Below the pieces are notes generated by a model. It was not told the origin of the DNA and made no database searches. It saw only the letters and a list, made by a program, of their open reading frames with translations. Both the position numbers and the translations under genes were made by a program. DNA of 64,000 nucleotides. It comes from Echinicola pacifica DSM 19836 (GTDB taxonomy: Bacteria; Bacteroidota; Bacteroidia; Cytophagales; Cyclobacteriaceae). Shown here one piece after another: positions 1-64,000 of the stretch; within the stretch, counting starts at the first letter, position 1; each line of letters opens with the position of its first letter. The stretch covers positions 659,099-723,098 of the forward strand of contig NZ_KB890739.1 of NCBI RefSeq assembly GCF_000373245.1. Reading direction: 5' to 3'.

Positions 1-1027
1 ACGGGCAGGATCCCAATGAGTTCTCCCAGATGTACTCGATCGATAATGGCCTTAGGTGCCTGCAATACCCCATGTTCTTGGCTGATGCTTTTTACGATGG
101 CAGGCTCTTCTAAAATCTCCCATCCATCCTCATGAATAAAGACCACTTCACCATAGGATTTTTGACCATTAGGTAAGATCAGAACATCCTTGGATAAGTG
201 TACTCCTCCGCCATGAACGAGGATTTCATTTTTATGCTTTTTGATATCCACGATAGGTGCTGCCAAAGCCACAGCAATATCCTCCTTGGTACAGCTGCCT
301 AAAGCGGCTTGTGTAAGGTCATAAAAAATAAAGTTTCCCGGACCTACCTCATCTATTCCTGCAAAATCCTGCTGAATAGAACAGCTAGGGGTATCTCCTA
401 GACGGATTACGAGATCTGGAAATTCAGAATTATATTTGTCCTTCAGCATGGTCAGGGCCGAGGTAGTTTGATGATAGATGGCTTGGATTTCCTCAGGGCT
501 GCTATGGTAAGTATGTCCGGCATGAATATAAAAGCCTCTGAACTTAAGTTTATTCGTTTTGAGAGAGGTTCTAAGAATGGCCTCTATCGTCCCAAAATCA
601 CTGACTTCCACTCCTGTACGGCCATATCCGGCATCTATCTCTATGAAATACCCTACCTGCTGTAGCAAGTTATCTGCTAGCAGACCTGCGGTGGCGGCAT
701 TGACGAGTTGGACCGAGATGGACTGCTCCGCAGCGAGGCGATTGAGCTTGGTGATCTCCAGCGGGTTAAAGGGAAAGGCAATATGGATATTTTCCCATAA
801 CTGAGGCAGGAAATATTCGGCAGCATATATGCTGGAAACGGTGATTTCTGTGACCCCATATTCCTTATACCATTCGCCAATATGCCTGGATTGATGGGTT
901 TTGAAGTGGGGGACGAGGCGAGTGTGAGACTTTTTGGCCTTTTCACTCATTTTTTTAAGATTATTTAATGCTTTCTTTTCATCCAGAAATAAGGTGGGTG
1001 CGGTAATGATTGGATAGGGTAAAATCA
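1..1027 (-). CDS. D-threonine aldolase / D-serine dehydratase-like PLP enzyme (partial, 3' end outside window)
   Basis: The reading frame opens with ATG at 1027 and stays open to the window edge (about 342 codons). It resembles the fold-type III PLP enzymes that act on D-threonine or D-serine (alanine racemase-like N-terminal barrel). The sequence RLVPHFKTHQ near residue 41 carries the expected PLP lysine, YFIEIDAGYGRTG and YIHAGHTY are typical barrel strands, and HGGGVHLSKD near residue 272 is a family signature. The C-terminal metal-binding His/Cys motif of this family should lie just beyond the window, so it cannot be checked. The gene starts 11 nt after the stop of the upstream hydrolase, which suggests co-transcription. 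The exact substrate (D-Thr, D-Ser or another beta-hydroxy D-amino acid) cannot be told from sequence. Confidence 0.8.
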
Positions 1028-1038
1028 TTTATAGGTTA

Positions 1039-2106
1039 TTAGTGGGTACTTGATTTCTGTGAAGCACTAGGGTCTTCCAGAAGCTGACCTTCAGCATCAG
1101 ATGGTGCTGGGATGTGTAGGGTGTTTTGTAAATAAGCAATACTGGCTTCGAGTACCTTATCCCAGTTTGGGTTGGTGATGGAAGAGCCGATTACATGGTC
1201 TCCCGCATCTGGGAAGGCTTTCTTTGCCTTTAGGTTTTCTGGACTGTTGACTTCCTGGTACATTTCTATCATTGCAGGGACAGATACCACCTGGTCTTGG
1301 TGCTCCTTATCCTTGAAATAATAACCTAGAAATAAAGGCTGTTTTATATTGGTAAAGGTCTCCTCATTCATTCGGCTATAAACCAGCTGAGCGAGGGTTT
1401 TGTAGGCATTGATATGATACTGTTCCGACCAGTATTTTGCCTTATCGCCTGTGCGTGGACTGAGGACCACCTGGTCATCATTGGTGCCAAATTGCTCAAA
1501 AAGCCATCCCTGCCATGGGCTAAAGAAGGCTTCAAGCTGATTTCCGTAATCTCTAATGCATGGGGAGTAGAGGATGATCGCCTCGATATCCTCACGCTCG
1601 GAGGCCACCAAAGTCGTCAATGCTCCGCCCATGGAAGTACCTATGATTATGACTTTTTTACCTAGGCTCTTACCTATCATAAAAGCCTCCCGTGCCCCAT
1701 CTGCTAAGATATCAGCAGTTAGGTATTCGAAGGCATTGGGCCGGTCTATACCGTGCTCAGGCAATCGCGTCAGGTAAAGGTTGGCTCCAAAATGGGCGGC
1801 AAGCTTCCGGTGGACCGGATCTCCTTCCATCTGGCTGGCGCCAAATCCATGAATATATACGAATGAGTATTCTGTAACCGCTGGATTTAGACTGTCAGCC
1901 CAGACGATCCTTGCCTCATTATTGGGTTTGAGTCCTTTTACTGTATCTTCTTTATGAGTGACATACTGCTCGAGCGCTGTCAAATCTGTCGGCACGCTTG
2001 GATAGCTGCCTTTTAAATCGCTGAATTCTTCTTTTGGTCCCAACATATATCCAACTACCAAAATAATAGAAATAGAGAGTAGAATCGGTAAAAGTTTCTT
2101 GTACAT
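1039..2106 (-). CDS. Alpha/beta hydrolase, membrane-anchored or secreted
   Basis: A 355-residue protein with a hydrophobic N-terminal segment (residues about 4-22) that is a signal anchor or uncleaved signal peptide; there is no lipobox cysteine. The hydrolase fold is supported by the oxyanion-type motif YIHGFGASQ near residue 84, the nucleophile elbow GTSMGG with its serine near residue 158, and a likely catalytic histidine in DAGDHVIGS near residue 304. The C-terminal 30 residues are low complexity. It probably hydrolyses an ester outside the cytoplasm, but the substrate is unknown. It lies 11 nt upstream of the D-amino-acid PLP enzyme on the same strand, so the two may be one transcript. 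Confidence 0.8.
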   Translation of the reverse strand: MYKKLLPILLSISIILVVGYMLGPKEEFSDLKGSYPSVPTDLTALEQYVTHKEDTVKGLKPNNEARIVWADSLNPAVTEYSFVYIHGFGASQMEGDPVHRKLAAHFGANLYLTRLPEHGIDRPNAFEYLTADILADGAREAFMIGKSLGKKVIIIGTSMGGALTTLVASEREDIEAIILYSPCIRDYGNQLEAFFSPWQGWLFEQFGTNDDQVVLSPRTGDKAKYWSEQYHINAYKTLAQLVYSRMNEETFTNIKQPLFLGYYFKDKEHQDQVVSVPAMIEMYQEVNSPENLKAKKAFPDAGDHVIGSSITNPNWDKVLEASIAYLQNTLHIPAPSDAEGQLLEDPSASQKSSTH

Positions 2107-2291
2107 GATATCCTATATGAGATAATATAGTAAATCTACTGGGTTTTCTAATTTTATCCTACCAATAAATATCATTATTAGCCATTTATAAGGCCTTAAG
2201 GAGGTGTATTTACGGGTATTGGGCATGGATTTCCCATATTTCTCCCTTAAACCACTACTTTTCATAAATAATAATGAGGATTCCCAGGTTT

Positions 2292-2341
2292 TGAAAAAAA
2301 ATAGCAGCAAACTACCTCTAATCGGGATATTCTGCTGCTAT
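2292..2341 (-). terminator. Rho-independent terminator of proC
   Basis: On the minus strand the arms ATAGCAGCA and TGCTGCTAT (2333-2341 and 2301-2309) pair over 9 bp and are followed by a run of eight T. It lies 26 nt past the proC stop codon. Confidence 0.85.
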
Positions 2342-2366
2342 TATTGCTGTTTGAAGCTAGTTGTTT

Positions 2367-3164
2367 TTACTTTTCTATTTTCTCATAAGAGGCCAATACA
2401 CCTTTTACCATGGCTGCACTGAAGCCATGATGTTCCATTTCGTTTAGACCGACGATGGTGCAGCCTTTTGGTGTGGTCACCTTATCAATGGCCGCTTCTG
2501 GGTGGATGCCTTTCTTGATGATCAGCTCAGCAGCTCCTTTTACCGTTTGGTTTACGATATCATTGGCCGTCTTAGCATCAAAGCCAATCTGAATACCTCC
2601 CTGAGTCATCGCTCTCATAAATCGTAATACATAGGCAATTCCGCAGGCTCCCAATACCGTGGCGGCTTCCATCAGGTGTTCCTCGATCAGAATGGATATC
2701 CCAATGCTATTGAACACCGCTTTGACCTCTGCTTCCACCGCCGGGCTGGCATGCTGAGAGCAGATGCAGGTAATAGACTCCTGGATATCTGCCGCTATAT
2801 TTGGCATCGCCCGGAATATGGCGGTGTCCTTAGGAAGATGGATGGCCATCTCCTCCAGGGTGACTCCGGTGGCAAGGGAGATGACCGTTTGGCTGGCGGC
2901 ATCCAGTTCAGGAGATATTTCTTTCAATATCAAAGGTATATTATAAGGTTTTACCCCCAATATCACCAAATCTGCCGCCTTTGCAGCAAGTTTATTGTCC
3001 GAGGAGACATTTACCCCCAGGGCTTTGAGATGAAATAAGCTGTCTGGCTTCCTTCGGGTTACCCATAAGTTATTGCCATCAAAGCCTTCTGTGTCTAATA
3101 ATCCATTGACGATCGATAGACCCAAATTACCACAGCCAATAATGGCTATCTTTAGATTTTTCAT
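2367..3164 (-). CDS. proC: Pyrroline-5-carboxylate reductase
   Basis: A 265-residue protein, the usual length for ProC, which reduces 1-pyrroline-5-carboxylate to proline with NAD(P)H in the last step of proline synthesis. The N-terminal Rossmann motif IIGCGNLGLSIVNGLL is at residues 8-23. ILGVKPYNIP near residue 69 and FRAMPNIAADI near residue 116 are ProC landmarks, and the C-terminal half carries the conserved CGIAYVLRFMRAMTQGG and VTTPKGCTIVGLNEME segments of the dimerisation and active-site domain. It is a single-gene unit closed by its own terminator. Confidence 0.95.
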   Translation of the reverse strand: MKNLKIAIIGCGNLGLSIVNGLLDTEGFDGNNLWVTRRKPDSLFHLKALGVNVSSDNKLAAKAADLVILGVKPYNIPLILKEISPELDAASQTVISLATGVTLEEMAIHLPKDTAIFRAMPNIAADIQESITCICSQHASPAVEAEVKAVFNSIGISILIEEHLMEAATVLGACGIAYVLRFMRAMTQGGIQIGFDAKTANDIVNQTVKGAAELIIKKGIHPEAAIDKVTTPKGCTIVGLNEMEHHGFSAAMVKGVLASYEKIEK

Positions 3165-3490
3165 TTTGTAATAATATGAAATAGAATGCTATCCTTTTGT
3201 GATTGTAAAAATAAGCCAATCATTTGGATGTTGCTTTGATCAGGGATAAATAATTTGAGCATTAATCATCGCTTAAGTAGGAAGAGAATTATCCCCCTTC
3301 CTATTTAGCTCTGGTAGAAATGAGCTTCATGGCTCATCCACTTCCTTTGCCCGTACTTTGGCTTAGGTTCGATCGGGGATCTGTGGATAGAGATTTAGTT
3401 ATAGTTGGGGAGCGTGGAGGTAGATCAGGTTTTGCCGAATGGCTTCTAGGTGGTTTTGGGGAAGTGTTTCCTTACTTGGGTGTTTATTTG
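3165..3490. other. Intergenic region between valS terminator and proC start
   Basis: No convincing gene. A plus-strand frame of 68 codons at 3320-3526 has no recognisable features and runs into the valS terminator. The proC promoter should lie near 3165-3230, but I could not find a clear TAnnTTTG element on the minus strand. Confidence 0.5.
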
Positions 3491-3524
3491 AGAAAAAAAA
3501 AGGAGACCTCAGTGAAGTCTCCTT
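3491..3524 (-). terminator. Rho-independent terminator of valS
   Basis: On the minus strand AAGGAGAC and GTCTCCTT (3517-3524 with 3500-3507) form an 8-bp stem followed by a T run of nine. It is 24 nt past the valS stop. Confidence 0.9.
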
Positions 3525-3548
3525 AATTATTGTTAGTCAGTGTTTGTC

Positions 3549-6182
3549 TTAGCTTAATTTGGCAAGACTATCTTCCAAGGTTTTGATTTTTGCCTCTGCA
3601 TCGGCCTGCTTCTTTTTCTCGATGGCGACCACTTGGTCGGGGGCATTATTCACAAAGCGTTCGTTGCTTAGTTTTTTGACCACACCGTTTAGGAAGCCCT
3701 TGGTATATTCTATTTCTTTTTTCAGGTTTTCCTTTTCCGCTTCCACATCGATGGACTCATTGAGTGGGATGAAGAATTCATCAGACTTCACCACAAAACT
3801 CAATGCACCTTCCACAGAGTCGCCATAGCTTACCGATTCTAAATTGGCAAGTTTGGTGAGGATAGCCTCGAATGACTTATATAAGTCAGGGCTCTGCGTA
3901 TTGATAGTGAGTGCAAAGGCTTCTTTAGGAGAGATCCCTTTGGAGGCCCTTATATTTCTCACCTGAGATACCACCTCGAATACCTGCGCGGCATCGGTGA
4001 TCATCCCTTGATTGTATTCATCCGCCTTTGGCCAAGGAGAAACGATCAGCGCATTTTTCACATCACGGCCCTTGATCTGATGCCAAAGTTCCTCGGTAAG
4101 GAATGGCATAAATGGATGAAGTACCTTCATGATTTTTTCGAAAAACGCCAGCGTTTTTTCGTAAGTCTCCAAGTCTATTGGCTTCTGATACTCAGGCTTA
4201 ATCATCTCCAGGTACCAGGAGCAGAAGTCATCCCATACCAATTTATAGGTGCTCATCAGGGCATCAGAGATTCTAAACTTGCTGAAATGGTCCTCTATCT
4301 CTTCCAGCGCTTGGTTAAAGCGACTTTCATACCATAGAATGGCAGTTTGATTTTGATGATTCTGAATAGAAGAATCCACTTCCCAGCCTTTTATTAGTCG
4401 GAAGGCATTCCATATTTTATTAGCAAAATTACGTCCTTGCTCCACCAGTTTCTCATCAAAAGGCAGGTCATTTCCCGCTGGCGAACTAAACAACATCCCC
4501 GTTCTTACACCATCTGCCCCATAGATCTTGATCAGTTCCAATGGATCAGGGGAGTTACCCAGAGATTTTGACATTTTTCGCCCTTGCTTATCACGGACTA
4601 TACCCGTCAGGTAAACATTTCTGAACGGTTTTTCGCCCATATATTCATAGCCTGCGATGATCATTCTTGCCACCCAGAAGAATAGAATCTCAGGAGCGGT
4701 CACCAGATCATTGGTAGGGTAGTAGTATTTCAGGTCTTCATTTTTTTCGCCTGTGGCAAATACATTCGGATCAAAAACCGAGATCGGCCACAGCCAAGAA
4801 GAAAACCAGGTATCAAGTACATCCTCGTCTTGTTTTAAGTCTGCCAGTTTATAGTTTTCACCATACTTTTCGTTCGCCACCACTAGAGCCTCTTCGGCGG
4901 TTTTGGCGACCACATATTCCCCATTAGGAAGGTAGAATGCAGGGATCTGGTGGCCCCACCATAGCTGACGGGAGATACACCAGTCACGGACATTGTCCAT
5001 CCAGCTGCGGTACATGTTCTTGAATTTCGGAGGATAAAGGGCGATGACATCGTCCATTACAGCCGTCAAAGCGGGCTTAGTGATGTCCTCCATTTTTAGG
5101 AACCACTGCAAAGATAGCTTAGGCTCAATCACCGCATCGGTCCTTTCAGAATGCCCCACATTGGAGGTGTATTCCTCTTCTTTTGCCAGCTGACCCGCTT
5201 CTTTCAGCAGTTTGGCTATTTTCTTTCTGGCGATAAAGCGGTCTTCACCCACCAGAATCTGAGCTTTCTCATTTAGCGTCCCATCATCTGCGATGATGTC
5301 TATGACCTCCAGCTTATGTCTAATGCCGATTTCGTAGTCATTTACATCATGGGCAGGAGTGACTTTCAGACAGCCAGTACCAAATTCCACATCTACATAA
5401 TCATCCTCTAAAATCGGGATGCTACGGTTGATAAGTGGTATGATAGCTTTTTTGCCTTTTAGATGAGCAAATCGACTGTCATTTGGATTTATACAGATGG
5501 CCGCATCGGCCATGATCGTCTCGGGACGAGTGGTGGCGATGGTGAGCGTTTCATCCTCACTGCCTTCTATTTTATAGTTGATATAATATAGTTTTGACTG
5601 AATCTCCTTAAAGATCACCTCATCATCAGATAAGGCAGTCTTACCCTGGGGATCCCAGTTTACCATACGGATACCACGGTAGATTTTGCCCTTATTATGC
5701 AGGTCCACAAATACACTGATAACTGCCTCGCTAAGGTCCGCATCCATCGTAAACTTGGTACGGTCCCAGTCACAGGAGGCGCCTAGTTTCTTCAGCTGCT
5801 CCAGGATGATTCCCCCATATTTCTCCTTCCACTCCCAGGCATAAGACAAAAATTCCTCCCTATTTATGGACTTTTTGTCAATACCCTTTTCCTTAAGCAT
5901 GGCCACCACCTTAGCTTCGGTGGCTATAGACGCATGGTCAGTGCCAGGAACCCAGCAGGCATTTTTGCCTTCCATTCTAGCCTTTCTGATCAGCACATCC
6001 TGCAAGGTATTATTCAGCATATGCCCCATATGCAGAACTCCTGTCACATTTGGCGGAGGAATGACAATGGAATATGGCTCCTTATTATAATCTACGCTGG
6101 AACTGAAAAGCTTATTTTCCATCCAGAAATCATACCATTTGGACTCAGCTTCTGAAGGGTTATATTTTGTGGATAAGGACAT
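3549..6182 (-). CDS. valS: Valine--tRNA ligase
   Basis: Class I aminoacyl-tRNA synthetase that charges tRNA-Val. The chosen start (ATG at 6182) gives 877 residues beginning [17 protein letters not shown], the normal ValRS N-terminus; a 15-codon upstream extension from 6227 has no family similarity and overlaps a possible promoter element. The HIGH-type motif is VLHMGHMLN near residue 45 and the KMSKS motif is [14 protein letters not shown] near residue 520. [14 protein letters not shown] is the ValRS catalytic core. A CP1 editing domain sits between these motifs. The anticodon-binding domain and a C-terminal coiled coil (last about 65 residues, rich in Lys and Glu) complete the enzyme. Confidence 0.97.
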
Positions 6183-6224
6183 AGTCGATGTTATATTGTA
6201 GCAATATGAGTTTCTATCAAGGTG

Positions 6225-6232
6225 CAAAAATA
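6225..6232 (-). promoter_or_regulatory. Possible -7 element of the valS promoter
   Basis: The plus strand reads CAAAAATA, which is TATTTTTG on the minus strand and fits the Bacteroidota -7 consensus TAnnTTTG. It is 43 nt before the valS ATG. No clear TTTG -33 box is present at 19 nt, so support is partial. Confidence 0.45.
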
Positions 6233-6624
6233 ATAGAAATATTTTTCAAGGCCTTAAATTCTGCTCAATAAGAGTAGTAATATACCGCTTTCTGCACGGA
6301 ATCCTCCCTCTGCTAAGTTCCTGGACGCAGCAGATTTTGATTATTTACGCATAGTCAGACCTTATATCAGGGGACGGGTTGCCTGGATTTTTGGGTTAAT
6401 TTTGATTCATGAGAAAAGCGATAAGGCGGATATCCAGGCGATCCTGTACCTAACAGTGATAGCTCGGCCATTATTCTGCTTTTACTTATTTAAAAAGGAT
6501 TTCCTGTATTTGCCGTCATTTCCTGCGAGAGATTGCTTATTTTGGCAGGTGTTTTTTGCTATTTCAGGATGCAATAGTAATAAACGGAAAGGTTCACCGT
6601 ATTAACTTTTATAAATAATAAATC
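6233..6624. other. Intergenic region upstream of valS and the first methyltransferase
   Basis: About 390 nt between two divergent genes. A 67-codon plus-strand frame at 6402-6605 has a Cys- and Phe-rich, non-protein-like composition and no family resemblance. I see no RNA gene or repeat. Confidence 0.5.
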
Positions 6625-7206
6625 ATGAATGATTCCTTAATCACTGATATCCCAGAGATTTACGCCGCCTTGCAGCAGCGATCGTCAGAAATAGGGTTTA
6701 CCATGCCCTCAGATTTGTACATTGGGAGTTTGTTGAAAACGTTGATTTCCTCCAAACCAAATGGGAAATTTCTTGAGCTTGGTACAGGCATAGGACTGTC
6801 CTTATCATGGATGGTGGATGGCATGATGGGGGACTCCTCTATCATCTCGGTGGATAATGATCCTCAACTAATCGATATTGCAGGCGCCTATTTTGGGATG
6901 AATCCGCGGGTACAGCTGATCTGTCAGGACGGAGCAGAATGGATCCGTAATTATGAGGGAGGCCCATTTGACCTTATTTTTGCAGATGCCTGGCCGGGGA
7001 AATACAGCTGTCTGGATGAGGCCCTAGCTTTGCTGAAGATCGGAGGGATGTATGTCATCGATGATATGAGCGCTCAGCCCAACTGGCCCGAGGGACATCA
7101 GGATAATGTGGATGCCCTGGTCGCAGATCTGGAGCAAAGAGAAAATTTTCACCTTACCAAAATGAATTGGTCAACAGGTATTCTGCTCGCCACCAAAATT
7201 GCTTGA
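6625..7206 (+). CDS. Class I SAM-dependent methyltransferase, O-methyltransferase-like
   Basis: A 193-residue single-domain protein. Motif I is FLELGTGIGLSLSWM near residue 49, followed by the acidic end of strand 2 in SVDNDPQLIDIA, then DLIFADAWPGKY (motif IV, near residue 112) and GGMYVIDDM. The order and spacing fit small O-methyltransferases of the caffeoyl-CoA/catechol type, which share the DAWPGKY-like metal-side loop. The substrate is unknown. No operon partner is obvious: the next gene starts 140 nt downstream on the same strand. Confidence 0.75.
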   Translation: MNDSLITDIPEIYAALQQRSSEIGFTMPSDLYIGSLLKTLISSKPNGKFLELGTGIGLSLSWMVDGMMGDSSIISVDNDPQLIDIAGAYFGMNPRVQLICQDGAEWIRNYEGGPFDLIFADAWPGKYSCLDEALALLKIGGMYVIDDMSAQPNWPEGHQDNVDALVADLEQRENFHLTKMNWSTGILLATKIA

Positions 7207-7346
7207 TTTTGGCCTATACCTAATCGCGATCTACCGTAATTATAGTAGTTTTATGGTAATTGAAGCAGTTTTTGTTAATTTTAGAGGAATTGCTCTAAAT
7301 TAATGAAGTTCGCAAGTGGAAACCACCCTTTATAATTCTCACTTAT

Positions 7347-7649
7347 ATGCCAAATAGACATGCACCGAAGCATCCAGGGGATCTTCCTCTTAATCAATGG
7401 GAGCTAAGACTCATGCTGGGAGAGGAATGGGAATACTTCAGCCATATTCTTCAAAATTTCTATTGTTCCTGCGGAGAGATAGGACGGGAATTGGTGGATT
7501 ATAGAGTGTTTTTGGATAATCATAATGATATTATCCTAAGAGGATCTTGTTCCATTTGTGATTCTCCCGCTGCGCGTACCATTTCTACCAGCGAGGTCGA
7601 GGAAAACGTCATCGTGGCTAAGCGGATTAGAAAGGAAAAAAATAAATGA
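7347..7649 (+). CDS. Small Cys-rich hypothetical protein, possible zinc ribbon
   Basis: A 100-residue protein that I do not recognise. It contains two cysteine pairs, CSCG near residue 40 and CSIC near residue 73, spaced about 30 residues apart as in small zinc ribbons, and a basic C-terminus (KRIRKEKNK). It has no signal peptide or membrane segment, so it is probably cytoplasmic. It sits alone between two methyltransferase genes, with 140 nt before and over 400 nt after it. Confidence 0.55.
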   Translation: MPNRHAPKHPGDLPLNQWELRLMLGEEWEYFSHILQNFYCSCGEIGRELVDYRVFLDNHNDIILRGSCSICDSPAARTISTSEVEENVIVAKRIRKEKNK

Positions 7650-8066
7650 TCTACTCAGAGTTTTTTCACCATTTTTGAGCTAAGTGTAGTGGTGGAAGGA
7701 TGGGCCGTAAGCGTTGGCGAAGGATGTATTAAATAGAGCGCTGCTGACTTCATGGACTTTACTAGGGCAATTTACTTTAAGGGTTTAGCTTTAAATGTAG
7801 GGATAGTCGGACAGAAGCTTTTTGTTGTGTTTTATATTATTTAGTTTCATTTTTAAGATGGTTTATACTTTTATTTTGAGAATAACAGATTTTTTTTTGG
7901 ATAAACAATTTAGTGTATAGCTAGTGAATATTACCATTTTTATAAGTATAATTGTGGGCTTTAGATCAGTTGACCCTGCTTGATATTAGCGTTATTAGAA
8001 ATTATATTCGGCGAATAAATAGCATTCTAATCAGTATTATTTTCACCATAAACCGCCACTTTAACT
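7650..8066. other. AT-rich intergenic region
   Basis: About 420 nt with no open frame of note. I see no terminator, RNA or repeat. It must hold the promoter of the following methyltransferase, but no clear TAnnTTTG element stands out. Confidence 0.5.
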
Positions 8067-8819
8067 ATGAAATGGAATACCCAATTATATGATCATAAAC
8101 ATGATTTTGTTTCCAAATTTGGTGAAGACCTTATCAATCTTATGGCTCCAAAAGCTGGGGAGAAGATATTGGATTTGGGATGTGGTACAGGAGATCTGGC
8201 GAAGGCAATTAGTCAATCGGGAGCGCAATTACTCGGAATAGATAGCAGTCCGGAAATGATCCAAAGCGCCACAGAAAAGTATCCGGATCTATCTTTTCAG
8301 GTGGCCTCCGCCGATAGCTTTGATATGCCCAATCAATTTGACGCGGTATTTTCCAATGCAGCGCTCCATTGGGTGCTGGATAAGGATATTGCGGTGGACT
8401 GCATCCATCGCAGTTTGAAGCCTGGCGGGAGATTCGTGGCTGAGCTGGGAGGTAAGGGTAATGTCTCCAATATTGTATCCGCGCTCAGAGCCTCTCTCAA
8501 TAATCATGGCTATAAGGAACTTGCCCATAAAGAGGTGTGGTATTTCCCCTCTCTTTCCGAATATGCAGGCATTTTGGAGAAAAAAGGATTTCGGGTGAGC
8601 TTTGCAACGCACTTTGACCGAAAGACTCCCCTGAAAGGTGAGGAAGGAATAAAAAACTGGTTGTATATGTTCTGTAAGAATTTCCTGGACACGCTTGCTG
8701 AAGAGGAGGTGGATGAGATCCTTACAGAAGTGGAGGCTCAAATAAAACATACCAATTTTGATGATAATCAATGGTTCGCTGATTATGTGAGATTGCGTGT
8801 GCTAGCAGTGAAACGTTAA
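8067..8819 (+). CDS. SAM-dependent methyltransferase, trans-aconitate methyltransferase-like
   Basis: A 250-residue class I methyltransferase. MKWNTQLYDHKHDFV at the N-terminus, motif I ILDLGCGTGDLAKAI near residue 35, LGIDSSPEMIQSA (motif II), and FDAVFSNAALHWVLDK (motif IV, near residue 91) together match the Tam/UbiE-like family, in which the LHW motif is typical of trans-aconitate 2-methyltransferases. The C-terminal half (residues about 140-250) is a helical substrate cap. Whether it methylates trans-aconitate is uncertain; the aconitase gene in this window is 46 kb away and gives no contextual support. Confidence 0.75.
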   Translation: MKWNTQLYDHKHDFVSKFGEDLINLMAPKAGEKILDLGCGTGDLAKAISQSGAQLLGIDSSPEMIQSATEKYPDLSFQVASADSFDMPNQFDAVFSNAALHWVLDKDIAVDCIHRSLKPGGRFVAELGGKGNVSNIVSALRASLNNHGYKELAHKEVWYFPSLSEYAGILEKKGFRVSFATHFDRKTPLKGEEGIKNWLYMFCKNFLDTLAEEEVDEILTEVEAQIKHTNFDDNQWFADYVRLRVLAVKR

Positions 8820-8907
8820 ATGTTATTACCCCATAGCCCCTTGATGACGGGTGGTTTCTTTATCACTATTCTTTTCTTTGCCCCTAAAAAAAAACAAAGG
8901 ATCACTT

Positions 8908-8945
8908 AAAAAAAAATATCCCCGAAATGCTCTCGCAGATCGGGG
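8908..8945 (-). terminator. Rho-independent terminator at the end of the PUL
   Basis: On the minus strand CCCCGA (8945-8940 complement) pairs with TCGGGG, with a small inner TGC/GCA helix, followed by a run of T. It lies 28 nt past the last PUL gene and marks the end of the seven-gene unit. Confidence 0.85.
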
Positions 8946-8973
8946 TACTAGGGTTTAATAGGTGTTTACTATC

Positions 8974-10563
8974 TTAAGGTTTGCTGGTGAAACCTAATTT
9001 TTTCAAGCCTTCTTGGATCTCCGGAGCTCCCATAAATAGGTTCCAGCCTAATCCTGTACGATGATTTTCGATCATTGCCACGATGGGACCTTGGTCGATG
9101 GCGAGGTATCGCTCAGGATAAAAGTCTGCCTCAGGGCTCAAGGCATCATAGAAACCATATCTCCCAAAAACTTTCTCACCATAATTATAATACAGGTTCT
9201 TCAGCACCTTTATGGATTCCTTAGGGGTATAAGGCATGGAGGAAAGCGCCGCAGTAGGAGAGATGACCCCGAGGTCTTCTCCTGGACGGTGGGCATTATA
9301 CCCAGTCACGGTATAGCTGGCGGTAAGGCCCCATAGGTCCTCGCCATAACCTTTATAGTCTTCAGGATTTTCTACACACCATGCGCGGTTGATCAAGGTA
9401 TGATTTTTATTTTCTTCCCAATAATCTGCATATTGGTCGGTGAGCCCTTTAGGGTTTAATCCCAAATAGGAATAATGCGCCCAGAATAGCGGGCCTCCCA
9501 TTTTTTCGGAACCGTTATGCTTTAGTTTTAGCTTATATCCATAAGCTTCCACATCGGTATTGATCCCGCCACTGCGGGCCCAGCCCTTATGATAAGCGGA
9601 GGCGGGGATGGTGTGGGTAGGCGAGGAGGCCGCAAGGATATAGGTGATCAGGCATTCATTATAGCCTTCCAGCGGGAAATTCATTTCCCATTCATGGGTT
9701 GGCGACCAATGCCAATACAGCACATCATGGCCACCTTGCGTGTACCAGTCCCACTCCATGTCTTTCCACAATTGATCAATGCGATTCGCCAATTTCTGAT
9801 CGGCATCGCTTCCGGATTTATAGTATTCTCTTACTGCAAGTAAGCCTTGCATCAGGAAGGCAGATTCCACAAGATCTCCGCCGTTGTCTTTATTACTGAA
9901 GGATTTTCCTTTGCCAGTTTCTCCATACAGCCAGTGAGGCCATACTCCATGGTAGCGATCGGCATTTTCCAGGAAGGTAGTCATCTTTTCGAAGCGCAAA
10001 CGTCCTTGCTCACGGGTAATCCATCCTCGGTCTATCGCGGCGATAATACCAAAGATTCCGAAGCCTGTACCGCCGGTGGTGACCACCGACTTATCATCCT
10101 GAGGATAATTGCCATCGATATGAATCCGCTCAGGGGCAAGCCCCGAAACGGGCTCTGCACCTTCCCAAAAGTACCTGAAAGTGTAATATTGCACCATGTC
10201 AATAAGTTCTTCCTCAGTAAAATCTCTGGTGGATACCTGCACGATGCCCAAATCCTCGGCTTCCGGACTGGCGCCCACCGCTTTTACTTTATACTGTAGC
10301 TGGAGATTTTGGCCAAGATCATTGACGAAATCCATGTACATGGTGTCGGAAAGGCTGGCTCTTTTGGTGAAATCTTTACCATCCATACTCGCCCATATTT
10401 CATAGGAATCTACTCCCTGGATACTGGGCCAGTGCAATTCCACATGTCGGTCATAGCCCTTGGCGGTGATGAGGCTTTCGCCAATTTCCTCTTTGGAAGA
10501 GCAGGCAAAAACCAGGACGGTCATCAGGACTGACAGACCGATTAATAGTGCGTGTTTTTTCAT
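8974..10563 (-). CDS. GH144-type glucanase lipoprotein (putative endo-beta-1,2-glucanase), FN3-like N-terminus
   Basis: A 529-residue protein with a lipoprotein signal (lipobox LVFAC, Cys21), a beta-rich fibronectin III-like domain (about residues 30-112) and a C-terminal alpha-barrel catalytic domain of the glycoamylase/GH144 type (about 115-525). Landmarks of the catalytic domain are YYTFRYFWEGAEPVSG, TTGGTGFGIFGIIA, DNGGDLVESAFLMQGLL, VLYWHWSPTHEWEMN, YNECLITYILAASSPTH and AIDQGPIVAMIENHRTG. The characterised GH144 enzymes (from Chitinophaga) cut beta-1,2-glucan internally. It is the last gene of the PUL, 12 nt after the esterase, and shares all landmarks with the second copy at 13707-15680. 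I have not assigned individual catalytic residues. Confidence 0.85.
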   Translation of the reverse strand: MKKHALLIGLSVLMTVLVFACSSKEEIGESLITAKGYDRHVELHWPSIQGVDSYEIWASMDGKDFTKRASLSDTMYMDFVNDLGQNLQLQYKVKAVGASPEAEDLGIVQVSTRDFTEEELIDMVQYYTFRYFWEGAEPVSGLAPERIHIDGNYPQDDKSVVTTGGTGFGIFGIIAAIDRGWITREQGRLRFEKMTTFLENADRYHGVWPHWLYGETGKGKSFSNKDNGGDLVESAFLMQGLLAVREYYKSGSDADQKLANRIDQLWKDMEWDWYTQGGHDVLYWHWSPTHEWEMNFPLEGYNECLITYILAASSPTHTIPASAYHKGWARSGGINTDVEAYGYKLKLKHNGSEKMGGPLFWAHYSYLGLNPKGLTDQYADYWEENKNHTLINRAWCVENPEDYKGYGEDLWGLTASYTVTGYNAHRPGEDLGVISPTAALSSMPYTPKESIKVLKNLYYNYGEKVFGRYGFYDALSPEADFYPERYLAIDQGPIVAMIENHRTGLGWNLFMGAPEIQEGLKKLGFTSKP

Positions 10564-10575
10564 AAATTCTAGGGT

Positions 10576-11397
10576 TTATTTATGTTTTGAAAATAACCAA
10601 GGCAGAAGTTCTGGTTCTGCAAAGGTGGGATCCCATGCATTATGGTTGGCTTCCGGATAGAGGTCATAGCGTACATCGGCATTCTCCTCAAGTAATGCTT
10701 CATAAACTCTCCTGGATAATATCGGAGGAACCACATCGTCCTTGCCACCGTGTGTCAGCCATACCGAGGTGTTTGGAGCATATTCTTTGGCTAAGGAAAT
10801 ATTTCCTCCGCCACAAATTGCCACCGCTGCAGCGTATTTATCCGGCCATCTGCCTAGCGTCTCCAAGGTGCCAAAGCCCCCCATCGATAGGCCCATGACA
10901 TAGAGCCGATTAGCATCAACACTGAAATCCTGCTGCAGCTGATCGACCAATTCGTTGACCATATCAAGCTGCTCAGAAGGCTGGTCCAGCGATTGGCTGA
11001 AATCAGGATCGCCCTGGCCACGGAGCTCTGCACGAATACTGATGTCTATCCAGTAGGTGTCCTCAGGACACTGGGGAAATACCACGATGGCCGGGAATTC
11101 TTTGCGATTATGCTTGTCAAGAAATAAGCTGGAGCCATGGCTCAGCTGCTTCTCATTGTCACTGCCACGCTCGCCAGCACCATGAAGGAATAATACCAGG
11201 GGATATTCCTTTGAGCTCTTGTAGCCTTTTGGCAATAATAACCTATACCTAAGGGAGTCCCCAGCCTCATTTATATATACCTTATGATCAAAGAGCTTCT
11301 TGTTTTGGGCAAATAAAGTAACCGACCAACTGCTCATTAATACTACCATGAGCCATATTGCGGTTGATTTCGAGCTTCTTTTTATTAATCGTTCCAT
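10576..11397 (-). CDS. Secreted carboxylesterase-like alpha/beta hydrolase of the PUL
   Basis: A 273-residue protein with a signal peptide (hydrophobic stretch about residues 13-30, cleavage likely after LFAQ). The fold is that of the phospholipase/carboxylesterase and PHB depolymerase-like group often seen in PULs: VLFLHGAGERGSDNE (oxyanion loop, near residue 69), VMGLSMGGFGTLE (nucleophile serine near residue 172), a catalytic Asp in GGKDDVVP and His in EANHNAWDP. It probably removes ester substituents from the target glycan or hydrolyses an ester-linked side group. Its start overlaps the end of the GH3 gene by 13 nt, so translation is likely coupled. Confidence 0.82.
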   Translation of the reverse strand: MERLIKRSSKSTAIWLMVVLMSSWSVTLFAQNKKLFDHKVYINEAGDSLRYRLLLPKGYKSSKEYPLVLFLHGAGERGSDNEKQLSHGSSLFLDKHNRKEFPAIVVFPQCPEDTYWIDISIRAELRGQGDPDFSQSLDQPSEQLDMVNELVDQLQQDFSVDANRLYVMGLSMGGFGTLETLGRWPDKYAAAVAICGGGNISLAKEYAPNTSVWLTHGGKDDVVPPILSRRVYEALLEENADVRYDLYPEANHNAWDPTFAEPELLPWLFSKHK

Positions 11398-13682
11398 ACA
11401 ATAATTTCTTTTGAGACTTCCATGGAATTTGTTCCTATCATCACTTCAAAATCTCCCGGTTCAAAAACAAAATCTAAGCTATGATTATAAAATTTGAGGT
11501 CTTCCTGACGAAGCTCAAAGTGTATCTCCTGAGTTTCTCCAGCTTTGATAAATACTTTTTGGAAGCCCTTAAGCTCTTTTACAGGGCGGGTTACGCTGCC
11601 CACCACATCTCTAACATACAATTGGACCACCTCGGCTCCATCATATTTCCCAGTATTCGTAATGCTTACCTTGGCCGTGAGGGTTTGGTCACCAGCCAGC
11701 TGGCTATGGCTAAGCTTTACATCGCCATATTTAAAACTGGTATAACTAAGTCCATATCCAAATGGAAAAAGGGGGCTGTTCGGTATATCGAGGTAATTAG
11801 AGCGGAATTTCTGAAACCATTCTCCTTCGGGGAGGGGTCTGCCAGTGTTTTTATGATTATAGTAGATTGGGATTTGCCCTGTGTTTTGAGGGAAGGTAGC
11901 GGTCAGTTTTCCTGAAGGATTTACCTTACCGAATAGAACATCTGCAATGGCGTCGCCAGCTTCGCTGCCACCAAACCATACATTGAGAATGGCGGGTAAA
12001 TTTTCCGTTTCCCATCGTATTGCTAGTGGTCTTCCTGTAAATAATACCAGGACTATAGGCTTACCTGTTTTGGCCAGCTCCTGGAGCATTTTGCGTTGGT
12101 TTTCTGGAAGCTCAATGGAGCTTCTGCTGGAAGATTCTCCGCTCATTTCAGCAGATTCCCCCATAGCCGCCACGATAATGTCTGATTTTTTGGCCACCTC
12201 CAGCGCTTCAGCAATCAGCTCTTCTTCTGATCTACTATCTCTATAAGTAGGCTTGCCAAAGACACTTACCCGGGATTCTAAAAGTGAATCCCTCACTATA
12301 TTGGCTCCTCGAGCATGCAGAATGGTGACTTCTTCACCTACTGCATTTTTTATTCCTTGCATCAGGGAAATGGATTCTTCAAATCTCCCCGCAACAGACC
12401 AGGTACCGGTCATATTCTCGGCATTGTCCGCCATAGGGCCCACCAAGGCTATCGTTCCCTGCTTCGCTAAGGGAAGGGTTTGCTTTTCGTTTTTTAATAA
12501 TACAAAGGACTGGGCGGCTATTTCTCTGGAAACTTGCCTGTTTTCGGCATTGAAGATCTCATTTTCAGCTCTTTCTATATCGCAGTATCGGTAGGGATCC
12601 TCAAATAGGCCTAGCTTGTATTTGGCTATTAATATTCTTCGGCATGCTTCGTTGATTTCCTCTTCAGTGATTTTCCCCTCTTCCAGAGAAGGTTTTAGAG
12701 TGGTAAGAAAACCCTCTCCCACCATGTCCATGTCCACACCTGCCTGTAGAGAGCGTGCGGATACGGTCTGCAAATCGCCGATCCCATGATCGATCATCTC
12801 ATTGATAGCGGTATAGTCTGTCACCACAAATCCATCAAAGCCCCACTGGTCTCTCAAAACCTCAGTCATCAACCAGCGATTGGCAGAGGCTGGAATTCCC
12901 TCCACCTCATTGAAAGCCGTCATTACAGTGCCCACGCCAGCCTCAATGGCGGCCTTATACGGTGGGAAATATTCATTATACATACGCTGACGGCTCATGT
13001 CCACCGTATTATAATCTCTGCCTGCTTCGCCAGCCCCATAGAGAGCAAAGTGTTTTACGCAAGCCATAAGGGTAGTGCTGAGAGATAAGTCGTCTCCTTG
13101 ATAGCCTCTGACCATAGCCTTGGCTATTTCTGAGCCCAGGAATGGATCTTCACCACTTCCTTCAGATACCCGGCCCCATCTAGGATCTCTGGATATGTCT
13201 GTCATAGGCGAAAAAGTCCAGTTGATGCCGTCTGCACTGGCTTCTTTAGCAGCGATCTGCGCACTTTTTTTGATCAATTCCATATCCCAGCTGGATGCAA
13301 GGCCAAGGGGGATGGGGAAGATCGTTTCGTATCCGTGGATGACATCCATCCCAAAAAGTAAGGGGATTCCTAAACGACTCTCCTCCACTGCCACACGCTG
13401 CACATCGCGGATTTTTGCCACAGTCTTGATATTAAATAGTCCTCCCACTTGCCCTGCCTTTATCTTGTCGGCAATATTGGAGCTGGAAGCCTGTCCCGTG
13501 GTGAAATCTCCCGCGGCAGGAAGGTTTAGCTGCCCAATTTTCTCCTCCAAAGTCATGAGGGCTAGGATAGAATCTGCTTTTTGTCGGAAAAGAGCCTCCT
13601 GCGTGCCGGTTTGCTGCGCAAATGCATTTGCACATCCCAGCAGCATAAAGCTGAAAATTAGGGGTAAATTAAGGTTTTTCAT
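11385..13682 (-). CDS. Glycoside hydrolase family 3 beta-glucosidase
   Basis: A 765-residue protein of normal BglX length with an N-terminal signal (LLGCANAFAQ, either a lipoprotein with Cys17 or a cleaved signal). Domains follow the GH3 order: TIM barrel (about 30-370), alpha/beta sandwich (about 400-610) and C-terminal fibronectin III-like domain (about 680-755). The nucleophile is the aspartate in GFVVTDYTAI (residue 289), and KHFALYGAGEAGRDYN carries the sugar-binding KHF/H motif. SGESSSRSSIELP is in the sandwich domain. In a GH144 context the likely substrate is sophorose and short beta-1,2-glucooligosaccharides, as for the B. thetaiotaomicron GH3 BT_3567, but linkage preference cannot be read from sequence. 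Confidence 0.93.
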   Translation of the reverse strand: MKNLNLPLIFSFMLLGCANAFAQQTGTQEALFRQKADSILALMTLEEKIGQLNLPAAGDFTTGQASSSNIADKIKAGQVGGLFNIKTVAKIRDVQRVAVEESRLGIPLLFGMDVIHGYETIFPIPLGLASSWDMELIKKSAQIAAKEASADGINWTFSPMTDISRDPRWGRVSEGSGEDPFLGSEIAKAMVRGYQGDDLSLSTTLMACVKHFALYGAGEAGRDYNTVDMSRQRMYNEYFPPYKAAIEAGVGTVMTAFNEVEGIPASANRWLMTEVLRDQWGFDGFVVTDYTAINEMIDHGIGDLQTVSARSLQAGVDMDMVGEGFLTTLKPSLEEGKITEEEINEACRRILIAKYKLGLFEDPYRYCDIERAENEIFNAENRQVSREIAAQSFVLLKNEKQTLPLAKQGTIALVGPMADNAENMTGTWSVAGRFEESISLMQGIKNAVGEEVTILHARGANIVRDSLLESRVSVFGKPTYRDSRSEEELIAEALEVAKKSDIIVAAMGESAEMSGESSSRSSIELPENQRKMLQELAKTGKPIVLVLFTGRPLAIRWETENLPAILNVWFGGSEAGDAIADVLFGKVNPSGKLTATFPQNTGQIPIYYNHKNTGRPLPEGEWFQKFRSNYLDIPNSPLFPFGYGLSYTSFKYGDVKLSHSQLAGDQTLTAKVSITNTGKYDGAEVVQLYVRDVVGSVTRPVKELKGFQKVFIKAGETQEIHFELRQEDLKFYNHSLDFVFEPGDFEVMIGTNSMEVSKEIIVWND

Positions 13683-13706
13683 GCTTATATTTTTTTGAGT
13701 TTACTG

Positions 13707-15680
13707 TTAATAGCTAAATCCAAGGGCCTCTAAGCCATTTTGGATCTCTGGATCTTTCATAAAGGTGTCCCATAGAAGACCTGTTCGATGATTTTCGATC
13801 ATCAGGAGTATAGGGCCCTGATCTATCGCTAGATAGGAGTCGGCATACCAATTTTCAGAAATATTGAAAGCGTCTTTAAATCCATATTCTCCCCAGCTTC
13901 TTTCTCCCAAATCGTAATAAAAATAACGAAGTGCCTCCATGGATTCCACAGGGGTATAAGGCATGGAGGACAGGGCTGCCGTAGGACTGATCACCCCTAG
14001 ATCATTAGTGGGCGAATGGGCATTATAGCCTTGGTGATTATCACTGGCGGTCAGTCCCCAGGCTTCCTCCCCATATCCCGCAAAACCCTTAGGGTTTTCG
14101 ATACAATAGGCTCTATTGATTTTAGTATGAGCGAGATTTTGCTCCCAATAATTTGCGTACTGATCACTTAGGTTTCTGGGGTCAAGGCCAAGAAAAGAAT
14201 AATGCGCAAAGAATAAGGGGCCACCGCGGTCTGATCCCAGTGGCAGGATCTCCCCATAGAAGGTGCCGCCATTTCTAATGGAGCCATTTTTCGCCCAACC
14301 TTCTTCATAGACCCCCTTGGCGATAGGATAGGTTTCGGATGATGCAGCTAGCACATAGGTGATCAGTGCTTCATTATATCCGCGAACCGGGAGGTTCATT
14401 TCCCAGGCATATTCAGGAGACCAATGCCAATACAGGATATTTCCGCCACCTTTGGTGTACCAGGACCATTCTACCTCTTCCCAAAGTTGCGTGATCTTAT
14501 CGCTCAGCGCAAGTTCAGTAGCGCTGCTCGTATTTAAATAAGCTCTTACGGTGAGCAGGCCTTGGATCAATAAGGCTGTTTCTACCAAATCCCCGCCATT
14601 GTCCTTAGTGCTGAAAGGGATAGTTTTCCCAGTTTCACCATGGATCCAGTGTGGCCAGGCCCCATGGAAGCGGTCGGCTGCGGCTAAGAAGTCCACCATC
14701 TTGACCCAGCGGCTTATCGCCTCAGTTCTGCTGATAAAGCCACGCTCTACCCCTACGATCATCGCCATGGCTCCAAAACCAGAACCACCCGTGGTCACTG
14801 TATTGCCTGAGGTATTTCTCTCTCTCGTCATGCCACTCACTGGGTGCCCAAAAGACCAAAAATACTCGAATGTCTGCCGCTGAACTTTCGTGAGTAGCTC
14901 CTCATCAGAGATAAGTGGGAATTTCGCTATTCCATTGGTTCCTGTGTAAAAGGCGAGGGAATATCCCCCAAAATATTCACTATGCTCGCCCAGAAGCTGC
15001 TCGCTGATCGAAAGTGTATACTGTTTTAATTCCTGCAAAGCAGTGGTAGCACTGATGCTTAAGGTATGAAAGTCCTCGGACCACTGAAATTCCAGAGAGC
15101 CTGCTTGGTCACCGGTGATTTTGACCAGATTTCCTATATCGGATCTGGAATTTTCGCTAATCGGTGCATCAAATCTCAAAGTGGCTTTTAAACTTGGATT
15201 GACCTGATGGTATTTATTGGTGCCTAATTTTATTCCTTCCTCGAAATTGATTTCAGTAAGCAACATCTCCCCGGCCTTCGTGCTAAATATAAGTGTAGCA
15301 CCAGCGAAACCTGCGGTGTTGGTGGAGTGGATGGAAGGTGAAATTTTTAGGGTATAGGTTCGACCCGTTTCTAATCCTCCCTTAGGAGATAGGGTCAATG
15401 TCTTTTTATTGGTCAATAAGTTATAAGAAAAGTCTATGGTGTTACCCTCATTATCGGTAAGGCTGATGGCAGCAGGAAGGGCTTCTTCTGCTATCCCATG
15501 AGAAAAAGTCAAGGTGATAGGGCGATCGGTAGGTGCATTGTCAATGGAGCTGCCGTCGGGATCCAGCGATTGCTCACCGATGGATGCGGTCTCCAGGCTG
15601 AGGTTGGGAAGGTTTTCCTCCTCTTTGGCACAGGAAAAAAAGAAAAATGCAATGCATAGTATAAGAATGGAATATCTCAT
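13707..15680 (-). CDS. GH144-type glucanase lipoprotein with N-terminal Ig-like domains
   Basis: The start at 15680 gives 657 residues beginning MRYSILILCIAFFFFSCAKE, an ideal lipoprotein signal (Cys17); an upstream ATG at 15707 adds nine residues of no value. Residues about 40-140 form an Ig-like domain of the Big_5/SbsA type (ITLTFSHGIAEEALP, LETGRTYTLKISPSI), and a second such domain covers about 140-245. The glycoamylase/GH144 catalytic domain follows (about 255-655), with TFEYFWSFGHPVSGMTRERN, TTGGSGFGAMAMIVG, DNGGDLVETALLIQGLL, ILYWHWSPEYAWEMNLP and AIDQGPILLMIENHRTG. It is a paralogue of the enzyme at 8974-10563 but with longer accessory domains, perhaps to hold the catalytic domain away from the outer membrane. 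Confidence 0.85.
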   Translation of the reverse strand: MRYSILILCIAFFFFSCAKEEENLPNLSLETASIGEQSLDPDGSSIDNAPTDRPITLTFSHGIAEEALPAAISLTDNEGNTIDFSYNLLTNKKTLTLSPKGGLETGRTYTLKISPSIHSTNTAGFAGATLIFSTKAGEMLLTEINFEEGIKLGTNKYHQVNPSLKATLRFDAPISENSRSDIGNLVKITGDQAGSLEFQWSEDFHTLSISATTALQELKQYTLSISEQLLGEHSEYFGGYSLAFYTGTNGIAKFPLISDEELLTKVQRQTFEYFWSFGHPVSGMTRERNTSGNTVTTGGSGFGAMAMIVGVERGFISRTEAISRWVKMVDFLAAADRFHGAWPHWIHGETGKTIPFSTKDNGGDLVETALLIQGLLTVRAYLNTSSATELALSDKITQLWEEVEWSWYTKGGGNILYWHWSPEYAWEMNLPVRGYNEALITYVLAASSETYPIAKGVYEEGWAKNGSIRNGGTFYGEILPLGSDRGGPLFFAHYSFLGLDPRNLSDQYANYWEQNLAHTKINRAYCIENPKGFAGYGEEAWGLTASDNHQGYNAHSPTNDLGVISPTAALSSMPYTPVESMEALRYFYYDLGERSWGEYGFKDAFNISENWYADSYLAIDQGPILLMIENHRTGLLWDTFMKDPEIQNGLEALGFSY

Positions 15681-15743
15681 ATAAATAAGGAGAAAAGGGA
15701 AGCCCAATACTTAGCATGGGCTTCCCAGGGGAATTAAAATATA

Positions 15744-16838
15744 TTACGGCTGTTCGTCATTCATAATCTCTTGTACTTCTGCTTGGCTAAGCGCCTTATC
15801 GAATATTCTCAATTCATCTAAGAAGCTAAGGTCAGACAGGTGGCCCCATCCTGCAAATCGTGGGGCTCCCGAACCGATGGAAAGCAAGTCACAACCCTCC
15901 CAGCTGATGCCTGGATAGGATCCTTGTGAGGCTATATTTCCATTGATATAGAGGGTGCACTGATCAGCGCTAATGGTGAAGGCCAGGTGTATCCATTCTG
16001 TACTAGTAGCAGGATCAATCGAAGCGGCATCTCCGCCATCAAACCAGTTTTCGGAGGTTCCTGTACCCACATTGAGCTTGAAGGTTTGACGGGTGGCGCT
16101 TCCTTCTCTGAACAATCTGAAACCAGCGGTTCTATTGTTCATATTCTGAGGATTGGCTTCGTCTATTGGTCCCATTACGAGAATACCTGCTCTATCAGGT
16201 ACATTATTGATCTTGTACCAAAAAGAAGCAGAGAACTCTGGGTTTGCCAAACTAGCTCCAGGATAGGTCAGGTAAGCACCAGTCGCACCTGCATAGGCAT
16301 TGGTTCCTGCCACACTTTGTCCTGCAAAACCGGGGTTGCCTACCTCATTTGCGGGGCTGATCGTTACCAAATCCACATATTCCCCATCAAATGGAATATA
16401 GAAAATCTCATTTTCATACTCAGATTTGTAAGGAGGGACTTTATCAAAGGTCACCGTAGAAACAGTGGTCTTGTCCGTAATATCATTAGCGCTGATGGTC
16501 ATGGTATGGGGACCATTGGTGATATTGTCCACCGGAACCTGAAGGGCCGCTCTTCTATAATCCTTGAAATCATTATAAGATCCGATTTCCTTGCCATCTA
16601 TGCTGAGGGTAATTGAGGCAATTTCGATATCATCCTGCACCTCGAATTTTGCGGTGATGGCGGTGACATCCTCCGTTACCCGGATCAAAGTACCCTCTAC
16701 AGGGTAGGAGATGGCGATCTGCGGCGCAGTTTCGTCCTCACCTGGAGCTACATAATTGAGCTCATCAATATAACTATCTGTACAAGCAGATGCGGATGCT
16801 AAAAAGGCAACTGCTATTATTTTAGATGTAAAATTCAT
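15744..16838 (-). CDS. LamG-domain lipoprotein, probable surface glycan-binding protein
   Basis: The start at 16838 gives 364 residues with a lipoprotein signal (MNFTSKIIAVAFLASASAC, Cys19); an ATG at 16862 would add eight residues before it. Residues about 40-140 look like an Ig-like/cadherin-like domain (IAISYPVEGTLIRV, GPHTMTISANDITD). Residues about 150-360 are a LamG/concanavalin A-like lectin domain (FSASFWYKINNV, EWIHLAFTISADQCTLYINGN, FLDELRIFDKALSQAEVQEI). It lies directly after susD, where surface glycan-binding proteins of the SusE/F kind are usually encoded, so it probably binds the target glycan at the cell surface. No catalytic motif is visible. Confidence 0.8.
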   Translation of the reverse strand: MNFTSKIIAVAFLASASACTDSYIDELNYVAPGEDETAPQIAISYPVEGTLIRVTEDVTAITAKFEVQDDIEIASITLSIDGKEIGSYNDFKDYRRAALQVPVDNITNGPHTMTISANDITDKTTVSTVTFDKVPPYKSEYENEIFYIPFDGEYVDLVTISPANEVGNPGFAGQSVAGTNAYAGATGAYLTYPGASLANPEFSASFWYKINNVPDRAGILVMGPIDEANPQNMNNRTAGFRLFREGSATRQTFKLNVGTGTSENWFDGGDAASIDPATSTEWIHLAFTISADQCTLYINGNIASQGSYPGISWEGCDLLSIGSGAPRFAGWGHLSDLSFLDELRIFDKALSQAEVQEIMNDEQP

Positions 16839-16868
16839 GTTCTTTGGGTTATGGGATTCCAACTATAC

Positions 16869-18404
16869 TTATTGAGCACTACCTGCAGATAACTGAGGAA
16901 GAATGTCCATCTGAGCTAAAGGGTATGGCAGGTACCGATCGGATGCCTGATAGTTTCTTCCCTCATAGTTTAGTGGAGCGGTCTGATCATAACGCACTAA
17001 ATCATAAAAGCGAATTCCCCACTCCATACCGAACTCGGCATATTTCTCATCCAATACCTGCTCCAAACCTACGCCGCTCAGAGGGCTTAGGCCCACGCGG
17101 TTTCTTACTGTATTGACCGCGGCATCAGCAGACATGGCTGTGCTGGTCGCCCCATTCACCAATGCCTCTGCATGCATTAATAAGATCTCAGCGTATCTGA
17201 TGACGGTGAAATTTTTGTTTTCTCCATAAGAGAAACGTCCCTCCGTAAGCTGGTTACTTGGAAGATATTGCTTGCCACTCAGGAAATTATACCTCGGGTG
17301 ATCATTGAATACATCTCCATCAGGTGAGATATTACTTACCCATGCAGGAAGGCTGGCAAATGCTGGGTCAGTCTTGATTTCGTTGATGCCGGAAGGAGTA
17401 AATAATACCGTGGTGGTCAATCTTTCCATCTCATTTCGCTCAAGCATAAACTTCACATACTTAAGGCTCGGCTCCCAGAATCCCCATCCGCCACCAGCGC
17501 CAGTTACTGCTGGAGTCCAGTTAGAAGGTCCAAAGAAATCCCATAAGTATCTATTGGAAGTTCCTGAAGGATTGCCATAATCTGAATATTGCAATTCTAA
17601 GAGGTTTTCACTGTTTAGCTTTCCTGGGATTTTGAATAGTTCGTAATAATCAGGCTCTAGGATAAATTGTCCATCAGAAATGATCTCACCGGTAGCATCC
17701 GCGACCTGCTGGAAGTTCTTGTTTTCCAGGTTGGCCATGGCCTTCACCGCTAAGGCGGTGTATCGCGTTACTCCACCAGGGACGTCTGTCCTTTGGTTTG
17801 GTCTTACACTAGGGAGATTAGGGATGGCCTCATCCATCTGAGCGGAAATATGGTCCATCACTTCTGCGAAGGTGCTCAGGTCCACATTGTATAGATCACT
17901 GGGCTGGGAGGTTCTTGGGATCAGAATGCTTCCCCATAGTCTTGCCAGTTGAAGCAATTCAAAGGATCGCAATACCTTAACCTCAGCGATATATTGACTG
18001 GAAAGGGCCGCGCTGGCGCCTGCATCCTGATACTTCTGGATCTCCTCCATCGCACCATGCCAATATAAAATATCGGAATATAAATTGAGCCAGGTGGAAT
18101 TGTACATCCAGAAGTTTCTGTCGTACTCGTATAGATCTGTTTTGGTAAGTGGCTCTTGATCTCCACCGGCATCCACATCATCTCCTCGGACACTGATTAG
18201 TGGGAAGGTCTCCCATTGGAGGGAGTTGAATTCTGCGTAGGAGCCATTGAGCAATAGGACCATATTCTGCGATTGAGTATAGTCGGTTTCATCTGCAATG
18301 ACAACATTTTCTAATGGCGTATCAAGCAGGTCGGAGCAGGAGGATAATACCCCTAATCCTAAACTTGCGGCCAATGTGTATCGTGTTATTTTTGATAATT
18401 TCAT
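16869..18404 (-). CDS. SusD/RagB-family outer membrane lipoprotein
   Basis: A 511-residue protein with a lipoprotein signal (LGVLSSCSDLLDT, Cys23), the TPR-like N-terminal SusD domain and the C-terminal RagB/SusD domain (RYAEILLMHAEALVNG near residue 400, and ending with QMDILPQL). SusD proteins are the lid on the SusC porin and bind the oligosaccharide before uptake. It starts 21 nt after the susC stop, the standard pairing, and sets the transport specificity of the PUL together with SusC. Confidence 0.95.
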   Translation of the reverse strand: MKLSKITRYTLAASLGLGVLSSCSDLLDTPLENVVIADETDYTQSQNMVLLLNGSYAEFNSLQWETFPLISVRGDDVDAGGDQEPLTKTDLYEYDRNFWMYNSTWLNLYSDILYWHGAMEEIQKYQDAGASAALSSQYIAEVKVLRSFELLQLARLWGSILIPRTSQPSDLYNVDLSTFAEVMDHISAQMDEAIPNLPSVRPNQRTDVPGGVTRYTALAVKAMANLENKNFQQVADATGEIISDGQFILEPDYYELFKIPGKLNSENLLELQYSDYGNPSGTSNRYLWDFFGPSNWTPAVTGAGGGWGFWEPSLKYVKFMLERNEMERLTTTVLFTPSGINEIKTDPAFASLPAWVSNISPDGDVFNDHPRYNFLSGKQYLPSNQLTEGRFSYGENKNFTVIRYAEILLMHAEALVNGATSTAMSADAAVNTVRNRVGLSPLSGVGLEQVLDEKYAEFGMEWGIRFYDLVRYDQTAPLNYEGRNYQASDRYLPYPLAQMDILPQLSAGSAQ

Positions 18405-18425
18405 GGTTAATCTCAGGTTTTGGGA

Positions 18426-21400
18426 TTAAAATTTCAGGTTTAGACCTACGGTATATACCGCTGGGATAGGGTAGGTTTGACGGTCAATTCCGTTAGCTAC
18501 TTCCGGGTTAAACCCGTTATAGCTAAACACGGTCAATGGTCGCTCAGCCGTGAAGGTGATCCTTGCCGCTGGCATTTTTTGACCAAACAACTGCTTGTTC
18601 AACAGGGAATAAGCCAGTTGCACGTTTTGGATCCGGAAGTAAGAGCCGTCCTCTACAAAGTAGGTGCTGAAATTTTGGTTCCAGCCTTTTCGTAAACCTG
18701 CCGCGGATGGGTATTTGTCCGAAGTGCCTTCTCCTCTCCATAGGTTATCAGCAAGCTCCGCATCAATATTAGTGTCATTGGTGAAGATGATTTCACCTCG
18801 CTTACGGTTCAGGATTTTATGACCTACTTGCCCTTGGATCAAGGTGGAGAATTCAAAAGCCTTGTATTTGAATCCCAGATTAGCACCATAGGTGAATTCA
18901 GGAAGGAATGAGCCCATTACCACTCGGTCAGCATCATTGATTAGTCCATCACCATTTTGATCTTTAAACTTGAAATCGCCAGGAACCAGACCATTTTCAG
19001 ATATAAATTCATTGGTATAACCACTGTTAGTGATTTCTGCCTCGTTCTGGAAGACCCCTTCTACCTCATATCCAAAGAAGGATTGGAAGGGTTGGCCAAG
19101 GATGGAGCGTTGTCTGAATTCTGCTGAGCCTCCGTCTAGGCTTTCAGGCCCTCCTAAGCTAAGTACTTGGTTTTTTAGCGTGGAGAAATTACCACCTATA
19201 TAGTAGCTAAAGTCTTTGGAGATATCTTTCTGCCAGTTTAGGGAAACTTCCAGCCCTTGATTTCTAATCTGACCTACACTTCGTCTTTCAGTTGCTCTGA
19301 AAACTGGGGGGATAATGCTCACCGCCAAGTTTTTGGTGTCTCGGATAAAGTAATCTGCATCTAGGGAAAGCTGATTATTGAAGAATTTTGCATTAATCCC
19401 AAAGTTCTTCTCAACCGTGGTTTCCCACTGGTCAATTAGGTCATAAGTTGGATTTAGCCTACGGCCAATTACTCTGACATCGTTGATTGCTGTGCTGGTT
19501 TCTTCCAGGGTAGGGACTCCTACGGATGGTGTGATACCATCATTTCCTAGTTGACCCCATGAAGCTCTAAGTTTCAAGAAACCGATAGCAGGTACATCAA
19601 AGAAGTCCTCTTCACTGATCACCCAACCTGCACCAATGGTGGCAAAATTTCCCCACTTCTGCTGGAATTTATTATTGCCATCTCTTCTAAAAGTACCGTA
19701 GAGCAAGTATCTCTCATCATAATTATAAGCAACCCGCCCAAAGAAGGATAGGTAATGCAGCTTACTATTCAAGGTGGATCCATTGCTGTCCCCAATACCA
19801 TTGACATCATAGTTCTCTGCATTAGATAGATACCAATATTGCTGATTATTCCAGGTGGGATCAGGATTGATGCCCGTGCCTGTAGCAAATAATACCTCGC
19901 TATACTCACTTCTATAAGACTGGCCTGCCGTCACTGTTAATAAGTGATCGCCCCAGTTATCTTTATAAGTAAAATAATTATCTACAATCTGATCAAATGC
20001 TGCTGCTGATTGCTTCCTTATTGAGGATGGAAGTTCTGTCACCCCATTGCTGTATCTGAAATTTACATTTCGGTTAGTGATCACATCTAAGCGATAATTA
20101 TAGGCGGTCCGGAAAGATAATTTATTAGGAATAAGGTCTAACTCAGCATGGATATTACCATTCACCTTAGCGACATTATTTCGGTTGTCGTTATAAAGCA
20201 ATGGATAGAAAGGGTTTTGGCTGTTTCTATAGCCCACATTTTGAGCATTGGAAAGTCGCTCAGGGAAGGCGTTGGTATTTTCTGCATCATATACCGGGAT
20301 GATCGGGACGGCAAAATAGGAGTTGAACCAAGCAGCACTTTCTCCTACATACTGTTGAGAAGCACTGAAATTGAAATTTCCACCTACCGTCAACCATTCA
20401 CGTATATCTGTGTCGATTTTAGCCCTGATATTTCCTCTCTTATAATCATTCCTTGCCTCATTTAATAGGCCTTCCTGAGAGAAGAAACTGCCGCCAATGG
20501 AATAACGTGTTTTTTCTGAACCTCCATTAAAGGAAAGGCTATGGTTTTGGATGGCTGCTGGGCTCATCACCTCGCTGTACCAATCAGTGTTTACATCTGG
20601 TAAGCTTGGATCCACACGAGATCTTCCATATCGCTGAATTGCATTTTGGACAAATTGCATATCTGCTGTGGAGCCTGTTTCATTAACATATTGAACAAAC
20701 TGCTGTGCATTCGCCATTCTAAGGACGTTTTGAGGGACTTGTACCCCATAATAGCCATCGTAAACGATCTCTGGAGATTGCTCGTATTTCCCTGACTTGG
20801 TCTCTATCAATACGACACCATTGGAAGCTCTCACCCCGTAAATTGCGGAAGCGGAAGCATCCTTAAGTACAGATATACTTGCAATATCATTGGAGTTCAG
20901 GAAATCGATATTATCAAAAAACATCCCATCTACCACATATAATGGAGCAGCATTGCCTTCAAAGGAACCTACCCCACGAACTCGAACAGTAGGAGAAGCT
21001 CCCGGAGCGCCATTGCTGACAATCTGAACACCAGCGACACGGCCCTGAAGGGATTGCATGGCGTTAGGGGTGGGGGTTTTTACGATTTCATCCGTTTTGA
21101 TGGTCGTGATGGCCGAAGTCAAATCTTTTTCCTTCTGAGTACCATAGCCGACCACTACCACTTCATCGAGAGAACTGATGTCCTCACCTAGAGTAAGGTC
21201 TATTTTACTTCGACCATTTAATGGAACCTCTTGGGTTTCGAAACCGATAAATGAAAAGATTAGGATGGCATCATCTGTGCCGACTTCGAAGGAATAGTTG
21301 CCGTCTAGATCGGTGACTGTACCATTGGAAGTGCCTTTCTCAAGGATGTTGACACCTGGGATGGCTAGACCACTCGGATCTACGACCGTTCCGGAAACAC

Positions 21401-21527
21401 TGTTGGATTGCGCTAATGCCGATGACATCGTGGCAGTCCAGCAAAATAGCATAATCAAAAGAAGCTTGGCCAATTTGGGTTTGCAAGGCTTCTGTGATTC
21501 CTTACTTATGCGTAAAGACATAACCAT
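18426..21527 (-). CDS. SusC/RagA-family TonB-dependent outer membrane transporter
   Basis: A 1033-residue protein: signal peptide (to about residue 39, SSALAQ), carboxypeptidase-D regulatory-like domain (about 43-118, VSGTVVDPSGLAIPGVN), the SusC plug region with EVVVVGYGTQKEKDLTSA and ITTIKTDEIVKTPTPNAM, and a 22-strand beta-barrel ending in an aromatic residue (VGLNLKF). It imports oligosaccharides across the outer membrane with energy from TonB. It has no N-terminal STN secretin domain, so it is not expected to take part in anti-sigma signalling. It is the first gene of the PUL, with 355 nt of non-coding DNA in front. Confidence 0.96.
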   Translation of the reverse strand: MVMSLRISKESQKPCKPKLAKLLLIMLFCWTATMSSALAQSNSVSGTVVDPSGLAIPGVNILEKGTSNGTVTDLDGNYSFEVGTDDAILIFSFIGFETQEVPLNGRSKIDLTLGEDISSLDEVVVVGYGTQKEKDLTSAITTIKTDEIVKTPTPNAMQSLQGRVAGVQIVSNGAPGASPTVRVRGVGSFEGNAAPLYVVDGMFFDNIDFLNSNDIASISVLKDASASAIYGVRASNGVVLIETKSGKYEQSPEIVYDGYYGVQVPQNVLRMANAQQFVQYVNETGSTADMQFVQNAIQRYGRSRVDPSLPDVNTDWYSEVMSPAAIQNHSLSFNGGSEKTRYSIGGSFFSQEGLLNEARNDYKRGNIRAKIDTDIREWLTVGGNFNFSASQQYVGESAAWFNSYFAVPIIPVYDAENTNAFPERLSNAQNVGYRNSQNPFYPLLYNDNRNNVAKVNGNIHAELDLIPNKLSFRTAYNYRLDVITNRNVNFRYSNGVTELPSSIRKQSAAAFDQIVDNYFTYKDNWGDHLLTVTAGQSYRSEYSEVLFATGTGINPDPTWNNQQYWYLSNAENYDVNGIGDSNGSTLNSKLHYLSFFGRVAYNYDERYLLYGTFRRDGNNKFQQKWGNFATIGAGWVISEEDFFDVPAIGFLKLRASWGQLGNDGITPSVGVPTLEETSTAINDVRVIGRRLNPTYDLIDQWETTVEKNFGINAKFFNNQLSLDADYFIRDTKNLAVSIIPPVFRATERRSVGQIRNQGLEVSLNWQKDISKDFSYYIGGNFSTLKNQVLSLGGPESLDGGSAEFRQRSILGQPFQSFFGYEVEGVFQNEAEITNSGYTNEFISENGLVPGDFKFKDQNGDGLINDADRVVMGSFLPEFTYGANLGFKYKAFEFSTLIQGQVGHKILNRKRGEIIFTNDTNIDAELADNLWRGEGTSDKYPSAAGLRKGWNQNFSTYFVEDGSYFRIQNVQLAYSLLNKQLFGQKMPAARITFTAERPLTVFSYNGFNPEVANGIDRQTYPIPAVYTVGLNLKF

Positions 21528-21882
21528 AAGAATAACATTTTGGGTTCTAAAAACATTAAAATTTCAATCGGTTGCAGCTTGCGCTGAATCGTGATGAAAA
21601 GGTATAAGAAAGAAAAGTGCCAAGCTTAATTTTTGTTAAAAATTGGTCTTTAATTTCTCGTTTTTAGAAGCCAATTGATCTTGTTTTTTCCTAGATAAAT
21701 ATCAATACAAAAAGGGTCTATAGCTTTATATGAGGGCTTTTTTGCACCCTTATCCCTGTTAAATACTAAGCTTGTTTTTAGCCTCCATTTTTTGCCGGTT
21801 CAAAGGCATTTTTCTGAAAATTCGGGGGTATTTCTTACAGGCACTATTAACTGTCTGAACCTTGATTTTTATGCTCTCTGAA
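21528..21882. other. PUL promoter region between susC and the 7TM-DISM regulator gene
   Basis: A 355-nt AT-rich gap with no gene. It must carry the susC promoter, but no TAnnTTTG element is obvious on the minus strand, which would fit activator-dependent transcription. AAGGGT near 21713 and ACCCTT near 21747 can pair across a 30-nt loop. Confidence 0.45.
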
Positions 21883-23775
21883 TTATTGCCTGTTTGCCAA
21901 TTTTTCATCTGCTAGAATCAAAATTTGCTCCCAGTTGGGGTTCGCATTTCCTAGAGCTTCTATATTGGCACGTGTTTTCTTTTTGAAATTCCACACGGTA
22001 TTCTTTCCTGTCTCCAGCATCTCCGCTAATTCCTCTATTGTCTTTGGTTCATGAGCAGAGATCTGCTCGTAAGCAATATAGAAAGCCTTCTCCAAAGGGA
22101 ATTTTACCCGATGAAAAATGGTGCCGGCAGTTACTGAGTCGATATGCCCACATTTGCTACATCGTTTGGTAAATAGCTTGGGCCCGGGCGCACTTTTGGT
22201 GTTTTCACACTGTCTGCAATGAAAACCTTTGCCCCATTTGCGCTCTTCCAAATACCTCATGCAAGAGGAGCTGTCAGGGAATATTCCTCTAAATTCTTCG
22301 TAAGAAAGTAGCTTATTGCTCAATCGGGCCTGGAAAGAGGCTTTTATATTTGACTTTAACTTCCAGTTATCCTTGTCCAGCAGGGAATTGATCCGTTTTA
22401 TCTCTTCATCTTTTGCCGTCAGCTGCTTATTGTATTCTTCCAGAAGTTCATTTTTATGCGCCAACTGCGAGGTTCGTTCCTTCACCTTGGACTCAAGCTC
22501 AAGGGTTACCTTTTCTTTAAGCGTGAAGTTAGTTTCCATTTGCCTAATCGCCCTTTTCATTGCCCGATCCCGATTATCCTTGAGAATGCGGATGCGGTCC
22601 CCAAGTGCAAAGGTCAGCAGCAGCATTTCCAACAGGAAGGCAAGGTGCAAACTATAATAGACTAATGTATAATGTGGAATCACCGAGGTGTTGGCAAGGA
22701 CTTTTATCACCACCCCGAGGAAAAGCAAGCCATAGGCAATCACAAAGAATCGGGCTACCTTATAGCCTCGGGTCCAGATATAGATGCTTCCCGTAAAAAT
22801 CAGAAAGAAGGGTAATACATCGTAATATTTGATTTCAAATAATTTATAATTCCCTAATAAACCTGCCGCAAATATCATTGATTTCAGGATCAGGGTGGTC
22901 AGTAAGGCGATGTGTATTTTTGGAGATCGATATTTGGTGTTAAGGAATTTTATGGAGAATAATACCGCCCATAGCACGATAAAATAACTGAATAGCCCAT
23001 TCGCAATTTGATTCCAATCTGGATGGCTGGGCCATAAGTATTGGAAAGCAATGCCATCCACACACATGGCGTAAATCCCCACACTGAGTAAATAGAAGGT
23101 GTAATAGAGGTATTTGATTTCTCGGATTACCGTATAGACGAGGAGGTTGTATAAGCCGATGATGGCGATCATACCATAGAAGATGCCGTAAGCAAAGTAC
23201 TCGTTCATGGCATAATTCACAAATCTATTTACTGATCGAATTGCTATTCTGATATCGGCCTTCTGGGATGATCTTACCTTGATATAATAGTTGTCAATAC
23301 CCGCATTGGTATTGCCTAAGATCAATTCAAAATTTTTGTGGAGAAATTGCCTGGACCTGAAGGGAAGGGCATCCCCCATGGAGAGTTTAGTATATCTTCC
23401 CTCTTCATCCGGGATATATACCTCCAGGTAGTCAATGGTCTGATCGTAAAATTCCATCATCCATTTTTTAGCACTTTCAGGTGTTTTTTCCAGAGATATT
23501 TTTACCCAGTAAGTATGGTTAATATCAAATTTGTTCTTATTGGCTCCAGGATGGATTTTAAAATTATCCTGGAATTTTGGTGCGGCAATCTTATCAAAGC
23601 CTAGTAGGTTTGTACTATCTTCATAAAACTCGAGCTGAGAGATGCCAAAAATTCGCTCATCCAAATTATCGTCAATCTTTAGGGTGGAGGTTCCTGAGAT
23701 CCTTTGCGCAAAACCCTGAGGGCTGTGCCAGAGCGCCAGCGAAAAGATTAGAAATAGATAAATGCGGATTTTCAT
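21883..23775 (-). CDS. 7TM-DISM membrane receptor with C-terminal transposase-type zinc ribbon and HTH
   Basis: A 630-residue protein. It has a signal peptide (about 1-24), a periplasmic beta-sandwich of 7TMR-DISMED2 type (about 30-185), seven membrane helices (about 193-392), a coiled coil (about 395-470) and then a cytoplasmic end unlike the usual kinase or cyclase output. This end has a four-cysteine zinc ribbon, HCRQC (C520, C523) and RCSKC (C539, C542), followed by SVTAGTIFHRVKFPLEKAF and a helix-turn-helix (about 577-603, IEELAEMLETGKNTVWNFKKKTR). That order is the N-terminal DNA-binding part of IS1595/ISXO2-type transposases; the DDE nuclease domain is absent. DISM ectodomains often bind carbohydrate. 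The gene lies just upstream of susC on the same strand, so I infer a one-component, membrane-bound regulator of the PUL. Confidence 0.8.
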   Translation of the reverse strand: MKIRIYLFLIFSLALWHSPQGFAQRISGTSTLKIDDNLDERIFGISQLEFYEDSTNLLGFDKIAAPKFQDNFKIHPGANKNKFDINHTYWVKISLEKTPESAKKWMMEFYDQTIDYLEVYIPDEEGRYTKLSMGDALPFRSRQFLHKNFELILGNTNAGIDNYYIKVRSSQKADIRIAIRSVNRFVNYAMNEYFAYGIFYGMIAIIGLYNLLVYTVIREIKYLYYTFYLLSVGIYAMCVDGIAFQYLWPSHPDWNQIANGLFSYFIVLWAVLFSIKFLNTKYRSPKIHIALLTTLILKSMIFAAGLLGNYKLFEIKYYDVLPFFLIFTGSIYIWTRGYKVARFFVIAYGLLFLGVVIKVLANTSVIPHYTLVYYSLHLAFLLEMLLLTFALGDRIRILKDNRDRAMKRAIRQMETNFTLKEKVTLELESKVKERTSQLAHKNELLEEYNKQLTAKDEEIKRINSLLDKDNWKLKSNIKASFQARLSNKLLSYEEFRGIFPDSSSCMRYLEERKWGKGFHCRQCENTKSAPGPKLFTKRCSKCGHIDSVTAGTIFHRVKFPLEKAFYIAYEQISAHEPKTIEELAEMLETGKNTVWNFKKKTRANIEALGNANPNWEQILILADEKLANRQ

Positions 23776-24193
23776 TGATTGCTTTCAGGTTATTATATAG
23801 GCTCTTCCATGCATTGCTATTGCTATGAGCAAACAAGGTCATGAGGGTTGAAATCCTATTTTCTTAATAAATTCAAAATAGCCAATTGCCAGCTAAATTA
23901 ACCGATCCAGGCCAATTATGTTCCTTTTTGTTCCATATAAAATAATGAGAGCCATAAGCATCTCAGGACTTGGAGGTGGCTTTTGGTTGGTGGGATCGCC
24001 AAACGGTGTTTTGCTACTGATTCAAAGTGCAGGTATCCATCCGATTTATGTGTCATTCGGATGGGTTAATTCTTTGTTTTTCTGAGGGATTTGGAACTTA
24101 TAGTGCTTGTCTCATATCCATGTGGGGACTATCAGAAGAGATCCGCAGATGGGTTCTGTGAGGAATAGTGTAATTCAGCCTAATGGCCTGTAC
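23776..24193. other. Intergenic region between ftsE and the receptor gene
   Basis: About 420 nt without a convincing frame, RNA or repeat. No terminator for the gene on the other side of it (ftsE, minus strand, ending 24194) is visible, and no clear promoter for the receptor gene. Confidence 0.45.
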
Positions 24194-24901
24194 TTAATAG
24201 ATCGGCTGGTCCGAAGGTGCTGTTTGGGAATCTATCAGTTTACCCGCATCGCATTTAAGGATTCGATAAGGGTATTTGTTCAATAATTCATAATTATGTG
24301 TGGCCATCATAATGGCTGTACCTTGCTTATTAATTTGTTGAAAAAGTTTAAAAATCCCATCGGCTACTTCAGGATCCAGGTTTCCTGTAGGTTCATCGGC
24401 GAGTAGGAGTGAAGGTTCGTTGAGCAGTGCCCGGGCGATGACCACACGCTGTTGCTCTCCACCAGAGAGTTGGTGTGGCATCTTAGTGGCAGAGCCGCCC
24501 AGCCCCACTCGCATAAGCACTTCCACCATTCTGGATTTCATTTTAGACTTGTCTTTCCAGCCGGTAGCTCTAAGGACAAAATAGAGGTTCTCGGCCACTG
24601 TTCTGTCAGTGAATAGCTGAAAATCCTGGAATACTATTCCTAATTTTCTACGCAGGTAAGGGACTTCTTTGGTTTTGATGGAAGTGAGATTGTACCCGGC
24701 GATATGCCCTTCGCCCATCTGTAGGGGAAGGTCTGCATATAAGGTTTTGAGTAAGGAACTCTTTCCACTGCCTGTACGGCCAATTAAAAATACAAATTCA
24801 TCCTTATCAATAGTGAAACTTACATCCTGAAGAATAGCGGTGATCCCCTGAAAGATACAGGCTTTCTCTAAACGGACAACGGGCTCTGTGGAAAATACCA
24901 T
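24194..24901 (-). CDS. ftsE: Cell division ATP-binding protein FtsE
   Basis: A 235-residue ABC ATPase of FtsE length. Walker A is [13 protein letters not shown] near residue 41, the signature is [18 protein letters not shown] near residue 143 and Walker B is [15 protein letters not shown] near residue 166, with the H-loop in [10 protein letters not shown]. FtsE with the membrane protein FtsX controls peptidoglycan hydrolases at the septum. No ftsX is adjacent, which is usual in Bacteroidota, where ftsE and ftsX are separate. It follows a 67-codon gene after 8 nt. Confidence 0.88.
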
Positions 24902-24909
24902 AGTTATGA

Positions 24910-25113
24910 TTACAGTTCTAAACGCTGCAATTTACCAAAGGGAAGTTCCCGAATCAACTTTTCTATTTGTAACTCTTTCCCTTCTAGCCCAAATTTTTCA
25001 ATATTCTTCAATGGACGGTCAGCACGGAAATAGGCGATCAACACAAAATTCTCATCTCTGATCTGAATATAATCAGGAATTTTAGCTTTGCCTTTTACTT
25101 TTATAATATACAT
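24910..25113 (-). CDS. Small hypothetical protein upstream of ftsE
   Basis: A 67-residue protein without signal or membrane segment (MYIIKVKGKAKIPDYIQIRD at the N-terminus). I do not recognise the family. Its reading frame ends 8 nt before the ftsE start, which suggests a two-gene operon and a role near cell division or envelope maintenance, although this is only positional evidence. The pattern of alternating hydrophobic and charged residues looks like a genuine small beta-rich protein. Confidence 0.6.
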   Translation of the reverse strand: MYIIKVKGKAKIPDYIQIRDENFVLIAYFRADRPLKNIEKFGLEGKELQIEKLIRELPFGKLQRLEL

Positions 25114-25399
25114 ATTCCTTAAGGAGTGGGTGATGAAGTGCGAAATTTATTATATAAAATGCTCAAATAAAAGTTTTTACGGTTTTATTCTGTCCTTTGC
25201 TGCGTTAAAGATAAAGAACTTTTTTGTAGCTGGAAATAAGAATAAATCGAAATCTAGTGCTAATGTCCTAATAGTAATTTGTCGTTCCGAAATATTTCTA
25301 AAATATAAGGAAATATTATTATTTCATGAGCAGGGAAATGTTAATGATGAAATAAAAAAAATGATGAAAATATAGTTAAATGAACTACAGATGAGTAGC
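25114..25399. other. AT-rich intergenic region
   Basis: No supported gene. A plus-strand frame of 95 codons (25088-25375) overlaps the small gene antisense, is very rich in Phe, Ile, Lys and Asn as expected from random AT-rich DNA, and I do not accept it. Confidence 0.5.
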
Positions 25400-25452
25400 A
25401 AAAAAAAACCACCAGCCTGTGGAGGTTCTCCGAAGAAAACCAAGGCTGGTGG
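25400..25452 (-). terminator. Rho-independent terminator of the transaldolase gene
   Basis: On the minus strand CCACCAGCCT (25452-25443 complement) pairs perfectly with AGGCTGGTGG over 10 bp across a 24-nt loop, followed by a long T run. It starts 22 nt past the tal stop. Confidence 0.9.
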
Positions 25453-25474
25453 AAAAATAATTTGAATAGTATTC

Positions 25475-26134
25475 TTATTTGCCAGATGCTTTGGCGTGAT
25501 CTTCTAAGAATTTAGCAAGTCCGGATTCAGTCAATGGGTGGTTTAGCAACCCAGTGATTACTTTCAATGGACAAGTAACAACGTCAGCGCCAATTTCGGC
25601 ACATTTGATAAGGTGCAATGTATGTCTTACCGATGCGGCCAATACTTGAGTATCGTAGCCATAGTTATGGTAAATATGTACAATCTGCTCGATAAGGTCT
25701 AAGCCATCTAAAGCGATATCGTCCAATCTTCCAATAAAAGGAGAGAGGTAAGTAGCGCCTGCTTTGGCTGCCAGGATGGCCTGACCTGCAGAGAATACTA
25801 AGGTACAATTAGTTCTGATGCCTTCGTTTGAGAAGTATTTGATCGCTTTTACGCCGTCCTTGATCATAGGGATTTTTACTACGATCTTATCGTCGATTTT
25901 AGCAAGTTCTTTTCCTTCGCGGATCATTCCGTCAAAGTCGGTAGAGATTACCTCAGCACTTACCTTATCATCAACAATGCCACAGATAGCCTTATAGTGG
26001 GCTCTTACATTTTCGTCACCCGTGATGCCTTCTTTAGCCATCAAGGAAGGGTTAGTGGTTACTCCATCCAATACACCTAGGTCATAGGCTTCTTTGATTT
26101 CATCCAGATTGGCTGTGTCAATAAAGAATTTCAT
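25475..26134 (-). CDS. tal: Transaldolase, fructose-6-phosphate aldolase-like short type
   Basis: A 219-residue protein of the short (TalC/Fsa-like) transaldolase family. The N-terminus [16 protein letters not shown] and [13 protein letters not shown] are family signatures, VVKIPM carries the Schiff-base lysine region, and [20 protein letters not shown] and [11 protein letters not shown] follow in the normal order. It transfers a dihydroxyacetone unit between sugar phosphates in the pentose phosphate pathway; most short-type proteins annotated in Bacteroidota are transaldolases rather than fructose-6-phosphate aldolases, but both remain possible. Single gene with its own terminator. Confidence 0.92.
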
Positions 26135-26251
26135 TTTGTAAAACGGTTTTTTGGTTTTCTATGAATATGGTTTGTAAAGTTAGACCTTTATTTTGAAAGT
26201 AATATAAAAATAATAAATGTATTATTGACATTTATTTTAAAGGGTAAAAAA

Positions 26252-26335
26252 TAAGCGGCATCGCACCGCTACAACCACCTACCCTTGCTTCCTTCCGGAC
26301 CTGGGGGATTTGGCGGGAGCTGGTCGTGCCGCTTG
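26252..26335 (-). ncRNA. ffs: Small signal recognition particle RNA (4.5S type)
   Basis: The minus strand contains CCAGGTCCGGAAGGAAGCA, the invariant apical loop of bacterial SRP RNA that binds Ffh. The ends AAGCGGCA (5', 26334-26327) and TGCCGCTT (3', 26260-26253) close the rod with 8 bp, giving a molecule of about 82-84 nt. A T run follows on the minus strand (26251-26246) and a consensus promoter ends about 5 nt upstream of the predicted 5' end, so both ends are well supported. Confidence 0.95.
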
Positions 26336-26339
26336 AGTA

Positions 26340-26370
26340 CAAAGGTAAGGTAAAATTTATTCCCTGCAAA
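26340..26370 (-). promoter_or_regulatory. Consensus Bacteroidota promoter of the SRP RNA
   Basis: The minus strand reads TTTG (26370-26367), 19 nt, TACCTTTG (26347-26340). This is the full -33/-7 pair with ideal spacing, and transcription would begin at about 26335, the predicted RNA 5' end. Confidence 0.85.
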
Positions 26371-26762
26371 ACTGTGGGTACAAATTAATATTAAGGCTCC
26401 TTAAGAGCTTAATGGTCAATAACAAAAAATAAATAGTAGGTAATATTTGTTCCTCCTCCAATAAGCCTGAGGGTCCATGGACAAACTATCCAGGTGAAAT
26501 ACTAGCATAAAAAGCAGCCATGGTCCCTATATAAACGTTATAGAAAAGCCTAAACTATATACTACAGTAGCGAAGGTGCCTTATTGATAGATTCACATTG
26601 GCGCAAGCCAAAGCCATGGGGTTTTCTCCATCCACTGGTAAATATACTAAAGTGATAGGTGATAAAATCCAGGGGGAAATTCTGCGGATCTTCAACGATT
26701 TGATTCAGAATAACTTTGGCAATATTCTTGCATTTCGAAGGGTGATAAACGATTATATGAAT
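26371..26762. other. Intergenic region between SRP RNA promoter and the small lipoprotein gene
   Basis: About 390 nt. It contains an imperfect inverted repeat GGGTCCATGG near 26471 and CCATGGTCCC near 26519. A -7-like TAACTTTG at 26711-26718 lies 45 nt before the lipoprotein start and is its likely promoter. Confidence 0.5.
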
Positions 26763-27080
26763 ATGAAAAAACTATTAATTATTCTCTCAATGGCCATTGC
26801 AATAGGCGCGATGAGCTCATGTACTGTTTTTAACAAAACGCCTACTTATAAAGTAGGGATGGACGAAAAGGATTTTCTGAAAATGAATCCAACAGCCGTT
26901 ATCAGCAACCTTGAAGGTCCACAAAAAACGTATAGAGTGGTGCGTGATGACAAATTCTATTTGCTAGCCACCTTTGAAGATGAACAACTCATTAGATTGG
27001 AAGAAAAAGAACTTCCTGCCTATTGGAACCAAAACAATTTCCAGCAGCAGGAAGAGAAAAAGGACAAACCGATATATTAA
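26763..27080 (+). CDS. Small lipoprotein of unknown function
   Basis: The start at 26763 gives 105 residues beginning MKKLLIILSMAIAIGAMSSC, a lipoprotein signal with Cys20. An in-frame ATG at 26598 would add 55 residues without protein character and lies upstream of a promoter-like TAACTTTG at 26711-26718, so it is not used. The mature part (FLKMNPTAVISNLEGPQKTY, YLLATFEDEQLIRLEEKEL) resembles small beta-rich lipoproteins but I cannot name a family. The last 4 nt overlap the convergent gene at 27077-27304. Confidence 0.7.
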   Translation: MKKLLIILSMAIAIGAMSSCTVFNKTPTYKVGMDEKDFLKMNPTAVISNLEGPQKTYRVVRDDKFYLLATFEDEQLIRLEEKELPAYWNQNNFQQQEEKKDKPIY

Positions 27081-27304
27081 CCTAGGCCCTTGAGATAGAG
27101 GTTAAACTCTAAAGGGCTACAGTTTTCAAATTCATCAACTTTAAGATCATCATAGATTTCTTCATCGAACTCCATGGTGGTCTTTTCTATTTTTCCCGAA
27201 GGGTGAATAATCAATTCAATTCCCGTAAGGTCCTCAGGATTTACCTGAACCAATACCTTATAGTCATCGAAAACTCTTTTATAGTACTTTGCTAGCTTGC
27301 TCAT
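27077..27304 (-). CDS. Small conserved-looking hypothetical protein
   Basis: A 75-residue, acidic, soluble protein (MSKLAKYYKRVFDDYKVLVQ; VDEFENCSPLEFNLYLKGL). I do not recognise a named family. The composition is protein-like, the start is the first ATG, and it converges with the lipoprotein gene with a 4-nt overlap, which supports that both are real. There is no signal peptide. Nothing in the neighbourhood indicates a role. Confidence 0.6.
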   Translation of the reverse strand: MSKLAKYYKRVFDDYKVLVQVNPEDLTGIELIIHPSGKIEKTTMEFDEEIYDDLKVDEFENCSPLEFNLYLKGLG

Positions 27305-27647
27305 AGGAATGCTTTTGTCTCTGGCAAATTTAACTTTATTTTGGTATTTAACGAGATAGGCTAGCGAATATAGTGCTTTAGAGTCTTCAGAATTTTTGTC
27401 ACAGGATTTTTTATAAGAATAGTAAGATTACTTTTTACTAATTATTTTATAAAAGTAAAAGTGGGGCTTCTTATGCCCAGAATCTAACCATGGAACCTTA
27501 TAGGCAGGGTTATAGGGCAAAGATAGAAGGATAGCGGAAGGCGATTATGATATCGTCAAATCTTGGTAGCGCTTGTTTATTAGCCCCTTACCTATCAGCT
27601 GGGACATAGATAAGTTATCTTTTTGGTAATTTTTATATTGAAAAGTT
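27305..27647. other. Intergenic region upstream of the trp promoter
   Basis: About 340 nt with no open frame or RNA that I can support. It separates the divergent small gene from the trp promoter. Confidence 0.5.
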
Positions 27648-27677
27648 TTTGGCAGTAAAAATGGCTTTATATATTTG
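27648..27677 (+). promoter_or_regulatory. trp operon promoter
   Basis: TTTG at 27648-27651 and TATATTTG at 27670-27677 match the Bacteroidota -33 and -7 boxes with an 18-nt spacer. Transcription would begin near 27683, about 10 nt before the leader peptide ATG. Confidence 0.8.
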
Positions 27678-27692
27678 TCTGATATTAAAGCT

Positions 27693-27758
27693 ATGAAAAA
27701 AATAAATACTCAATATTGGTGGTGGCATAATCTACTTCTTTCTGGAAAGAACAGCTGA
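27693..27758 (+). CDS. trpL: trp leader peptide
   Basis: A 21-codon frame starting ATGAAAAAAATA and ending TGA contains three consecutive Trp codons in QYWWWHN (27717-27725). Trp is otherwise rare, so three in a row in a tiny frame placed between a promoter and a terminator, directly before trpE, is a classical leader peptide. Stalling at these codons when charged tRNA-Trp is scarce would alter folding of the following RNA. Confidence 0.88.
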   Translation: MKKINTQYWWWHNLLLSGKNS

Positions 27759-27763
27759 TTAGT

Positions 27764-27840
27764 GCCTAAACCTAAGAGTAAAGTATAATATTACCTTTAG
27801 AGGCTTGCTGGAATTCCCCGGTAAGCCTTTTTTATTTTAT
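27764..27840 (+). promoter_or_regulatory. trp attenuator (antiterminator segment and terminator)
   Basis: The terminator arms AGGCTTGCTGG (27801-27811) and CCGGTAAGCCT (27818-27828) pair over 11 positions including two G-T pairs, followed by a T-rich tract that reaches 27840. Upstream, GCCTAAA (27764-27770) can pair with TTTAGAGGC (27796-27804) with a two-base bulge, hiding the start of the terminator arm. A ribosome at the leader stop codon (27756-27758) would cover that segment, whereas one stalled at the Trp codons would leave it free. The terminator is clear; the antiterminator pairing is modest. Confidence 0.8.
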
Positions 27841-27852
27841 TCGAAATTAACC

Positions 27853-29262
27853 ATGGACACGAAACAAAACTTCAAGATCAAAACTCGCTACAAGAAACTG
27901 CTGGCGGATACCATCACTCCGGTGAGTGTCTATTTGCAAATTCGGGACAAGTTTAAAAATCCCATTTTGCTCGAAAGTTCTGATTACCACGGCCAAGACA
28001 ATAGTTACTCCTATATATGCTTCAACCCGATGGCCACCTTTTCCTTTGATGGGAAGACGATCACCGAAACCTTCCCGGAGGAGCAGAAGCAGGTCATTAC
28101 CTTGACGGAGCAGGATAAGTTGGTGGACAAATTAAAGCAATTCTCTGCGCGCTTCGTGGAGGAGGAAAATGACTTTAAATTCATCACCAACGGCCTCTTT
28201 GGCTATATGCAGTACGATACGGTGGGGAGCTTTGAGGATATTAATCTTGAGAATACTCAGGAGTCAGAAATTCCACAAGCGTACTATGCCGTGTACAAAA
28301 ATGTGATCGTAGTGGATCACTTTAAGAACGAGCTGCACCTGTTTGATTATCATATTAATGGGGAAGATGACCGGATCAAAGAGATCGTGACGCTTCTTTA
28401 TAATAGAAATATCCCCACCTATAGCTTCAAGCTGGATGGTGAGGAGACCTCCAATTACACCGATACGCAGTTTTTGGATATCCTGAGACAGGGTCGCGAG
28501 CACTGCTTCAAAGGGGACGTTTTCCAGATTGTATTATCCAGGTCTTTTACCACGGGTTTTAAAGGGGACGAATTTAATGTGTACCGAGCCCTTCGTTCGG
28601 TAAACCCATCTCCCTACTTATTCTATTATGATTATGGTTCCTATAAGGTCTTTGGCAGTTCTCCAGAGGCGCAGATAGTGGTGAAGGGGCGCAAGGCTAC
28701 GATATATCCTATTGCAGGGACTTTTAAGCGAACAGGAAATGATCAGGCCGATGCGGAGCTGGCGCGAAAGTTATATGATGATCCTAAGGAAAATTCGGAG
28801 CATGTGATGTTGGTGGATCTAGCTCGCAATGACCTAAGCAGGTCCTCTGTCAAAGTGGAGGTGGAAGTGTTTAAAGAGATTCAGTTTTATTCGCATGTGA
28901 TCCACCTGGTGTCCAAGGTGACGGGGGTATTGCCAGATTCGGCCAATCCATTGCAGCTGGTGGCTGATACTTTCCCGGCAGGCACCCTGTCTGGCGCACC
29001 CAAATATCGAGCTATGGAGCTGATTGATGAACTAGAGAGTACCAGCAGGAAATTCTATGGGGGAGCCATCGGGTTCCTGGGCTTCAATGGGGACTTTAAT
29101 CATGCGATTCTCATTCGATCATTCGTTTCTCAAAACAATAAGCTTAGGTTCCAAGCCGGAGCAGGGGTGGTGGCCAAGTCCAGTATCGAAAGTGAGCTTC
29201 AGGAAGTCGCCAATAAGCTGGAGGCGCTGCGGGTAGCACTTAAGGCAGCCGAGCAGGTATAA
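27853..29262 (+). CDS. trpE: Anthranilate synthase component I
   Basis: The start at 27853 (MDTKQNFKIKTRY) gives 469 residues and lies after the attenuator T tract; an in-frame ATG at 27805 lies inside the terminator and cannot be the start. TrpE converts chorismate to anthranilate with ammonia supplied by TrpG. The N-terminal LLESSDYHGQDNSYSYI contains the LLES element of the tryptophan feedback site. The catalytic domain has FQIVLSRSF, YFFYYDYGSYKVFGSSPEAQ-type residues near 256-275, PIAGTFKRTGN, ENSEHVMLVDLARNDLSR and FPAGTLSGAPKYRAMELID. First structural gene of the trp operon. Confidence 0.97.
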   Translation: MDTKQNFKIKTRYKKLLADTITPVSVYLQIRDKFKNPILLESSDYHGQDNSYSYICFNPMATFSFDGKTITETFPEEQKQVITLTEQDKLVDKLKQFSARFVEEENDFKFITNGLFGYMQYDTVGSFEDINLENTQESEIPQAYYAVYKNVIVVDHFKNELHLFDYHINGEDDRIKEIVTLLYNRNIPTYSFKLDGEETSNYTDTQFLDILRQGREHCFKGDVFQIVLSRSFTTGFKGDEFNVYRALRSVNPSPYLFYYDYGSYKVFGSSPEAQIVVKGRKATIYPIAGTFKRTGNDQADAELARKLYDDPKENSEHVMLVDLARNDLSRSSVKVEVEVFKEIQFYSHVIHLVSKVTGVLPDSANPLQLVADTFPAGTLSGAPKYRAMELIDELESTSRKFYGGAIGFLGFNGDFNHAILIRSFVSQNNKLRFQAGAGVVAKSSIESELQEVANKLEALRVALKAAEQV

Positions 29263-29562
29263 ATAAAGGGAAGAAAAGCTTCCCTTTAGGATAGATAATG
29301 GATTCAGAAGCACGATTGCTAAGAATCTTTTGTTAGGTGTCCTGGAAGGGGAGCCACGAATAGGCTTAGAAAGTAAGCTTTGGTATTCCGTCTGTTGGGA
29401 GATTCCTTGAAGGGAATAGCTTCGAACTGACAGGTAAACTAGAAGGGTTTCTTATAGGAACTAGTCGGTTTATTAACGATCTCAAGAAATTTGAAAATGA
29501 TAAAAAATTGAAAGGGTAGATTTCCATAATTTATATACTTCCGATTTTTCAATTATAAAAAA
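29263..29562 (+). other. 300-nt spacer inside the trp operon, with a hairpin after trpE
   Basis: No gene is visible. Three bases after the trpE stop, AAAGGGAAG (29265-29273) and CTTCCCTTT (29279-29287) form a perfect 9-bp hairpin with no T run. AATTGAAA near 29504 can pair with TTTCAATT near 29546, just before the trpG start. All other trp genes are spaced by 2-100 nt. Confidence 0.55.
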
Positions 29563-30132
29563 ATGAAAATATTAGTACTCGATAATTACGATTCATTTAC
29601 CTATAATCTGGTGTATATTGTCAGAGAGTTAGGCTATGGTGCTCAGATGGATATTTTCCGAAATGACAAAATTGCTTTGGAAGATGTAGCAAAATACGAT
29701 AAGATCTTGCTGTCACCAGGGCCAGGCGTACCGGCTGATGCGGGTATTATGCCTGCTTTGATCCAGAAATATGCCCCCACCAAGGACATTCTAGGCGTGT
29801 GCCTGGGCCACCAGGCGATCGGTGAGGCCTTTGGTAGTGGACTAAATAACCTCACGGAAGTGGTCCATGGAGTGGCTTCGGTGGTGAAAGTGCTCGGAGA
29901 AGACCTTATTTTTGAAGGGATTCCCTCCTCCTTTAATATAGGCAGGTACCATAGCTGGGTGATCGATGAAGCTAGTCTGTCTGATGAGCTGCTCATCACG
30001 GCGAAGACGCCCGATGGACAGATCATGGCTGTCAAACATAAATCATATAAACTCAGAGGTGTGCAATTCCATCCGGAAAGTGTGCTTACAGAGAATGGTG
30101 CAAAGATGATCGCAAACTGGCTGGAATCCTAA
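29563..30132 (+). CDS. trpG: Anthranilate synthase component II (glutamine amidotransferase)
   Basis: A 189-residue class I glutamine amidotransferase. The N-terminal ILVLDNYDSFTYNLVY, LLSPGPGVPADAG, the nucleophile Cys in GVCLGHQAIGEAFG (near residue 79) and the His/Glu pair in GVQFHPESVLTENG near residue 168 form the complete triad. It supplies ammonia to TrpE; it may also serve p-aminobenzoate synthase, as in organisms with one shared subunit. It lies 300 nt after trpE and 76 nt before trpD. Confidence 0.96.
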   Translation: MKILVLDNYDSFTYNLVYIVRELGYGAQMDIFRNDKIALEDVAKYDKILLSPGPGVPADAGIMPALIQKYAPTKDILGVCLGHQAIGEAFGSGLNNLTEVVHGVASVVKVLGEDLIFEGIPSSFNIGRYHSWVIDEASLSDELLITAKTPDGQIMAVKHKSYKLRGVQFHPESVLTENGAKMIANWLES

Positions 30133-30208
30133 GCGATCTTCTTACAGTATCCTAAAAAATAAACCACTACTCTATAAATAACCATGGGACCTAAACCCCC
30201 TATTCATC

Positions 30209-31222
30209 ATGAAAGAAATCCTAAATCAGCTGATTGAACATAGAACTCTTGGTAAGGAGGAGGCCAGGAAAACACTGAAAAAAATCACCTCCGGGGAATA
30301 TAACCAAAGTCAAATGGCGGCATTTATGACCGTCTATATGATGCGGAGTATCACTGTGGAGGAGCTGGAAGGCTTCAGGGAAGCCATGCTGGAGCAGTGT
30401 ATCCCGGTAGAAATAGCCGAATACGATGCCATGGACCTTTGTGGTACTGGTGGTGATGGTAAGGACACCTTTAATATAAGCACCCTGTCCTCCTTTGTGG
30501 TGGCAGGAGCTGGTCAGAATGTGGCCAAGCATGGCAATAATGGCGTGTCTTCCATCTGCGGATCCTCCAATTTACTAGCTAATTTTGGCTATGAATTCAC
30601 TAATAATGTGGATACTATCCGCAAGAACCTCGATGATGCAGGAATATGCTTTTTGCATGCCCCGCTATTCCATCCTGCAATGAAAAACGTGGGTCCTATC
30701 CGTAAAGATCTTGGCGTCAAGACCTTCTTCAATATGCTAGGTCCAATGGTGAATCCTAGCTTTCCTAAAAAGCAATTGGTAGGCGTTTTTAGCCTGGAAT
30801 TGGCGAGGCTGTATGGCTATCTTTATCAGAATAGCGATGTGCAGTTTAGCATCCTTCATGCGCTGGATGGCTATGATGAGATATCTCTGACGGGGGATTT
30901 TAAGATGATCTCCAATGATGGCGAGAGGGTGATATCCCCAGCTTCCATCGGTCTTCCAAAGTTGTCCGCTGAAACCATCCAAGGGGGCAACACCATCGAA
31001 GAATCTGCCAAGATATTCATGAATATCCTGAAAGGAAAAGGCACTAAATCCCAACAGGCGGTGGTATTGGCAAATTCTGCTGCGGCATTAATCACTGCAG
31101 ATCCATCCCTAAGTTTTGAGGCGGGGATTGCCAAGGCGGAGGAATCCCTGAATAGTGGCAAGGCATTGGCCACCTTTAATAAATTAGTAAATCCCAAAAC
31201 GATAATAAGCTTAGCTAAATAA
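30209..31222 (+). CDS. trpD: Anthranilate phosphoribosyltransferase
   Basis: A 337-residue enzyme joining anthranilate to PRPP. The glycine-rich PRPP loop DLCGTGGDGKDTFNISTLSS starts near residue 77, and VAKHGNNGVSSICGSSNLL near residue 108 provides anthranilate-binding residues. RKDLGVKTFFNMLGPMVNPS is a further family signature. The length is standard and it is not fused to trpG. It is 6 nt upstream of trpC. Confidence 0.97.
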   Translation: MKEILNQLIEHRTLGKEEARKTLKKITSGEYNQSQMAAFMTVYMMRSITVEELEGFREAMLEQCIPVEIAEYDAMDLCGTGGDGKDTFNISTLSSFVVAGAGQNVAKHGNNGVSSICGSSNLLANFGYEFTNNVDTIRKNLDDAGICFLHAPLFHPAMKNVGPIRKDLGVKTFFNMLGPMVNPSFPKKQLVGVFSLELARLYGYLYQNSDVQFSILHALDGYDEISLTGDFKMISNDGERVISPASIGLPKLSAETIQGGNTIEESAKIFMNILKGKGTKSQQAVVLANSAAALITADPSLSFEAGIAKAEESLNSGKALATFNKLVNPKTIISLAK

Positions 31223-31228
31223 TTCAAT

Positions 31229-32044
31229 ATGAGTAATATATTAGAAAAAATTATCGCACATAAAAAGGAAGAAGTAGCTGAACGCAAGAGCTTAGTTCCT
31301 GTGAAAATGCTGGAAAGAAGTGCTTTTTTTGAAGGAAAGGTCGTTTCTATCCGGAAGTATATCCAGGATCCAGAGAAGACGGGGATTATTGCGGAGTTTA
31401 AGCGAAAGTCTCCTTCCAAAGGAATTATAAATAATACGGCCAAGGTGGAGAAGACCAGTATTGGCTATATGCAGTCTGGCGCATCGGCCTTGTCCATCCT
31501 TACGGATAAGGAGTTTTTTGGCGGAGCCAATGAGGATTTGACTATTGCTAGAAGATTTAACTTTTGCCCGATTCTAAGAAAGGATTTTGTGATCGATGAG
31601 TATCAGATCGTCGAGGCCAAATCCATTGGGGCTGATTGTATCCTGCTTATTGCGGCGGCACTGGAGCCAAAGCGCTTGGAGGAACTCGCAAAGTTTGCTC
31701 ATTCTTTGGGGCTGGAAGTCCTGATGGAGGTTCATGATCAGGAGGAGCTGGCTGCTTCGCTGAATGATCACTTGGACTTGGTAGGGGTGAATAACCGTAG
31801 CCTGAAGACCTTTGAGGTGTCATTGGATACTTCCTTTGACCTGGTGAATAGCATTCCTGATACCTTTGTGAAGATTTCTGAAAGTGGCATTTCCGATCCG
31901 AAGACCTTAGTGGAGTTGAAGCGTGCAGGTTTTGATGGGTTTTTGATTGGGGAAAACTTCATGAAGTCCATTCGTCCAAATCAGGCAGCCTTGAATTTCA
32001 TGAATAAGTTTCGTGAACTGGAAGCCGCATCATTGACCAAATAA
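31229..32044 (+). CDS. trpC: Indole-3-glycerol phosphate synthase
   Basis: A 271-residue TIM-barrel enzyme. GIIAEFKRKSPSKGIIN (near residue 51) carries the substrate-binding lysine, ALSILTDKEFFGG and ILRKDFVIDEYQIVEAKSIG contain the catalytic Lys/Glu residues, and LVGVNNRSLKTFEV and ISESGISDP complete the phosphate site. It closes the indole ring in tryptophan synthesis. It is a stand-alone protein, not fused with TrpF, and is spaced 6-7 nt from its neighbours. Confidence 0.97.
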   Translation: MSNILEKIIAHKKEEVAERKSLVPVKMLERSAFFEGKVVSIRKYIQDPEKTGIIAEFKRKSPSKGIINNTAKVEKTSIGYMQSGASALSILTDKEFFGGANEDLTIARRFNFCPILRKDFVIDEYQIVEAKSIGADCILLIAAALEPKRLEELAKFAHSLGLEVLMEVHDQEELAASLNDHLDLVGVNNRSLKTFEVSLDTSFDLVNSIPDTFVKISESGISDPKTLVELKRAGFDGFLIGENFMKSIRPNQAALNFMNKFRELEAASLTK

Positions 32045-32051
32045 TAGGGCT

Positions 32052-32693
32052 ATGCTGATCAAAGTCTGTGGCATGCGAGAGGCAGAGAATATCTCTGCCT
32101 TGCAACAAGAAGTGAATCCCGACCTAATGGGCTTGATATTCTACCCCAAGTCATCGAGGTATGTGGAAACACCCCAGCCTATCATGTCAAAACTAACTAT
32201 TCCCAAGGTGGGGGTATTTGTAAATGCCACCGAAGAGGAGCTGCTGGCTACGGCAGAGAAGTACCAACTGGCATACCTGCAGCTGCATGGGGATGAACCT
32301 GTGGAGCTGCTGCGAAGCCTGAAGGCTAGGTCCAGGGTGAAATTAATCAAAGTATTCAGGGTGTCAGGCGCAGTGGATTGGCGGGCTTTGGAGGCATATG
32401 AATCCTATGTGGATTATTTCTTGTTTGATACACAAACAAAGGCTTATGGTGGCTCAGGCCATCAATTTGATTGGTCAGTATTAGAGGATTACCCTCTCAA
32501 AAAGCCCTTTTTGCTCAGTGGGGGCATAGATACCGCAAGCATTCCTGATTTGGTGAGCTTTAGCAAAAAATCCCCAATGATGGCTGGAGTGGATATTAAT
32601 TCGAAATTCGAAGATAATCCTGCGTTGAAAAACATTCCAGAGCTTAAGAGGTTTAAAGCGTCCTTGCTGGAAGCTTTAGGAGAGAGGGAATAA
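32052..32693 (+). CDS. trpF: Phosphoribosylanthranilate isomerase
   Basis: A 213-residue TIM barrel. The N-terminal [13 protein letters not shown] has the catalytic cysteine (Cys6 or so), YPKSSRYV and LQLHGDE are family signatures, the general acid aspartate lies in [20 protein letters not shown], and [11 protein letters not shown] and GVDINSKFE form the phosphate-binding end. It isomerises phosphoribosylanthranilate to CdRP. It begins 7 nt after trpC. Confidence 0.96.
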
Positions 32694-32763
32694 GCAGCAG
32701 TACCCTCCAGGAAGTAGGAGGAATATTTATACAGAAATTCACTTAACTAAATACCCTATACTT

Positions 32764-33954
32764 ATGGGGAAGAATATGATAAAAGTTGATGAGAAGGGTT
32801 TTTATGGCAAGTTTGGCGGAGCGTATGTTCCCGAGATGCTATACCCAAATGTGGAAGAATTACGATTGAATTACGAGAAGATCACCGATTCTGAGGATTT
32901 TAAGAAGGAGTTTGATCATTTATTACGTGATTATGTTGGGCGGCCTACGCCATTATATTTAGCCGAAAGGCTATCCCAAAAATACGGAGTCAAAATATAC
33001 CTAAAACGTGAGGACCTATGTCATACGGGCGCACATAAAGTAAATAATACCATTGGTCAGATCATCCTGGCCAAGAAACTAGGTAAGAAGCGCATCATCG
33101 CTGAGACCGGTGCAGGACAGCATGGAGTGGCCACGGCTACTGTATGTGCCTTGATGGGCATGGACTGTGTGGTCTATATGGGCGCGCTCGACATGGAGCG
33201 ACAAAAGCCGAATGTCGAAAGAATGCGAATCCTAGGTGCTGAGGTGGTACCTGCCAATTCTGGTAGCAAAACCCTCAAGGATGCCACCAACGAGGCCATG
33301 CGACAATGGATCAATAACCCTGTGGATACTCACTATATCATAGGCTCGGTGGTGGGCCCACATCCTTATCCCGAAATGGTGGCCAGATTCCAATCGATCA
33401 TCAGCAAGGAAATCAAGATCCAGTTGAAGGAAAAGGAAAACAAGGAAAATCCCGATATCGTCATTGCCTGCGTAGGTGGAGGAAGTAATGCGGCAGGAGC
33501 TTTTTATCATTATTATAATTCTCCAGAGGTAAGGCTGGTGGCCGTGGAAGCGGCAGGACTTGGCGTCACTTCCGGCAAGTCCGCAGCGACGACTGCACTG
33601 GGCTCTCCAGGTGTCCTGCATGGTAGCAAAACCCTTCTGATGCAGACTGAAGACGGTCAGGTGGTGGAGCCTCATTCTATTTCTGCAGGTTTGGATTATC
33701 CGGGCATAGGCCCCGTACATGCCCACTTGTTTGATTCGGGAAGAGGAGAATTCTACGCCGTCGAGGATGAAGATGCCATGAAAGCGGGAATTGAGCTAAG
33801 TAGGCTAGAGGGGATTATCCCTGCTATCGAGTCTGCTCATGCCCTAGCCGTGCTGAACCAACTGGAATATAAGGATACTGATGTGATCGTAATCAATCTT
33901 TCTGGTCGTGGAGACAAGGACCTTGATACGTATATCAAATGGGGAGGTTATTAA
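32764..33954 (+). CDS. trpB: Tryptophan synthase beta chain
   Basis: A 396-residue PLP enzyme (type TrpB1) making tryptophan from indole and serine. The PLP lysine lies in [18 protein letters not shown] near residue 90. [16 protein letters not shown] is the serine/indole site, [15 protein letters not shown] binds the PLP phosphate, and [19 protein letters not shown] is in the C-terminal domain. A second ATG four codons downstream is an alternative start. It precedes trpA by 98 nt, with which it forms the alpha-beta complex. Confidence 0.97.
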
Positions 33955-34052
33955 TTACCCATTCAACCTGACCGAGCTGGAAGATAGGAAGTGGAGGTTA
34001 AGTAGGCGCTTGGTCGAACATGATTTAATTTTCTAGTTTTTAATTAAAGGAG

Positions 34053-34829
34053 ATGAACCGAATAGATCAGTTATTTGAAAATAAAAAGGAGAACATCCTG
34101 TCCATTTATTTCACCGCGGGTTTTCCCTCATTGGAGGATACCTTGCCGATAATGCAGGCGATAGAAGAAGCCGGTGGGGATATTATCGAGGTGGGGATGC
34201 CTTATTCTGACCCTGTGGCAGATGGGCCGACCATTCAGGAAAGCAATAAAAAAGCCCTGGAGAATGGCATGAATATGAAAAAGCTATTTAGCCAGCTAGG
34301 GGATATGAGAGAAACCGTATCACTGCCGGTGGTATTGATGGGCTATTTGAATCCAATCATTCAATATGGTGTGGAGGAATTTTGCAGGAAATGCAAAGAG
34401 GTAGGAGTGGATGGACTGATTTTGCCAGACCTTCCGATCCAGGAATATCAAGATGAGTACAAGGAGACATTTGATAAATATGACCTGCGGAATACCTTCT
34501 TGATTTCTCCACAGACCAGCGAGCAACGTATTCGCACGATCGATGAGCAGTCAGATGGCTTTATATATATGGTAAGTTCGCATGGGGTTACCGGCGCAAA
34601 GTCGGGGATAAGCGAGGAGCAAGAGGCTTATTTCGAGAGAGTAAAAGCGATGAACTTGAAGAACCCACGGCTTATAGGCTTCGGTATTTCAGATCATAAG
34701 ACATTTAGCACGGCCTCCTCTTATTGCAATGGAGCCATTATCGGAAGTGCTTTTATCAAAGTACTTCAGGATGCTGATGACCTTAGTACATCAGTTAAGA
34801 ATTATATTCAGGGAGTAAAACAAGGATAA
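34053..34829 (+). CDS. trpA: Tryptophan synthase alpha chain
   Basis: A 258-residue TIM barrel. IYFTAGFPSLEDT starts the barrel, GGDIIEVGMPYSDPVADGPTIQ near residue 42 contains the catalytic Glu and Asp, DGLILPDLP and YMVSSHGVTGAKSG provide loop 6 and the substrate site, and GFGISDHKTF and GAIIGSAFIK bind phosphate. It cleaves indole-3-glycerol phosphate and channels indole to TrpB. The DAHP synthase gene follows after 2 nt. Confidence 0.97.
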   Translation: MNRIDQLFENKKENILSIYFTAGFPSLEDTLPIMQAIEEAGGDIIEVGMPYSDPVADGPTIQESNKKALENGMNMKKLFSQLGDMRETVSLPVVLMGYLNPIIQYGVEEFCRKCKEVGVDGLILPDLPIQEYQDEYKETFDKYDLRNTFLISPQTSEQRIRTIDEQSDGFIYMVSSHGVTGAKSGISEEQEAYFERVKAMNLKNPRLIGFGISDHKTFSTASSYCNGAIIGSAFIKVLQDADDLSTSVKNYIQGVKQG

Positions 34830-34831
34830 AC

Positions 34832-35851
34832 ATGATTATACAAACCAAACCTGACATTTCTCAGGCTCAGAAAGAAAGCTTGATCAAGGAAATCAATCGC
34901 TTAGGGTATAAAATTACTGAGGTGATCACTCAGGCGGGTACCTACCTGGTGGGAATCGGCAATGCTGAATTTGATATCCGGAAGTTTGGCCATCATGAAG
35001 GAATTCAGGATATCCATATTGTTTCTGACGCCTATAAGCTTGTGTCCAAGAAATGGAAGGTAAAGCCTACCTCGATAGACTTGGGAGATGATGTCTATAT
35101 CAAAGAGGGAGATATGGCGATAATGGCTGGTCCTTGTTCCATCGAGAATGAGGAGCAGATCGTCAAGGTGATCGATCACCTAAAAGCCAATAATATTAAG
35201 ATCATGCGCGGTGGGGTGTATAAGCCACGAAGCAGCCCGTATGCCTTCCGAGGTTTGGGGATCGAAGGACTGAAGTTATGGTATGACCTCGCCAGCAAGG
35301 CAGGTATCAAGATCGTGACTGAGGTGATGCAGGTTTCTCAGATAGAAGAAATGATGGACTATGTGGACATCTTTCAGGTGGGAGCAAGAAATACTCAGAA
35401 CTTCAATTTGTTAGATGAGCTGGGGAAGGTCGATAAGCCTGTGATGATCAAGCGGGGGATTTCCGGTACCATAGAGGAGCTTCTTCAATCAGCGGAATAT
35501 GTGTTCTCTGGGGGGAATGAAAAGCTCATTCTTTGTGAGCGAGGCATTCGTACGTATGAGAAAGCCACGAGAAATACCTTGGATCTAAATTCAGTGCCGG
35601 TGCTTAAGGACAAGTCGCATTTACCAGTGGTGGTGGATCCATCTCACGGAATTGGCATTCGGAAGTTTGTGCATCAGATGGCTTTGGCTGGCGTGATGGC
35701 TGGGGCTGATGGGATAATTTACGAGACACATGAGATCCCGGAAAAGGCCTATTCTGATGGTCAGCAGACCTTGGATTTTGCTCAAAGTGCGCAGCTTACA
35801 GATCAAATCCGAAAAACTTTCTCCATGAGAAAATCCTTTGATTTGTTATAA
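34832..35851 (+). CDS. aroF: 3-deoxy-7-phosphoheptulonate synthase with N-terminal regulatory domain
   Basis: A 339-residue type I-beta DAHP synthase, the first enzyme of the shikimate pathway. Residues about 1-70 form the ferredoxin-like regulatory domain seen in the Thermotoga-type enzyme. The barrel carries MAGPCSIENEEQI (near residue 98), RGGVYKPRSSPYAFRGLG (near residue 126), VGARNTQNFNLL, LILCERGIRTYE and VVVDPSHGIG. It is translationally close to trpA (2-nt gap), so the trp attenuator should also control entry of carbon into the aromatic pathway. No chorismate mutase domain is attached. Confidence 0.94.
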   Translation: MIIQTKPDISQAQKESLIKEINRLGYKITEVITQAGTYLVGIGNAEFDIRKFGHHEGIQDIHIVSDAYKLVSKKWKVKPTSIDLGDDVYIKEGDMAIMAGPCSIENEEQIVKVIDHLKANNIKIMRGGVYKPRSSPYAFRGLGIEGLKLWYDLASKAGIKIVTEVMQVSQIEEMMDYVDIFQVGARNTQNFNLLDELGKVDKPVMIKRGISGTIEELLQSAEYVFSGGNEKLILCERGIRTYEKATRNTLDLNSVPVLKDKSHLPVVVDPSHGIGIRKFVHQMALAGVMAGADGIIYETHEIPEKAYSDGQQTLDFAQSAQLTDQIRKTFSMRKSFDLL

Positions 35852-35918
35852 ATAGTAGTGTTTATTTGTTTTTAAGGGTTTGAATTGGGGAATGTTAAAA
35901 TTTAATTTCATTAATTAA

Positions 35919-35949
35919 TTTGTGAAAAAAGATCAAAGCCCTATATTTG
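35919..35949 (+). promoter_or_regulatory. Promoter of the Tyr leader and phhA
   Basis: TTTG (35919-35922), a 19-nt spacer and TATATTTG (35942-35949) give a full consensus pair. The start point would be near 35955, only about 6 nt before the leader ATG, so the leader mRNA has almost no 5' UTR. Confidence 0.85.
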
Positions 35950-35960
35950 CCTTTGTCAAA

Positions 35961-36023
35961 ATGAAAAATCAGATCGCACAATATCATAGCTATTATTACC
36001 ATTATTTTCCTGTCAAGGATTAG
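35961..36023 (+). CDS. Tyrosine-rich leader peptide of phhA
   Basis: A 20-codon frame encoding MKNQIAQYHSYYYHYFPVKD, with five Tyr codons among residues 8-15 (three in a row) and one Phe, ending at TAG. It starts about 12 nt after a consensus promoter box and ends inside an antiterminator segment, in front of a terminator and phhA. The two His residues are a minor alternative signal, but Tyr dominates. Ribosome stalling at the Tyr codons would report lack of charged tRNA-Tyr. Confidence 0.85.
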   Translation: MKNQIAQYHSYYYHYFPVKD

Positions 36024-36097
36024 GGGTAAAGCGGTGTGCCTTACGTGATAAACATATATTATCAAGCCTAATCCTTCGCGGGGTTAGGCTTTTTTTG
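36015..36097 (+). promoter_or_regulatory. Tyrosine-responsive transcription attenuator upstream of phhA
   Basis: Terminator: AGCCTAATCC (36065-36074) pairs with GGGTTAGGCT (36081-36090), 10 positions with one T-G pair, loop TTCGCG, then a T run. Antiterminator: AAGGATTAGG (36015-36024) is a perfect 10-base complement of CCTAATCCTT (36067-36076), the terminator's left arm. The antiterminator segment contains the leader stop codon. A ribosome that reaches the stop covers it and the terminator forms; a ribosome held at Tyr codons 8-15 (35982-36005) leaves it free and transcription continues into phhA. Confidence 0.85.
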
Positions 36098-36156
36098 TTT
36101 TGAACCTCTGGTAAAAATGACCGTAAATAAAACTATGCATTCAACCCAACTATAAA

Positions 36157-36945
36157 ATGGAGATAAAAAATGCCAATTGGGTCTTTATGGACCCGAGATT
36201 AGAATCGATGTCTCAGGATTACAGTGCTTATACTGCCGAGGATTTTGAAGTGTGGAAGGTGCTCTATGAGCGTCAGATCGTAAACTTACCCAATGCAGCA
36301 TCTCAAGCCTACCTTGATGGAATTAAGGAAATAGGATTTACCGCTGACCGTATCGCTAACTTTGAGGAGGCCACGGAAAATTTGGCACAATCCACCGGCT
36401 GGGCTATTCAGGTGGTGCCAGGATTGATAGACGATGACCTGTTCTTTGGCTTGCTGAAAAATAGACGCTTCCCCTCTTCCACCTGGCTGCGTAAGATGGA
36501 GCAATTAGACTACCTGGAAGAACCAGATATGTTTCATGATGCCTTCGCACATATGCCTCTTCTGACCAATCAGCCTTATGTTGATTTTCTGGAGAAATTG
36601 AGCGGTATTGCTTTAAAGCACATTGATAATCCTTGGGCGATTCATCTCTTGTCCCGAATCTATTGGTTTACGATAGAGTTTGGCCTGATCAGAGAGGATG
36701 GCAAGCTAAGGATATATGGAGCGGGTATCCTGAGCTCTGCAGGTGAGACTAAGTTTAGCCTATCCACTGAGCCCGAGCATCTGGAATATGATGTAAAGAA
36801 AATCATGAAAACGGCTTATTTCAAAAATAAATTTCAAGATAAATACTTCATCATTGAAGGGTATGAGCAGCTGTATAATTCTCTACCTGAGATCGAGTCC
36901 ATACTGGAAGAAGAGCTTGCGGAAAAGGCCCGGGAGCAAGAATAA
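36157..36945 (+). CDS. phhA: Phenylalanine 4-hydroxylase
   Basis: A 262-residue monomeric bacterial-type aromatic amino acid hydroxylase without a regulatory ACT domain. The iron ligands are the two His in EPDMFHDAFAHMPLL (near residues 129 and 134) and the Glu in YWFTIEFGLI near residue 173. RRFPSSTWLRKMEQLDYLEEPD and GAGILSSAGE are also typical. It uses tetrahydropterin and oxygen to convert Phe to Tyr. It is preceded by a Tyr-codon attenuator and its own promoter, so its main role here is probably Tyr supply rather than Phe catabolism. No pterin carbinolamine dehydratase gene is nearby. Confidence 0.93.
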   Translation: MEIKNANWVFMDPRLESMSQDYSAYTAEDFEVWKVLYERQIVNLPNAASQAYLDGIKEIGFTADRIANFEEATENLAQSTGWAIQVVPGLIDDDLFFGLLKNRRFPSSTWLRKMEQLDYLEEPDMFHDAFAHMPLLTNQPYVDFLEKLSGIALKHIDNPWAIHLLSRIYWFTIEFGLIREDGKLRIYGAGILSSAGETKFSLSTEPEHLEYDVKKIMKTAYFKNKFQDKYFIIEGYEQLYNSLPEIESILEEELAEKAREQE

Positions 36946-37100
36946 AAGAGGTGAATAAAAGCCTAGTTTCTGGCCATCTTGCCAAATAGAAGTGTGGATA
37001 GCTTCATAAATAGGGAATAATGTTTAATTTTGGACTGCTAATAAGATCCATTCCTTCGGGAAGACAGTCAGATCAAAAAAAGCATACAAACCAAAGTGAT

Positions 37101-37134
37101 AGGCCTCAAAACTTCCTTTAGGAATTTGAGGTCT
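37101..37134 (+). terminator. Likely terminator of phhA
   Basis: AGGCCTCAAA (37101-37110) pairs with TTTGAGGTCT (37125-37134) over 10 positions with one G-T pair, and an inner TTCC/GGAA helix caps it. The following tract ATTTGACTTTT is only moderately T-rich. It could also be an RNA structure in front of hisH, whose ATG is 28 nt away. Confidence 0.55.
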
Positions 37135-37162
37135 ATTTGACTTTTAAGCGATGAAGATATAA

Positions 37163-37747
37163 ATGGAAGTAGCCATTATAAAATATAATTCTGGTAATGT
37201 GCTTTCGGTGCTTTATGCACTGGAGCGTCTGGGAGTTCAGGCAAAATTGACCGATGATCCTGAGGAAATAAAAAAGGCCGATAAGGTGATCTTTCCCGGT
37301 CAGGGGGAGGCCAGCTCTGCTATGAAATACCTCCGGGAGAAAAAGCTGGATCTGCTGATCAAAGATTTGGATCAGCCGTTTTTTGGGATCTGTTTGGGTC
37401 AGCAACTGCTTTGCAGCCATAGCGAGGAGAATGATACCAGCTGCTTGGGGATTTTTCCTATTCAGGTAAAGAAATTCCCCCCTTTGGACAAGGTGCCTCA
37501 TGTGGGCTGGAATAACCTTGAAAACATCAATAGTCCCTTGCTTGCTGAGGTGACCGAGGAGGATTATGTCTATTATGTCCATAGCTATTATGCAGAGCTT
37601 CACCCGGAATATACCATAGCGAGCACACATTATTTGGAGGATTTTAGCGCTTTATTGCACAAGGATAATTATTATGCGATGCAAGCGCACCCTGAAAAAA
37701 GCAGCCTAGCCGGACAGAAAATATTAACCAACTTCTTGAAACTTTAA
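37163..37747 (+). CDS. hisH: Imidazole glycerol phosphate synthase, glutaminase subunit
   Basis: A 194-residue class I amidotransferase. The N-terminus [30 protein letters not shown], the nucleophile cysteine in [12 protein letters not shown] (near residue 77) and the His/Glu pair in [14 protein letters not shown] are as expected, and HVGWNNLE and [11 protein letters not shown] are HisH-specific. It feeds ammonia to HisF. It opens a tight run hisH-hisA-hisF-hisIE (gaps of 2, 8 and 32 nt). The oxyanion strand PGQG (more often PGVG) is a common variant. Confidence 0.96.
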
Positions 37748-37749
37748 TT

Positions 37750-38469
37750 ATGGAAATTATTCCAGCAATAGATATTATAGGTGGCAAATGCGTTCGCCTT
37801 ACCCAAGGGGATTATGAGCAAAAAAAAGAGTATGCTGATAATCCACTTGAAGTAGCACAGAAATTTGAGTCCGCAGGAATCAGACGCTTGCATCTGGTGG
37901 ATTTGGATGGAGCCAAAGCCAAGACTATCGTCAATAAAGCGGTGTTGGAATCCATTGCAAAAAACACCTCTCTGAAAGTAGATTTTGGTGGAGGAGTGCA
38001 GTCGGATGAGACCATTCAGATGGCTTTTGAGGCAGGGGCGGTACAGGTGACTGGCGGAAGTATAGCGGTGAAAAACCCTGATTTATTTGAGGGCTGGATC
38101 ACAAAGCATGGAGCCGAGAAGATCATCCTGGGGGCTGATGCCAAAGACCGAAAAATTGCCATTAGCGGCTGGGAAGAGACCACCGAAGCCGATGTGATCG
38201 ACTTTATCAAGAATTATGTGCAGAAGGGGATTTCCTATGTGATCTGTACTGATGTCGCCAAGGACGGACTCCTCCAAGGCCCTTCAGTGGACTTGTATAA
38301 GGAGATTTTGCAAGAAATCCCTGGTGTCAAGCTTATCGCTAGTGGGGGTGTATCGAAGATGGAAGACTTGGAAGACTTGCAGAAGATAGGCGTATATGGG
38401 ACCATAGTAGGGAAGGCTTTTTATGAAGGTAGAATTACCTTGGAACAACTAGCTTCATTTGTGAAATAA
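37750..38469 (+). CDS. hisA: ProFAR isomerase (HisA)
   Basis: A 239-residue TIM barrel, 1-(5-phosphoribosyl)-5-[(5-phosphoribosylamino)methylideneamino]imidazole-4-carboxamide isomerase. The N-terminal [20 protein letters not shown] contains catalytic Asp8 and the phosphate-binding region, [10 protein letters not shown] and [11 protein letters not shown] are half-barrel repeats, [16 protein letters not shown] holds the second catalytic Asp, and [13 protein letters not shown] ends the barrel. It is 2 nt after hisH and 8 nt before hisF. Confidence 0.97.
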
Positions 38470-38477
38470 TAAAAACT

Positions 38478-39233
38478 ATGCTGACGAAAAGAATAATACC
38501 CTGTCTGGACATCAAGGACGGTAGAACGGTAAAAGGGGTGAATTTTGTGGATCTGAGAGATGCGGGTGATCCTGTGGAACTTGCCAAGGTATATTCTGAT
38601 GAAGGCGCCGATGAACTGGTTTTTTTGGATATTACGGCCACGGTCGATAAGCGAAAGACCCTTGCCGAATTGGTCACCAGAGTAGCAAAAGCCATTAATA
38701 TTCCCTTTACTGTGGGCGGAGGAATCTCCACCGTGGAGGATGTGAAAGTCCTTCTCAATGCTGGCGCAGATAAGATTTCTATCAACTCTGCAGCCGTTAA
38801 AAGACCGGAAGTTATAAACGAAATGGCGGCGGAATTTGGAAGTCAATGCATTGTGGTGGCTATTGATACAAGGAATGTGGATGGGATTGATTTTGTCCAT
38901 ACTCATGGTGGTAGAAAAGCCACCTTGCTGAAAACCCAGGACTGGGCTAAGGAAGTAGCGGAGCGTGGAGCAGGGGAGATTTTGCTTACTAGTATGGACC
39001 ACGATGGGACCAAAGCTGGTTTTGCCAATGACCTCACCAGTGAAATATCCGCCATGCTGAGCATTCCAGTGATTGCCTCCGGTGGGGCTGGGAACATGCC
39101 TCACTTTGAGGATGTCTTTACCGCTGGCAAAGCTGATGCTGCCCTTGCAGCAAGTATATTTCACTTTAAGGAAATTGGAATTCCTGAGCTGAAAAATTAT
39201 CTGAATGATCACGGCGTCAATGCACGCCTCTAA
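38478..39233 (+). CDS. hisF: Imidazole glycerol phosphate synthase, cyclase subunit
   Basis: A 251-residue TIM barrel paralogous to HisA. The N-terminus [20 protein letters not shown] holds the catalytic Asp11, [23 protein letters not shown] and [13 protein letters not shown] are phosphate and substrate loops, [17 protein letters not shown] has the second catalytic Asp, and [13 protein letters not shown] closes it. It uses HisH ammonia to make imidazole glycerol phosphate and AICAR. Confidence 0.97.
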
Positions 39234-39265
39234 CTAATAAATGCGGTAACGCAAATAGATCTGAA

Positions 39266-39874
39266 ATGGAAGAATTACAAATAGATTTTGATAAAGTAAA
39301 CGGCTTAGTTCCCGCAGTAATACAGGATGCATTGAGCCAGAAAGTGCTGATGCTGGGGTATATGAATGAAGAAGCCCTAAAACAAACTCAAGAATCCGGC
39401 AAAGTAACCTTCTATAGCCGCACCAAACAGCGCCTATGGACCAAGGGAGAAACCTCAGGTAATTTCCTCTTCGTCAAAGAAATGGCCATTGATTGCGATA
39501 AAGATACTCTCCTTATCAAAGTCAGCCCAGTGGGTCCCGTTTGCCATACCGGTGCAGACACTTGTTTTGATGAGATAAACACCTCCAAAACTGGCTTCAT
39601 TGATAAGCTAAGAGCCATCATTAAGGATCGTAAAAATAATCCTTCTGACCAATCCTATACCGCCTCTTTATTTGCCAAAGGCATAAATAAAGTGGCCCAA
39701 AAGGTAGGAGAGGAAGCCGTGGAGATCGTAATCGAAGCGAAGGATGATAATAAAGACTTATTTATGGGAGAAGCTGCCGACCTTATGTATCATTATTTGG
39801 TCCTTCTGGAAGCAAAAGGCTATGAATTGGATGAGGTAATGGAAGTGCTCATTGATCGCCATCAGAAGAAATAG
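39266..39874 (+). CDS. hisIE: Bifunctional phosphoribosyl-AMP cyclohydrolase / phosphoribosyl-ATP pyrophosphatase
   Basis: A 202-residue fusion. Residues about 1-110 are the HisI cyclohydrolase: VIQDALSQKVLMLGYMNEEAL, FYSRTKQRLWTKGETSGN, and the zinc ligands in IDCDKDTLLI and GPVCHTGADTCF. Residues about 115-202 are the HisE pyrophosphatase with its acidic MazG-like helices (KVGEEAVEIVIEAK, GEAADLMYHYLVLL). It catalyses steps 2 and 3 of histidine synthesis. It is the last gene of this cluster and has its own terminator; hisG, hisD, hisC and hisB are not in the window. Confidence 0.96.
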   Translation: MEELQIDFDKVNGLVPAVIQDALSQKVLMLGYMNEEALKQTQESGKVTFYSRTKQRLWTKGETSGNFLFVKEMAIDCDKDTLLIKVSPVGPVCHTGADTCFDEINTSKTGFIDKLRAIIKDRKNNPSDQSYTASLFAKGINKVAQKVGEEAVEIVIEAKDDNKDLFMGEAADLMYHYLVLLEAKGYELDEVMEVLIDRHQKK

Positions 39875-39900
39875 ATTTATCGATATTCTTTATAATCACT

Positions 39901-39931
39901 AAAGCCTGAAGATTCCTCCTCAGGCTTTTTT
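39901..39931 (+). terminator. Terminator of the his cluster
   Basis: AAAGCCTGA (39901-39909) and TCAGGCTTT (39920-39928) form a perfect 9-bp stem followed by T residues, 27 nt after the hisIE stop. Confidence 0.9.
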
Positions 39932-40113
39932 GTTGCTATCTCGGTTGATTTTTTGGACGTGCTATCCTTGCTTTGAAGAGCCGTATCCGAAAACCTATTG
40001 ATTCTGAATAGGCTGAATTTCAGGGAATCGATTAGTCGGGTTTTGATGAGTCTAGGTTTCCGGCTTAAGTACCAGAAACAGGTGAAAGTAACATTCGAAA
40101 AACCTTTATAAGT

Positions 40114-41430
40114 TTAATAAACGGGGAATTCCTGCTGCAAACCGGTGAAATCATCGATCATCTCCCATTGGGGAGGACTTAGATCTTGCCGTGCATTGAA
40201 GGGGAAACTTCCTGTCCTGATATACTGAAGAGCGGCGTTTAGTCGGGGCTCCTCCGGATCTGCCCATGGAAAAGATACTCCATCTTGCGCAGCATAATCC
40301 ACGGGTAAGCCTTCAAAATAATCAGCTTTTCCATTTGCATTGGCGGTGGAGAAGGTGATTGGCACGAGTTCAATTCCATTATTTTCCAGGAATTTATTGA
40401 AGCCAGATACAGGAAAAGCGCCTACAGGTTTTCCATATGTTTTTTGACCGATCAATTTTACCTCCATATAAGGACTGAGGCAGTTGATAGACAATTCACT
40501 GGCAGATGCTGAACTGCCAGATACGATGAAGAATATCCTACTGAGGTCCAGGCCGCCGGTTTTAGTAAATCGCACTTCACCATTCATCTCCTCCTTATTG
40601 CGATTATGAATATCGGTATACATGACCTGTCCCTTCGCAGAGATAGGAGCGAGATAATTCATCAGCTGCTCCGCAACGCGCACCGATCCGCCGCCATTAT
40701 ACCTCAGATCCACGATCATTTCATCCACCTGCTCCTTTTCGAAATAGTCAAAAGCCTCCTTTACTTCCTGGCTTTGAGTGGGGCTGAGGCCCGCGGTAGC
40801 CTTGAAACTATTATACGCCAGGTAGCCAATGCGCTTATTTTCCAGGGAAATTGTGGAGCGATTCAGGACGGAGTTGGCTTGATAGGCCGCTTTGCTAATG
40901 CTGCGATTGGTGAGCGATCCATCGGGAAGTTCAAAGGTGAAGGAATTGCTGATCCCCGCCTCTGCGGGTCCCAATTGGAAGTTATAGCCAGTGGAAGTCT
41001 TATAATCGGCAACTGGTCTCCCATTGACCTGAATGACTTTCCAGCCACGTTGCCAGCCATCTTTTCCCGCTGGCGACTCGCTATAGACAAAGGAAAGGTA
41101 TAAATCTTGTTTTTGATCGATTGCCCAGCCGAAGCCATGGCCACTGTTCTGCCCAGTAAAGGCCTGATCAAAAGCCTGCGGAGTCGTCAAATAAGACCAG
41201 CGATCAAAGGGCTTATACTTAATCGCTTCCAATAAAGCCTCATAGGAATTGTACTGATCGTAATCTACTCTCTGTGGCAGCTGGTCATTCCAATAGTACC
41301 ATTCCTGCATAGAGGCGGTGATGGCAGTCTTGATATAGGCATCCGCAAATCTTGGGTCTTCAGTATCCTCATTGCATGATGCAGATAGTGTCAGGATGAA
41401 TAGCCAAAGGATGATTTTAGAATTTTTCAT
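40114..41430 (-). CDS. S41-family (C-terminal processing) peptidase lipoprotein
   Basis: The start at 41430 gives 438 residues with a lipoprotein signal (LFILTLSASCNEDTED, Cys19); an upstream ATG at 41559 would add 43 residues lacking any signal character. Residues about 120-210 are a PDZ-like region (SPAGKDGWQRGWKVIQVNGRPV). The peptidase domain has VDLRYNGGGSV near residue 249, the catalytic serine region FIVSGSSASASELSIN and the lysine in LIGQKTYGKPVG. S41 peptidases cleave C-termini of exported proteins. Its substrate is unknown, and there is no clear operon partner. Confidence 0.9.
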   Translation of the reverse strand: MKNSKIILWLFILTLSASCNEDTEDPRFADAYIKTAITASMQEWYYWNDQLPQRVDYDQYNSYEALLEAIKYKPFDRWSYLTTPQAFDQAFTGQNSGHGFGWAIDQKQDLYLSFVYSESPAGKDGWQRGWKVIQVNGRPVADYKTSTGYNFQLGPAEAGISNSFTFELPDGSLTNRSISKAAYQANSVLNRSTISLENKRIGYLAYNSFKATAGLSPTQSQEVKEAFDYFEKEQVDEMIVDLRYNGGGSVRVAEQLMNYLAPISAKGQVMYTDIHNRNKEEMNGEVRFTKTGGLDLSRIFFIVSGSSASASELSINCLSPYMEVKLIGQKTYGKPVGAFPVSGFNKFLENNGIELVPITFSTANANGKADYFEGLPVDYAAQDGVSFPWADPEEPRLNAALQYIRTGSFPFNARQDLSPPQWEMIDDFTGLQQEFPVY

Positions 41431-41686
41431 AGTGGAGAAACAGCCAGCTTTTGGCAAGGCCATGAGGATTGATACGAAGGATGATAGGCAAATGGTTTGT
41501 TTTTGATGGTTTAATGGTGGAAAGAAAGAGGAAAATGATCCCTCAGTGCTTAATTTCAAATTAGATTGTCAAAACGAAAACCATCATTGGCTTTTTGATG
41601 TTTATCATAAGGAAGCTAAGGATAGCCGAATATTTTATCTATCAATGGCTTATAACTAAGGTCTTGCCACAATTATATTCAATATT

Positions 41687-42352
41687 ATGGAAAAAGTAGC
41701 ACCAAAGAAAACCAGCAAAGTGGATAAACGAGCAAAAATCATCTCTTCCTTCAAAATGTATATTTTGGAAAATGGGAAAGCGCCTGTTTCCGTATTTAAA
41801 TTTTGCAGGGATATAAAAATCAAAGAAGCAGAATTCTATGCTTACTTCCCTAATTTCAATGCCATAAAAGGGGCTGTTTGGCAGGAGATATTTTCCAATA
41901 CCTTAAGCATCCTTCGGGCCGAACCTGTATATAATGAGTATTCCTCCCGGGAGAAATTACTGGCTTTTTTCTATACTTGGATCGAGGAATTGAAGCATAA
42001 TCGGAGCTATTTATTGGCTATCTATGATACGGAGGGTTTACCGCCCAAGTCTCTCCCAGAAGAGCTGAGAGGTTTTAGGGAGGATTTTAAGGCTTACGCC
42101 AAGGAGGTGATTAAGGAAGGAGAGGAATCGGAAGAGATAGCGCAGCGGCCATATATCACCGACAAATACGATGAGGCAGTCTGGCTTCAGGTGATGTTCC
42201 TGTTCCGCTTTTGGATCAAGGATCAGTCTGCGGGATTTGAGAAAACCGACCAGGCCATTGAGAAATCCGTCAATTTTGCTTTTGACCTTATGGGCAAAAG
42301 TGCCTTGGATAGTTTTGTCGATTTTGCAAAATTTCTTTATCAGTCAAGATAA
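41687..42352 (+). CDS. TetR-like transcriptional regulator
   Basis: A 221-residue all-helical protein. Residues about 14-60 look like a divergent TetR HTH (RAKIISSFKMYILENGKAPV, FKFCRDIKIKEAEFYAYFPN, in which the recognition helix is followed by the family's typical F-Y-x-Y-F/H-F motif). The remainder is the ligand-binding and dimer domain. It lies 12 nt upstream of the UbiB-type kinase on the same strand, so it probably regulates or is co-expressed with that gene. The ligand is unknown. Confidence 0.75.
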   Translation: MEKVAPKKTSKVDKRAKIISSFKMYILENGKAPVSVFKFCRDIKIKEAEFYAYFPNFNAIKGAVWQEIFSNTLSILRAEPVYNEYSSREKLLAFFYTWIEELKHNRSYLLAIYDTEGLPPKSLPEELRGFREDFKAYAKEVIKEGEESEEIAQRPYITDKYDEAVWLQVMFLFRFWIKDQSAGFEKTDQAIEKSVNFAFDLMGKSALDSFVDFAKFLYQSR

Positions 42353-42364
42353 AATACAAGAATC

Positions 42365-43678
42365 GTGGAAAAGAAAGAGCAGGGAAGTATTCCGGTGGGC
42401 AAGGTTCAGCGTGCCGCCAAATTTATAAAGACTGGAGCGAAAGTAGGAGGGAACTATGTAAAGCACTATGCCCGCAAGATAGGCGACCCTTCGGTCTCCA
42501 GGGATCAGCTAGATGAGGAGAATGCCAATGATATCTATTCCTCCCTCAGTGAGCTGAAGGGCAGCGCACTTAAAGTGGCGCAGATGATGTCTATGGATAA
42601 GAATATGCTTCCCAAAGCCTATCAGGATCAATTTGCCATGGCCCAATACAGCGCTCCACCGCTTTCTTACCCTTTGGTGGTGAAGACCTTTATGAAGTAT
42701 TTCGGTAAATCTCCCGATCAGATATTCGATACCTTCAGTCGCTCTGCTGTGAATGCTGCCTCCATTGGTCAGGTGCATCAGGCCACGCTGAAGGACCAAA
42801 AACTTGCTGTGAAAATCCAATATCCAGGTGTGGCTGATAGTGTTACCTCTGACTTGCGACTCGTAAGGCCCTTCGCCCTGAGGCTTCTAAATATGAGTGA
42901 GAAAGAGCTGAATCACTATATGGGAGAAGTGGAGGAGCGATTGCTCGAAGAAACTGACTACCTCCTGGAGGTAAGGCGATCGCTGGAGATTTCGCAGGAA
43001 TGCGCCCACATCCCTCATCTGAGATTCCCGGATTATTATCCGGATCTGAGTAGCGAGCGCATTATCACCATGGATTGGCTGGAGGGTATGCATATTAAGG
43101 AATGGCTGCTGACTCAGCCTTCTCAGCAAGCGAGGAATCAATTTGGGCAAGCTTTATGGGATTTTTACCATCATCAGGTTCATGAGCTCAAGCAAGTGCA
43201 TGCCGACCCACATCCGGGAAATTTCATCATGATGAATGACGGGAATCTGGGGATTATTGATTTCGGTTGTGTGAAGGTGATTCCGGAGGATTTTTATCAA
43301 GGCTATTTTAGCCTGATCAAAAAAGAGCTGGTGGCGGATAAAGCCGAGCTGGATAAGATATTTTATGATCTTGAATTCATTTCGGATTTGGACAGCCCTG
43401 AGGAGAAGAGGTTCTTCAAGGAGATCTTTAAGGAAATGATTTCCCTTATTGGAAGGCCTTTTCATCAGGATCGATTTGATTTTGCAGACGACTCCTATTT
43501 TGACCAGATCTATGCACTTAGTGATAGAGTGTCCAATGATAAGATGTTTAAAAAATCCCGCCAGGCTAGAGGGTCAAAGCATGGTTTATATGTAAATAGA
43601 ACCTATTTTGGCTTATATAGTCTGCTTAATCAATTGAGGGCGGAGGTCATCACGACTAAGCCTCAGTGGCTGAAGTAG
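42365..43678 (+). CDS. UbiB/AarF/COQ8-family atypical kinase
   Basis: A 437-residue member of the ABC1 kinase family, which acts as ATPase or kinase in isoprenoid-lipid and quinone metabolism. The A-rich loop is NAASIGQVH (residues 130-138), the ATP lysine is in LAVKIQYPG (Lys150), the catalytic segment is VHADPHPGNF (Asp281 and Asn286) and the DFG triplet is IDFGCV (Asp299). The KxGQ motif that gates nucleotide binding reads LKVAQMM, with Ala in place of Gly (residue 72). Start codon is GTG or the in-frame codon at 42365 (reads gtg, translated as Met). It follows the TetR-like gene by 12 nt. Confidence 0.88.
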   Translation: MEKKEQGSIPVGKVQRAAKFIKTGAKVGGNYVKHYARKIGDPSVSRDQLDEENANDIYSSLSELKGSALKVAQMMSMDKNMLPKAYQDQFAMAQYSAPPLSYPLVVKTFMKYFGKSPDQIFDTFSRSAVNAASIGQVHQATLKDQKLAVKIQYPGVADSVTSDLRLVRPFALRLLNMSEKELNHYMGEVEERLLEETDYLLEVRRSLEISQECAHIPHLRFPDYYPDLSSERIITMDWLEGMHIKEWLLTQPSQQARNQFGQALWDFYHHQVHELKQVHADPHPGNFIMMNDGNLGIIDFGCVKVIPEDFYQGYFSLIKKELVADKAELDKIFYDLEFISDLDSPEEKRFFKEIFKEMISLIGRPFHQDRFDFADDSYFDQIYALSDRVSNDKMFKKSRQARGSKHGLYVNRTYFGLYSLLNQLRAEVITTKPQWLK

Positions 43679-43791
43679 TCCCTCCTCATTTGCTCTATTT
43701 TGGTGGGGTTTCGCTGGAAACCCTAAGGTGCCTTAGGCTCAAAAGCGTTTAAAATACTTATAAGTATTACCATAGATAATTAATAGAAAGT

Positions 43792-43833
43792 AAAAGAGCT
43801 AAGTTGAATTAAATCAGCTTAGCTCTTTTTTTT
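43792..43833. terminator. Bidirectional terminator between the kinase and sugar dehydrogenase genes
   Basis: AAAAGAGCTAAGTTGA (43792-43807) and TCAGCTTAGCTCTTTT (43814-43829) pair over 16 positions with one wobble and a 6-nt loop. T runs follow on the plus strand and A runs precede it, so it can stop transcription from both convergent genes. Confidence 0.9.
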
Positions 43834-43922
43834 GTCTCTTTGGATGATCATTTTATGGTGATCAGTAATTTGTATTTGCGCCACGGCGCAAAGTAGATAA
43901 ACCCAACTGAGGGAGAAGGGTA

Positions 43923-45113
43923 TTATTTCGAATAAGATATTCTATAAATACAATTTGCCATATCGTCAGAGACGAGTAAGCTTCCATCCGCTAATTCCTG
44001 GACATCTACCGGTCTGCCCCACACTTCCTGGCTTTCCTCATCCAGCCATCCAGAGGCAAAGGTGCTTTCTCCTTTAGTATCATTTCCATCCATCGCGATA
44101 GAAGTGACGACATACCCACTCTTTTTGCTTCTATTCCACGATCCATGTTTAGCGATGAATATGGATTTGGAGAAGCTGTCGGGGAACATACTTCCCTCAT
44201 AGAACCTCATTCCCAGAGGGGCCACATGTGGTCCTAGGGTAGTTACGGGTGCGATATAGGCGGACTCGTCTTTGCCTTGGTCTCCAAATTCCGGATCTTT
44301 CACATTTCCCTGGTGCCAGTAAGGGTAGCCATAATGTAGGCCTTCTTCAGTGATGACGTTAAGCTCGCATTCGGGGGTGTCATCACCCATATTATCACGG
44401 CCATTATCCGTAAACCAAAGTTTCCCTGTGTTGGGATGCCAATCAAATCCAACGGTATTCCGTACGCCATGAGCCACGATTTCCGGACTTGGATTTTCTG
44501 CTGTCACATCTAATTTGGTGATGCTAGCGAAGATTTCCTCCTCCGATTCACAGATATTGCAGGGGGCTCCCACGGGGATATAGAGCTGTCCATCAGGACC
44601 AAAAGCTATGAATTTCCAGCCATGGTGGCCTTCTGTTGGGTATTGGTCATAGATTACCTCAAAGCTGGGGTCTGCAAGGTGATTTTTGATATCAGGGAAT
44701 TTTAGGATGCGACTGACTTCTGCCACATAGAGGTCGCCATCTTTATAGGCCACGCCATTTGGCATATTGAGGTCCTCTGCGAGGGTATAGCGGTAATTTG
44801 CTTTGCCATCTCCGTCGCTATCGATCAGTGCATAGACATTTTTTTCTTGGCGATTGCCCACAAAGACGATCCCGTTGTCCGAGACGGCCATGGATCGGGC
44901 GTTTGGTACATTGGCGGCCCATACATCTATGGAAAAGTTTTCGGGAAGCTGGATAGTTTCGAGCTTTACCTCGGCAGTATCTTGGCTGATGTCCTTCCTA
45001 TTGTTCCCTTCAGGGGCTTCAGGAAGACTTATAGAATCTTCTGTTTTAGAATCACATGCCCAAAGTAGCATGCCTGCTCCAATAGCACTCAAGATTGTTT
45101 TTTGATAGTTCAT
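43923..45113 (-). CDS. PQQ-dependent sugar (sorbosone/glucose) dehydrogenase-like lipoprotein
   Basis: A 396-residue protein with a lipoprotein signal (GAGMLLWACDSKTED, Cys20). The rest is a six-bladed beta-propeller of the soluble glucose/sorbosone dehydrogenase type. Motifs are FSIDVWAANVPNARSMAVSD, VYALIDSDGDGKANY, MPNGVAYKDGDLYVAEVSRI, GHHGWKFIAFGPDGQLYIPVGAPCNIC, VAHGVRNTVGFDWHP, LWFTDNGRDNMGDD and FIAKHGSWNRSKKSGY. Members of this family usually oxidise sugars outside the cytoplasm with PQQ, though many family members are uncharacterised. Single gene. Confidence 0.87.
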   Translation of the reverse strand: MNYQKTILSAIGAGMLLWACDSKTEDSISLPEAPEGNNRKDISQDTAEVKLETIQLPENFSIDVWAANVPNARSMAVSDNGIVFVGNRQEKNVYALIDSDGDGKANYRYTLAEDLNMPNGVAYKDGDLYVAEVSRILKFPDIKNHLADPSFEVIYDQYPTEGHHGWKFIAFGPDGQLYIPVGAPCNICESEEEIFASITKLDVTAENPSPEIVAHGVRNTVGFDWHPNTGKLWFTDNGRDNMGDDTPECELNVITEEGLHYGYPYWHQGNVKDPEFGDQGKDESAYIAPVTTLGPHVAPLGMRFYEGSMFPDSFSKSIFIAKHGSWNRSKKSGYVVTSIAMDGNDTKGESTFASGWLDEESQEVWGRPVDVQELADGSLLVSDDMANCIYRISYSK

Positions 45114-45460
45114 AAGATTTGGGGGTCTGTTTTCGGGGCTATAACAAGGATCATAGTATAGAAGTTGCCGGGTTGAGGGATTTTTTTAAAGCTGGTCAAA
45201 AATTGTTTTGTTAGGTTTCCTAGGGCTTTTGACTGGTAAAAACCTGTGAGGTTAGGCGCTGATATAAGTATAAAAATAAGGATTTCAGGTAAAAATATAT
45301 GGTTAATGGCTTTATTTCCATGGGCTAGGGTATGATTTTGAGGGCGGAGGATAGTTTATTTTTGGGCCTGTAAGGCCCTAAATCAAAAGAAGGAGGCTAA
45401 GCCAATATTAAATTTGGTTTAATGAGGATAGAAACAGAACAGAATCCTTATTTTTGCAGC
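45114..45460 (+). other. Upstream region of the ABC-F gene with two promoter-like elements
   Basis: TATTTTTG occurs at 45357-45364 and again at 45449-45456. The second ends 4 nt before the ABC-F ATG and would give a leaderless mRNA; the first would give a leader of about 90 nt that starts with the perfect hairpin GGGCCT-GTA-AGGCCC (45364-45378). A TTTG lies at 45337-45340, 16 nt before the first. No gene is present in these 347 nt. Confidence 0.5.
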
Positions 45461-47383
45461 ATGTTATCGATCAATAATTTATCATACTATATAGGGGGGC
45501 GTGCTTTGTACGAAAATGCATCCCTACATATCAAGCCAAAAGATAAGATAGGTTTGGTGGGGCTGAATGGAACAGGAAAGTCCACCTTGCTAAAAATCAT
45601 CAATGGCGATTACCAGCCTTCCAATGGAGAGATCCAAAAGGCCAAGGATTGTACTATTGGCTTTTTGAACCAAGATTTACTGTCTTATCAGTCTGAGGAC
45701 AGTATTTTGGATGTGGCATTGGAAGCATTTAAGGAAACACTCAATTTGCAGGAGGAGATAGAGGCCGTATTGAAGCAGATGGAGACTGATTATTCAGATG
45801 AAATCATAAACCGATTGGCCCAACTTCAAGATAGGTTTGAGGCCAACGAAGGATATACCATTAAGGCCAAAGCCGAGGAAGTGTTGGAGGGAATTGGTTT
45901 TTCTACGCCTGATCTTAAGCGTCCCTTGAAGACTTTTTCGGGAGGATGGAGAATGCGGGTGATGTTAGCCAAGCTGCTTTTGGAAAAGCCTTCCTTGCTG
46001 ATGCTCGATGAACCTACCAACCACCTTGACCTTCCTTCCATCCAATGGGTGGAAAATTACCTCAAGACCTATGAAGGAGCTGTGGTCGTGGTGTCCCACG
46101 ATCAGACCTTCCTGAACAACTGTATAGATACCACTGTGGAGGTAAGCAGGCAATCTCTGACTACCTATGCTGGTAATTATTCTTTCTATAAGTCTGAGAA
46201 GGCCGAAAGAGAGGAGATTCAGCAGAATGCCTTTGAGAATCAGCAGAAGATGATCAAAGATACGGAGCGTTTTATTGAGCGTTTCCGAGCTAAGGCCTCA
46301 AAGTCTAATCAGGTGCAGTCACGAGTGAAAGCTCTCGGCCGCATGGATCGGGTGGATGAAGTTATCAACGATAATATCTCTGTAAACTTCAAATTCAAGT
46401 TCTCCAAGCAATCTGGCAGAGATGTCATCACGCTAGAGGACGTCTCCAAAGCCTATGGAGACCTTACTATCCTGAAGAATACCACCGCCAGAATAGAGAG
46501 AGGAGACAAGATCGCCCTTATTGGAGCCAATGGTAAAGGTAAGTCAACGGTTCTTCGGATTATAGATGGCACTGAGCCGATTAAAGGAGAACGCAAAGAA
46601 GGCTATAACGTGATCAAGTCGTTTTTTGCGCAGCATCAGTTAGAAGCTTTGAATGTGAATAATGAGATCCTTCAGGAAATGGTCCAGGCAGGCAGTGATA
46701 AGACTGAGACGGAGTTGAGAAATGTTCTTGGCTGCTTCTTATTTACCAATGATGATGCCTTTAAGAAAATTAAGGTCTTGTCCGGAGGGGAAAAATCTAG
46801 GGTGGCTTTGGCTAAAACCCTGATCTCTGAGGCCAACTTCCTATTATTGGATGAACCTACCAATCACCTGGATATGCAGTCGGTGAATATTCTTATTCAG
46901 GCTTTGCAGCAGTATGAGGGTACCTTCCTGACCGTATCCCACGATAGGCATTTCATCAAAGGTGTGGCGAATAAAATATGGTATATCGAAAACCATGAGA
47001 TCAAGGAATACCTAGGTACCTATGAGGAGTATGAAGCTTGGAGTGCGAAGCAAACTCCTCAGGCTGCCGTAAGTGCCAAAAAGGAAAAAGTGGCTAAGCC
47101 TAAAGTGCCGAAAACCGATACGGAATTCAGCCAGCTTTCCAAAGCCCTAAAGGGTAAGAAAAAGGAAGTATCCGATATGGAGCTGATCATCATGGAGCTA
47201 GAGGAGCAAAAAGGAAAAATTGAATCTCAACTGGCAGATCCTAAAGTGTTCGAAGATCAGGATAAATTGGCTTCCTTGAATGATAATTATCAAAAGCTGA
47301 TCACCAAAGAAAAGAAATTCACGGCTGATTGGGAGAAGCTCTTAGAGGAAGTGGAAGAGCTAGAGATGGAGCTTTCAGAATAA
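45461..47383 (+). CDS. ABC-F family ATPase
   Basis: The start at 45461 (MLSINNLSYYIGGRALYENA) gives 640 residues; an in-frame ATG at 45422 precedes a promoter-like element. It has two ABC cassettes and no membrane domain: Walker A GLNGTGKST and GANGKGKST, signatures TFSGGWRMR and LSGGEKSRVALAKTL, and LLMLDEPTNHLD and LLLDEPTNHLD Walker B motifs. Both Walker A threonines and both signatures are intact. The linker and a C-terminal coiled coil (about 560-640, rich in Lys and Glu) are typical of ABC-F proteins that act on the ribosome. It is closer to the Uup/YheS type than to antibiotic-resistance factors, but this is not decidable here. Confidence 0.92.
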   Translation: MLSINNLSYYIGGRALYENASLHIKPKDKIGLVGLNGTGKSTLLKIINGDYQPSNGEIQKAKDCTIGFLNQDLLSYQSEDSILDVALEAFKETLNLQEEIEAVLKQMETDYSDEIINRLAQLQDRFEANEGYTIKAKAEEVLEGIGFSTPDLKRPLKTFSGGWRMRVMLAKLLLEKPSLLMLDEPTNHLDLPSIQWVENYLKTYEGAVVVVSHDQTFLNNCIDTTVEVSRQSLTTYAGNYSFYKSEKAEREEIQQNAFENQQKMIKDTERFIERFRAKASKSNQVQSRVKALGRMDRVDEVINDNISVNFKFKFSKQSGRDVITLEDVSKAYGDLTILKNTTARIERGDKIALIGANGKGKSTVLRIIDGTEPIKGERKEGYNVIKSFFAQHQLEALNVNNEILQEMVQAGSDKTETELRNVLGCFLFTNDDAFKKIKVLSGGEKSRVALAKTLISEANFLLLDEPTNHLDMQSVNILIQALQQYEGTFLTVSHDRHFIKGVANKIWYIENHEIKEYLGTYEEYEAWSAKQTPQAAVSAKKEKVAKPKVPKTDTEFSQLSKALKGKKKEVSDMELIIMELEEQKGKIESQLADPKVFEDQDKLASLNDNYQKLITKEKKFTADWEKLLEEVEELEMELSE

Positions 47384-47404
47384 ACTTCTATTTAAAGCCG
47401 ATTT

Positions 47405-47443
47405 AAAATGCCAGGATGTAAGGTTTACGTCCTGGCATTTTTA
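47405..47443 (+). terminator. Terminator of the ABC-F gene
   Basis: AAAATGCCAGGA (47405-47416) and TCCTGGCATTTT (47430-47441) pair perfectly over 12 bp, followed by T-rich sequence, 21 nt after the stop. Confidence 0.88.
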
Positions 47444-47487
47444 TTGGTAGTCAGTTTATTATTATCTTGTTACAAATACACGATTTG

Positions 47488-48750
47488 ATGAAGCAAGTAC
47501 TATTTTTGATTATGATGATTATGCCTCTGGCTCTTCGGGCTCAGGCGGTTTTGGAGGATGAGGTGATGGAGGAAAATATCCAATCTGTCCAGATTTATTG
47601 GCAGGGAGCGACTATAAGTGCTCAGATGAATGCGCCCATTGCGCCACTTGGCAGTGCTGGATTGGTGTTGGAATTTGATGATTTGGCTTTTGAGCCGGAT
47701 CGATACCGCTGTACCTTGATTCATTGCAATGCAGACTGGACCAGCTCTTCCTTGAAGTCTGCAGATTACCTGCGGCAATTTAATGAGTTCAATATCATAA
47801 ATTACGATTACAGCATCAATACCCGTATTCCTTATGTTCATTATAGCTTTGATATTCCGCCAGTGGCCAAGTCCGGCAACTATATTATCAAGGTATATCG
47901 GGAAGGGGCCAAGGATGAAGTAATCCTGACGAGGCGGTTTATGGTATATGAAGAGCAACTAGGGGTAGCAGTGGATTTATTGCCACCTAATCAAAGCCAA
48001 AGTAGGAGATCTGGTCAGCAGATCGATGTTATGGTAAATTATGGTGGCCGTGAATTGAAGAATCCTTTGGAGACCGTCACTTTAGTCGTGAGGCAAAACC
48101 AACGCTGGGATAATGCTAAGGTGAGCACTAAGCCCTCATTTATCAGAGAAGGGCAAGGGCAATTGGAATATCAATTTTTTGATGGTTCCAATATCTTTGA
48201 TGCTGGGAATGAGTTCAGGTTTGTGGACTTAAGGTATGTGCGGACCACCGGGCGAAATATCGCTGAGATCAGGATGGAAGAAGATGTGGTATATGCCACC
48301 GCAGCGATCAATGAGATAAGAGCGGAGGAGACTTATTTAGAATATTTGGACCTAAATGGCCAGTATATTGTGCAGAATCAGGAGCGTGGCAATCCTCATT
48401 TGGAAAGCGAGTATGTTTTGGTGACTTTTAATACCAAATGGCCCAAAGAAGCGGCGCTAAAGCCTTACCTTTTTGGGAAGATGACGAATTGGGGGAGAAG
48501 TCCGATGGCGAAGATGGAATGGTCCGAGGGACTTGGTTTGTACCAATCCACGCTTTTACTAAAGCAGGGCTGGTACGATTATCAAGTGGCTTTCCAGACG
48601 GAGCAAGGCTGGGACACGATGAGTTTTGAGGGGAGTCATTTTCAGACCGAAAATGAATATGATATTTTGGTTTACTATCGGGAGTTTGGTTCGCGCTATG
48701 ACGAATTGATAGGATATAGTCGTGTAAACGCAAATAATAGGCGGTTTTAG
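47488..48750 (+). CDS. Type IX secretion system plug-domain protein (DUF5103)
   Basis: The start at 47488 gives 420 residues with a cleaved signal peptide (MKQVLFLIMMIMPLALRAQA). An in-frame TTG seven codons earlier is not needed. Residues about 30-150 match the plug domain (IQSVQIYWQGATISAQMN, LVLEFDDLAFEPDRYRCTLIHCNADW, FNEFNIINYDYSINTRIPYVHY), followed by beta-rich domains (YGGRELKNPLETVTLVVRQN; LFGKMTNWGRSPMAKMEW). In Flavobacterium the plug protein closes the SprA outer-membrane translocon of the type IX secretion system. It shares a bidirectional terminator with the convergent Cas6-like gene. Confidence 0.85.
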   Translation: MKQVLFLIMMIMPLALRAQAVLEDEVMEENIQSVQIYWQGATISAQMNAPIAPLGSAGLVLEFDDLAFEPDRYRCTLIHCNADWTSSSLKSADYLRQFNEFNIINYDYSINTRIPYVHYSFDIPPVAKSGNYIIKVYREGAKDEVILTRRFMVYEEQLGVAVDLLPPNQSQSRRSGQQIDVMVNYGGRELKNPLETVTLVVRQNQRWDNAKVSTKPSFIREGQGQLEYQFFDGSNIFDAGNEFRFVDLRYVRTTGRNIAEIRMEEDVVYATAAINEIRAEETYLEYLDLNGQYIVQNQERGNPHLESEYVLVTFNTKWPKEAALKPYLFGKMTNWGRSPMAKMEWSEGLGLYQSTLLLKQGWYDYQVAFQTEQGWDTMSFEGSHFQTENEYDILVYYREFGSRYDELIGYSRVNANNRRF

Positions 48751-48755
48751 GTCAT

Positions 48756-48792
48756 AAAAAAAGCCCGGAATTAATTTCCGGGCTTTTTTTTT
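48756..48792. terminator. Bidirectional terminator between the T9SS plug and Cas6-like genes
   Basis: GCCCGGAA (48763-48770) and TTCCGGGC (48776-48783) form an 8-bp GC-rich stem with loop TTAAT, flanked by A and T runs of at least seven on both sides, so it works in both directions. The minus-strand T run is on the low-coordinate side and overlaps the gene end by design. Confidence 0.92.
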
Positions 48793-49663
48793 AATCTTCG
48801 CTTTCATCTTTTGAAGATTCAGACGAATTAGATTGCTGTTGTCTGGATCTGTAAGGGACGAAACCTTCGCGCTTAAACTTATAAGGTTCGGTACGTTGAC
48901 TTGGGGAGTTATTGGCCAGGTCGAGCATACCAAAACCTTTATGAGTAAAGGCGCCTAAACCGCATTTGAAGACGAAGTCTTGCACTTCATGGGCTGCATA
49001 TAAGGTAAATGGCAGGGTGTAGCCTCTTACTTCATACTTGACATCCATATCATATACGGAGTAGATTCTAGCAAATTTTTTCTGTTGCTCTTTGAGCTTA
49101 TTTACGTAATTCATATCAGGTACCACCTGGAATTTGAAGAACGATTCCATTTGCTCCTGAGTGTACCATCCGGAGCGTTCCATTCTGGTAAGGGTAGATT
49201 CATAGAGCAGATCAGAGAATTCGTCTGTATCTGGGTTAATGAATCGTTTTCCAGAGTCGTCATCGAATGTAGGAGAAAGCAATACGAGCGGAGAGATACA
49301 AACGAACTTGTTTGAAGGTTCTAATTCCGGTTCGGATTCTTTTTCGGTGTACTCAGGGGAGATGATGAGGTTTCCTAACTCAATTTTTGGCGTTTTAAAT
49401 ACTTGCTCTAGCAAATAGTCAATAAAGTCTTCATTGGGTGATGAAAGCACTAGGGTAACCAAGCTGGAGTAATAATGAAGGCCACTTCGACTTACTTTGG
49501 TCTGACCTTTAAGGCCAGAGAAGTTGAAGTAATTGTAGTTGAAAAACTCTTCACGTCCACCTTTAACGATCAGACCTTTAAGGAATTGGGCCAAGATGTA
49601 CTGGTGGTGAAAGGGTAAATAAGCGCCTTTGTTCTTTAACGAAAATATCAATCTAATTCTCAC
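48791..49663 (-). CDS. Orphan Cas6-like RNA-binding protein
   Basis: A 290-residue protein with two RAMP-type (ferredoxin-like) halves. The N-terminus MRIRLIFSLKNKGAYLPFHHQYILAQFLKGLI, with the FxFS strand YFNFSGLKGQ (residues 45-54), and the glycine-rich C-terminal loop CGLGAFTHKGFGMLDL (234-249) are Cas6 signatures. Cas6 usually cleaves CRISPR repeats with a histidine between the first helix and the FxFS strand; here that segment (residues 29-45) contains no His. No CRISPR array and no other cas gene is in the window. The serine- and acid-rich tail (about 270-290) is extra. It follows ychF on the same strand after 114 nt. I call it a Cas6 homologue with a probable non-CRISPR role. Confidence 0.75.
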   Translation of the reverse strand: MRIRLIFSLKNKGAYLPFHHQYILAQFLKGLIVKGGREEFFNYNYFNFSGLKGQTKVSRSGLHYYSSLVTLVLSSPNEDFIDYLLEQVFKTPKIELGNLIISPEYTEKESEPELEPSNKFVCISPLVLLSPTFDDDSGKRFINPDTDEFSDLLYESTLTRMERSGWYTQEQMESFFKFQVVPDMNYVNKLKEQQKKFARIYSVYDMDVKYEVRGYTLPFTLYAAHEVQDFVFKCGLGAFTHKGFGMLDLANNSPSQRTEPYKFKREGFVPYRSRQQQSNSSESSKDESED

Positions 49664-49748
49664 GGCATTAAAAATAAAATGTTAAACAATGATTAAATTT
49701 TATTATTCTCTGTTAATAGGTATAACGTTATAATAATTAAATCATTCG

Positions 49749-49756
49749 CAAAATTA
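49749..49756 (-). promoter_or_regulatory. Possible -7 element of the Cas6-like gene
   Basis: The plus strand CAAAATTA is TAATTTTG on the minus strand, matching TAnnTTTG, 85 nt upstream of the Cas6-like start. No -33 box is visible at 19 nt, since ychF ends nearby. Confidence 0.4.
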
Positions 49757-49777
49757 CAAGAAATTTCGAATATTTTA

Positions 49778-50875
49778 TTATACGTTAAACCTAAAATGCA
49801 TGATGTCGCCATCTTTCACGACATATTCCTTGCCTTCGATGGCGATTTTACCGTTTTCACGGCATGCACCTTCAGTTTTAAAAGCTTCATAATCGGGTAA
49901 TTTGATCACTTCAGCTTTGATGAATCCCCGCTCAAAATCAGTGTGGATAACTCCTGCTGCTGCTGGAGCTTTCCAACCTTTGCGGATGGTCCATGCTCGC
50001 ACTTCCTGCTTGCCGGCTGTAAAATAAGTAATAAGATCTAATAAGGAATAAGCACCGCGAATCAGTTTATAGAGGCCACTTTCCTCCAAACCGTACTCGC
50101 CCAAAAACATTTCTTTTTCCTCAGGATCATCAAATTCTGCAATTTGTGATTCGATAGCTGCGCACAGGACAATGACTTCCGCGTGCTCATCTTTCACATT
50201 TTCCCTTAATTTCTCTACAAGATCATTACCGGTAAGGATGCTCCCCTCATCGACATTGGCCACATAAAGCACCGGCTTGATGGTAAGCAAATGGATGTCG
50301 CGCACGGCCTCCAATTCCTCTTCTTCCACTTCTACCGCACGGGCATTTTTGCCTGCTTCTAAGCCCGCTTTGAATCTTTCTAGGATTTCAAGCTCTTTCC
50401 TTGCCTTGGCATCGCCAGACTTGGCTACTTTAAGCAGGCGGCTGATTTTCTTTTCTACCGACTCCAGGTCTTTCAGCTGAAGCTCGGTGTCAATAACTTC
50501 CTTATCGAAAAGTGGATCCACTGAGCCAGCAACATGGACCACATTATCATCTTCAAAACATCTGATAACGTGTACAATTGCATCCACCTCACGGATATTA
50601 GCTAGGAATTTATTACCTAAACCTTCCCCTTTGCTGGCACCTTTTACCAGTCCTGCAATATCTACAAATTCAATTACTGTAGGCATTACACGCTCTGGAA
50701 CTACTAGTTTTTCCAAAATCTGAAGTCTGCTGTCAGGAACAGTCACCACTCCCACATTCGGTTCGATGGTACAAAATGGGAAGTTAGCTGCTTCAGCTTT
50801 TGCACTACTAAGTGCATTGAATAAGGTTGATTTACCGACGTTGGGAAGCCCAACTATACCACACTGTAAAGCCAT
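49778..50875 (-). CDS. ychF: Ribosome-binding ATPase YchF
   Basis: A 365-residue Obg-family P-loop protein that binds ribosomes. Residues about 1-275 form the G-domain: the Walker [10 protein letters not shown] (residues 8-16), [19 protein letters not shown] and the switch segments. The fourth nucleotide-specificity motif is the YchF-type replacement (YVANVDE), which explains the preference for ATP over GTP. A helical insert lies near 120-200 and the C-terminal TGS domain ends in [12 protein letters not shown]. It starts 12 nt after the AI-2E transporter gene, so these two are likely one operon. Confidence 0.96.
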
Positions 50876-50887
50876 TTATTTTACTGC

Positions 50888-51973
50888 TTATTTTATTTTA
50901 AAGATGCGGTACTCTTTATATCCTTTATAAAATTCCTGAATAGAAACTCTGAAAATCGTATAAACTGGAATGGCAAATATCATTCCGAGTACCCCGCCGA
51001 CTTTGGCACCTGCAAAGATAATAACAAATATTTCAAGTGGATGGGCTTTTACTGATTTCGAGAAAATTAATGGTTGTAAAAATATATTATCAGCAAGCTG
51101 TACCACAGAGAATACCGACAATATCTTTAAAACAAATAGGGGCATTTCCTGCGCATCCATATAATCACCAGTAATCAAGCCTACCATTACTCCAAAAGTA
51201 GCACCCAATATGGGCCCAGCGTAAGGGATAAGATTGGCCACTGCCGCAAAAACCCCGATAGTGAGTGCATAATCCACTCCCACTATCGCCAAGCCAGTAG
51301 AGGCAATCGTGAAAATAGCTATCATCTGTATCAGTAAACCTACCAAATAATTGGAAAGTAGGCGTTCCACCTTATGAAAAGTGGCTACCGACAACTCAAA
51401 ATATTCATTGGGTACTAAGTTAATAATGTTTCTTCGTAATAAACCATTCTCCAGCAAAAGAAAAAACGAAATAAATACCACCGCCAATACAGATATAAGT
51501 ACTGTACTGGTCGCATTGATCAGGCCATTGATGAATCCTTGGAAGTTGATCTCGCTAATACTGGCCAAAATAGTACTTTTTACCTGCCCAAATAAATGGC
51601 CTGGGGAATTGCTGGTAAGATTTAACCGGATAAGGAATGCTTCAAAATGATCTACTGGCCTTTTTATTTGTTCGTATATAAATTCTATATCCACATTTTG
51701 AATGACTTCCACCTGTGCGATGATCAGAGGGATGAAAAGTAGTGTAATGGCGAAGAGCACTAAGCTGATCGTGGCGAAGGAAAACATAATGGCAAACCAA
51801 CGTGGGATATTGTGACCAAAAATATGGACGCTGCTGATGCGGTTGGTCATAGGGCGTAAGGCCGCAGCAATGACTAAAGAGATAATCAGATAAAAAGCAA
51901 TATTAGAAAAATACCAGCCCACCAATAATAGTACGACTAGAAATACCAATACCGAAATGATAAGTTTCTGCAT
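50888..51973 (-). CDS. AI-2E family transporter (PerM-like)
   Basis: The start at 51973 gives 361 residues; an ATG at 52018 adds 15 residues with no support. The protein has about eight hydrophobic segments in the order of the PerM/TqsA family, for instance LIISVLVFLVVLLLVGWYFS at the start and FVIIFAGAKVGGVLGMIFAIPVYT near the end. The region FFLLLENGLLRRN and NLIPYAGPILGATFGV are family landmarks. Family members export signalling molecules such as AI-2 or act in ion export; the substrate cannot be inferred. It starts the ychF transcript. Confidence 0.88.
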   Translation of the reverse strand: MQKLIISVLVFLVVLLLVGWYFSNIAFYLIISLVIAAALRPMTNRISSVHIFGHNIPRWFAIMFSFATISLVLFAITLLFIPLIIAQVEVIQNVDIEFIYEQIKRPVDHFEAFLIRLNLTSNSPGHLFGQVKSTILASISEINFQGFINGLINATSTVLISVLAVVFISFFLLLENGLLRRNIINLVPNEYFELSVATFHKVERLLSNYLVGLLIQMIAIFTIASTGLAIVGVDYALTIGVFAAVANLIPYAGPILGATFGVMVGLITGDYMDAQEMPLFVLKILSVFSVVQLADNIFLQPLIFSKSVKAHPLEIFVIIFAGAKVGGVLGMIFAIPVYTIFRVSIQEFYKGYKEYRIFKIK

Positions 51974-51980
51974 GGTGTAA

Positions 51981-52076
51981 AAATAAAAAAAGATTGAACC
52001 CATCCCACTACTGACCAAAGTATTTTTGTGTTCAGATAGGCAGGTATTATAAAATACCTGAAAATAGGTTCAATCT
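51981..52076. repeat. Nested inverted repeats upstream of the AI-2E gene
   Basis: Outer arms AGATTGAACC (51991-52000) and GGTTCAATCT (52067-52076) are perfect complements 66 nt apart, with an inner hairpin CAGGTATT (52041-52048) and AATACCTG (52053-52060). On the minus strand the outer stem is followed by a T-rich run (51990-51981) that ends 8 nt before the AI-2E start. It could be an untidy terminator for the DUF3276 gene or a folded 5' leader of the transporter gene. Confidence 0.6.
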
Positions 52077-52103
52077 CAGTAATTTTTTAAGATAAAGCAG
52101 GAC

Positions 52104-52448
52104 TTAATCCCACTTCAGGTCGTCTCCGAAATTGTTCTCAGAGCTGGTTTCTGTTTCTGCTTCTGCTTCGTATTGAGAAAAGTCAAAATCAGCCATTAAT
52201 TCATTTTTCACATGGTCAACGGTGTCCTGAAGGGCATCTACGAATTTAGCAAAATCTTCCTTATACAAGAAAATCTTATGCTTTTCATAAACGAAGTTAT
52301 CATCGCGAATTTTACGTTTACTCTCAGTGATGGTCAGGTAATAGTCGTTAGACCGTGTAGCTTTTACGTCAAAAAAGTAAGTCCTTTTTCCAGCTTTCAC
52401 TTTTTTAGAGAAAATTTCCTCTCTGTCGTTTCCTTTATGCTCTTCCAC
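52104..52448 (-). CDS. PUR-alpha-like single-stranded nucleic acid-binding protein (DUF3276)
   Basis: A 114-residue protein with the PUR repeat: REEIFSKKVKAGKRTYFFDVK, SNDYYLTITESKR and a second beta-sheet segment FLYKEDFAKFVDALQDT. The C-terminal 35 residues are acidic (QYEAEAETETSSENNFGDD). The family is found in Bacteroidota and spirochaetes, and Borrelia relatives bind single-stranded nucleic acid with a purine-rich preference. Single gene with no nearby partner. Confidence 0.88.
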   Translation of the reverse strand: MEEHKGNDREEIFSKKVKAGKRTYFFDVKATRSNDYYLTITESKRKIRDDNFVYEKHKIFLYKEDFAKFVDALQDTVDHVKNELMADFDFSQYEAEAETETSSENNFGDDLKWD

Positions 52449-52611
52449 TTTCCAAAATTTTAAATTACTTGTTTCAAGGATTTTTTATACGAGTGACAAG
52501 TTAAACCAATTCATAATTTAAATTCAAGGTCTTGACAGGTTTTTTTTACTATACAGGTGATTTTTTTGGTCTGCCGCGCAAAAATCAATATAAATCTCTA
52601 AAAAATAGGCT

Positions 52612-52640
52612 AAAAAAAAAGAGTGGCTTGGCCACTCTTT
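52612..52640 (-). terminator. Terminator of the ferredoxin gene
   Basis: On the minus strand AAAGAGTGGC (52640-52631 complement) pairs with GCCACTCTTT over 10 bp with loop CAA, followed by a run of at least eight T. It is 5 nt past the stop codon. Confidence 0.9.
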
Positions 52641-52645
52641 CAATG

Positions 52646-52993
52646 TTATTCTGCATGTAAGAACTGCTTTTTCAAGAGTAGTTCCTCTTCTGATTCTGGA
52701 TGGTCAGGATCATCCACACAACAATCGACCGGACAAACAGCCGCACACTGCGGTTCCTCGTGAAAACCGGTACATTCGGTACATTTTCCAGTAACTATAT
52801 AATAAAACTCATCAGAAACAGCCTCTTGAGGCTCCTCAGCGTCAACTACGGTGCCGTCTTCAAGCTTAACTTCTTTAAGTTCTGTGCCTCCGCCCCAAGT
52901 CCACTCGATGCCACCTTCGTAGATCGCAGTGTTTGGACATTCAGGCTCGCATGCACCACAGTTGATGCATTCGTCAGTTATCATTATTGCCAT
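52646..52993 (-). CDS. Two-cluster [4Fe-4S] ferredoxin
   Basis: A 115-residue protein with two clusters. The first [15 protein letters not shown] (residues 9-23) is the classic CxxCxxCxxxCP motif; the second is [22 protein letters not shown] (near residues 73-94), where a longer loop separates the cysteine pairs. Between them is an acidic insert (residues 30-65) with [14 protein letters not shown]. It is a low-potential electron carrier. It is divergent from the acyl-CoA reductase gene, a pairing that suggests it may feed electrons to that enzyme or share its regulation; this is an inference. Confidence 0.92.
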
Positions 52994-53020
52994 TACAATC
53001 TCCTTTTATTATTTCCACTC

Positions 53021-53051
53021 CAAAATTAAGAAGCATATAACAATATACCAA
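53021..53051 (-). promoter_or_regulatory. Ferredoxin gene promoter
   Basis: TAATTTTG (53028-53021) with TTGG (53051-53048) about 19-20 nt upstream fits the Bacteroidota consensus on the minus strand, 28 nt before the ferredoxin ATG. Confidence 0.7.
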
Positions 53052-53344
53052 TATAAATGTTGATCCACTGAATAATTTATAATGAATCTATGCTGATCGC
53101 GAAATATACATAAGAGCACTTACTTACAAAACACCAGTATTAAGCCCTTAGTACGCCTATATTGTCATTGCTAATGGTGGTTGTTTCAATAATTCAATTC
53201 AGGCCAGTAATTACCAGTTAGAATGAATGAAATACCTGTCATACTAAAATACAGTACGGCCTTATGGCGGTAGTTGTTGTATTCATTTGTATCAGGATAA
53301 TAAGGCTTATGATTTTCAAATTCACTTTTTCTAACTAAAATAAA
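53052..53344. other. Intergenic region between ferredoxin and acyl-CoA reductase
   Basis: With its promoters this gap is 385 nt. A minus-strand frame at 53186-53728 overlaps the reductase antisense and lacks protein features, so I reject it. I see nothing else. Confidence 0.5.
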
Positions 53345-53352
53345 TATCTTTG
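53345..53352 (+). promoter_or_regulatory. -7 element of the acyl-CoA reductase gene
   Basis: TATCTTTG fits TAnnTTTG and is 27 nt before the ATG at 53379. A -33 TTTG at 19 nt is not clear. Confidence 0.6.
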
Positions 53353-53378
53353 TGTCTTCACAAAATGGGACATTATAA

Positions 53379-54395
53379 ATGACGGCAAAACAGCGAATAG
53401 AGGCATTTATCGCTTTAGGGAATAAGATCGAGGCATGTTCTGACCAGGAGCTTGATGACCTTTTTAGACGGGCTGAAAATAATAATAGCTGGTTTACCCC
53501 CGAGCAGGTAAATATGGCGATCAAGGGAATTCGGGAATTACTATTGGAAAAACCACTTTTGCAATGGGCTAATAGGTATTCTTTACCTGATGGCTTTCGA
53601 GGTCTCAAAATCGGCGTATTGATGGCGGGAAATATACCAGGGGTAGGTTTCCATGACCTGATGATGGTGCTCCTTGCGGGATACCAAGCGCATGTGAAGC
53701 TGAGCTCCAATGACCAGGTGGTGATCAAATGGCTGGTAGCGCAGCTGCGAGAGCTCGCTCCAGAATTAGCGGACCGGGTGTTTTTTGAGGAAATGCTGAA
53801 AGCAAAAGATGCCTATATCGCCACTGGAAGTGATAATTCTGCGCGTTATTTTGAATATTATTTTGGGAAATACCCCAGCATCATTCGTAAAAACCGAACA
53901 TCGGTGGCCGTGCTTAATGGTCAGGAAACCAGTGAGGATTATTTGGCGCTGGCTGGAGACGTATTCCAGTATTTTGGGCTGGGCTGCCGGAATGTCTCCA
54001 AGGTTTACCTGAAATCGGAGCAGCAGATCAAGGACTTTTATGATGCTATCGAAGCGTACCAACTCATCACTAGTCAGCATAAATACCTAAATAATTACGA
54101 TTATAATAAATCAATCTATTTGGTAAATGGTGAGCCTCATCTGGATAATGGCTTCCTATTGACCAAAAATAGCAGCGATCTGGTATCGCCAGTGGCGGTG
54201 CTATATTATGAAATATATGAGGAGGCAGAGCAGCTAAAGGCCTTACTATCGGAGCAGGAATCAAAAATCCAGTGTGTGGTGAGCAAAGACGCTTGGTTTG
54301 AGGGGAGTTTAGCCTTTGGAGAAGCCCAATGTCCTGGGGTGGAGGACTATGCTGATCATGTAGATACGATGGCCTTTTTGCTGGGTTTGAAATAA
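53379..54395 (+). CDS. LuxC-family acyl-CoA reductase
   Basis: A 338-residue aldehyde dehydrogenase-related enzyme of the LuxC type, shorter than full LuxC. LKIGVLMAGNIPGVGFHDLMMVLLAG near residue 77 is the nucleotide-binding region and YFGLGCRNVSKVY contains the probable catalytic cysteine (residue 203). IRKNRTSVAVLNGQE and SQHKYLNNYDYNKS are conserved. It reduces an acyl-CoA or acyl-ACP to the aldehyde, or releases the acyl group. The role in this organism is unknown; the divergent ferredoxin is its closest neighbour. Confidence 0.85.
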   Translation: MTAKQRIEAFIALGNKIEACSDQELDDLFRRAENNNSWFTPEQVNMAIKGIRELLLEKPLLQWANRYSLPDGFRGLKIGVLMAGNIPGVGFHDLMMVLLAGYQAHVKLSSNDQVVIKWLVAQLRELAPELADRVFFEEMLKAKDAYIATGSDNSARYFEYYFGKYPSIIRKNRTSVAVLNGQETSEDYLALAGDVFQYFGLGCRNVSKVYLKSEQQIKDFYDAIEAYQLITSQHKYLNNYDYNKSIYLVNGEPHLDNGFLLTKNSSDLVSPVAVLYYEIYEEAEQLKALLSEQESKIQCVVSKDAWFEGSLAFGEAQCPGVEDYADHVDTMAFLLGLK

Positions 54396-54603
54396 AGCCT
54401 TGCTTATTCTTTTGTTTTTCAGTACTTTAAGCCTGAGGGTTTTGAGTGAAAATTTCTTAGAAGCCTAACTTTTGGAAGCATGAAGCTCACACATTCATGC
54501 TTTCTACATTGACTAAAATAAAGCCCGAGTAAGGGGGTTATTTTAAACCCGTATAAATAAGTAACATTACTTAGGTATTGCTTCCATTTTTCGCCTAAAA
54601 ATG

Positions 54604-54611
54604 TATCTTTG
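54604..54611 (+). promoter_or_regulatory. -7 element of the aconitase gene
   Basis: TATCTTTG matches TAnnTTTG, 50 nt before the chosen start at 54661. It also shows that the in-frame ATG at 54601, which lies within and before this box, is not the start. A TTG is at 54578-54580, a spacer of 23 nt. Confidence 0.7.
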
Positions 54612-54660
54612 CCAACGATTTAACAGAAATCAAGTTATCACTAAAAATAATTCATTTCAA

Positions 54661-56934
54661 ATGGCATTTGATATAGAAATGATCAAGGCAGTGTATGCAA
54701 AGTACCCTGAGCGTATAGCTGCTGCCCGTAAGACAGTGGGTAAACCATTGACTTTAGCAGAAAAAATACTTTACGCTCATTTATGGGAAGGTAATGCTAC
54801 TGAAACCTACGCAAGAGGGAAGTCCTATGTGGATTTTGCTCCTGATAGAGTTGCGATGCAGGATGCAACCGCGCAAATGGCGCTATTGCAATTTATGCAG
54901 GCAGGTAAGAAGAAAGTAGCTGTTCCCTCCACGGTGCATTGTGATCACCTGATCTTAGCGCAGAAAGGCGCAAAACAAGATTTGAGAGATTCACTTACTG
55001 CCAGTGGTGAGGTATTTAACTTTTTAGAATCTGTTTCTAACAAATACGGAATAGGTTTTTGGAAGCCAGGAGCTGGAATTATTCACCAAGTAGTAATTGA
55101 AAATTATGCCTTTCCAGGTGGAATGATGATCGGTACCGATTCTCACACCGTGAATGCAGGTGGACTAGGAATGGTCGCCATCGGTGTAGGTGGTGCAGAT
55201 GCAGTGGATGTAATGGCCGGTATGGCTTGGGAATTGAAATTCCCTAAGTTGATCGGTGTGAAGCTTACTGGTAAAATGAACGGCTGGACTTCTGCTAAGG
55301 ATGTCATCCTTAAGGTGGCAGGTATTCTTACCGTAAAAGGTGGTACAGGATGTATCGTTGAATATTTTGGCGAAGGTGCTAAGTCTCTTTCTGCTACTGG
55401 TAAAGGAACCATCTGTAATATGGGCGCAGAGATCGGCGCAACCACTTCTACTTTTGGTTATGATGACTCCATGGCCAGGTACTTGAAGTCCACCGGTAGA
55501 GAGGATGTAGCCTTGCTAGCTGATGGCATCAAGGAGCACCTGACAGGTGATGATGAAGTATATAGCAATCCTGAAAGCTATTTTGATCAAGTGATCGAAA
55601 TCGACTTGAGCACTTTAGAGCCTCATATCAATGGTCCATTTACGCCAGATAGAGCTACACCAGTGTCGCAAATCAGAGCTGAAGCAGAGAAAAATGACTG
55701 GCCTACCAAAGTAGAATGGGGACTGATCGGTTCTTGTACCAACTCTTCTTATGAAGATTTGGCAAGAGCAAGCTCCATCGCGCAGCAGGCAATTGATAAA
55801 AAATTAAAAACCAAAGCAGATTTCGGGATCAACCCAGGGTCTGAGCAGGTGAGATTTACAGCAGATAGAGATGGTCTCTTGAGGATTTTTGAAAATCTTG
55901 ACGCCACCATCTTTACCAATGCCTGTGGACCATGTATCGGTCAGTGGGCTAGAACTGGTGCTGATAAGCAGGAGAAAAATACCATCGTTCACTCTTTCAA
56001 TAGAAACTTCTCTAAAAGAGCCGATGGTAATCCAAATACTCACGCATTTGTGACCTCTCCAGAAATGGTAGCCGCCATCGCGATTTCAGGTGATCTAGGC
56101 TTTAATCCACTTACGGATACCTTATTAAATGAAGATGGTGTAGAGGTGAAGCTTGACCCGCCAGTAGGTGATGAGCTTCCGGAAAAAGGATTTGCCGTAG
56201 AAGATAATGGTTACCAAGAGCCAGCATTGGATGGTTCCGGAGTAGAAGTTATCGTAAACGTGGATTCTAAGCGTCTTCAATTATTGGAGCCATTTGAGCC
56301 TTGGAATGGTCATAATATTACAGGAGCCAAATTGCTGATCAAAGCTTTTGGCAAGTGTACCACCGATCACATCTCCATGGCTGGCCCTTGGTTGAGGTTC
56401 CGTGGTCACCTTGATAATATCTCTGACAACTGCCTAATCGGCGCTGTGAATGCCTTCAATGAGCAAACCAATTCTGTAAAAAGCCAGCTAACTGGTGAGT
56501 ATGGTCCTGTGCCAGCCACCGCCAGAGGGTATAAGGCTGCGGGCGTTCCTACGATCGTCGTTGGTGATCATAATTACGGAGAGGGTTCTTCTCGTGAGCA
56601 TGCTGCCATGGAGCCTAGACACCTAGGTGTCAAAGCGGTTTTGGTGAAGTCTTTTGCACGAATTCATGAAACTAACCTTAAGAAGCAAGGTATGCTTGGT
56701 CTTACCTTCGCCAATGAGGCTGACTATGATAAAGTTAAGGAAGATGATACCATCAACTTCCTGGATTTAGATCAGTTCGCTCCTGAAAAACCACTCGCTA
56801 TCGAATTCGTTCATAGCGATGGCTCTAAGGATGTAATCCTGGCTAATCATAGCTATAATGATGCTCAGATTGGTTGGTTCAAAGCAGGATCTGCATTGAA
56901 CCTGATCAAGACAGAACAGAAGAAAAATGCTTAA
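54661..56934 (+). CDS. acn: Aconitate hydratase
   Basis: A 757-residue protein of the mitochondrial-type aconitase family, which isomerises citrate to isocitrate in the TCA cycle. The iron-sulphur cluster cysteines lie in [10 protein letters not shown] (near residue 360) and in [11 protein letters not shown] (two Cys, near residues 423 and 426). Substrate residues include [14 protein letters not shown] (near residue 160), and the swivelling domain carries [22 protein letters not shown] near residue 640. The start at 54661 gives [12 protein letters not shown], and the promoter position supports it. It is monocistronic, with its own promoter and terminator. Confidence 0.95.
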
Positions 56935-56957
56935 TTAAAGCATAGTTTACTTATTTT

Positions 56958-56987
56958 AAAGCCTGAAGGTATTCTTCAGGCTTTTTT
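56958..56987 (+). terminator. Terminator of the aconitase gene
   Basis: AAAGCCTGAAG (56958-56968) and CTTCAGGCTTT (56974-56984) pair over 11 bp with loop GTATT, then T residues, 23 nt past the stop. Confidence 0.92.
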
Positions 56988-57207
56988 GTTTTTATCGTAG
57001 ACTATTGTTAATTAAGCGTTTCTGAATAATAGTAGGCTTAAAGATGTGATTAGACATTCTCCTGCTTTCCTCTATTTCGTTGTATTATTTGATGATAAAA
57101 TCGCTGTCTAATTGAGAATAGCTGTGTTTATTGGTGAATCTTACTGAAAAATAGTATATATTCATAGAGCTAAAAAGAAGGTTGTACCTGTTGAGGAATT
57201 GATTTAT

Positions 57208-57819
57208 ATGAAAAGTAAACTACTGGTCTTGATAGGCCTAATGATTTATACACTGTCTGTGCAGGCTCAGGATACGATTCCTCAGAAGCAGGAATCAGAG
57301 ATTAGTATATCTCAGGATGACTTTCCCCAAAATGCCATAACCTTGCTTCAGCATGTCTCTGAGGTTGATAAGATTAAGTTTTTCCAAAGGCAACCTTCGG
57401 ATGGGGAGGAGATATATGAAGCCAAATTGAAACTCAAAGGTCATGAATACAATGCGTCTTTTGATTCGGTGGGGACGCTGCGGACCGTGGAAGTACAGAT
57501 AGATTATAAGGAGATTTCTCCTGATAGTACCGCTGCTGCCGTAAAACAATATTTTGAGGATGATTTTCAAAAAATGAGGGTGCTGAGTACCACCAAAAAG
57601 TTCTTTCCCGCGGGACCAGGACTAGAGATTGACACTGTTATTGAGTCGATTCAGAAAGGAGAGGTGAATACTTTTCTTATCGTAAAATACCAGGTTCAGG
57701 TGTCTGGTCAGAGGAAATCTGCTCCTGCCACCATATATGATGTGACTTTCGATCATTTGGGAGTTTTTGAAAAAATGCAGCAAGTGGAGCTTCATAATAT
57801 GGAAAATATTATTTTTTAG
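57208..57819 (+). CDS. Secreted protein of unknown function
   Basis: The start at ATG 57208 gives 203 residues; a TTG three codons upstream is the only longer option. A signal peptide ends near residue 20 (LSVQAQ). The mature protein has repeated beta-strand units (EEIYEAKLKLKGHEYNASFDSVGTLRTVEV; IYDVTFDHLGVFEKMQQVEL) like PepSY-type periplasmic domains. I cannot name a family. It ends 2 nt before the DUF2490 gene and is probably co-expressed with it. Confidence 0.7.
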   Translation: MKSKLLVLIGLMIYTLSVQAQDTIPQKQESEISISQDDFPQNAITLLQHVSEVDKIKFFQRQPSDGEEIYEAKLKLKGHEYNASFDSVGTLRTVEVQIDYKEISPDSTAAAVKQYFEDDFQKMRVLSTTKKFFPAGPGLEIDTVIESIQKGEVNTFLIVKYQVQVSGQRKSAPATIYDVTFDHLGVFEKMQQVELHNMENIIF

Positions 57820-57821
57820 TA

Positions 57822-58538
57822 ATGAAAAGATGGTTTCTATTAGTTTATATCTGTTTTCAAATAATCCATAATGGCTATGGCCAGGGAGGAAAATACCTTG
57901 GTGGAGAGCTTGAAACAGCCTATACCCAGGAACTAAAAAAGGGTTGGATGTTAAATGGGAAGTTGTACCTTAAGATGTTTTGGTTTAAGGATGAAAATGA
58001 AGTCAGTGAAGAGAGTGATGAAGTAGCTGATCTGAATAATCTCAGACTTTCATTTACCGTGGCAAGGCAGCATTCCCCGTTTTTTTCATATGGTTTTGGC
58101 TACCTTTATGGCGGTCAGCAAGCCTTTACAGGTGATTTTACACCAGAAAATAGACTTTTTCAGCAAGTAACCTTCTCGCAGTTGGTGAGAGGAAAAGCAC
58201 GACTATCGGAGCAGATTAAGTTGGAAGAGCGATTTTTTGAATCCGGAAATAGAATGCGCTTGAGGGGAAAATTTGCCTATGAAATGCCCCTTCAGGGAAA
58301 AAATGTAGATCTAGGCGAATGGTATCTTTTGGGAGTATATGAGCCTCTCTTTGATCTGAGGCCTGAAGAGGAACGAAACGCGCTCTTATACGAGCATAGA
58401 TTCCAAATTAACCTGGGGAAATATACTTTGAAACAAAAGAAGATAGAGTACGGCGTAGGCTATTACCTGTCCACGGTAAGCAAAGCCGGTGATAAACAGG
58501 AGTTTTGGTTGGTTAGATTAGGGATATTCTTAAATTAA
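57822..58538 (+). CDS. DUF2490-type outer membrane beta-barrel protein
   Basis: A 238-residue protein with a signal peptide (cleavage near GYGQGG) and alternating strands of a small barrel: FFSYGFGYLYGG, FQQVTFSQLV, SEQIKLEERFF, RMRLRGKFAYEMPL and YEHRFQINLGKYT. It ends with an aromatic-containing strand (LVRLGIFLN). DUF2490 proteins are predicted outer membrane proteins of unknown function. It lies directly after the secreted protein gene (2-nt gap), which suggests a functional pair. Confidence 0.7.
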   Translation: MKRWFLLVYICFQIIHNGYGQGGKYLGGELETAYTQELKKGWMLNGKLYLKMFWFKDENEVSEESDEVADLNNLRLSFTVARQHSPFFSYGFGYLYGGQQAFTGDFTPENRLFQQVTFSQLVRGKARLSEQIKLEERFFESGNRMRLRGKFAYEMPLQGKNVDLGEWYLLGVYEPLFDLRPEEERNALLYEHRFQINLGKYTLKQKKIEYGVGYYLSTVSKAGDKQEFWLVRLGIFLN

Positions 58539-58633
58539 TTATGTATTTTGTACTATAATATGCTTTAGGCACGTTTTGTGTATCTATTTTACTGCAAATT
58601 GTATTAGTTTTTAATTTATCCTTCTGTAATAAT

Positions 58634-60505
58634 ATGGTGTTGACTTTTAGCAGTGGCTTGCAATCTATCCTAGACCATTCCTCTGACTTGATTTTTGCAG
58701 TGGAAAACCATCCGCCTTATAAGCTGGTATACGCCAACAGGGAGTTTAAGAAGGTTCTCACTGATGACGATGAGCCAAAGGAACTCAAAGATTTAGGGGT
58801 AAAGGGTGAGAATTTAGATGCTAGAGAAGAGTTTATAATTCGTTGGAACAATCATTATTATACTTTTTTAATGGAGGAATCTAAGGGCGAATCTGCGTAC
58901 CTATTCCACAAGGGGAGGAAAATCTCCACAACCAATCCACAATATTTGGAGATTCAAAGAACCTCTGCTGCCAGTCCTGAATTATACTTTGAGCAATTGC
59001 TGGATCGCTTACCGGCGGCTGCATTTCAATTGTCTATGGATTCTACGGGTAAGTTGAGGTTTGAATATTTAAGTAAGAAGATAAGGGATTTATTCAACCT
59101 AGATTTTGTGGAGTCCGGCGATGCTGGGATAGAGTACCTGCTGAGCAAGGTCCACCCAATGGATGTCGGAAGGGTATTGAAATCTATCGTTCATAGCACG
59201 CGAGTGAGGGAGAATTGGGAATGTGAATTTCGGATTATGCCTTCAGATGAGGATATGGACCCTGTATGGGTTCTTGGAATGGCCTATTTGGATGATACTG
59301 AAACAGGGGTGAAGTGGTATGGTTCTGTTTTAGAAATAACTGCAATTAAAAACCGGGAACAAGAACTCTTGAAAGACAAGGAGCATGCTGAAATTTCCAG
59401 CAATGCAAAATCAGATTTTATATCCACCCTAATTCATGAAGTTAGGACCCCTCTGAATGCCATTTCTGGGTCCGTCTATTCCTTATTTGAGGAAACGCAT
59501 ATAGATAGCCAAAAGCCCCTATTTAATACCATAAACTTTGCGGTAGATAATCTTATTGTCATGGTAAATGACCTTCTGGAATTTCAAAAAGCCCAGGCTG
59601 GGAAGGTATTTATTGAGTCAAAACCTTTCGGCCTGAGAAGTCTCCTGGCACAGGTCGTGGATGGCTTTGCCTATCAGGCTCATGAAAGTAAGAATACGCT
59701 GAACTTAGTGGTTTCAGAGAGGCTGGATGTGGAAGTCTTAGGGGATAAAGTGAGACTGGCGCAGGCGCTAAATAACCTGATATCAAACGCCCTAAAATTC
59801 ACCTCCGCTGGCAGGGTTGATGTGACCGCAACGGTCTCGCATGAATCTGCTCATGATTTGAAGGTTTATTTTGAGGTAAAGGATACGGGTAAAGGGATTT
59901 CTCCAGAGGATATTTCGAGGGTGTTTTCTGAATTTGATCAGGTAGGCTATAGTTTTGACGCCAAATATGGAGGCACCGGACTAGGAATGCCCATCACCAA
60001 GAAACTTCTTGAACTAATGGGAAGTGATATTAAGGTGGATTCAGAATTAGGAGTAGGCTCAAGTTTTCATTTTGAGCTAATATTCCCTAAAGTTGCAGAG
60101 CGCCAATCTTTGGATGCTGGGAATGATACCAGCACTAGAGAGATTTCTCCATCCACCAAGATATTGCTTGCTGAGGATAATGATGTCAATGCAATGGTGA
60201 TCCTGAAAATGCTCAGACGTTGGGGATTACAATGTGACCGTGTGACTAATGGCTTGGAGGCCGTAGAAGCCTTCGCTCGTAAGCATTATGACATCGTGCT
60301 GATGGACATTCAGATGCCCAAATTGAATGGCTGCCAGGCTGCTCGTATGATCAAATCCAGCAGTGCTGTGCCTATTATTGCGCTGACTGCTTCCTCCCAA
60401 AATGAGTGCTATCTCTCTAATGACATTGGGGGAATTGACCGTTTTGTACATAAGCCAATCAATGCAAAAGAACTCAAAAATAATATGCTGGAATTGATTG
60501 GTTAG
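58634..60505 (+). CDS. Hybrid histidine kinase with PAS domains and receiver
   Basis: A 623-residue cytoplasmic protein; no membrane segment is visible. Residues about 10-100 and 115-245 are PAS-like domains (SSDLIFAVENHPPYKLVYANREFKKV; GKLRFEYLSKKI ... VKWYGSVLEIT). HisKA follows with the phospho-accepting His268 in DFISTLIHEVRTPLNAISG, the ATPase domain has NLISNALKFTSAG, DTGKGISPED and GGTGLGMPITKKL, and a receiver domain ends the protein with Asp558 in VLMDIQMPKLNG and the Lys in VHKPIN. All key residues are intact, so it can autophosphorylate and pass on phosphate. No histidine phosphotransfer or regulator gene is next to it. Confidence 0.92.
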   Translation: MVLTFSSGLQSILDHSSDLIFAVENHPPYKLVYANREFKKVLTDDDEPKELKDLGVKGENLDAREEFIIRWNNHYYTFLMEESKGESAYLFHKGRKISTTNPQYLEIQRTSAASPELYFEQLLDRLPAAAFQLSMDSTGKLRFEYLSKKIRDLFNLDFVESGDAGIEYLLSKVHPMDVGRVLKSIVHSTRVRENWECEFRIMPSDEDMDPVWVLGMAYLDDTETGVKWYGSVLEITAIKNREQELLKDKEHAEISSNAKSDFISTLIHEVRTPLNAISGSVYSLFEETHIDSQKPLFNTINFAVDNLIVMVNDLLEFQKAQAGKVFIESKPFGLRSLLAQVVDGFAYQAHESKNTLNLVVSERLDVEVLGDKVRLAQALNNLISNALKFTSAGRVDVTATVSHESAHDLKVYFEVKDTGKGISPEDISRVFSEFDQVGYSFDAKYGGTGLGMPITKKLLELMGSDIKVDSELGVGSSFHFELIFPKVAERQSLDAGNDTSTREISPSTKILLAEDNDVNAMVILKMLRRWGLQCDRVTNGLEAVEAFARKHYDIVLMDIQMPKLNGCQAARMIKSSSAVPIIALTASSQNECYLSNDIGGIDRFVHKPINAKELKNNMLELIG

Positions 60506-60506
60506 T

Positions 60507-61457
60507 TTATTCCATTCCTTTTAGCTCTTCCAGGTATTTCTCAGTTAAACGTAAGCTGCTGTTTTTGGCATATACCTCTTCCAGGTACTTTTTTGCTTGC
60601 GGATATTTTCCTGTCAAGAAATAGTAAATCCCCTTATTCCGTAATGCATATATATTTTTACCATCCTGCTTTAGGCTAAGATTGATATCCTCCAAACCCT
60701 GATCGTAATTGCCCATATATAAAGAGTATAAGCCTCGGTTATTGTAGAAATAAGCTTGGGTACTATTGAGCTCAAGGGCCTTGTTTACCAAGTCGTAGGC
60801 AAGGGTGTAGTCCTGATTTTCGAAAGCAATCAGTGATTGTAAATTATAAATATGAGCTTCCTTAGGGTTGATCGTAAGCGCCTTGTTTAGGTCTTCTTCG
60901 GCCTTATTATAGTCTAGCAGATAATAATAAATCGAGGCCCTATTTACATAGAGGTCAGCTATTTCTGGAGTCAGCTCCAGGGCTGTGGTAAATGATTCCA
61001 GGGCCATATCATATTTGCCCATAGCTTCATGGACTATTCCCATCACAAAATACCCGCGATAATCACTGGGCTGTACCTTCTGAAGGGTCATTGCATCTTC
61101 CTGTGCCTTATAGTTTGCCCCAAAATCAAATTGCGCTAAGGCCCTGTGGTAATATGCCTCACTGAAATCAGGATTGTGCTGTAAGGTGCTATTATAATCG
61201 GCGATGGCCTTAGGATATTCGCTGAGCTTCGCATAGGCCAAGCCTCTATTGAAATAAGCATCTGAAAATTCAGGGTCGATAGAAATAGCCTCTTCGTAAT
61301 AATCAATAGCACCCTTAAAATCGTTCTCCTTCATTTTTTGGTTGCCCTTTAGCAGAAATCGACCCTTCTTATCCTCCGTAGAATCACATGCGACTAGGCT
61401 TGCGAATAGAAGTAAGGTGGCAAATAGATAAATGGAGGTAGGTTTTAGGAGTTTCAT
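60507..61457 (-). CDS. TPR-repeat lipoprotein
   Basis: A 316-residue protein with a lipoprotein signal (LLFASLVACDSTED, Cys24) and about eight tetratricopeptide repeats over residues 35-305 (for example FKGAIDYYEEAISIDPEFSDAYFNRGLAY and KYDMALESFTTALELTPEIADLYVNRASIYY). It probably scaffolds an envelope complex. It converges with the histidine kinase gene, 1 nt apart, with no terminator between them. It has a consensus promoter and a structured 5' leader, described separately. Confidence 0.9.
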   Translation of the reverse strand: MKLLKPTSIYLFATLLLFASLVACDSTEDKKGRFLLKGNQKMKENDFKGAIDYYEEAISIDPEFSDAYFNRGLAYAKLSEYPKAIADYNSTLQHNPDFSEAYYHRALAQFDFGANYKAQEDAMTLQKVQPSDYRGYFVMGIVHEAMGKYDMALESFTTALELTPEIADLYVNRASIYYYLLDYNKAEEDLNKALTINPKEAHIYNLQSLIAFENQDYTLAYDLVNKALELNSTQAYFYNNRGLYSLYMGNYDQGLEDINLSLKQDGKNIYALRNKGIYYFLTGKYPQAKKYLEEVYAKNSSLRLTEKYLEELKGME

Positions 61458-61567
61458 TAGAAGTGTATTAAAAGCGATGTACCTGGCTCAGGTCGCGGTC
61501 CGTTTATTGGTACGGGGATCATTTTCCTAGCCTGGGAAATGATCCTTTCGTTGCTTCCTGTCTTTGT
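61458..61567 (-). promoter_or_regulatory. Structured 5' leader of the TPR lipoprotein gene
   Basis: About 110 nt between the predicted start site and the ATG contain three successive hairpins on the minus strand. The first is a 12-position stem between 61534-61545 and 61516-61527 with loop AGGCTA. The second is CCGT/ACGG (61512-61515 with 61500-61503). The third is ACCTG-AGC-CAGGT (61481-61493) extended by GCG/CGC pairs at 61474-61476 and 61494-61496. No leader frame or T run is present. A regulatory element or a small RNA is possible. Confidence 0.5.
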
Positions 61568-61572
61568 TCCTG

Positions 61573-61603
61573 CAAAGGTAAATTGGAAATGTTCTATAGC
61601 CAA
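61573..61603 (-). promoter_or_regulatory. Promoter of the TPR lipoprotein gene
   Basis: On the minus strand TTGG (61603-61600), 19 nt, TACCTTTG (61580-61573), almost identical to the SRP RNA promoter. Start point would be near 61567. Confidence 0.82.
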
Positions 61604-62067
61604 TTATATTCCCTCTTATCGGCTATTATTTATTGGTAGGCCTGGCGGCAATGTGGACAATTCTAAAGGAGCAAGATTGTCCCTAGCGAGACTATCAGGC
61701 CTCACAATAGGTTTGTGAAGTAGATTTACCAATTATCTATTAAAGTATAGTCTATTTGCTAAAGATAGAGTGATTTTAAAAATAATTCGTAAATCGATTC
61801 TTTGTAATAAGTACTTGGACTCCTATAAAATACCAGTGTTTTAGGGGTTAGATAGGGCTTAGCCAAGGATATATTGCTATTGGCAGATTATTATTTGTTT
61901 TACTCTTGATATTTAAGCTTTGAGTACGAATTTAAGATTTTAAAATACAAGTGATATTGGCTAGTTTTGAATTGTAAAAGGTGTTTTTCACCTCTGATAA
62001 ACCCATAACCTAGAATACCCAGACTGATTATTGATTTTATTTTTAAAGTTCAAACTACATTTTAACT
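61604..62067. other. Intergenic region upstream of the arsC-like gene
   Basis: About 460 nt of AT-rich DNA without a supported gene, RNA or repeat. It separates the divergent TPR and arsC-like genes. Confidence 0.5.
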
Positions 62068-62421
62068 ATGGGAAAGGTAAAGATTTATCACAATCCACGA
62101 TGTACCAAAAGCAGACAAACCCTTAAGCTCTTGGAAGAAAATGAAGATCAAAGCAATATTGAGGTAATTAAGTACCTGGAGACTCCACCATCAGAGGATG
62201 AGTTAAGGGATATTTTGGATAAATTGGGCCTGACTGCGGCGGAGTTGGTTAGGAAAGGAGAGCAAGTGTGGAAAGATGATTTTCGCGATCGCTCACTTTC
62301 AGAGGATGAATTGATAAAAATTATGGTAGAAAACCCTAAATTGATAGAGCGACCAGTGGTGGTGAAAGATGGGAAAGCGGTATTGGGAAGACCACCCGAG
62401 AATGTCATGTTGATATTATAA
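62068..62421 (+). CDS. arsC: ArsC-family reductase, glutaredoxin-like
   Basis: A 117-residue protein of the glutaredoxin-dependent arsenate reductase/Spx superfamily. The N-terminal YHNPRCTKSRQTL carries the catalytic Cys (residue 12), and the C-terminal RPVVVKDGKAVLGRPPENV has the conserved arginine and proline-rich ending. It reduces arsenate to arsenite, or is a relative with another thiol role. No arsenite pump or ArsR is adjacent; instead a cation efflux gene follows after 28 nt, so a wider metal-stress role is possible. Confidence 0.85.
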   Translation: MGKVKIYHNPRCTKSRQTLKLLEENEDQSNIEVIKYLETPPSEDELRDILDKLGLTAAELVRKGEQVWKDDFRDRSLSEDELIKIMVENPKLIERPVVVKDGKAVLGRPPENVMLIL

Positions 62422-62449
62422 TTATACAATAGCCAGAAAAAATAACCAA

Positions 62450-63469
62450 TTGAAAAACCCAAGAAAGCACTGGATCCTTGCTTCATTCCTACTCAGTTTG
62501 GTCTTGCTGGTGATGAAGTTTTATGCCTATTACCTTACTCAGTCCACCGCCGTACTCACAGACGCCTTGGAGAGTATTGTGAATGTGGTCGCTTCTGGCT
62601 TTGCCTTTTATAGCATTTACCTTAGTAGCCTCCCTCGGGACCAAAATCATCCCTATGGGCATGGGAAGGTAGAGTTTTTTAGTGCGGGGATAGAAGGGGT
62701 TCTGATTATGCTTGCCGGTTTATTTATTATTTATAGAGCGATTGTCAGCTTTATATTTCCCGAGCCGCTGGGTGAGTTGCCATTAGGGATGGCACTTATT
62801 ATCCTCTCTGCCCTAGCCAATGGCGCCTTGGGGTATATGCTTATTCGGAAAGGAAAGCAATATGAAAGCTTGACGCTGGAGGCTGATGGTAGGCATATTA
62901 GTACTGATGCTGTAAGCAGTTTTGTGCTGATTATTGGGGTGGGTATTATTTACCTGACCGATTGGGTATGGCTGGATGGTGGCTTTTCATTAGTGTTTGC
63001 GGTTTATATAATCTATAATGGTTACCGCCTCGTGCGGCGCTCTGTGGGCGGATTGATGGATGAGAGGCACCCCGCTTCGGTCACCACTGTGGTCAAAATA
63101 CTGAATCGACATCGTCAGAATAACTGGATCGATATCCATAATATGCGCATCCAGCAATATGGTGCAGATAAGCATATCGACTTACACCTTACCATGCCCT
63201 ATTATTTTGACCTTAAGGAAGTGCATGATGAGGTAGAAGTGGTGGAAGAAGTTTTGGAAAAGGGGATGAGTGGACATGTGGAGGTTTTTGTCCATGCGGA
63301 TCCTTGTATCCCTGAGAAATGTTGCCATTACTGTCAGGTGAAAGACTGTCCGGTAAGGCTATACCCAAAGACCAAAAAAGTGCAATGGAATATGGTGAAT
63401 ATGTCCAAAAATCAAAAACACTATCACGATATTGTCGGAGAACTGGGAAAAGTAAAGCCACTAAAATAA
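62450..63469 (+). CDS. Cation diffusion facilitator with C-terminal Cys-rich extension
   Basis: A 339-residue metal transporter with six membrane segments in the first 215 residues. The start codon is TTG at 62450, 28 nt after arsC; no ATG precedes the first membrane helix. The metal-site residues of helix 2 and 5 are in AVLTDALESIVNVV and DGRHISTDAVSSFVLI, and the loop carries HPYGHGKVEF. The cytoplasmic domain is followed by a tail (about residues 279-339) with CIPEKCCHYCQVKDC. CDF proteins export Zn, Fe, Mn or similar ions in exchange for protons. The Cys cluster may be a metal sensor or chaperone element. Confidence 0.9.
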   Translation: MKNPRKHWILASFLLSLVLLVMKFYAYYLTQSTAVLTDALESIVNVVASGFAFYSIYLSSLPRDQNHPYGHGKVEFFSAGIEGVLIMLAGLFIIYRAIVSFIFPEPLGELPLGMALIILSALANGALGYMLIRKGKQYESLTLEADGRHISTDAVSSFVLIIGVGIIYLTDWVWLDGGFSLVFAVYIIYNGYRLVRRSVGGLMDERHPASVTTVVKILNRHRQNNWIDIHNMRIQQYGADKHIDLHLTMPYYFDLKEVHDEVEVVEEVLEKGMSGHVEVFVHADPCIPEKCCHYCQVKDCPVRLYPKTKKVQWNMVNMSKNQKHYHDIVGELGKVKPLK

Positions 63470-63582
63470 AAGTGAGTTTCCTTGGTGGTGCTTATAATAT
63501 ATTGCTGGATAGTACGTTATAAATGGTTTCTTTCTTGCTTTTCCGGTCAAAGTTTTCTAAATTAATAGAAAATAACCTAAAA
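63470..63582. other. Region after the CDF gene
   Basis: Together with 63670-63794 and 63830-64000 this is over 400 nt with only the doubtful peptide above. No terminator lies directly behind the CDF gene, so its transcript may continue to the terminator at 63795-63829. Nothing is seen in 63830-64000. Confidence 0.5.
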
Positions 63583-63669
63583 ATGAAAAGCGAAAGCAAT
63601 TTTAAAATGTTTCTGGCCGGGTCAGCAATCGCATGGCTGACGGTAGTGATGATGATAATCGTCATGTAG
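63583..63669 (+). CDS. Possible 28-residue single-pass membrane peptide
   Basis: The frame starts with ATG at 63583 and ends with TAG at 63669. It encodes a short basic/polar start (MKSESNFKMF) and one hydrophobic span (LAGSAIAWLTVVMMIIVM). A strong terminator follows at 63795. No promoter is clear and no family is known to me, so it may be chance. Confidence 0.35.
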   Translation: MKSESNFKMFLAGSAIAWLTVVMMIIVM

Positions 63670-63794
63670 CCAGTGGTTGATATTATGTTCTGTTTGCCAT
63701 ACAGCAGTTTTAGTGATTTTTGAAAATGGTAACATTTTTCACCTGTGATTTAATTCTAAATAATGTCCATTATTTGATGGTGCAGGTTTTTTGA

Positions 63795-63829
63795 AAAGGC
63801 GGACCCGAGACAGGTTCCGCCTTTTTTTA
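63795..63829 (+). terminator. Rho-independent terminator
   Basis: AAAGGCGGA (63795-63803) pairs with TCCGCCTTT (63816-63824); an inner CC/GG pair extends the stem, followed by at least seven T. It ends the plus-strand transcript carrying the small peptide frame and perhaps the CDF gene. Confidence 0.88.
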
Positions 63830-64000
63830 TGTCTAACAGCCTTCTCTTAATTTATTCTAGCCTATTCACTTCTACCTAATGGTGATTGATTTCCACTTTC
63901 CAGATCATATTCAATCCTTGAATTATTATTTTTTCTAAAAATCAATAAAATGATCAGGGATAAAGACAACTAAAGTGTCTTAATAAGGAACGGAAGTAAA

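Follow-up and report, generated by a model that had tools for sequence, protein, structure and literature searches.

A membrane receptor ending in an IS1595-type zinc ribbon and HTH, and conserved paired repeats upstream of susC, at a PUL of Echinicola pacifica

The window analyzed here is a 64,000-nucleotide stretch of the Echinicola pacifica DSM 19836 genome (contig NZ_KB890739.1, positions 659,099 to 723,098). It carries a receptor-regulator gene, to which we give the working name DISMZ, and downstream of it, in the same direction, a PUL whose genes run susC, susD, a LamG protein, a PF10091 enzyme, a GH3 enzyme, an esterase-like hydrolase and another PF10091 enzyme (Table 1). PF10091 is what we take to be GH144, a family that includes a beta-1,2-glucanase (PMC12102758), and from these GH144-type enzymes we infer that the substrate is probably beta-1,2-glucan. 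On the far side of the receptor lies a 235-aa ORF that by eye resembles an ABC ATPase. Most other Echinicola loci have a gene of ~297-327 aa between the receptor and this ABC-like gene, and at that place in the window (23776-24193) there is no ORF of 90 aa or more.

Table 1. Features of the receptor gene, the susC gap and the PUL (positions in the window)
Feature	Position	Strand	Basis
Receptor-regulator gene, 630 aa, working name DISMZ	21883..23775	minus	ORF
7TMR-DISMED2, periplasmic, residues 47-179	23239..23637	minus	Pfam 5e-28
7TMR-DISM_7TM, residues 192-394	22594..23202	minus	Pfam 2.5e-43 and AlphaFold model
Long helix, probable coiled coil, residues 400-487	22315..22578	minus	AlphaFold model, helix 375-487
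IS1595-type zinc ribbon, residues 501-544	22144..22275	minus	Pfam Zn_ribbon_IS1595, conserved cysteines, model
HTH region, residues 557-606	21958..22107	minus	IS1595 transposase model positions 2-52
Distal operator-like repeat	21751..21770	plus (opposite to susC)	EM motif and pair scan
Proximal operator-like repeat, oriented as the distal one and 64 bp from it	21687..21706	plus	EM motif and pair scan
-7-like promoter box of susC, TACCTTTTC	21596..21604	minus	Alignment of gaps
susC, 1033 aa, without N-terminal extension, CarbopepD from residue 44	18426..21527	minus	Domain scan
susD	16869..18404	minus	Domain scan
LamG and Big_7 protein, probable surface lipoprotein (lipoprotein by eye)	15744..16862	minus	Domain scan
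PF10091 (GH144-type) enzyme with Big_5 domain	13707..15707	minus	Domain scan
GH3 enzyme	11385..13682	minus	Domain scan
Alpha/beta-hydrolase, esterase-like	10576..11397	minus	Domain scan
Second PF10091 (GH144-type) enzyme	8974..10563	minus	Domain scan

The DISMED2 and DISM_7TM domains both score above their curated Pfam cut-offs, placing the protein among the 7TMR-DISM receptors. The same scan of the protein found no histidine kinase, receiver or AraC domain, so that it does not qualify as a hybrid two-component system, and no DUF6377. A full-length AlphaFold model (mean pLDDT 83, and 84.5 for the head alone) shows, in order, seven long membrane helices (read by eye), a long helix and then the ribbon-HTH head. 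Searched with Foldseek against the PDB, the full model found human WLS first (8.4e-5), followed by the periplasmic domain of RetS (3jyb; E 1.4e-4, TMt 0.66), with CBM61 weaker and ranked lower (3.3e-3). Model confidence is low at residues 461-490, between the long helix and the head (block means 51-59), and this stretch is a possible cut site if the head were released by a protease upon signaling to act as a free DNA-binding fragment. Against this alternative, which we regard as unlikely, residues L427, V431, R434, T435 and L473 of the long helix are invariant in an alignment of 31 sequences, as fits a helix that relays a signal. The original prediction, made from the sequence alone, had described a DISM ectodomain, seven helices, a coiled coil, four cysteines and an HTH without a DDE domain, all of which held (Pfam, NCBIfam, AlphaFold and alignment), the coiled coil as a probable one; its signal peptide rests on reading the sequence, no predictor having been used.

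The head was compared with the N-terminal end of IS1595 transposases. In the protein scan, residues 501-544 matched Zn_ribbon_IS1595 (PF12760) at 1.1e-4, their 22.5 bits falling short of the 25.4 cut-off; a search of the genome gave these residues 24.2 bits, or 25.8, above the cut-off, when frame neighbors were included. Residues 557-606 matched positions 2-52 of the NCBIfam IS1595 transposase model at 1.7e-3 and 18.3 bits (cut-off 75). Each of these matches is weak by itself, but three observations lift them above chance: the zinc ribbon is matched by 31/31 aligned members of the receptor family at E ≤0.01 (best 2.2e-10), the cysteines C520, C523, C539 and C542 are invariant across these 31 sequences, and transposases of the same genus (302-aa frame) share 36% identity with receptor residues 494-611 (2e-18). 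One such transposase, L081, contains both the ribbon and the DDE domain (PF12762), the latter also found in transposase L085, while a Pfam scan of the receptor gave no match to PF12762. The receptor head is thus homologous to the N-terminal end of IS1595 transposases and lacks the DDE domain. No match to DDE_Tnp_IS1595 at 1e-10 was found in the E. pacifica genome itself, and the head alone had no significant structural match, with nothing better than E 0.38 when searched with Foldseek against the PDB.

In a tree of head domains, for which 95 receptor domains were thinned to 56 and transposase domains below 44 bits as well as rows L086 and L272 were left out, a single branch (100/99) splits the 56 receptor domains from 19 transposase domains. 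Homology and this single clade support the original prediction of a domesticated transposase module, DNA binding by which is inferred. The direction of capture, from transposase to receptor, is only inferred because the tree is unrooted.

The receptor is not confined to this strain. Orthologues with 71-74% identity are present in 10/10 other Echinicola genomes, and a paralogue with 28-30% identity in all 11 Echinicola genomes, including that of the window. At the level of the order, at least 130/390 sampled genomes have receptor matches at E ≤1e-110; those down to 512 bits are full length. Full-length matches above 500 bits were found in at least 10/295 genomes of a class sample, where matches that end before the head reach at most 288 bits, and in at least 9/296 genomes of a phylum sample. 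These counts are lower bounds since only three or four candidates were scored per genome. In the window's genome, the paralogue is a second receptor of the same architecture and 28% identity (G000:C20:167805-169601; L005, L036), located beside SASA/esterase and GH43 genes. In L154 (G658), a second family receptor lies ~10 kb from the PUL-linked one and is divergent from another susC/susD pair. The family receptor genes of L192 and L193 (G130, G194) follow genes of 1670 and 1800 aa, with no SusC/SusD found near. In a second group of the family, f13, the receptor gene of L063 (6267-8819) is preceded by an 851-aa DUF5686 protein with CarbopepD, and L179, L197 and L198 have a gene of similar length at the same place.

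We then counted SusC or SusD genes around family members, using distinct loci from which repeat proteins and duplicate fetches (L064, L065, L077, L151) had been removed. Close orthologues have SusC or SusD within one, two or three genes in 35, 36 and 37 of 40 loci, the exceptions at three genes being L074, L156 and L253, and group f13 in 7, 27 and 28 of 28. The link is weaker in other, more distant members (8, 10 and 12 of 36 loci) and is not seen within three genes of the Echinicola paralogue (0/11). Homologues scattered without a link to PULs would have refuted the original prediction, and this outcome was not met for the close orthologues or for group f13. As controls, we hand-picked 20 loci among DISM matches that end before the head (three of them with only two genes on one side); these had SusC/SusD within three genes in 0/20 and at four genes in 1/20. 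Their receptors end in a SpoIIE phosphatase (10), a histidine-kinase ATPase (7), a glycosyltransferase (1), LytTR (1) or no domain that we could see (1), and the label "kinase-type" was rejected for this control set, as the histidine-kinase ATPase was matched in only 7/20. Two DISM receptors with uncommon ends were recorded as such: one ending in LytTR, another one-component form, without SusC/SusD within three genes (L219:8823-10481, G034), and one with a glycosyltransferase-like C-terminal domain (L204:5603-8113, G026).

Linkage persists where the genes are in divergent orientation (L058, L079) and where the neighboring susC is non-orthologous, at 33-34% identity (L057, L163). The outer flanks of linked loci differ between genera in the rows inspected, whose flank genes are unannotated, and no common second regulator gene is therefore obvious. 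Much of the linkage may possibly be one inherited arrangement of related genera, and the loci are not independent. As for the paralogue, its divergent neighbors in L040 are GH10, GH43, GH115 and esterase genes; the other ten loci have adjacent genes of similar lengths (a length comparison, these loci not being fully scanned), and GH3 lies behind it in 9/11. Because such genes are of the xylan type, the paralogue probably serves xylan. Scans of ten neighbor genes of the other, more distant members returned two GH18 proteins, a GH97, a GH67 and a pectate-lyase-like one, but DUF2339, citrate synthase, Uma2, a von Willebrand protein and a protein with only a secretion tail as well.

The gap between the receptor and susC had been described in the original prediction as lacking a standard promoter box, a claim that failed. 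The Bacteroidota -7 element is TAnnTTTG, and the gap contains TACCTTTTC at 21596-21604, which we take to resemble it and which is exact in 12 of 33 compared gaps when these are aligned on the box. Upstream of this box, the window carries two direct repeats (Table 1). An EM search allowing both strands placed the best TATCACGCTTTAATAACA-like site on the strand opposite to susC in 32/32 receptor-susC gaps, with a log-likelihood (width 20) of 170.2 for real data and 68.7-70.4 in three shuffles. The controls were mononucleotide shuffles in 25-base blocks with 10-15 starts vs 40-50 for the real data, which somewhat favors the latter, and the refined matrix was built from sites of one strand only. 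L163, L154 and the four duplicate fetches were left out of training. A plain core, GATACTAAA, taken from the Echinicola alignment, was dropped in favor of the EM motif, being present in few other genera.

A second site of at least 9 bits occurs in 24/32 gaps, and in 23 of these 24 it lies 64-66 bp from the first. Scanning 151 loci (2.71 Mb, with some overlap) for pairs 63-66 bp apart with a summed score of at least 20 returned 35 pairs, all of them (35/35) intergenic, in the same relative orientation and upstream of the receptor-linked operon or, for L252, upstream of susC. They come from 25 training loci, the four duplicates and six untrained loci (L049, L153, L163, L177, L181, L252); in seven of the 32 gaps used for training, no pair reaches this score (L057, L068, L069, L071, L078, L158, L194). 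L074, L079 and L156 showed no strong pair within the fetched stretch, and L058 only one of 18.9. Among the untrained loci, L049 (G003) has another susC/susD pair, of separate origin (24% identity), between regulator and PUL, and the repeats are found at the PUL's own susC, 69% identical to that of the window. In L153 and L163, they precede a relative of the window's esterase gene that is now first in the locus (63% and 42%). L252 and L253 belong to one genome, in which the repeats lie upstream of susC (53%) on contig 49 and the regulator on contig 1. L177 and L181 have repeats at more distant receptors, beside GH3 and GH18 genes.

We also held out whole genera, with the 63-66 spacing still drawn from all data. 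A matrix made without Echinicola placed the pair top of the whole locus in 8/10 Echinicola loci and in L049, with second rank for L053 and for the window over its 64 kb; single sites were on the expected strand in only 6/10, so that the pair performed better. With Cyclobacterium held out, the pair was top in 3/6 loci (L069, L070, L072) and not in L068, L071 or L078. When the 16 loci from outside Echinicola and Cyclobacterium were held out, the motif was not recovered and EM returned a promoter-like element. Among 13 control spacing bands, four hold pairs of at least 23, eight in total, and all eight lie inside the same receptor-susC gaps. The conserved repeats show constraint in the gap and do not by themselves identify a binder.

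Other groups have conserved elements of their own. Group f13 has elements that are partly A/T runs, and two of them lie 75-78 bp apart in 21/28 loci; for the paralogue, two TTTAAGCG-like elements are 116-123 bp apart in 10/11 loci and 143 in L038. Both are weaker claims because they were counted with hand-chosen patterns. The matrix from the first clade scores at most 11.7 on the Echinicola paralogue gaps, and a pooled EM over the three clades returned mainly the f13 element, the resemblance of their sites being apparent only by eye. A single shared binding code is therefore unproven.

These data bear on two alternatives. The receptor might be hitch-hiking, an old neighbor of the PUL without a regulatory role, with the repeats belonging to something else; in favor of this, much of the linkage is one arrangement common to related genera. 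However, the L252/L253 genome retains the repeats although they are unlinked from the receptor, those of L049 are at susC and distant from the receptor, sites occur with non-orthologous susC genes in L057 and L163, and group f13 and the Echinicola paralogue adjoin other enzymes. We hold hitch-hiking to be very unlikely. Alternatively, the protein could be a repressor relieved by glycan, as whether it activates or represses cannot be read from its anatomy alone. This is improbable in our view, since both repeats are located upstream of the -7-like box, at 83 to 166 bp, where activators are more usual, and SusR, the closest functional parallel, is an activator (PMC3878776).

The same PUL also occurs without the receptor beside it. 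Searching 30 genomes of the taxonomic family in which our receptor searches gave no full-length match with the window's SusC, we found four that hold a close orthologue (69-73%) in a longer frame, and two further long SusC orthologues (70%) come from genomes that have the receptor at another place. Absence of the receptor from three of the first four genomes derives from a search that scored three candidates per genome. In these six copies without an adjacent receptor (L246-L251), SusC is 1120-1125 aa and CarbopepD starts at 133-139, as compared with residue 44 in the window. Weak STN matches (1e-4 to 7e-4, below cut-off) were found in three of them (L248, L249, L251). ECF sigma and FecR genes lie directly upstream in 5/6; L248 has neither, despite its long SusC. 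In the usual ECF scheme, the signal passes through SusC to an anti-sigma factor (PMC3878776). Receptor-adjacent SusCs are 967-1071 aa, except for one in two pieces, and the window, where SusC is unextended, does not fit ECF sigma/anti-sigma control. The paired repeat is absent from 6/6 of these copies; single sites of 11-13 bits on the other strand were seen near the ECF-type susC of L246, L247 and L249. From these six loci, the same PUL is apparently under two unrelated control systems.

This bears on a third alternative, in which the repeats are read by a different DNA-binding protein that the ribbon-HTH head merely recruits. The conserved repeats do not name their binder, and zinc ribbons can bind proteins, which leaves room for such a role. 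On the other side, all pairs but one in the 151 loci adjoin a member of this receptor family, and the exception is in a genome that holds one; the pair is missing from the six copies of the locus without an adjacent receptor, and the head is homologous to a transposase end. We judge recruitment unlikely.

Our preferred reading is that the receptor is a membrane-bound one-component glycan regulator that activates the susC-led operon through the paired repeats. What is established are the domains, the linkage to the PUL, the conservation of the paired repeats and the fact that they co-occur with the receptor family; DNA binding, ligand, dimerization and activation are inferred, without binding or expression data, and we consider the reading as a whole likely. 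In this model, the periplasmic jelly-roll domain would sense an oligosaccharide, most likely a beta-1,2-gluco-oligosaccharide freed by the GH144 and GH3 enzymes of the locus, and the seven helices and then the long helix would carry the signal to the cytoplasmic zinc ribbon-HTH head. The heads of a dimer or higher oligomer would bind the two direct repeats upstream of the promoter, which are 64 bp or ~six helical turns apart, and once bound would activate the susC promoter, turning on the susC-led operon. The original prediction of a one-component glycan sensor for the adjacent susC operon is supported to this extent. A regulatory role also gains independent support from the paired repeats, the unlinked L252/L253 genome and the ECF-sigma/FecR swap, and is probable, with binding, ligand and direction of regulation still inferred.

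We lean, if only slightly, toward a bolder reading: the family would be a further class of PUL regulator, widespread in the order, that arose by a single ancient capture of the DNA-reading end of an IS1595 transposase by a seven-helix glycan receptor and then radiated over glycans (beta-1,2-glucan, xylan, possibly chitin and others), with operators made of two direct repeats at a distance of six or seven turns, and being exchangeable with ECF-sigma control of the same operon. Three types of regulator are named for Bacteroides PULs, SusR-like, hybrid two-component and ECF sigma/anti-sigma (PMC3878776), and the family, if this reading is true, would add one more. It would also show a route from a transposase end to the head of a membrane receptor and provide a rule for regulon prediction in a poorly studied order, namely an operator of two repeats spaced by 64 bp. 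Related genomes in which one PUL is apparently under two different regulators offer a natural experiment.

Among known systems, the SusR-like regulators share with this family a membrane protein that combines a periplasmic sensor and a cytoplasmic DNA-binding end in one polypeptide, and an association with susC-led loci. Their predicted operators are direct repeats with centers 67 or 77 bp apart (PMC3878776), compared with 63-66 bp for the receptor family and 75-78 bp for the elements of group f13; the family thus meets the criterion of a two-direct-repeat operator six or seven turns apart. Two SusR-like proteins near GH13/GH97 genes, picked by context and domain rather than by name, carry DUF6377 (PF19904) and no DISM bundle, DISMED2 or zinc ribbon (Pfam), and their scores against our head profile A1 were low, at 5.2 and 4.6 bits (E 0.015 and 0.023, with fewer than 20 proteins searched). 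As the logic is shared while head profile and domains differ, we infer that the receptor family works like SusR and is not SusR. RetS/LadS-type 7TMR-DISM receptors have the same sensor and seven-helix module; the output of the receptor family is the ribbon-HTH head, unlike the ends of the 20 control receptors. The LytTR-type receptor of L219 has DISMED2 and DISM_7TM followed by another DNA-binding domain, LytTR, and no SusC/SusD within three genes. The ChiS DNA-binding domain, again a different one, occurs in proteobacterial architectures that include 7TMR-DISM (PMC8092284), with no zinc ribbon or PUL link in the relevant passage of that paper. Given these two precedents, a DNA-binding end on a DISM receptor is not in itself new. 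IS1595 transposases have the ribbon and HTH in the same order, whereas the receptor has no DDE domain, carries them fused behind a receptor and forms its own clade. Finally, the ECF sigma/FecR/extended SusC systems adjoin the same PUL in five relatives, without a fusion of receptor and DNA-binding end. No paper joining DISM receptors with PULs, or the IS1595 zinc ribbon with a receptor, appeared in the open-access literature searched; an earlier mention is not excluded. What is likely to be new is the transposase-type head, its link to PULs, an operator with 64-bp spacing and the exchange with control by ECF sigma.
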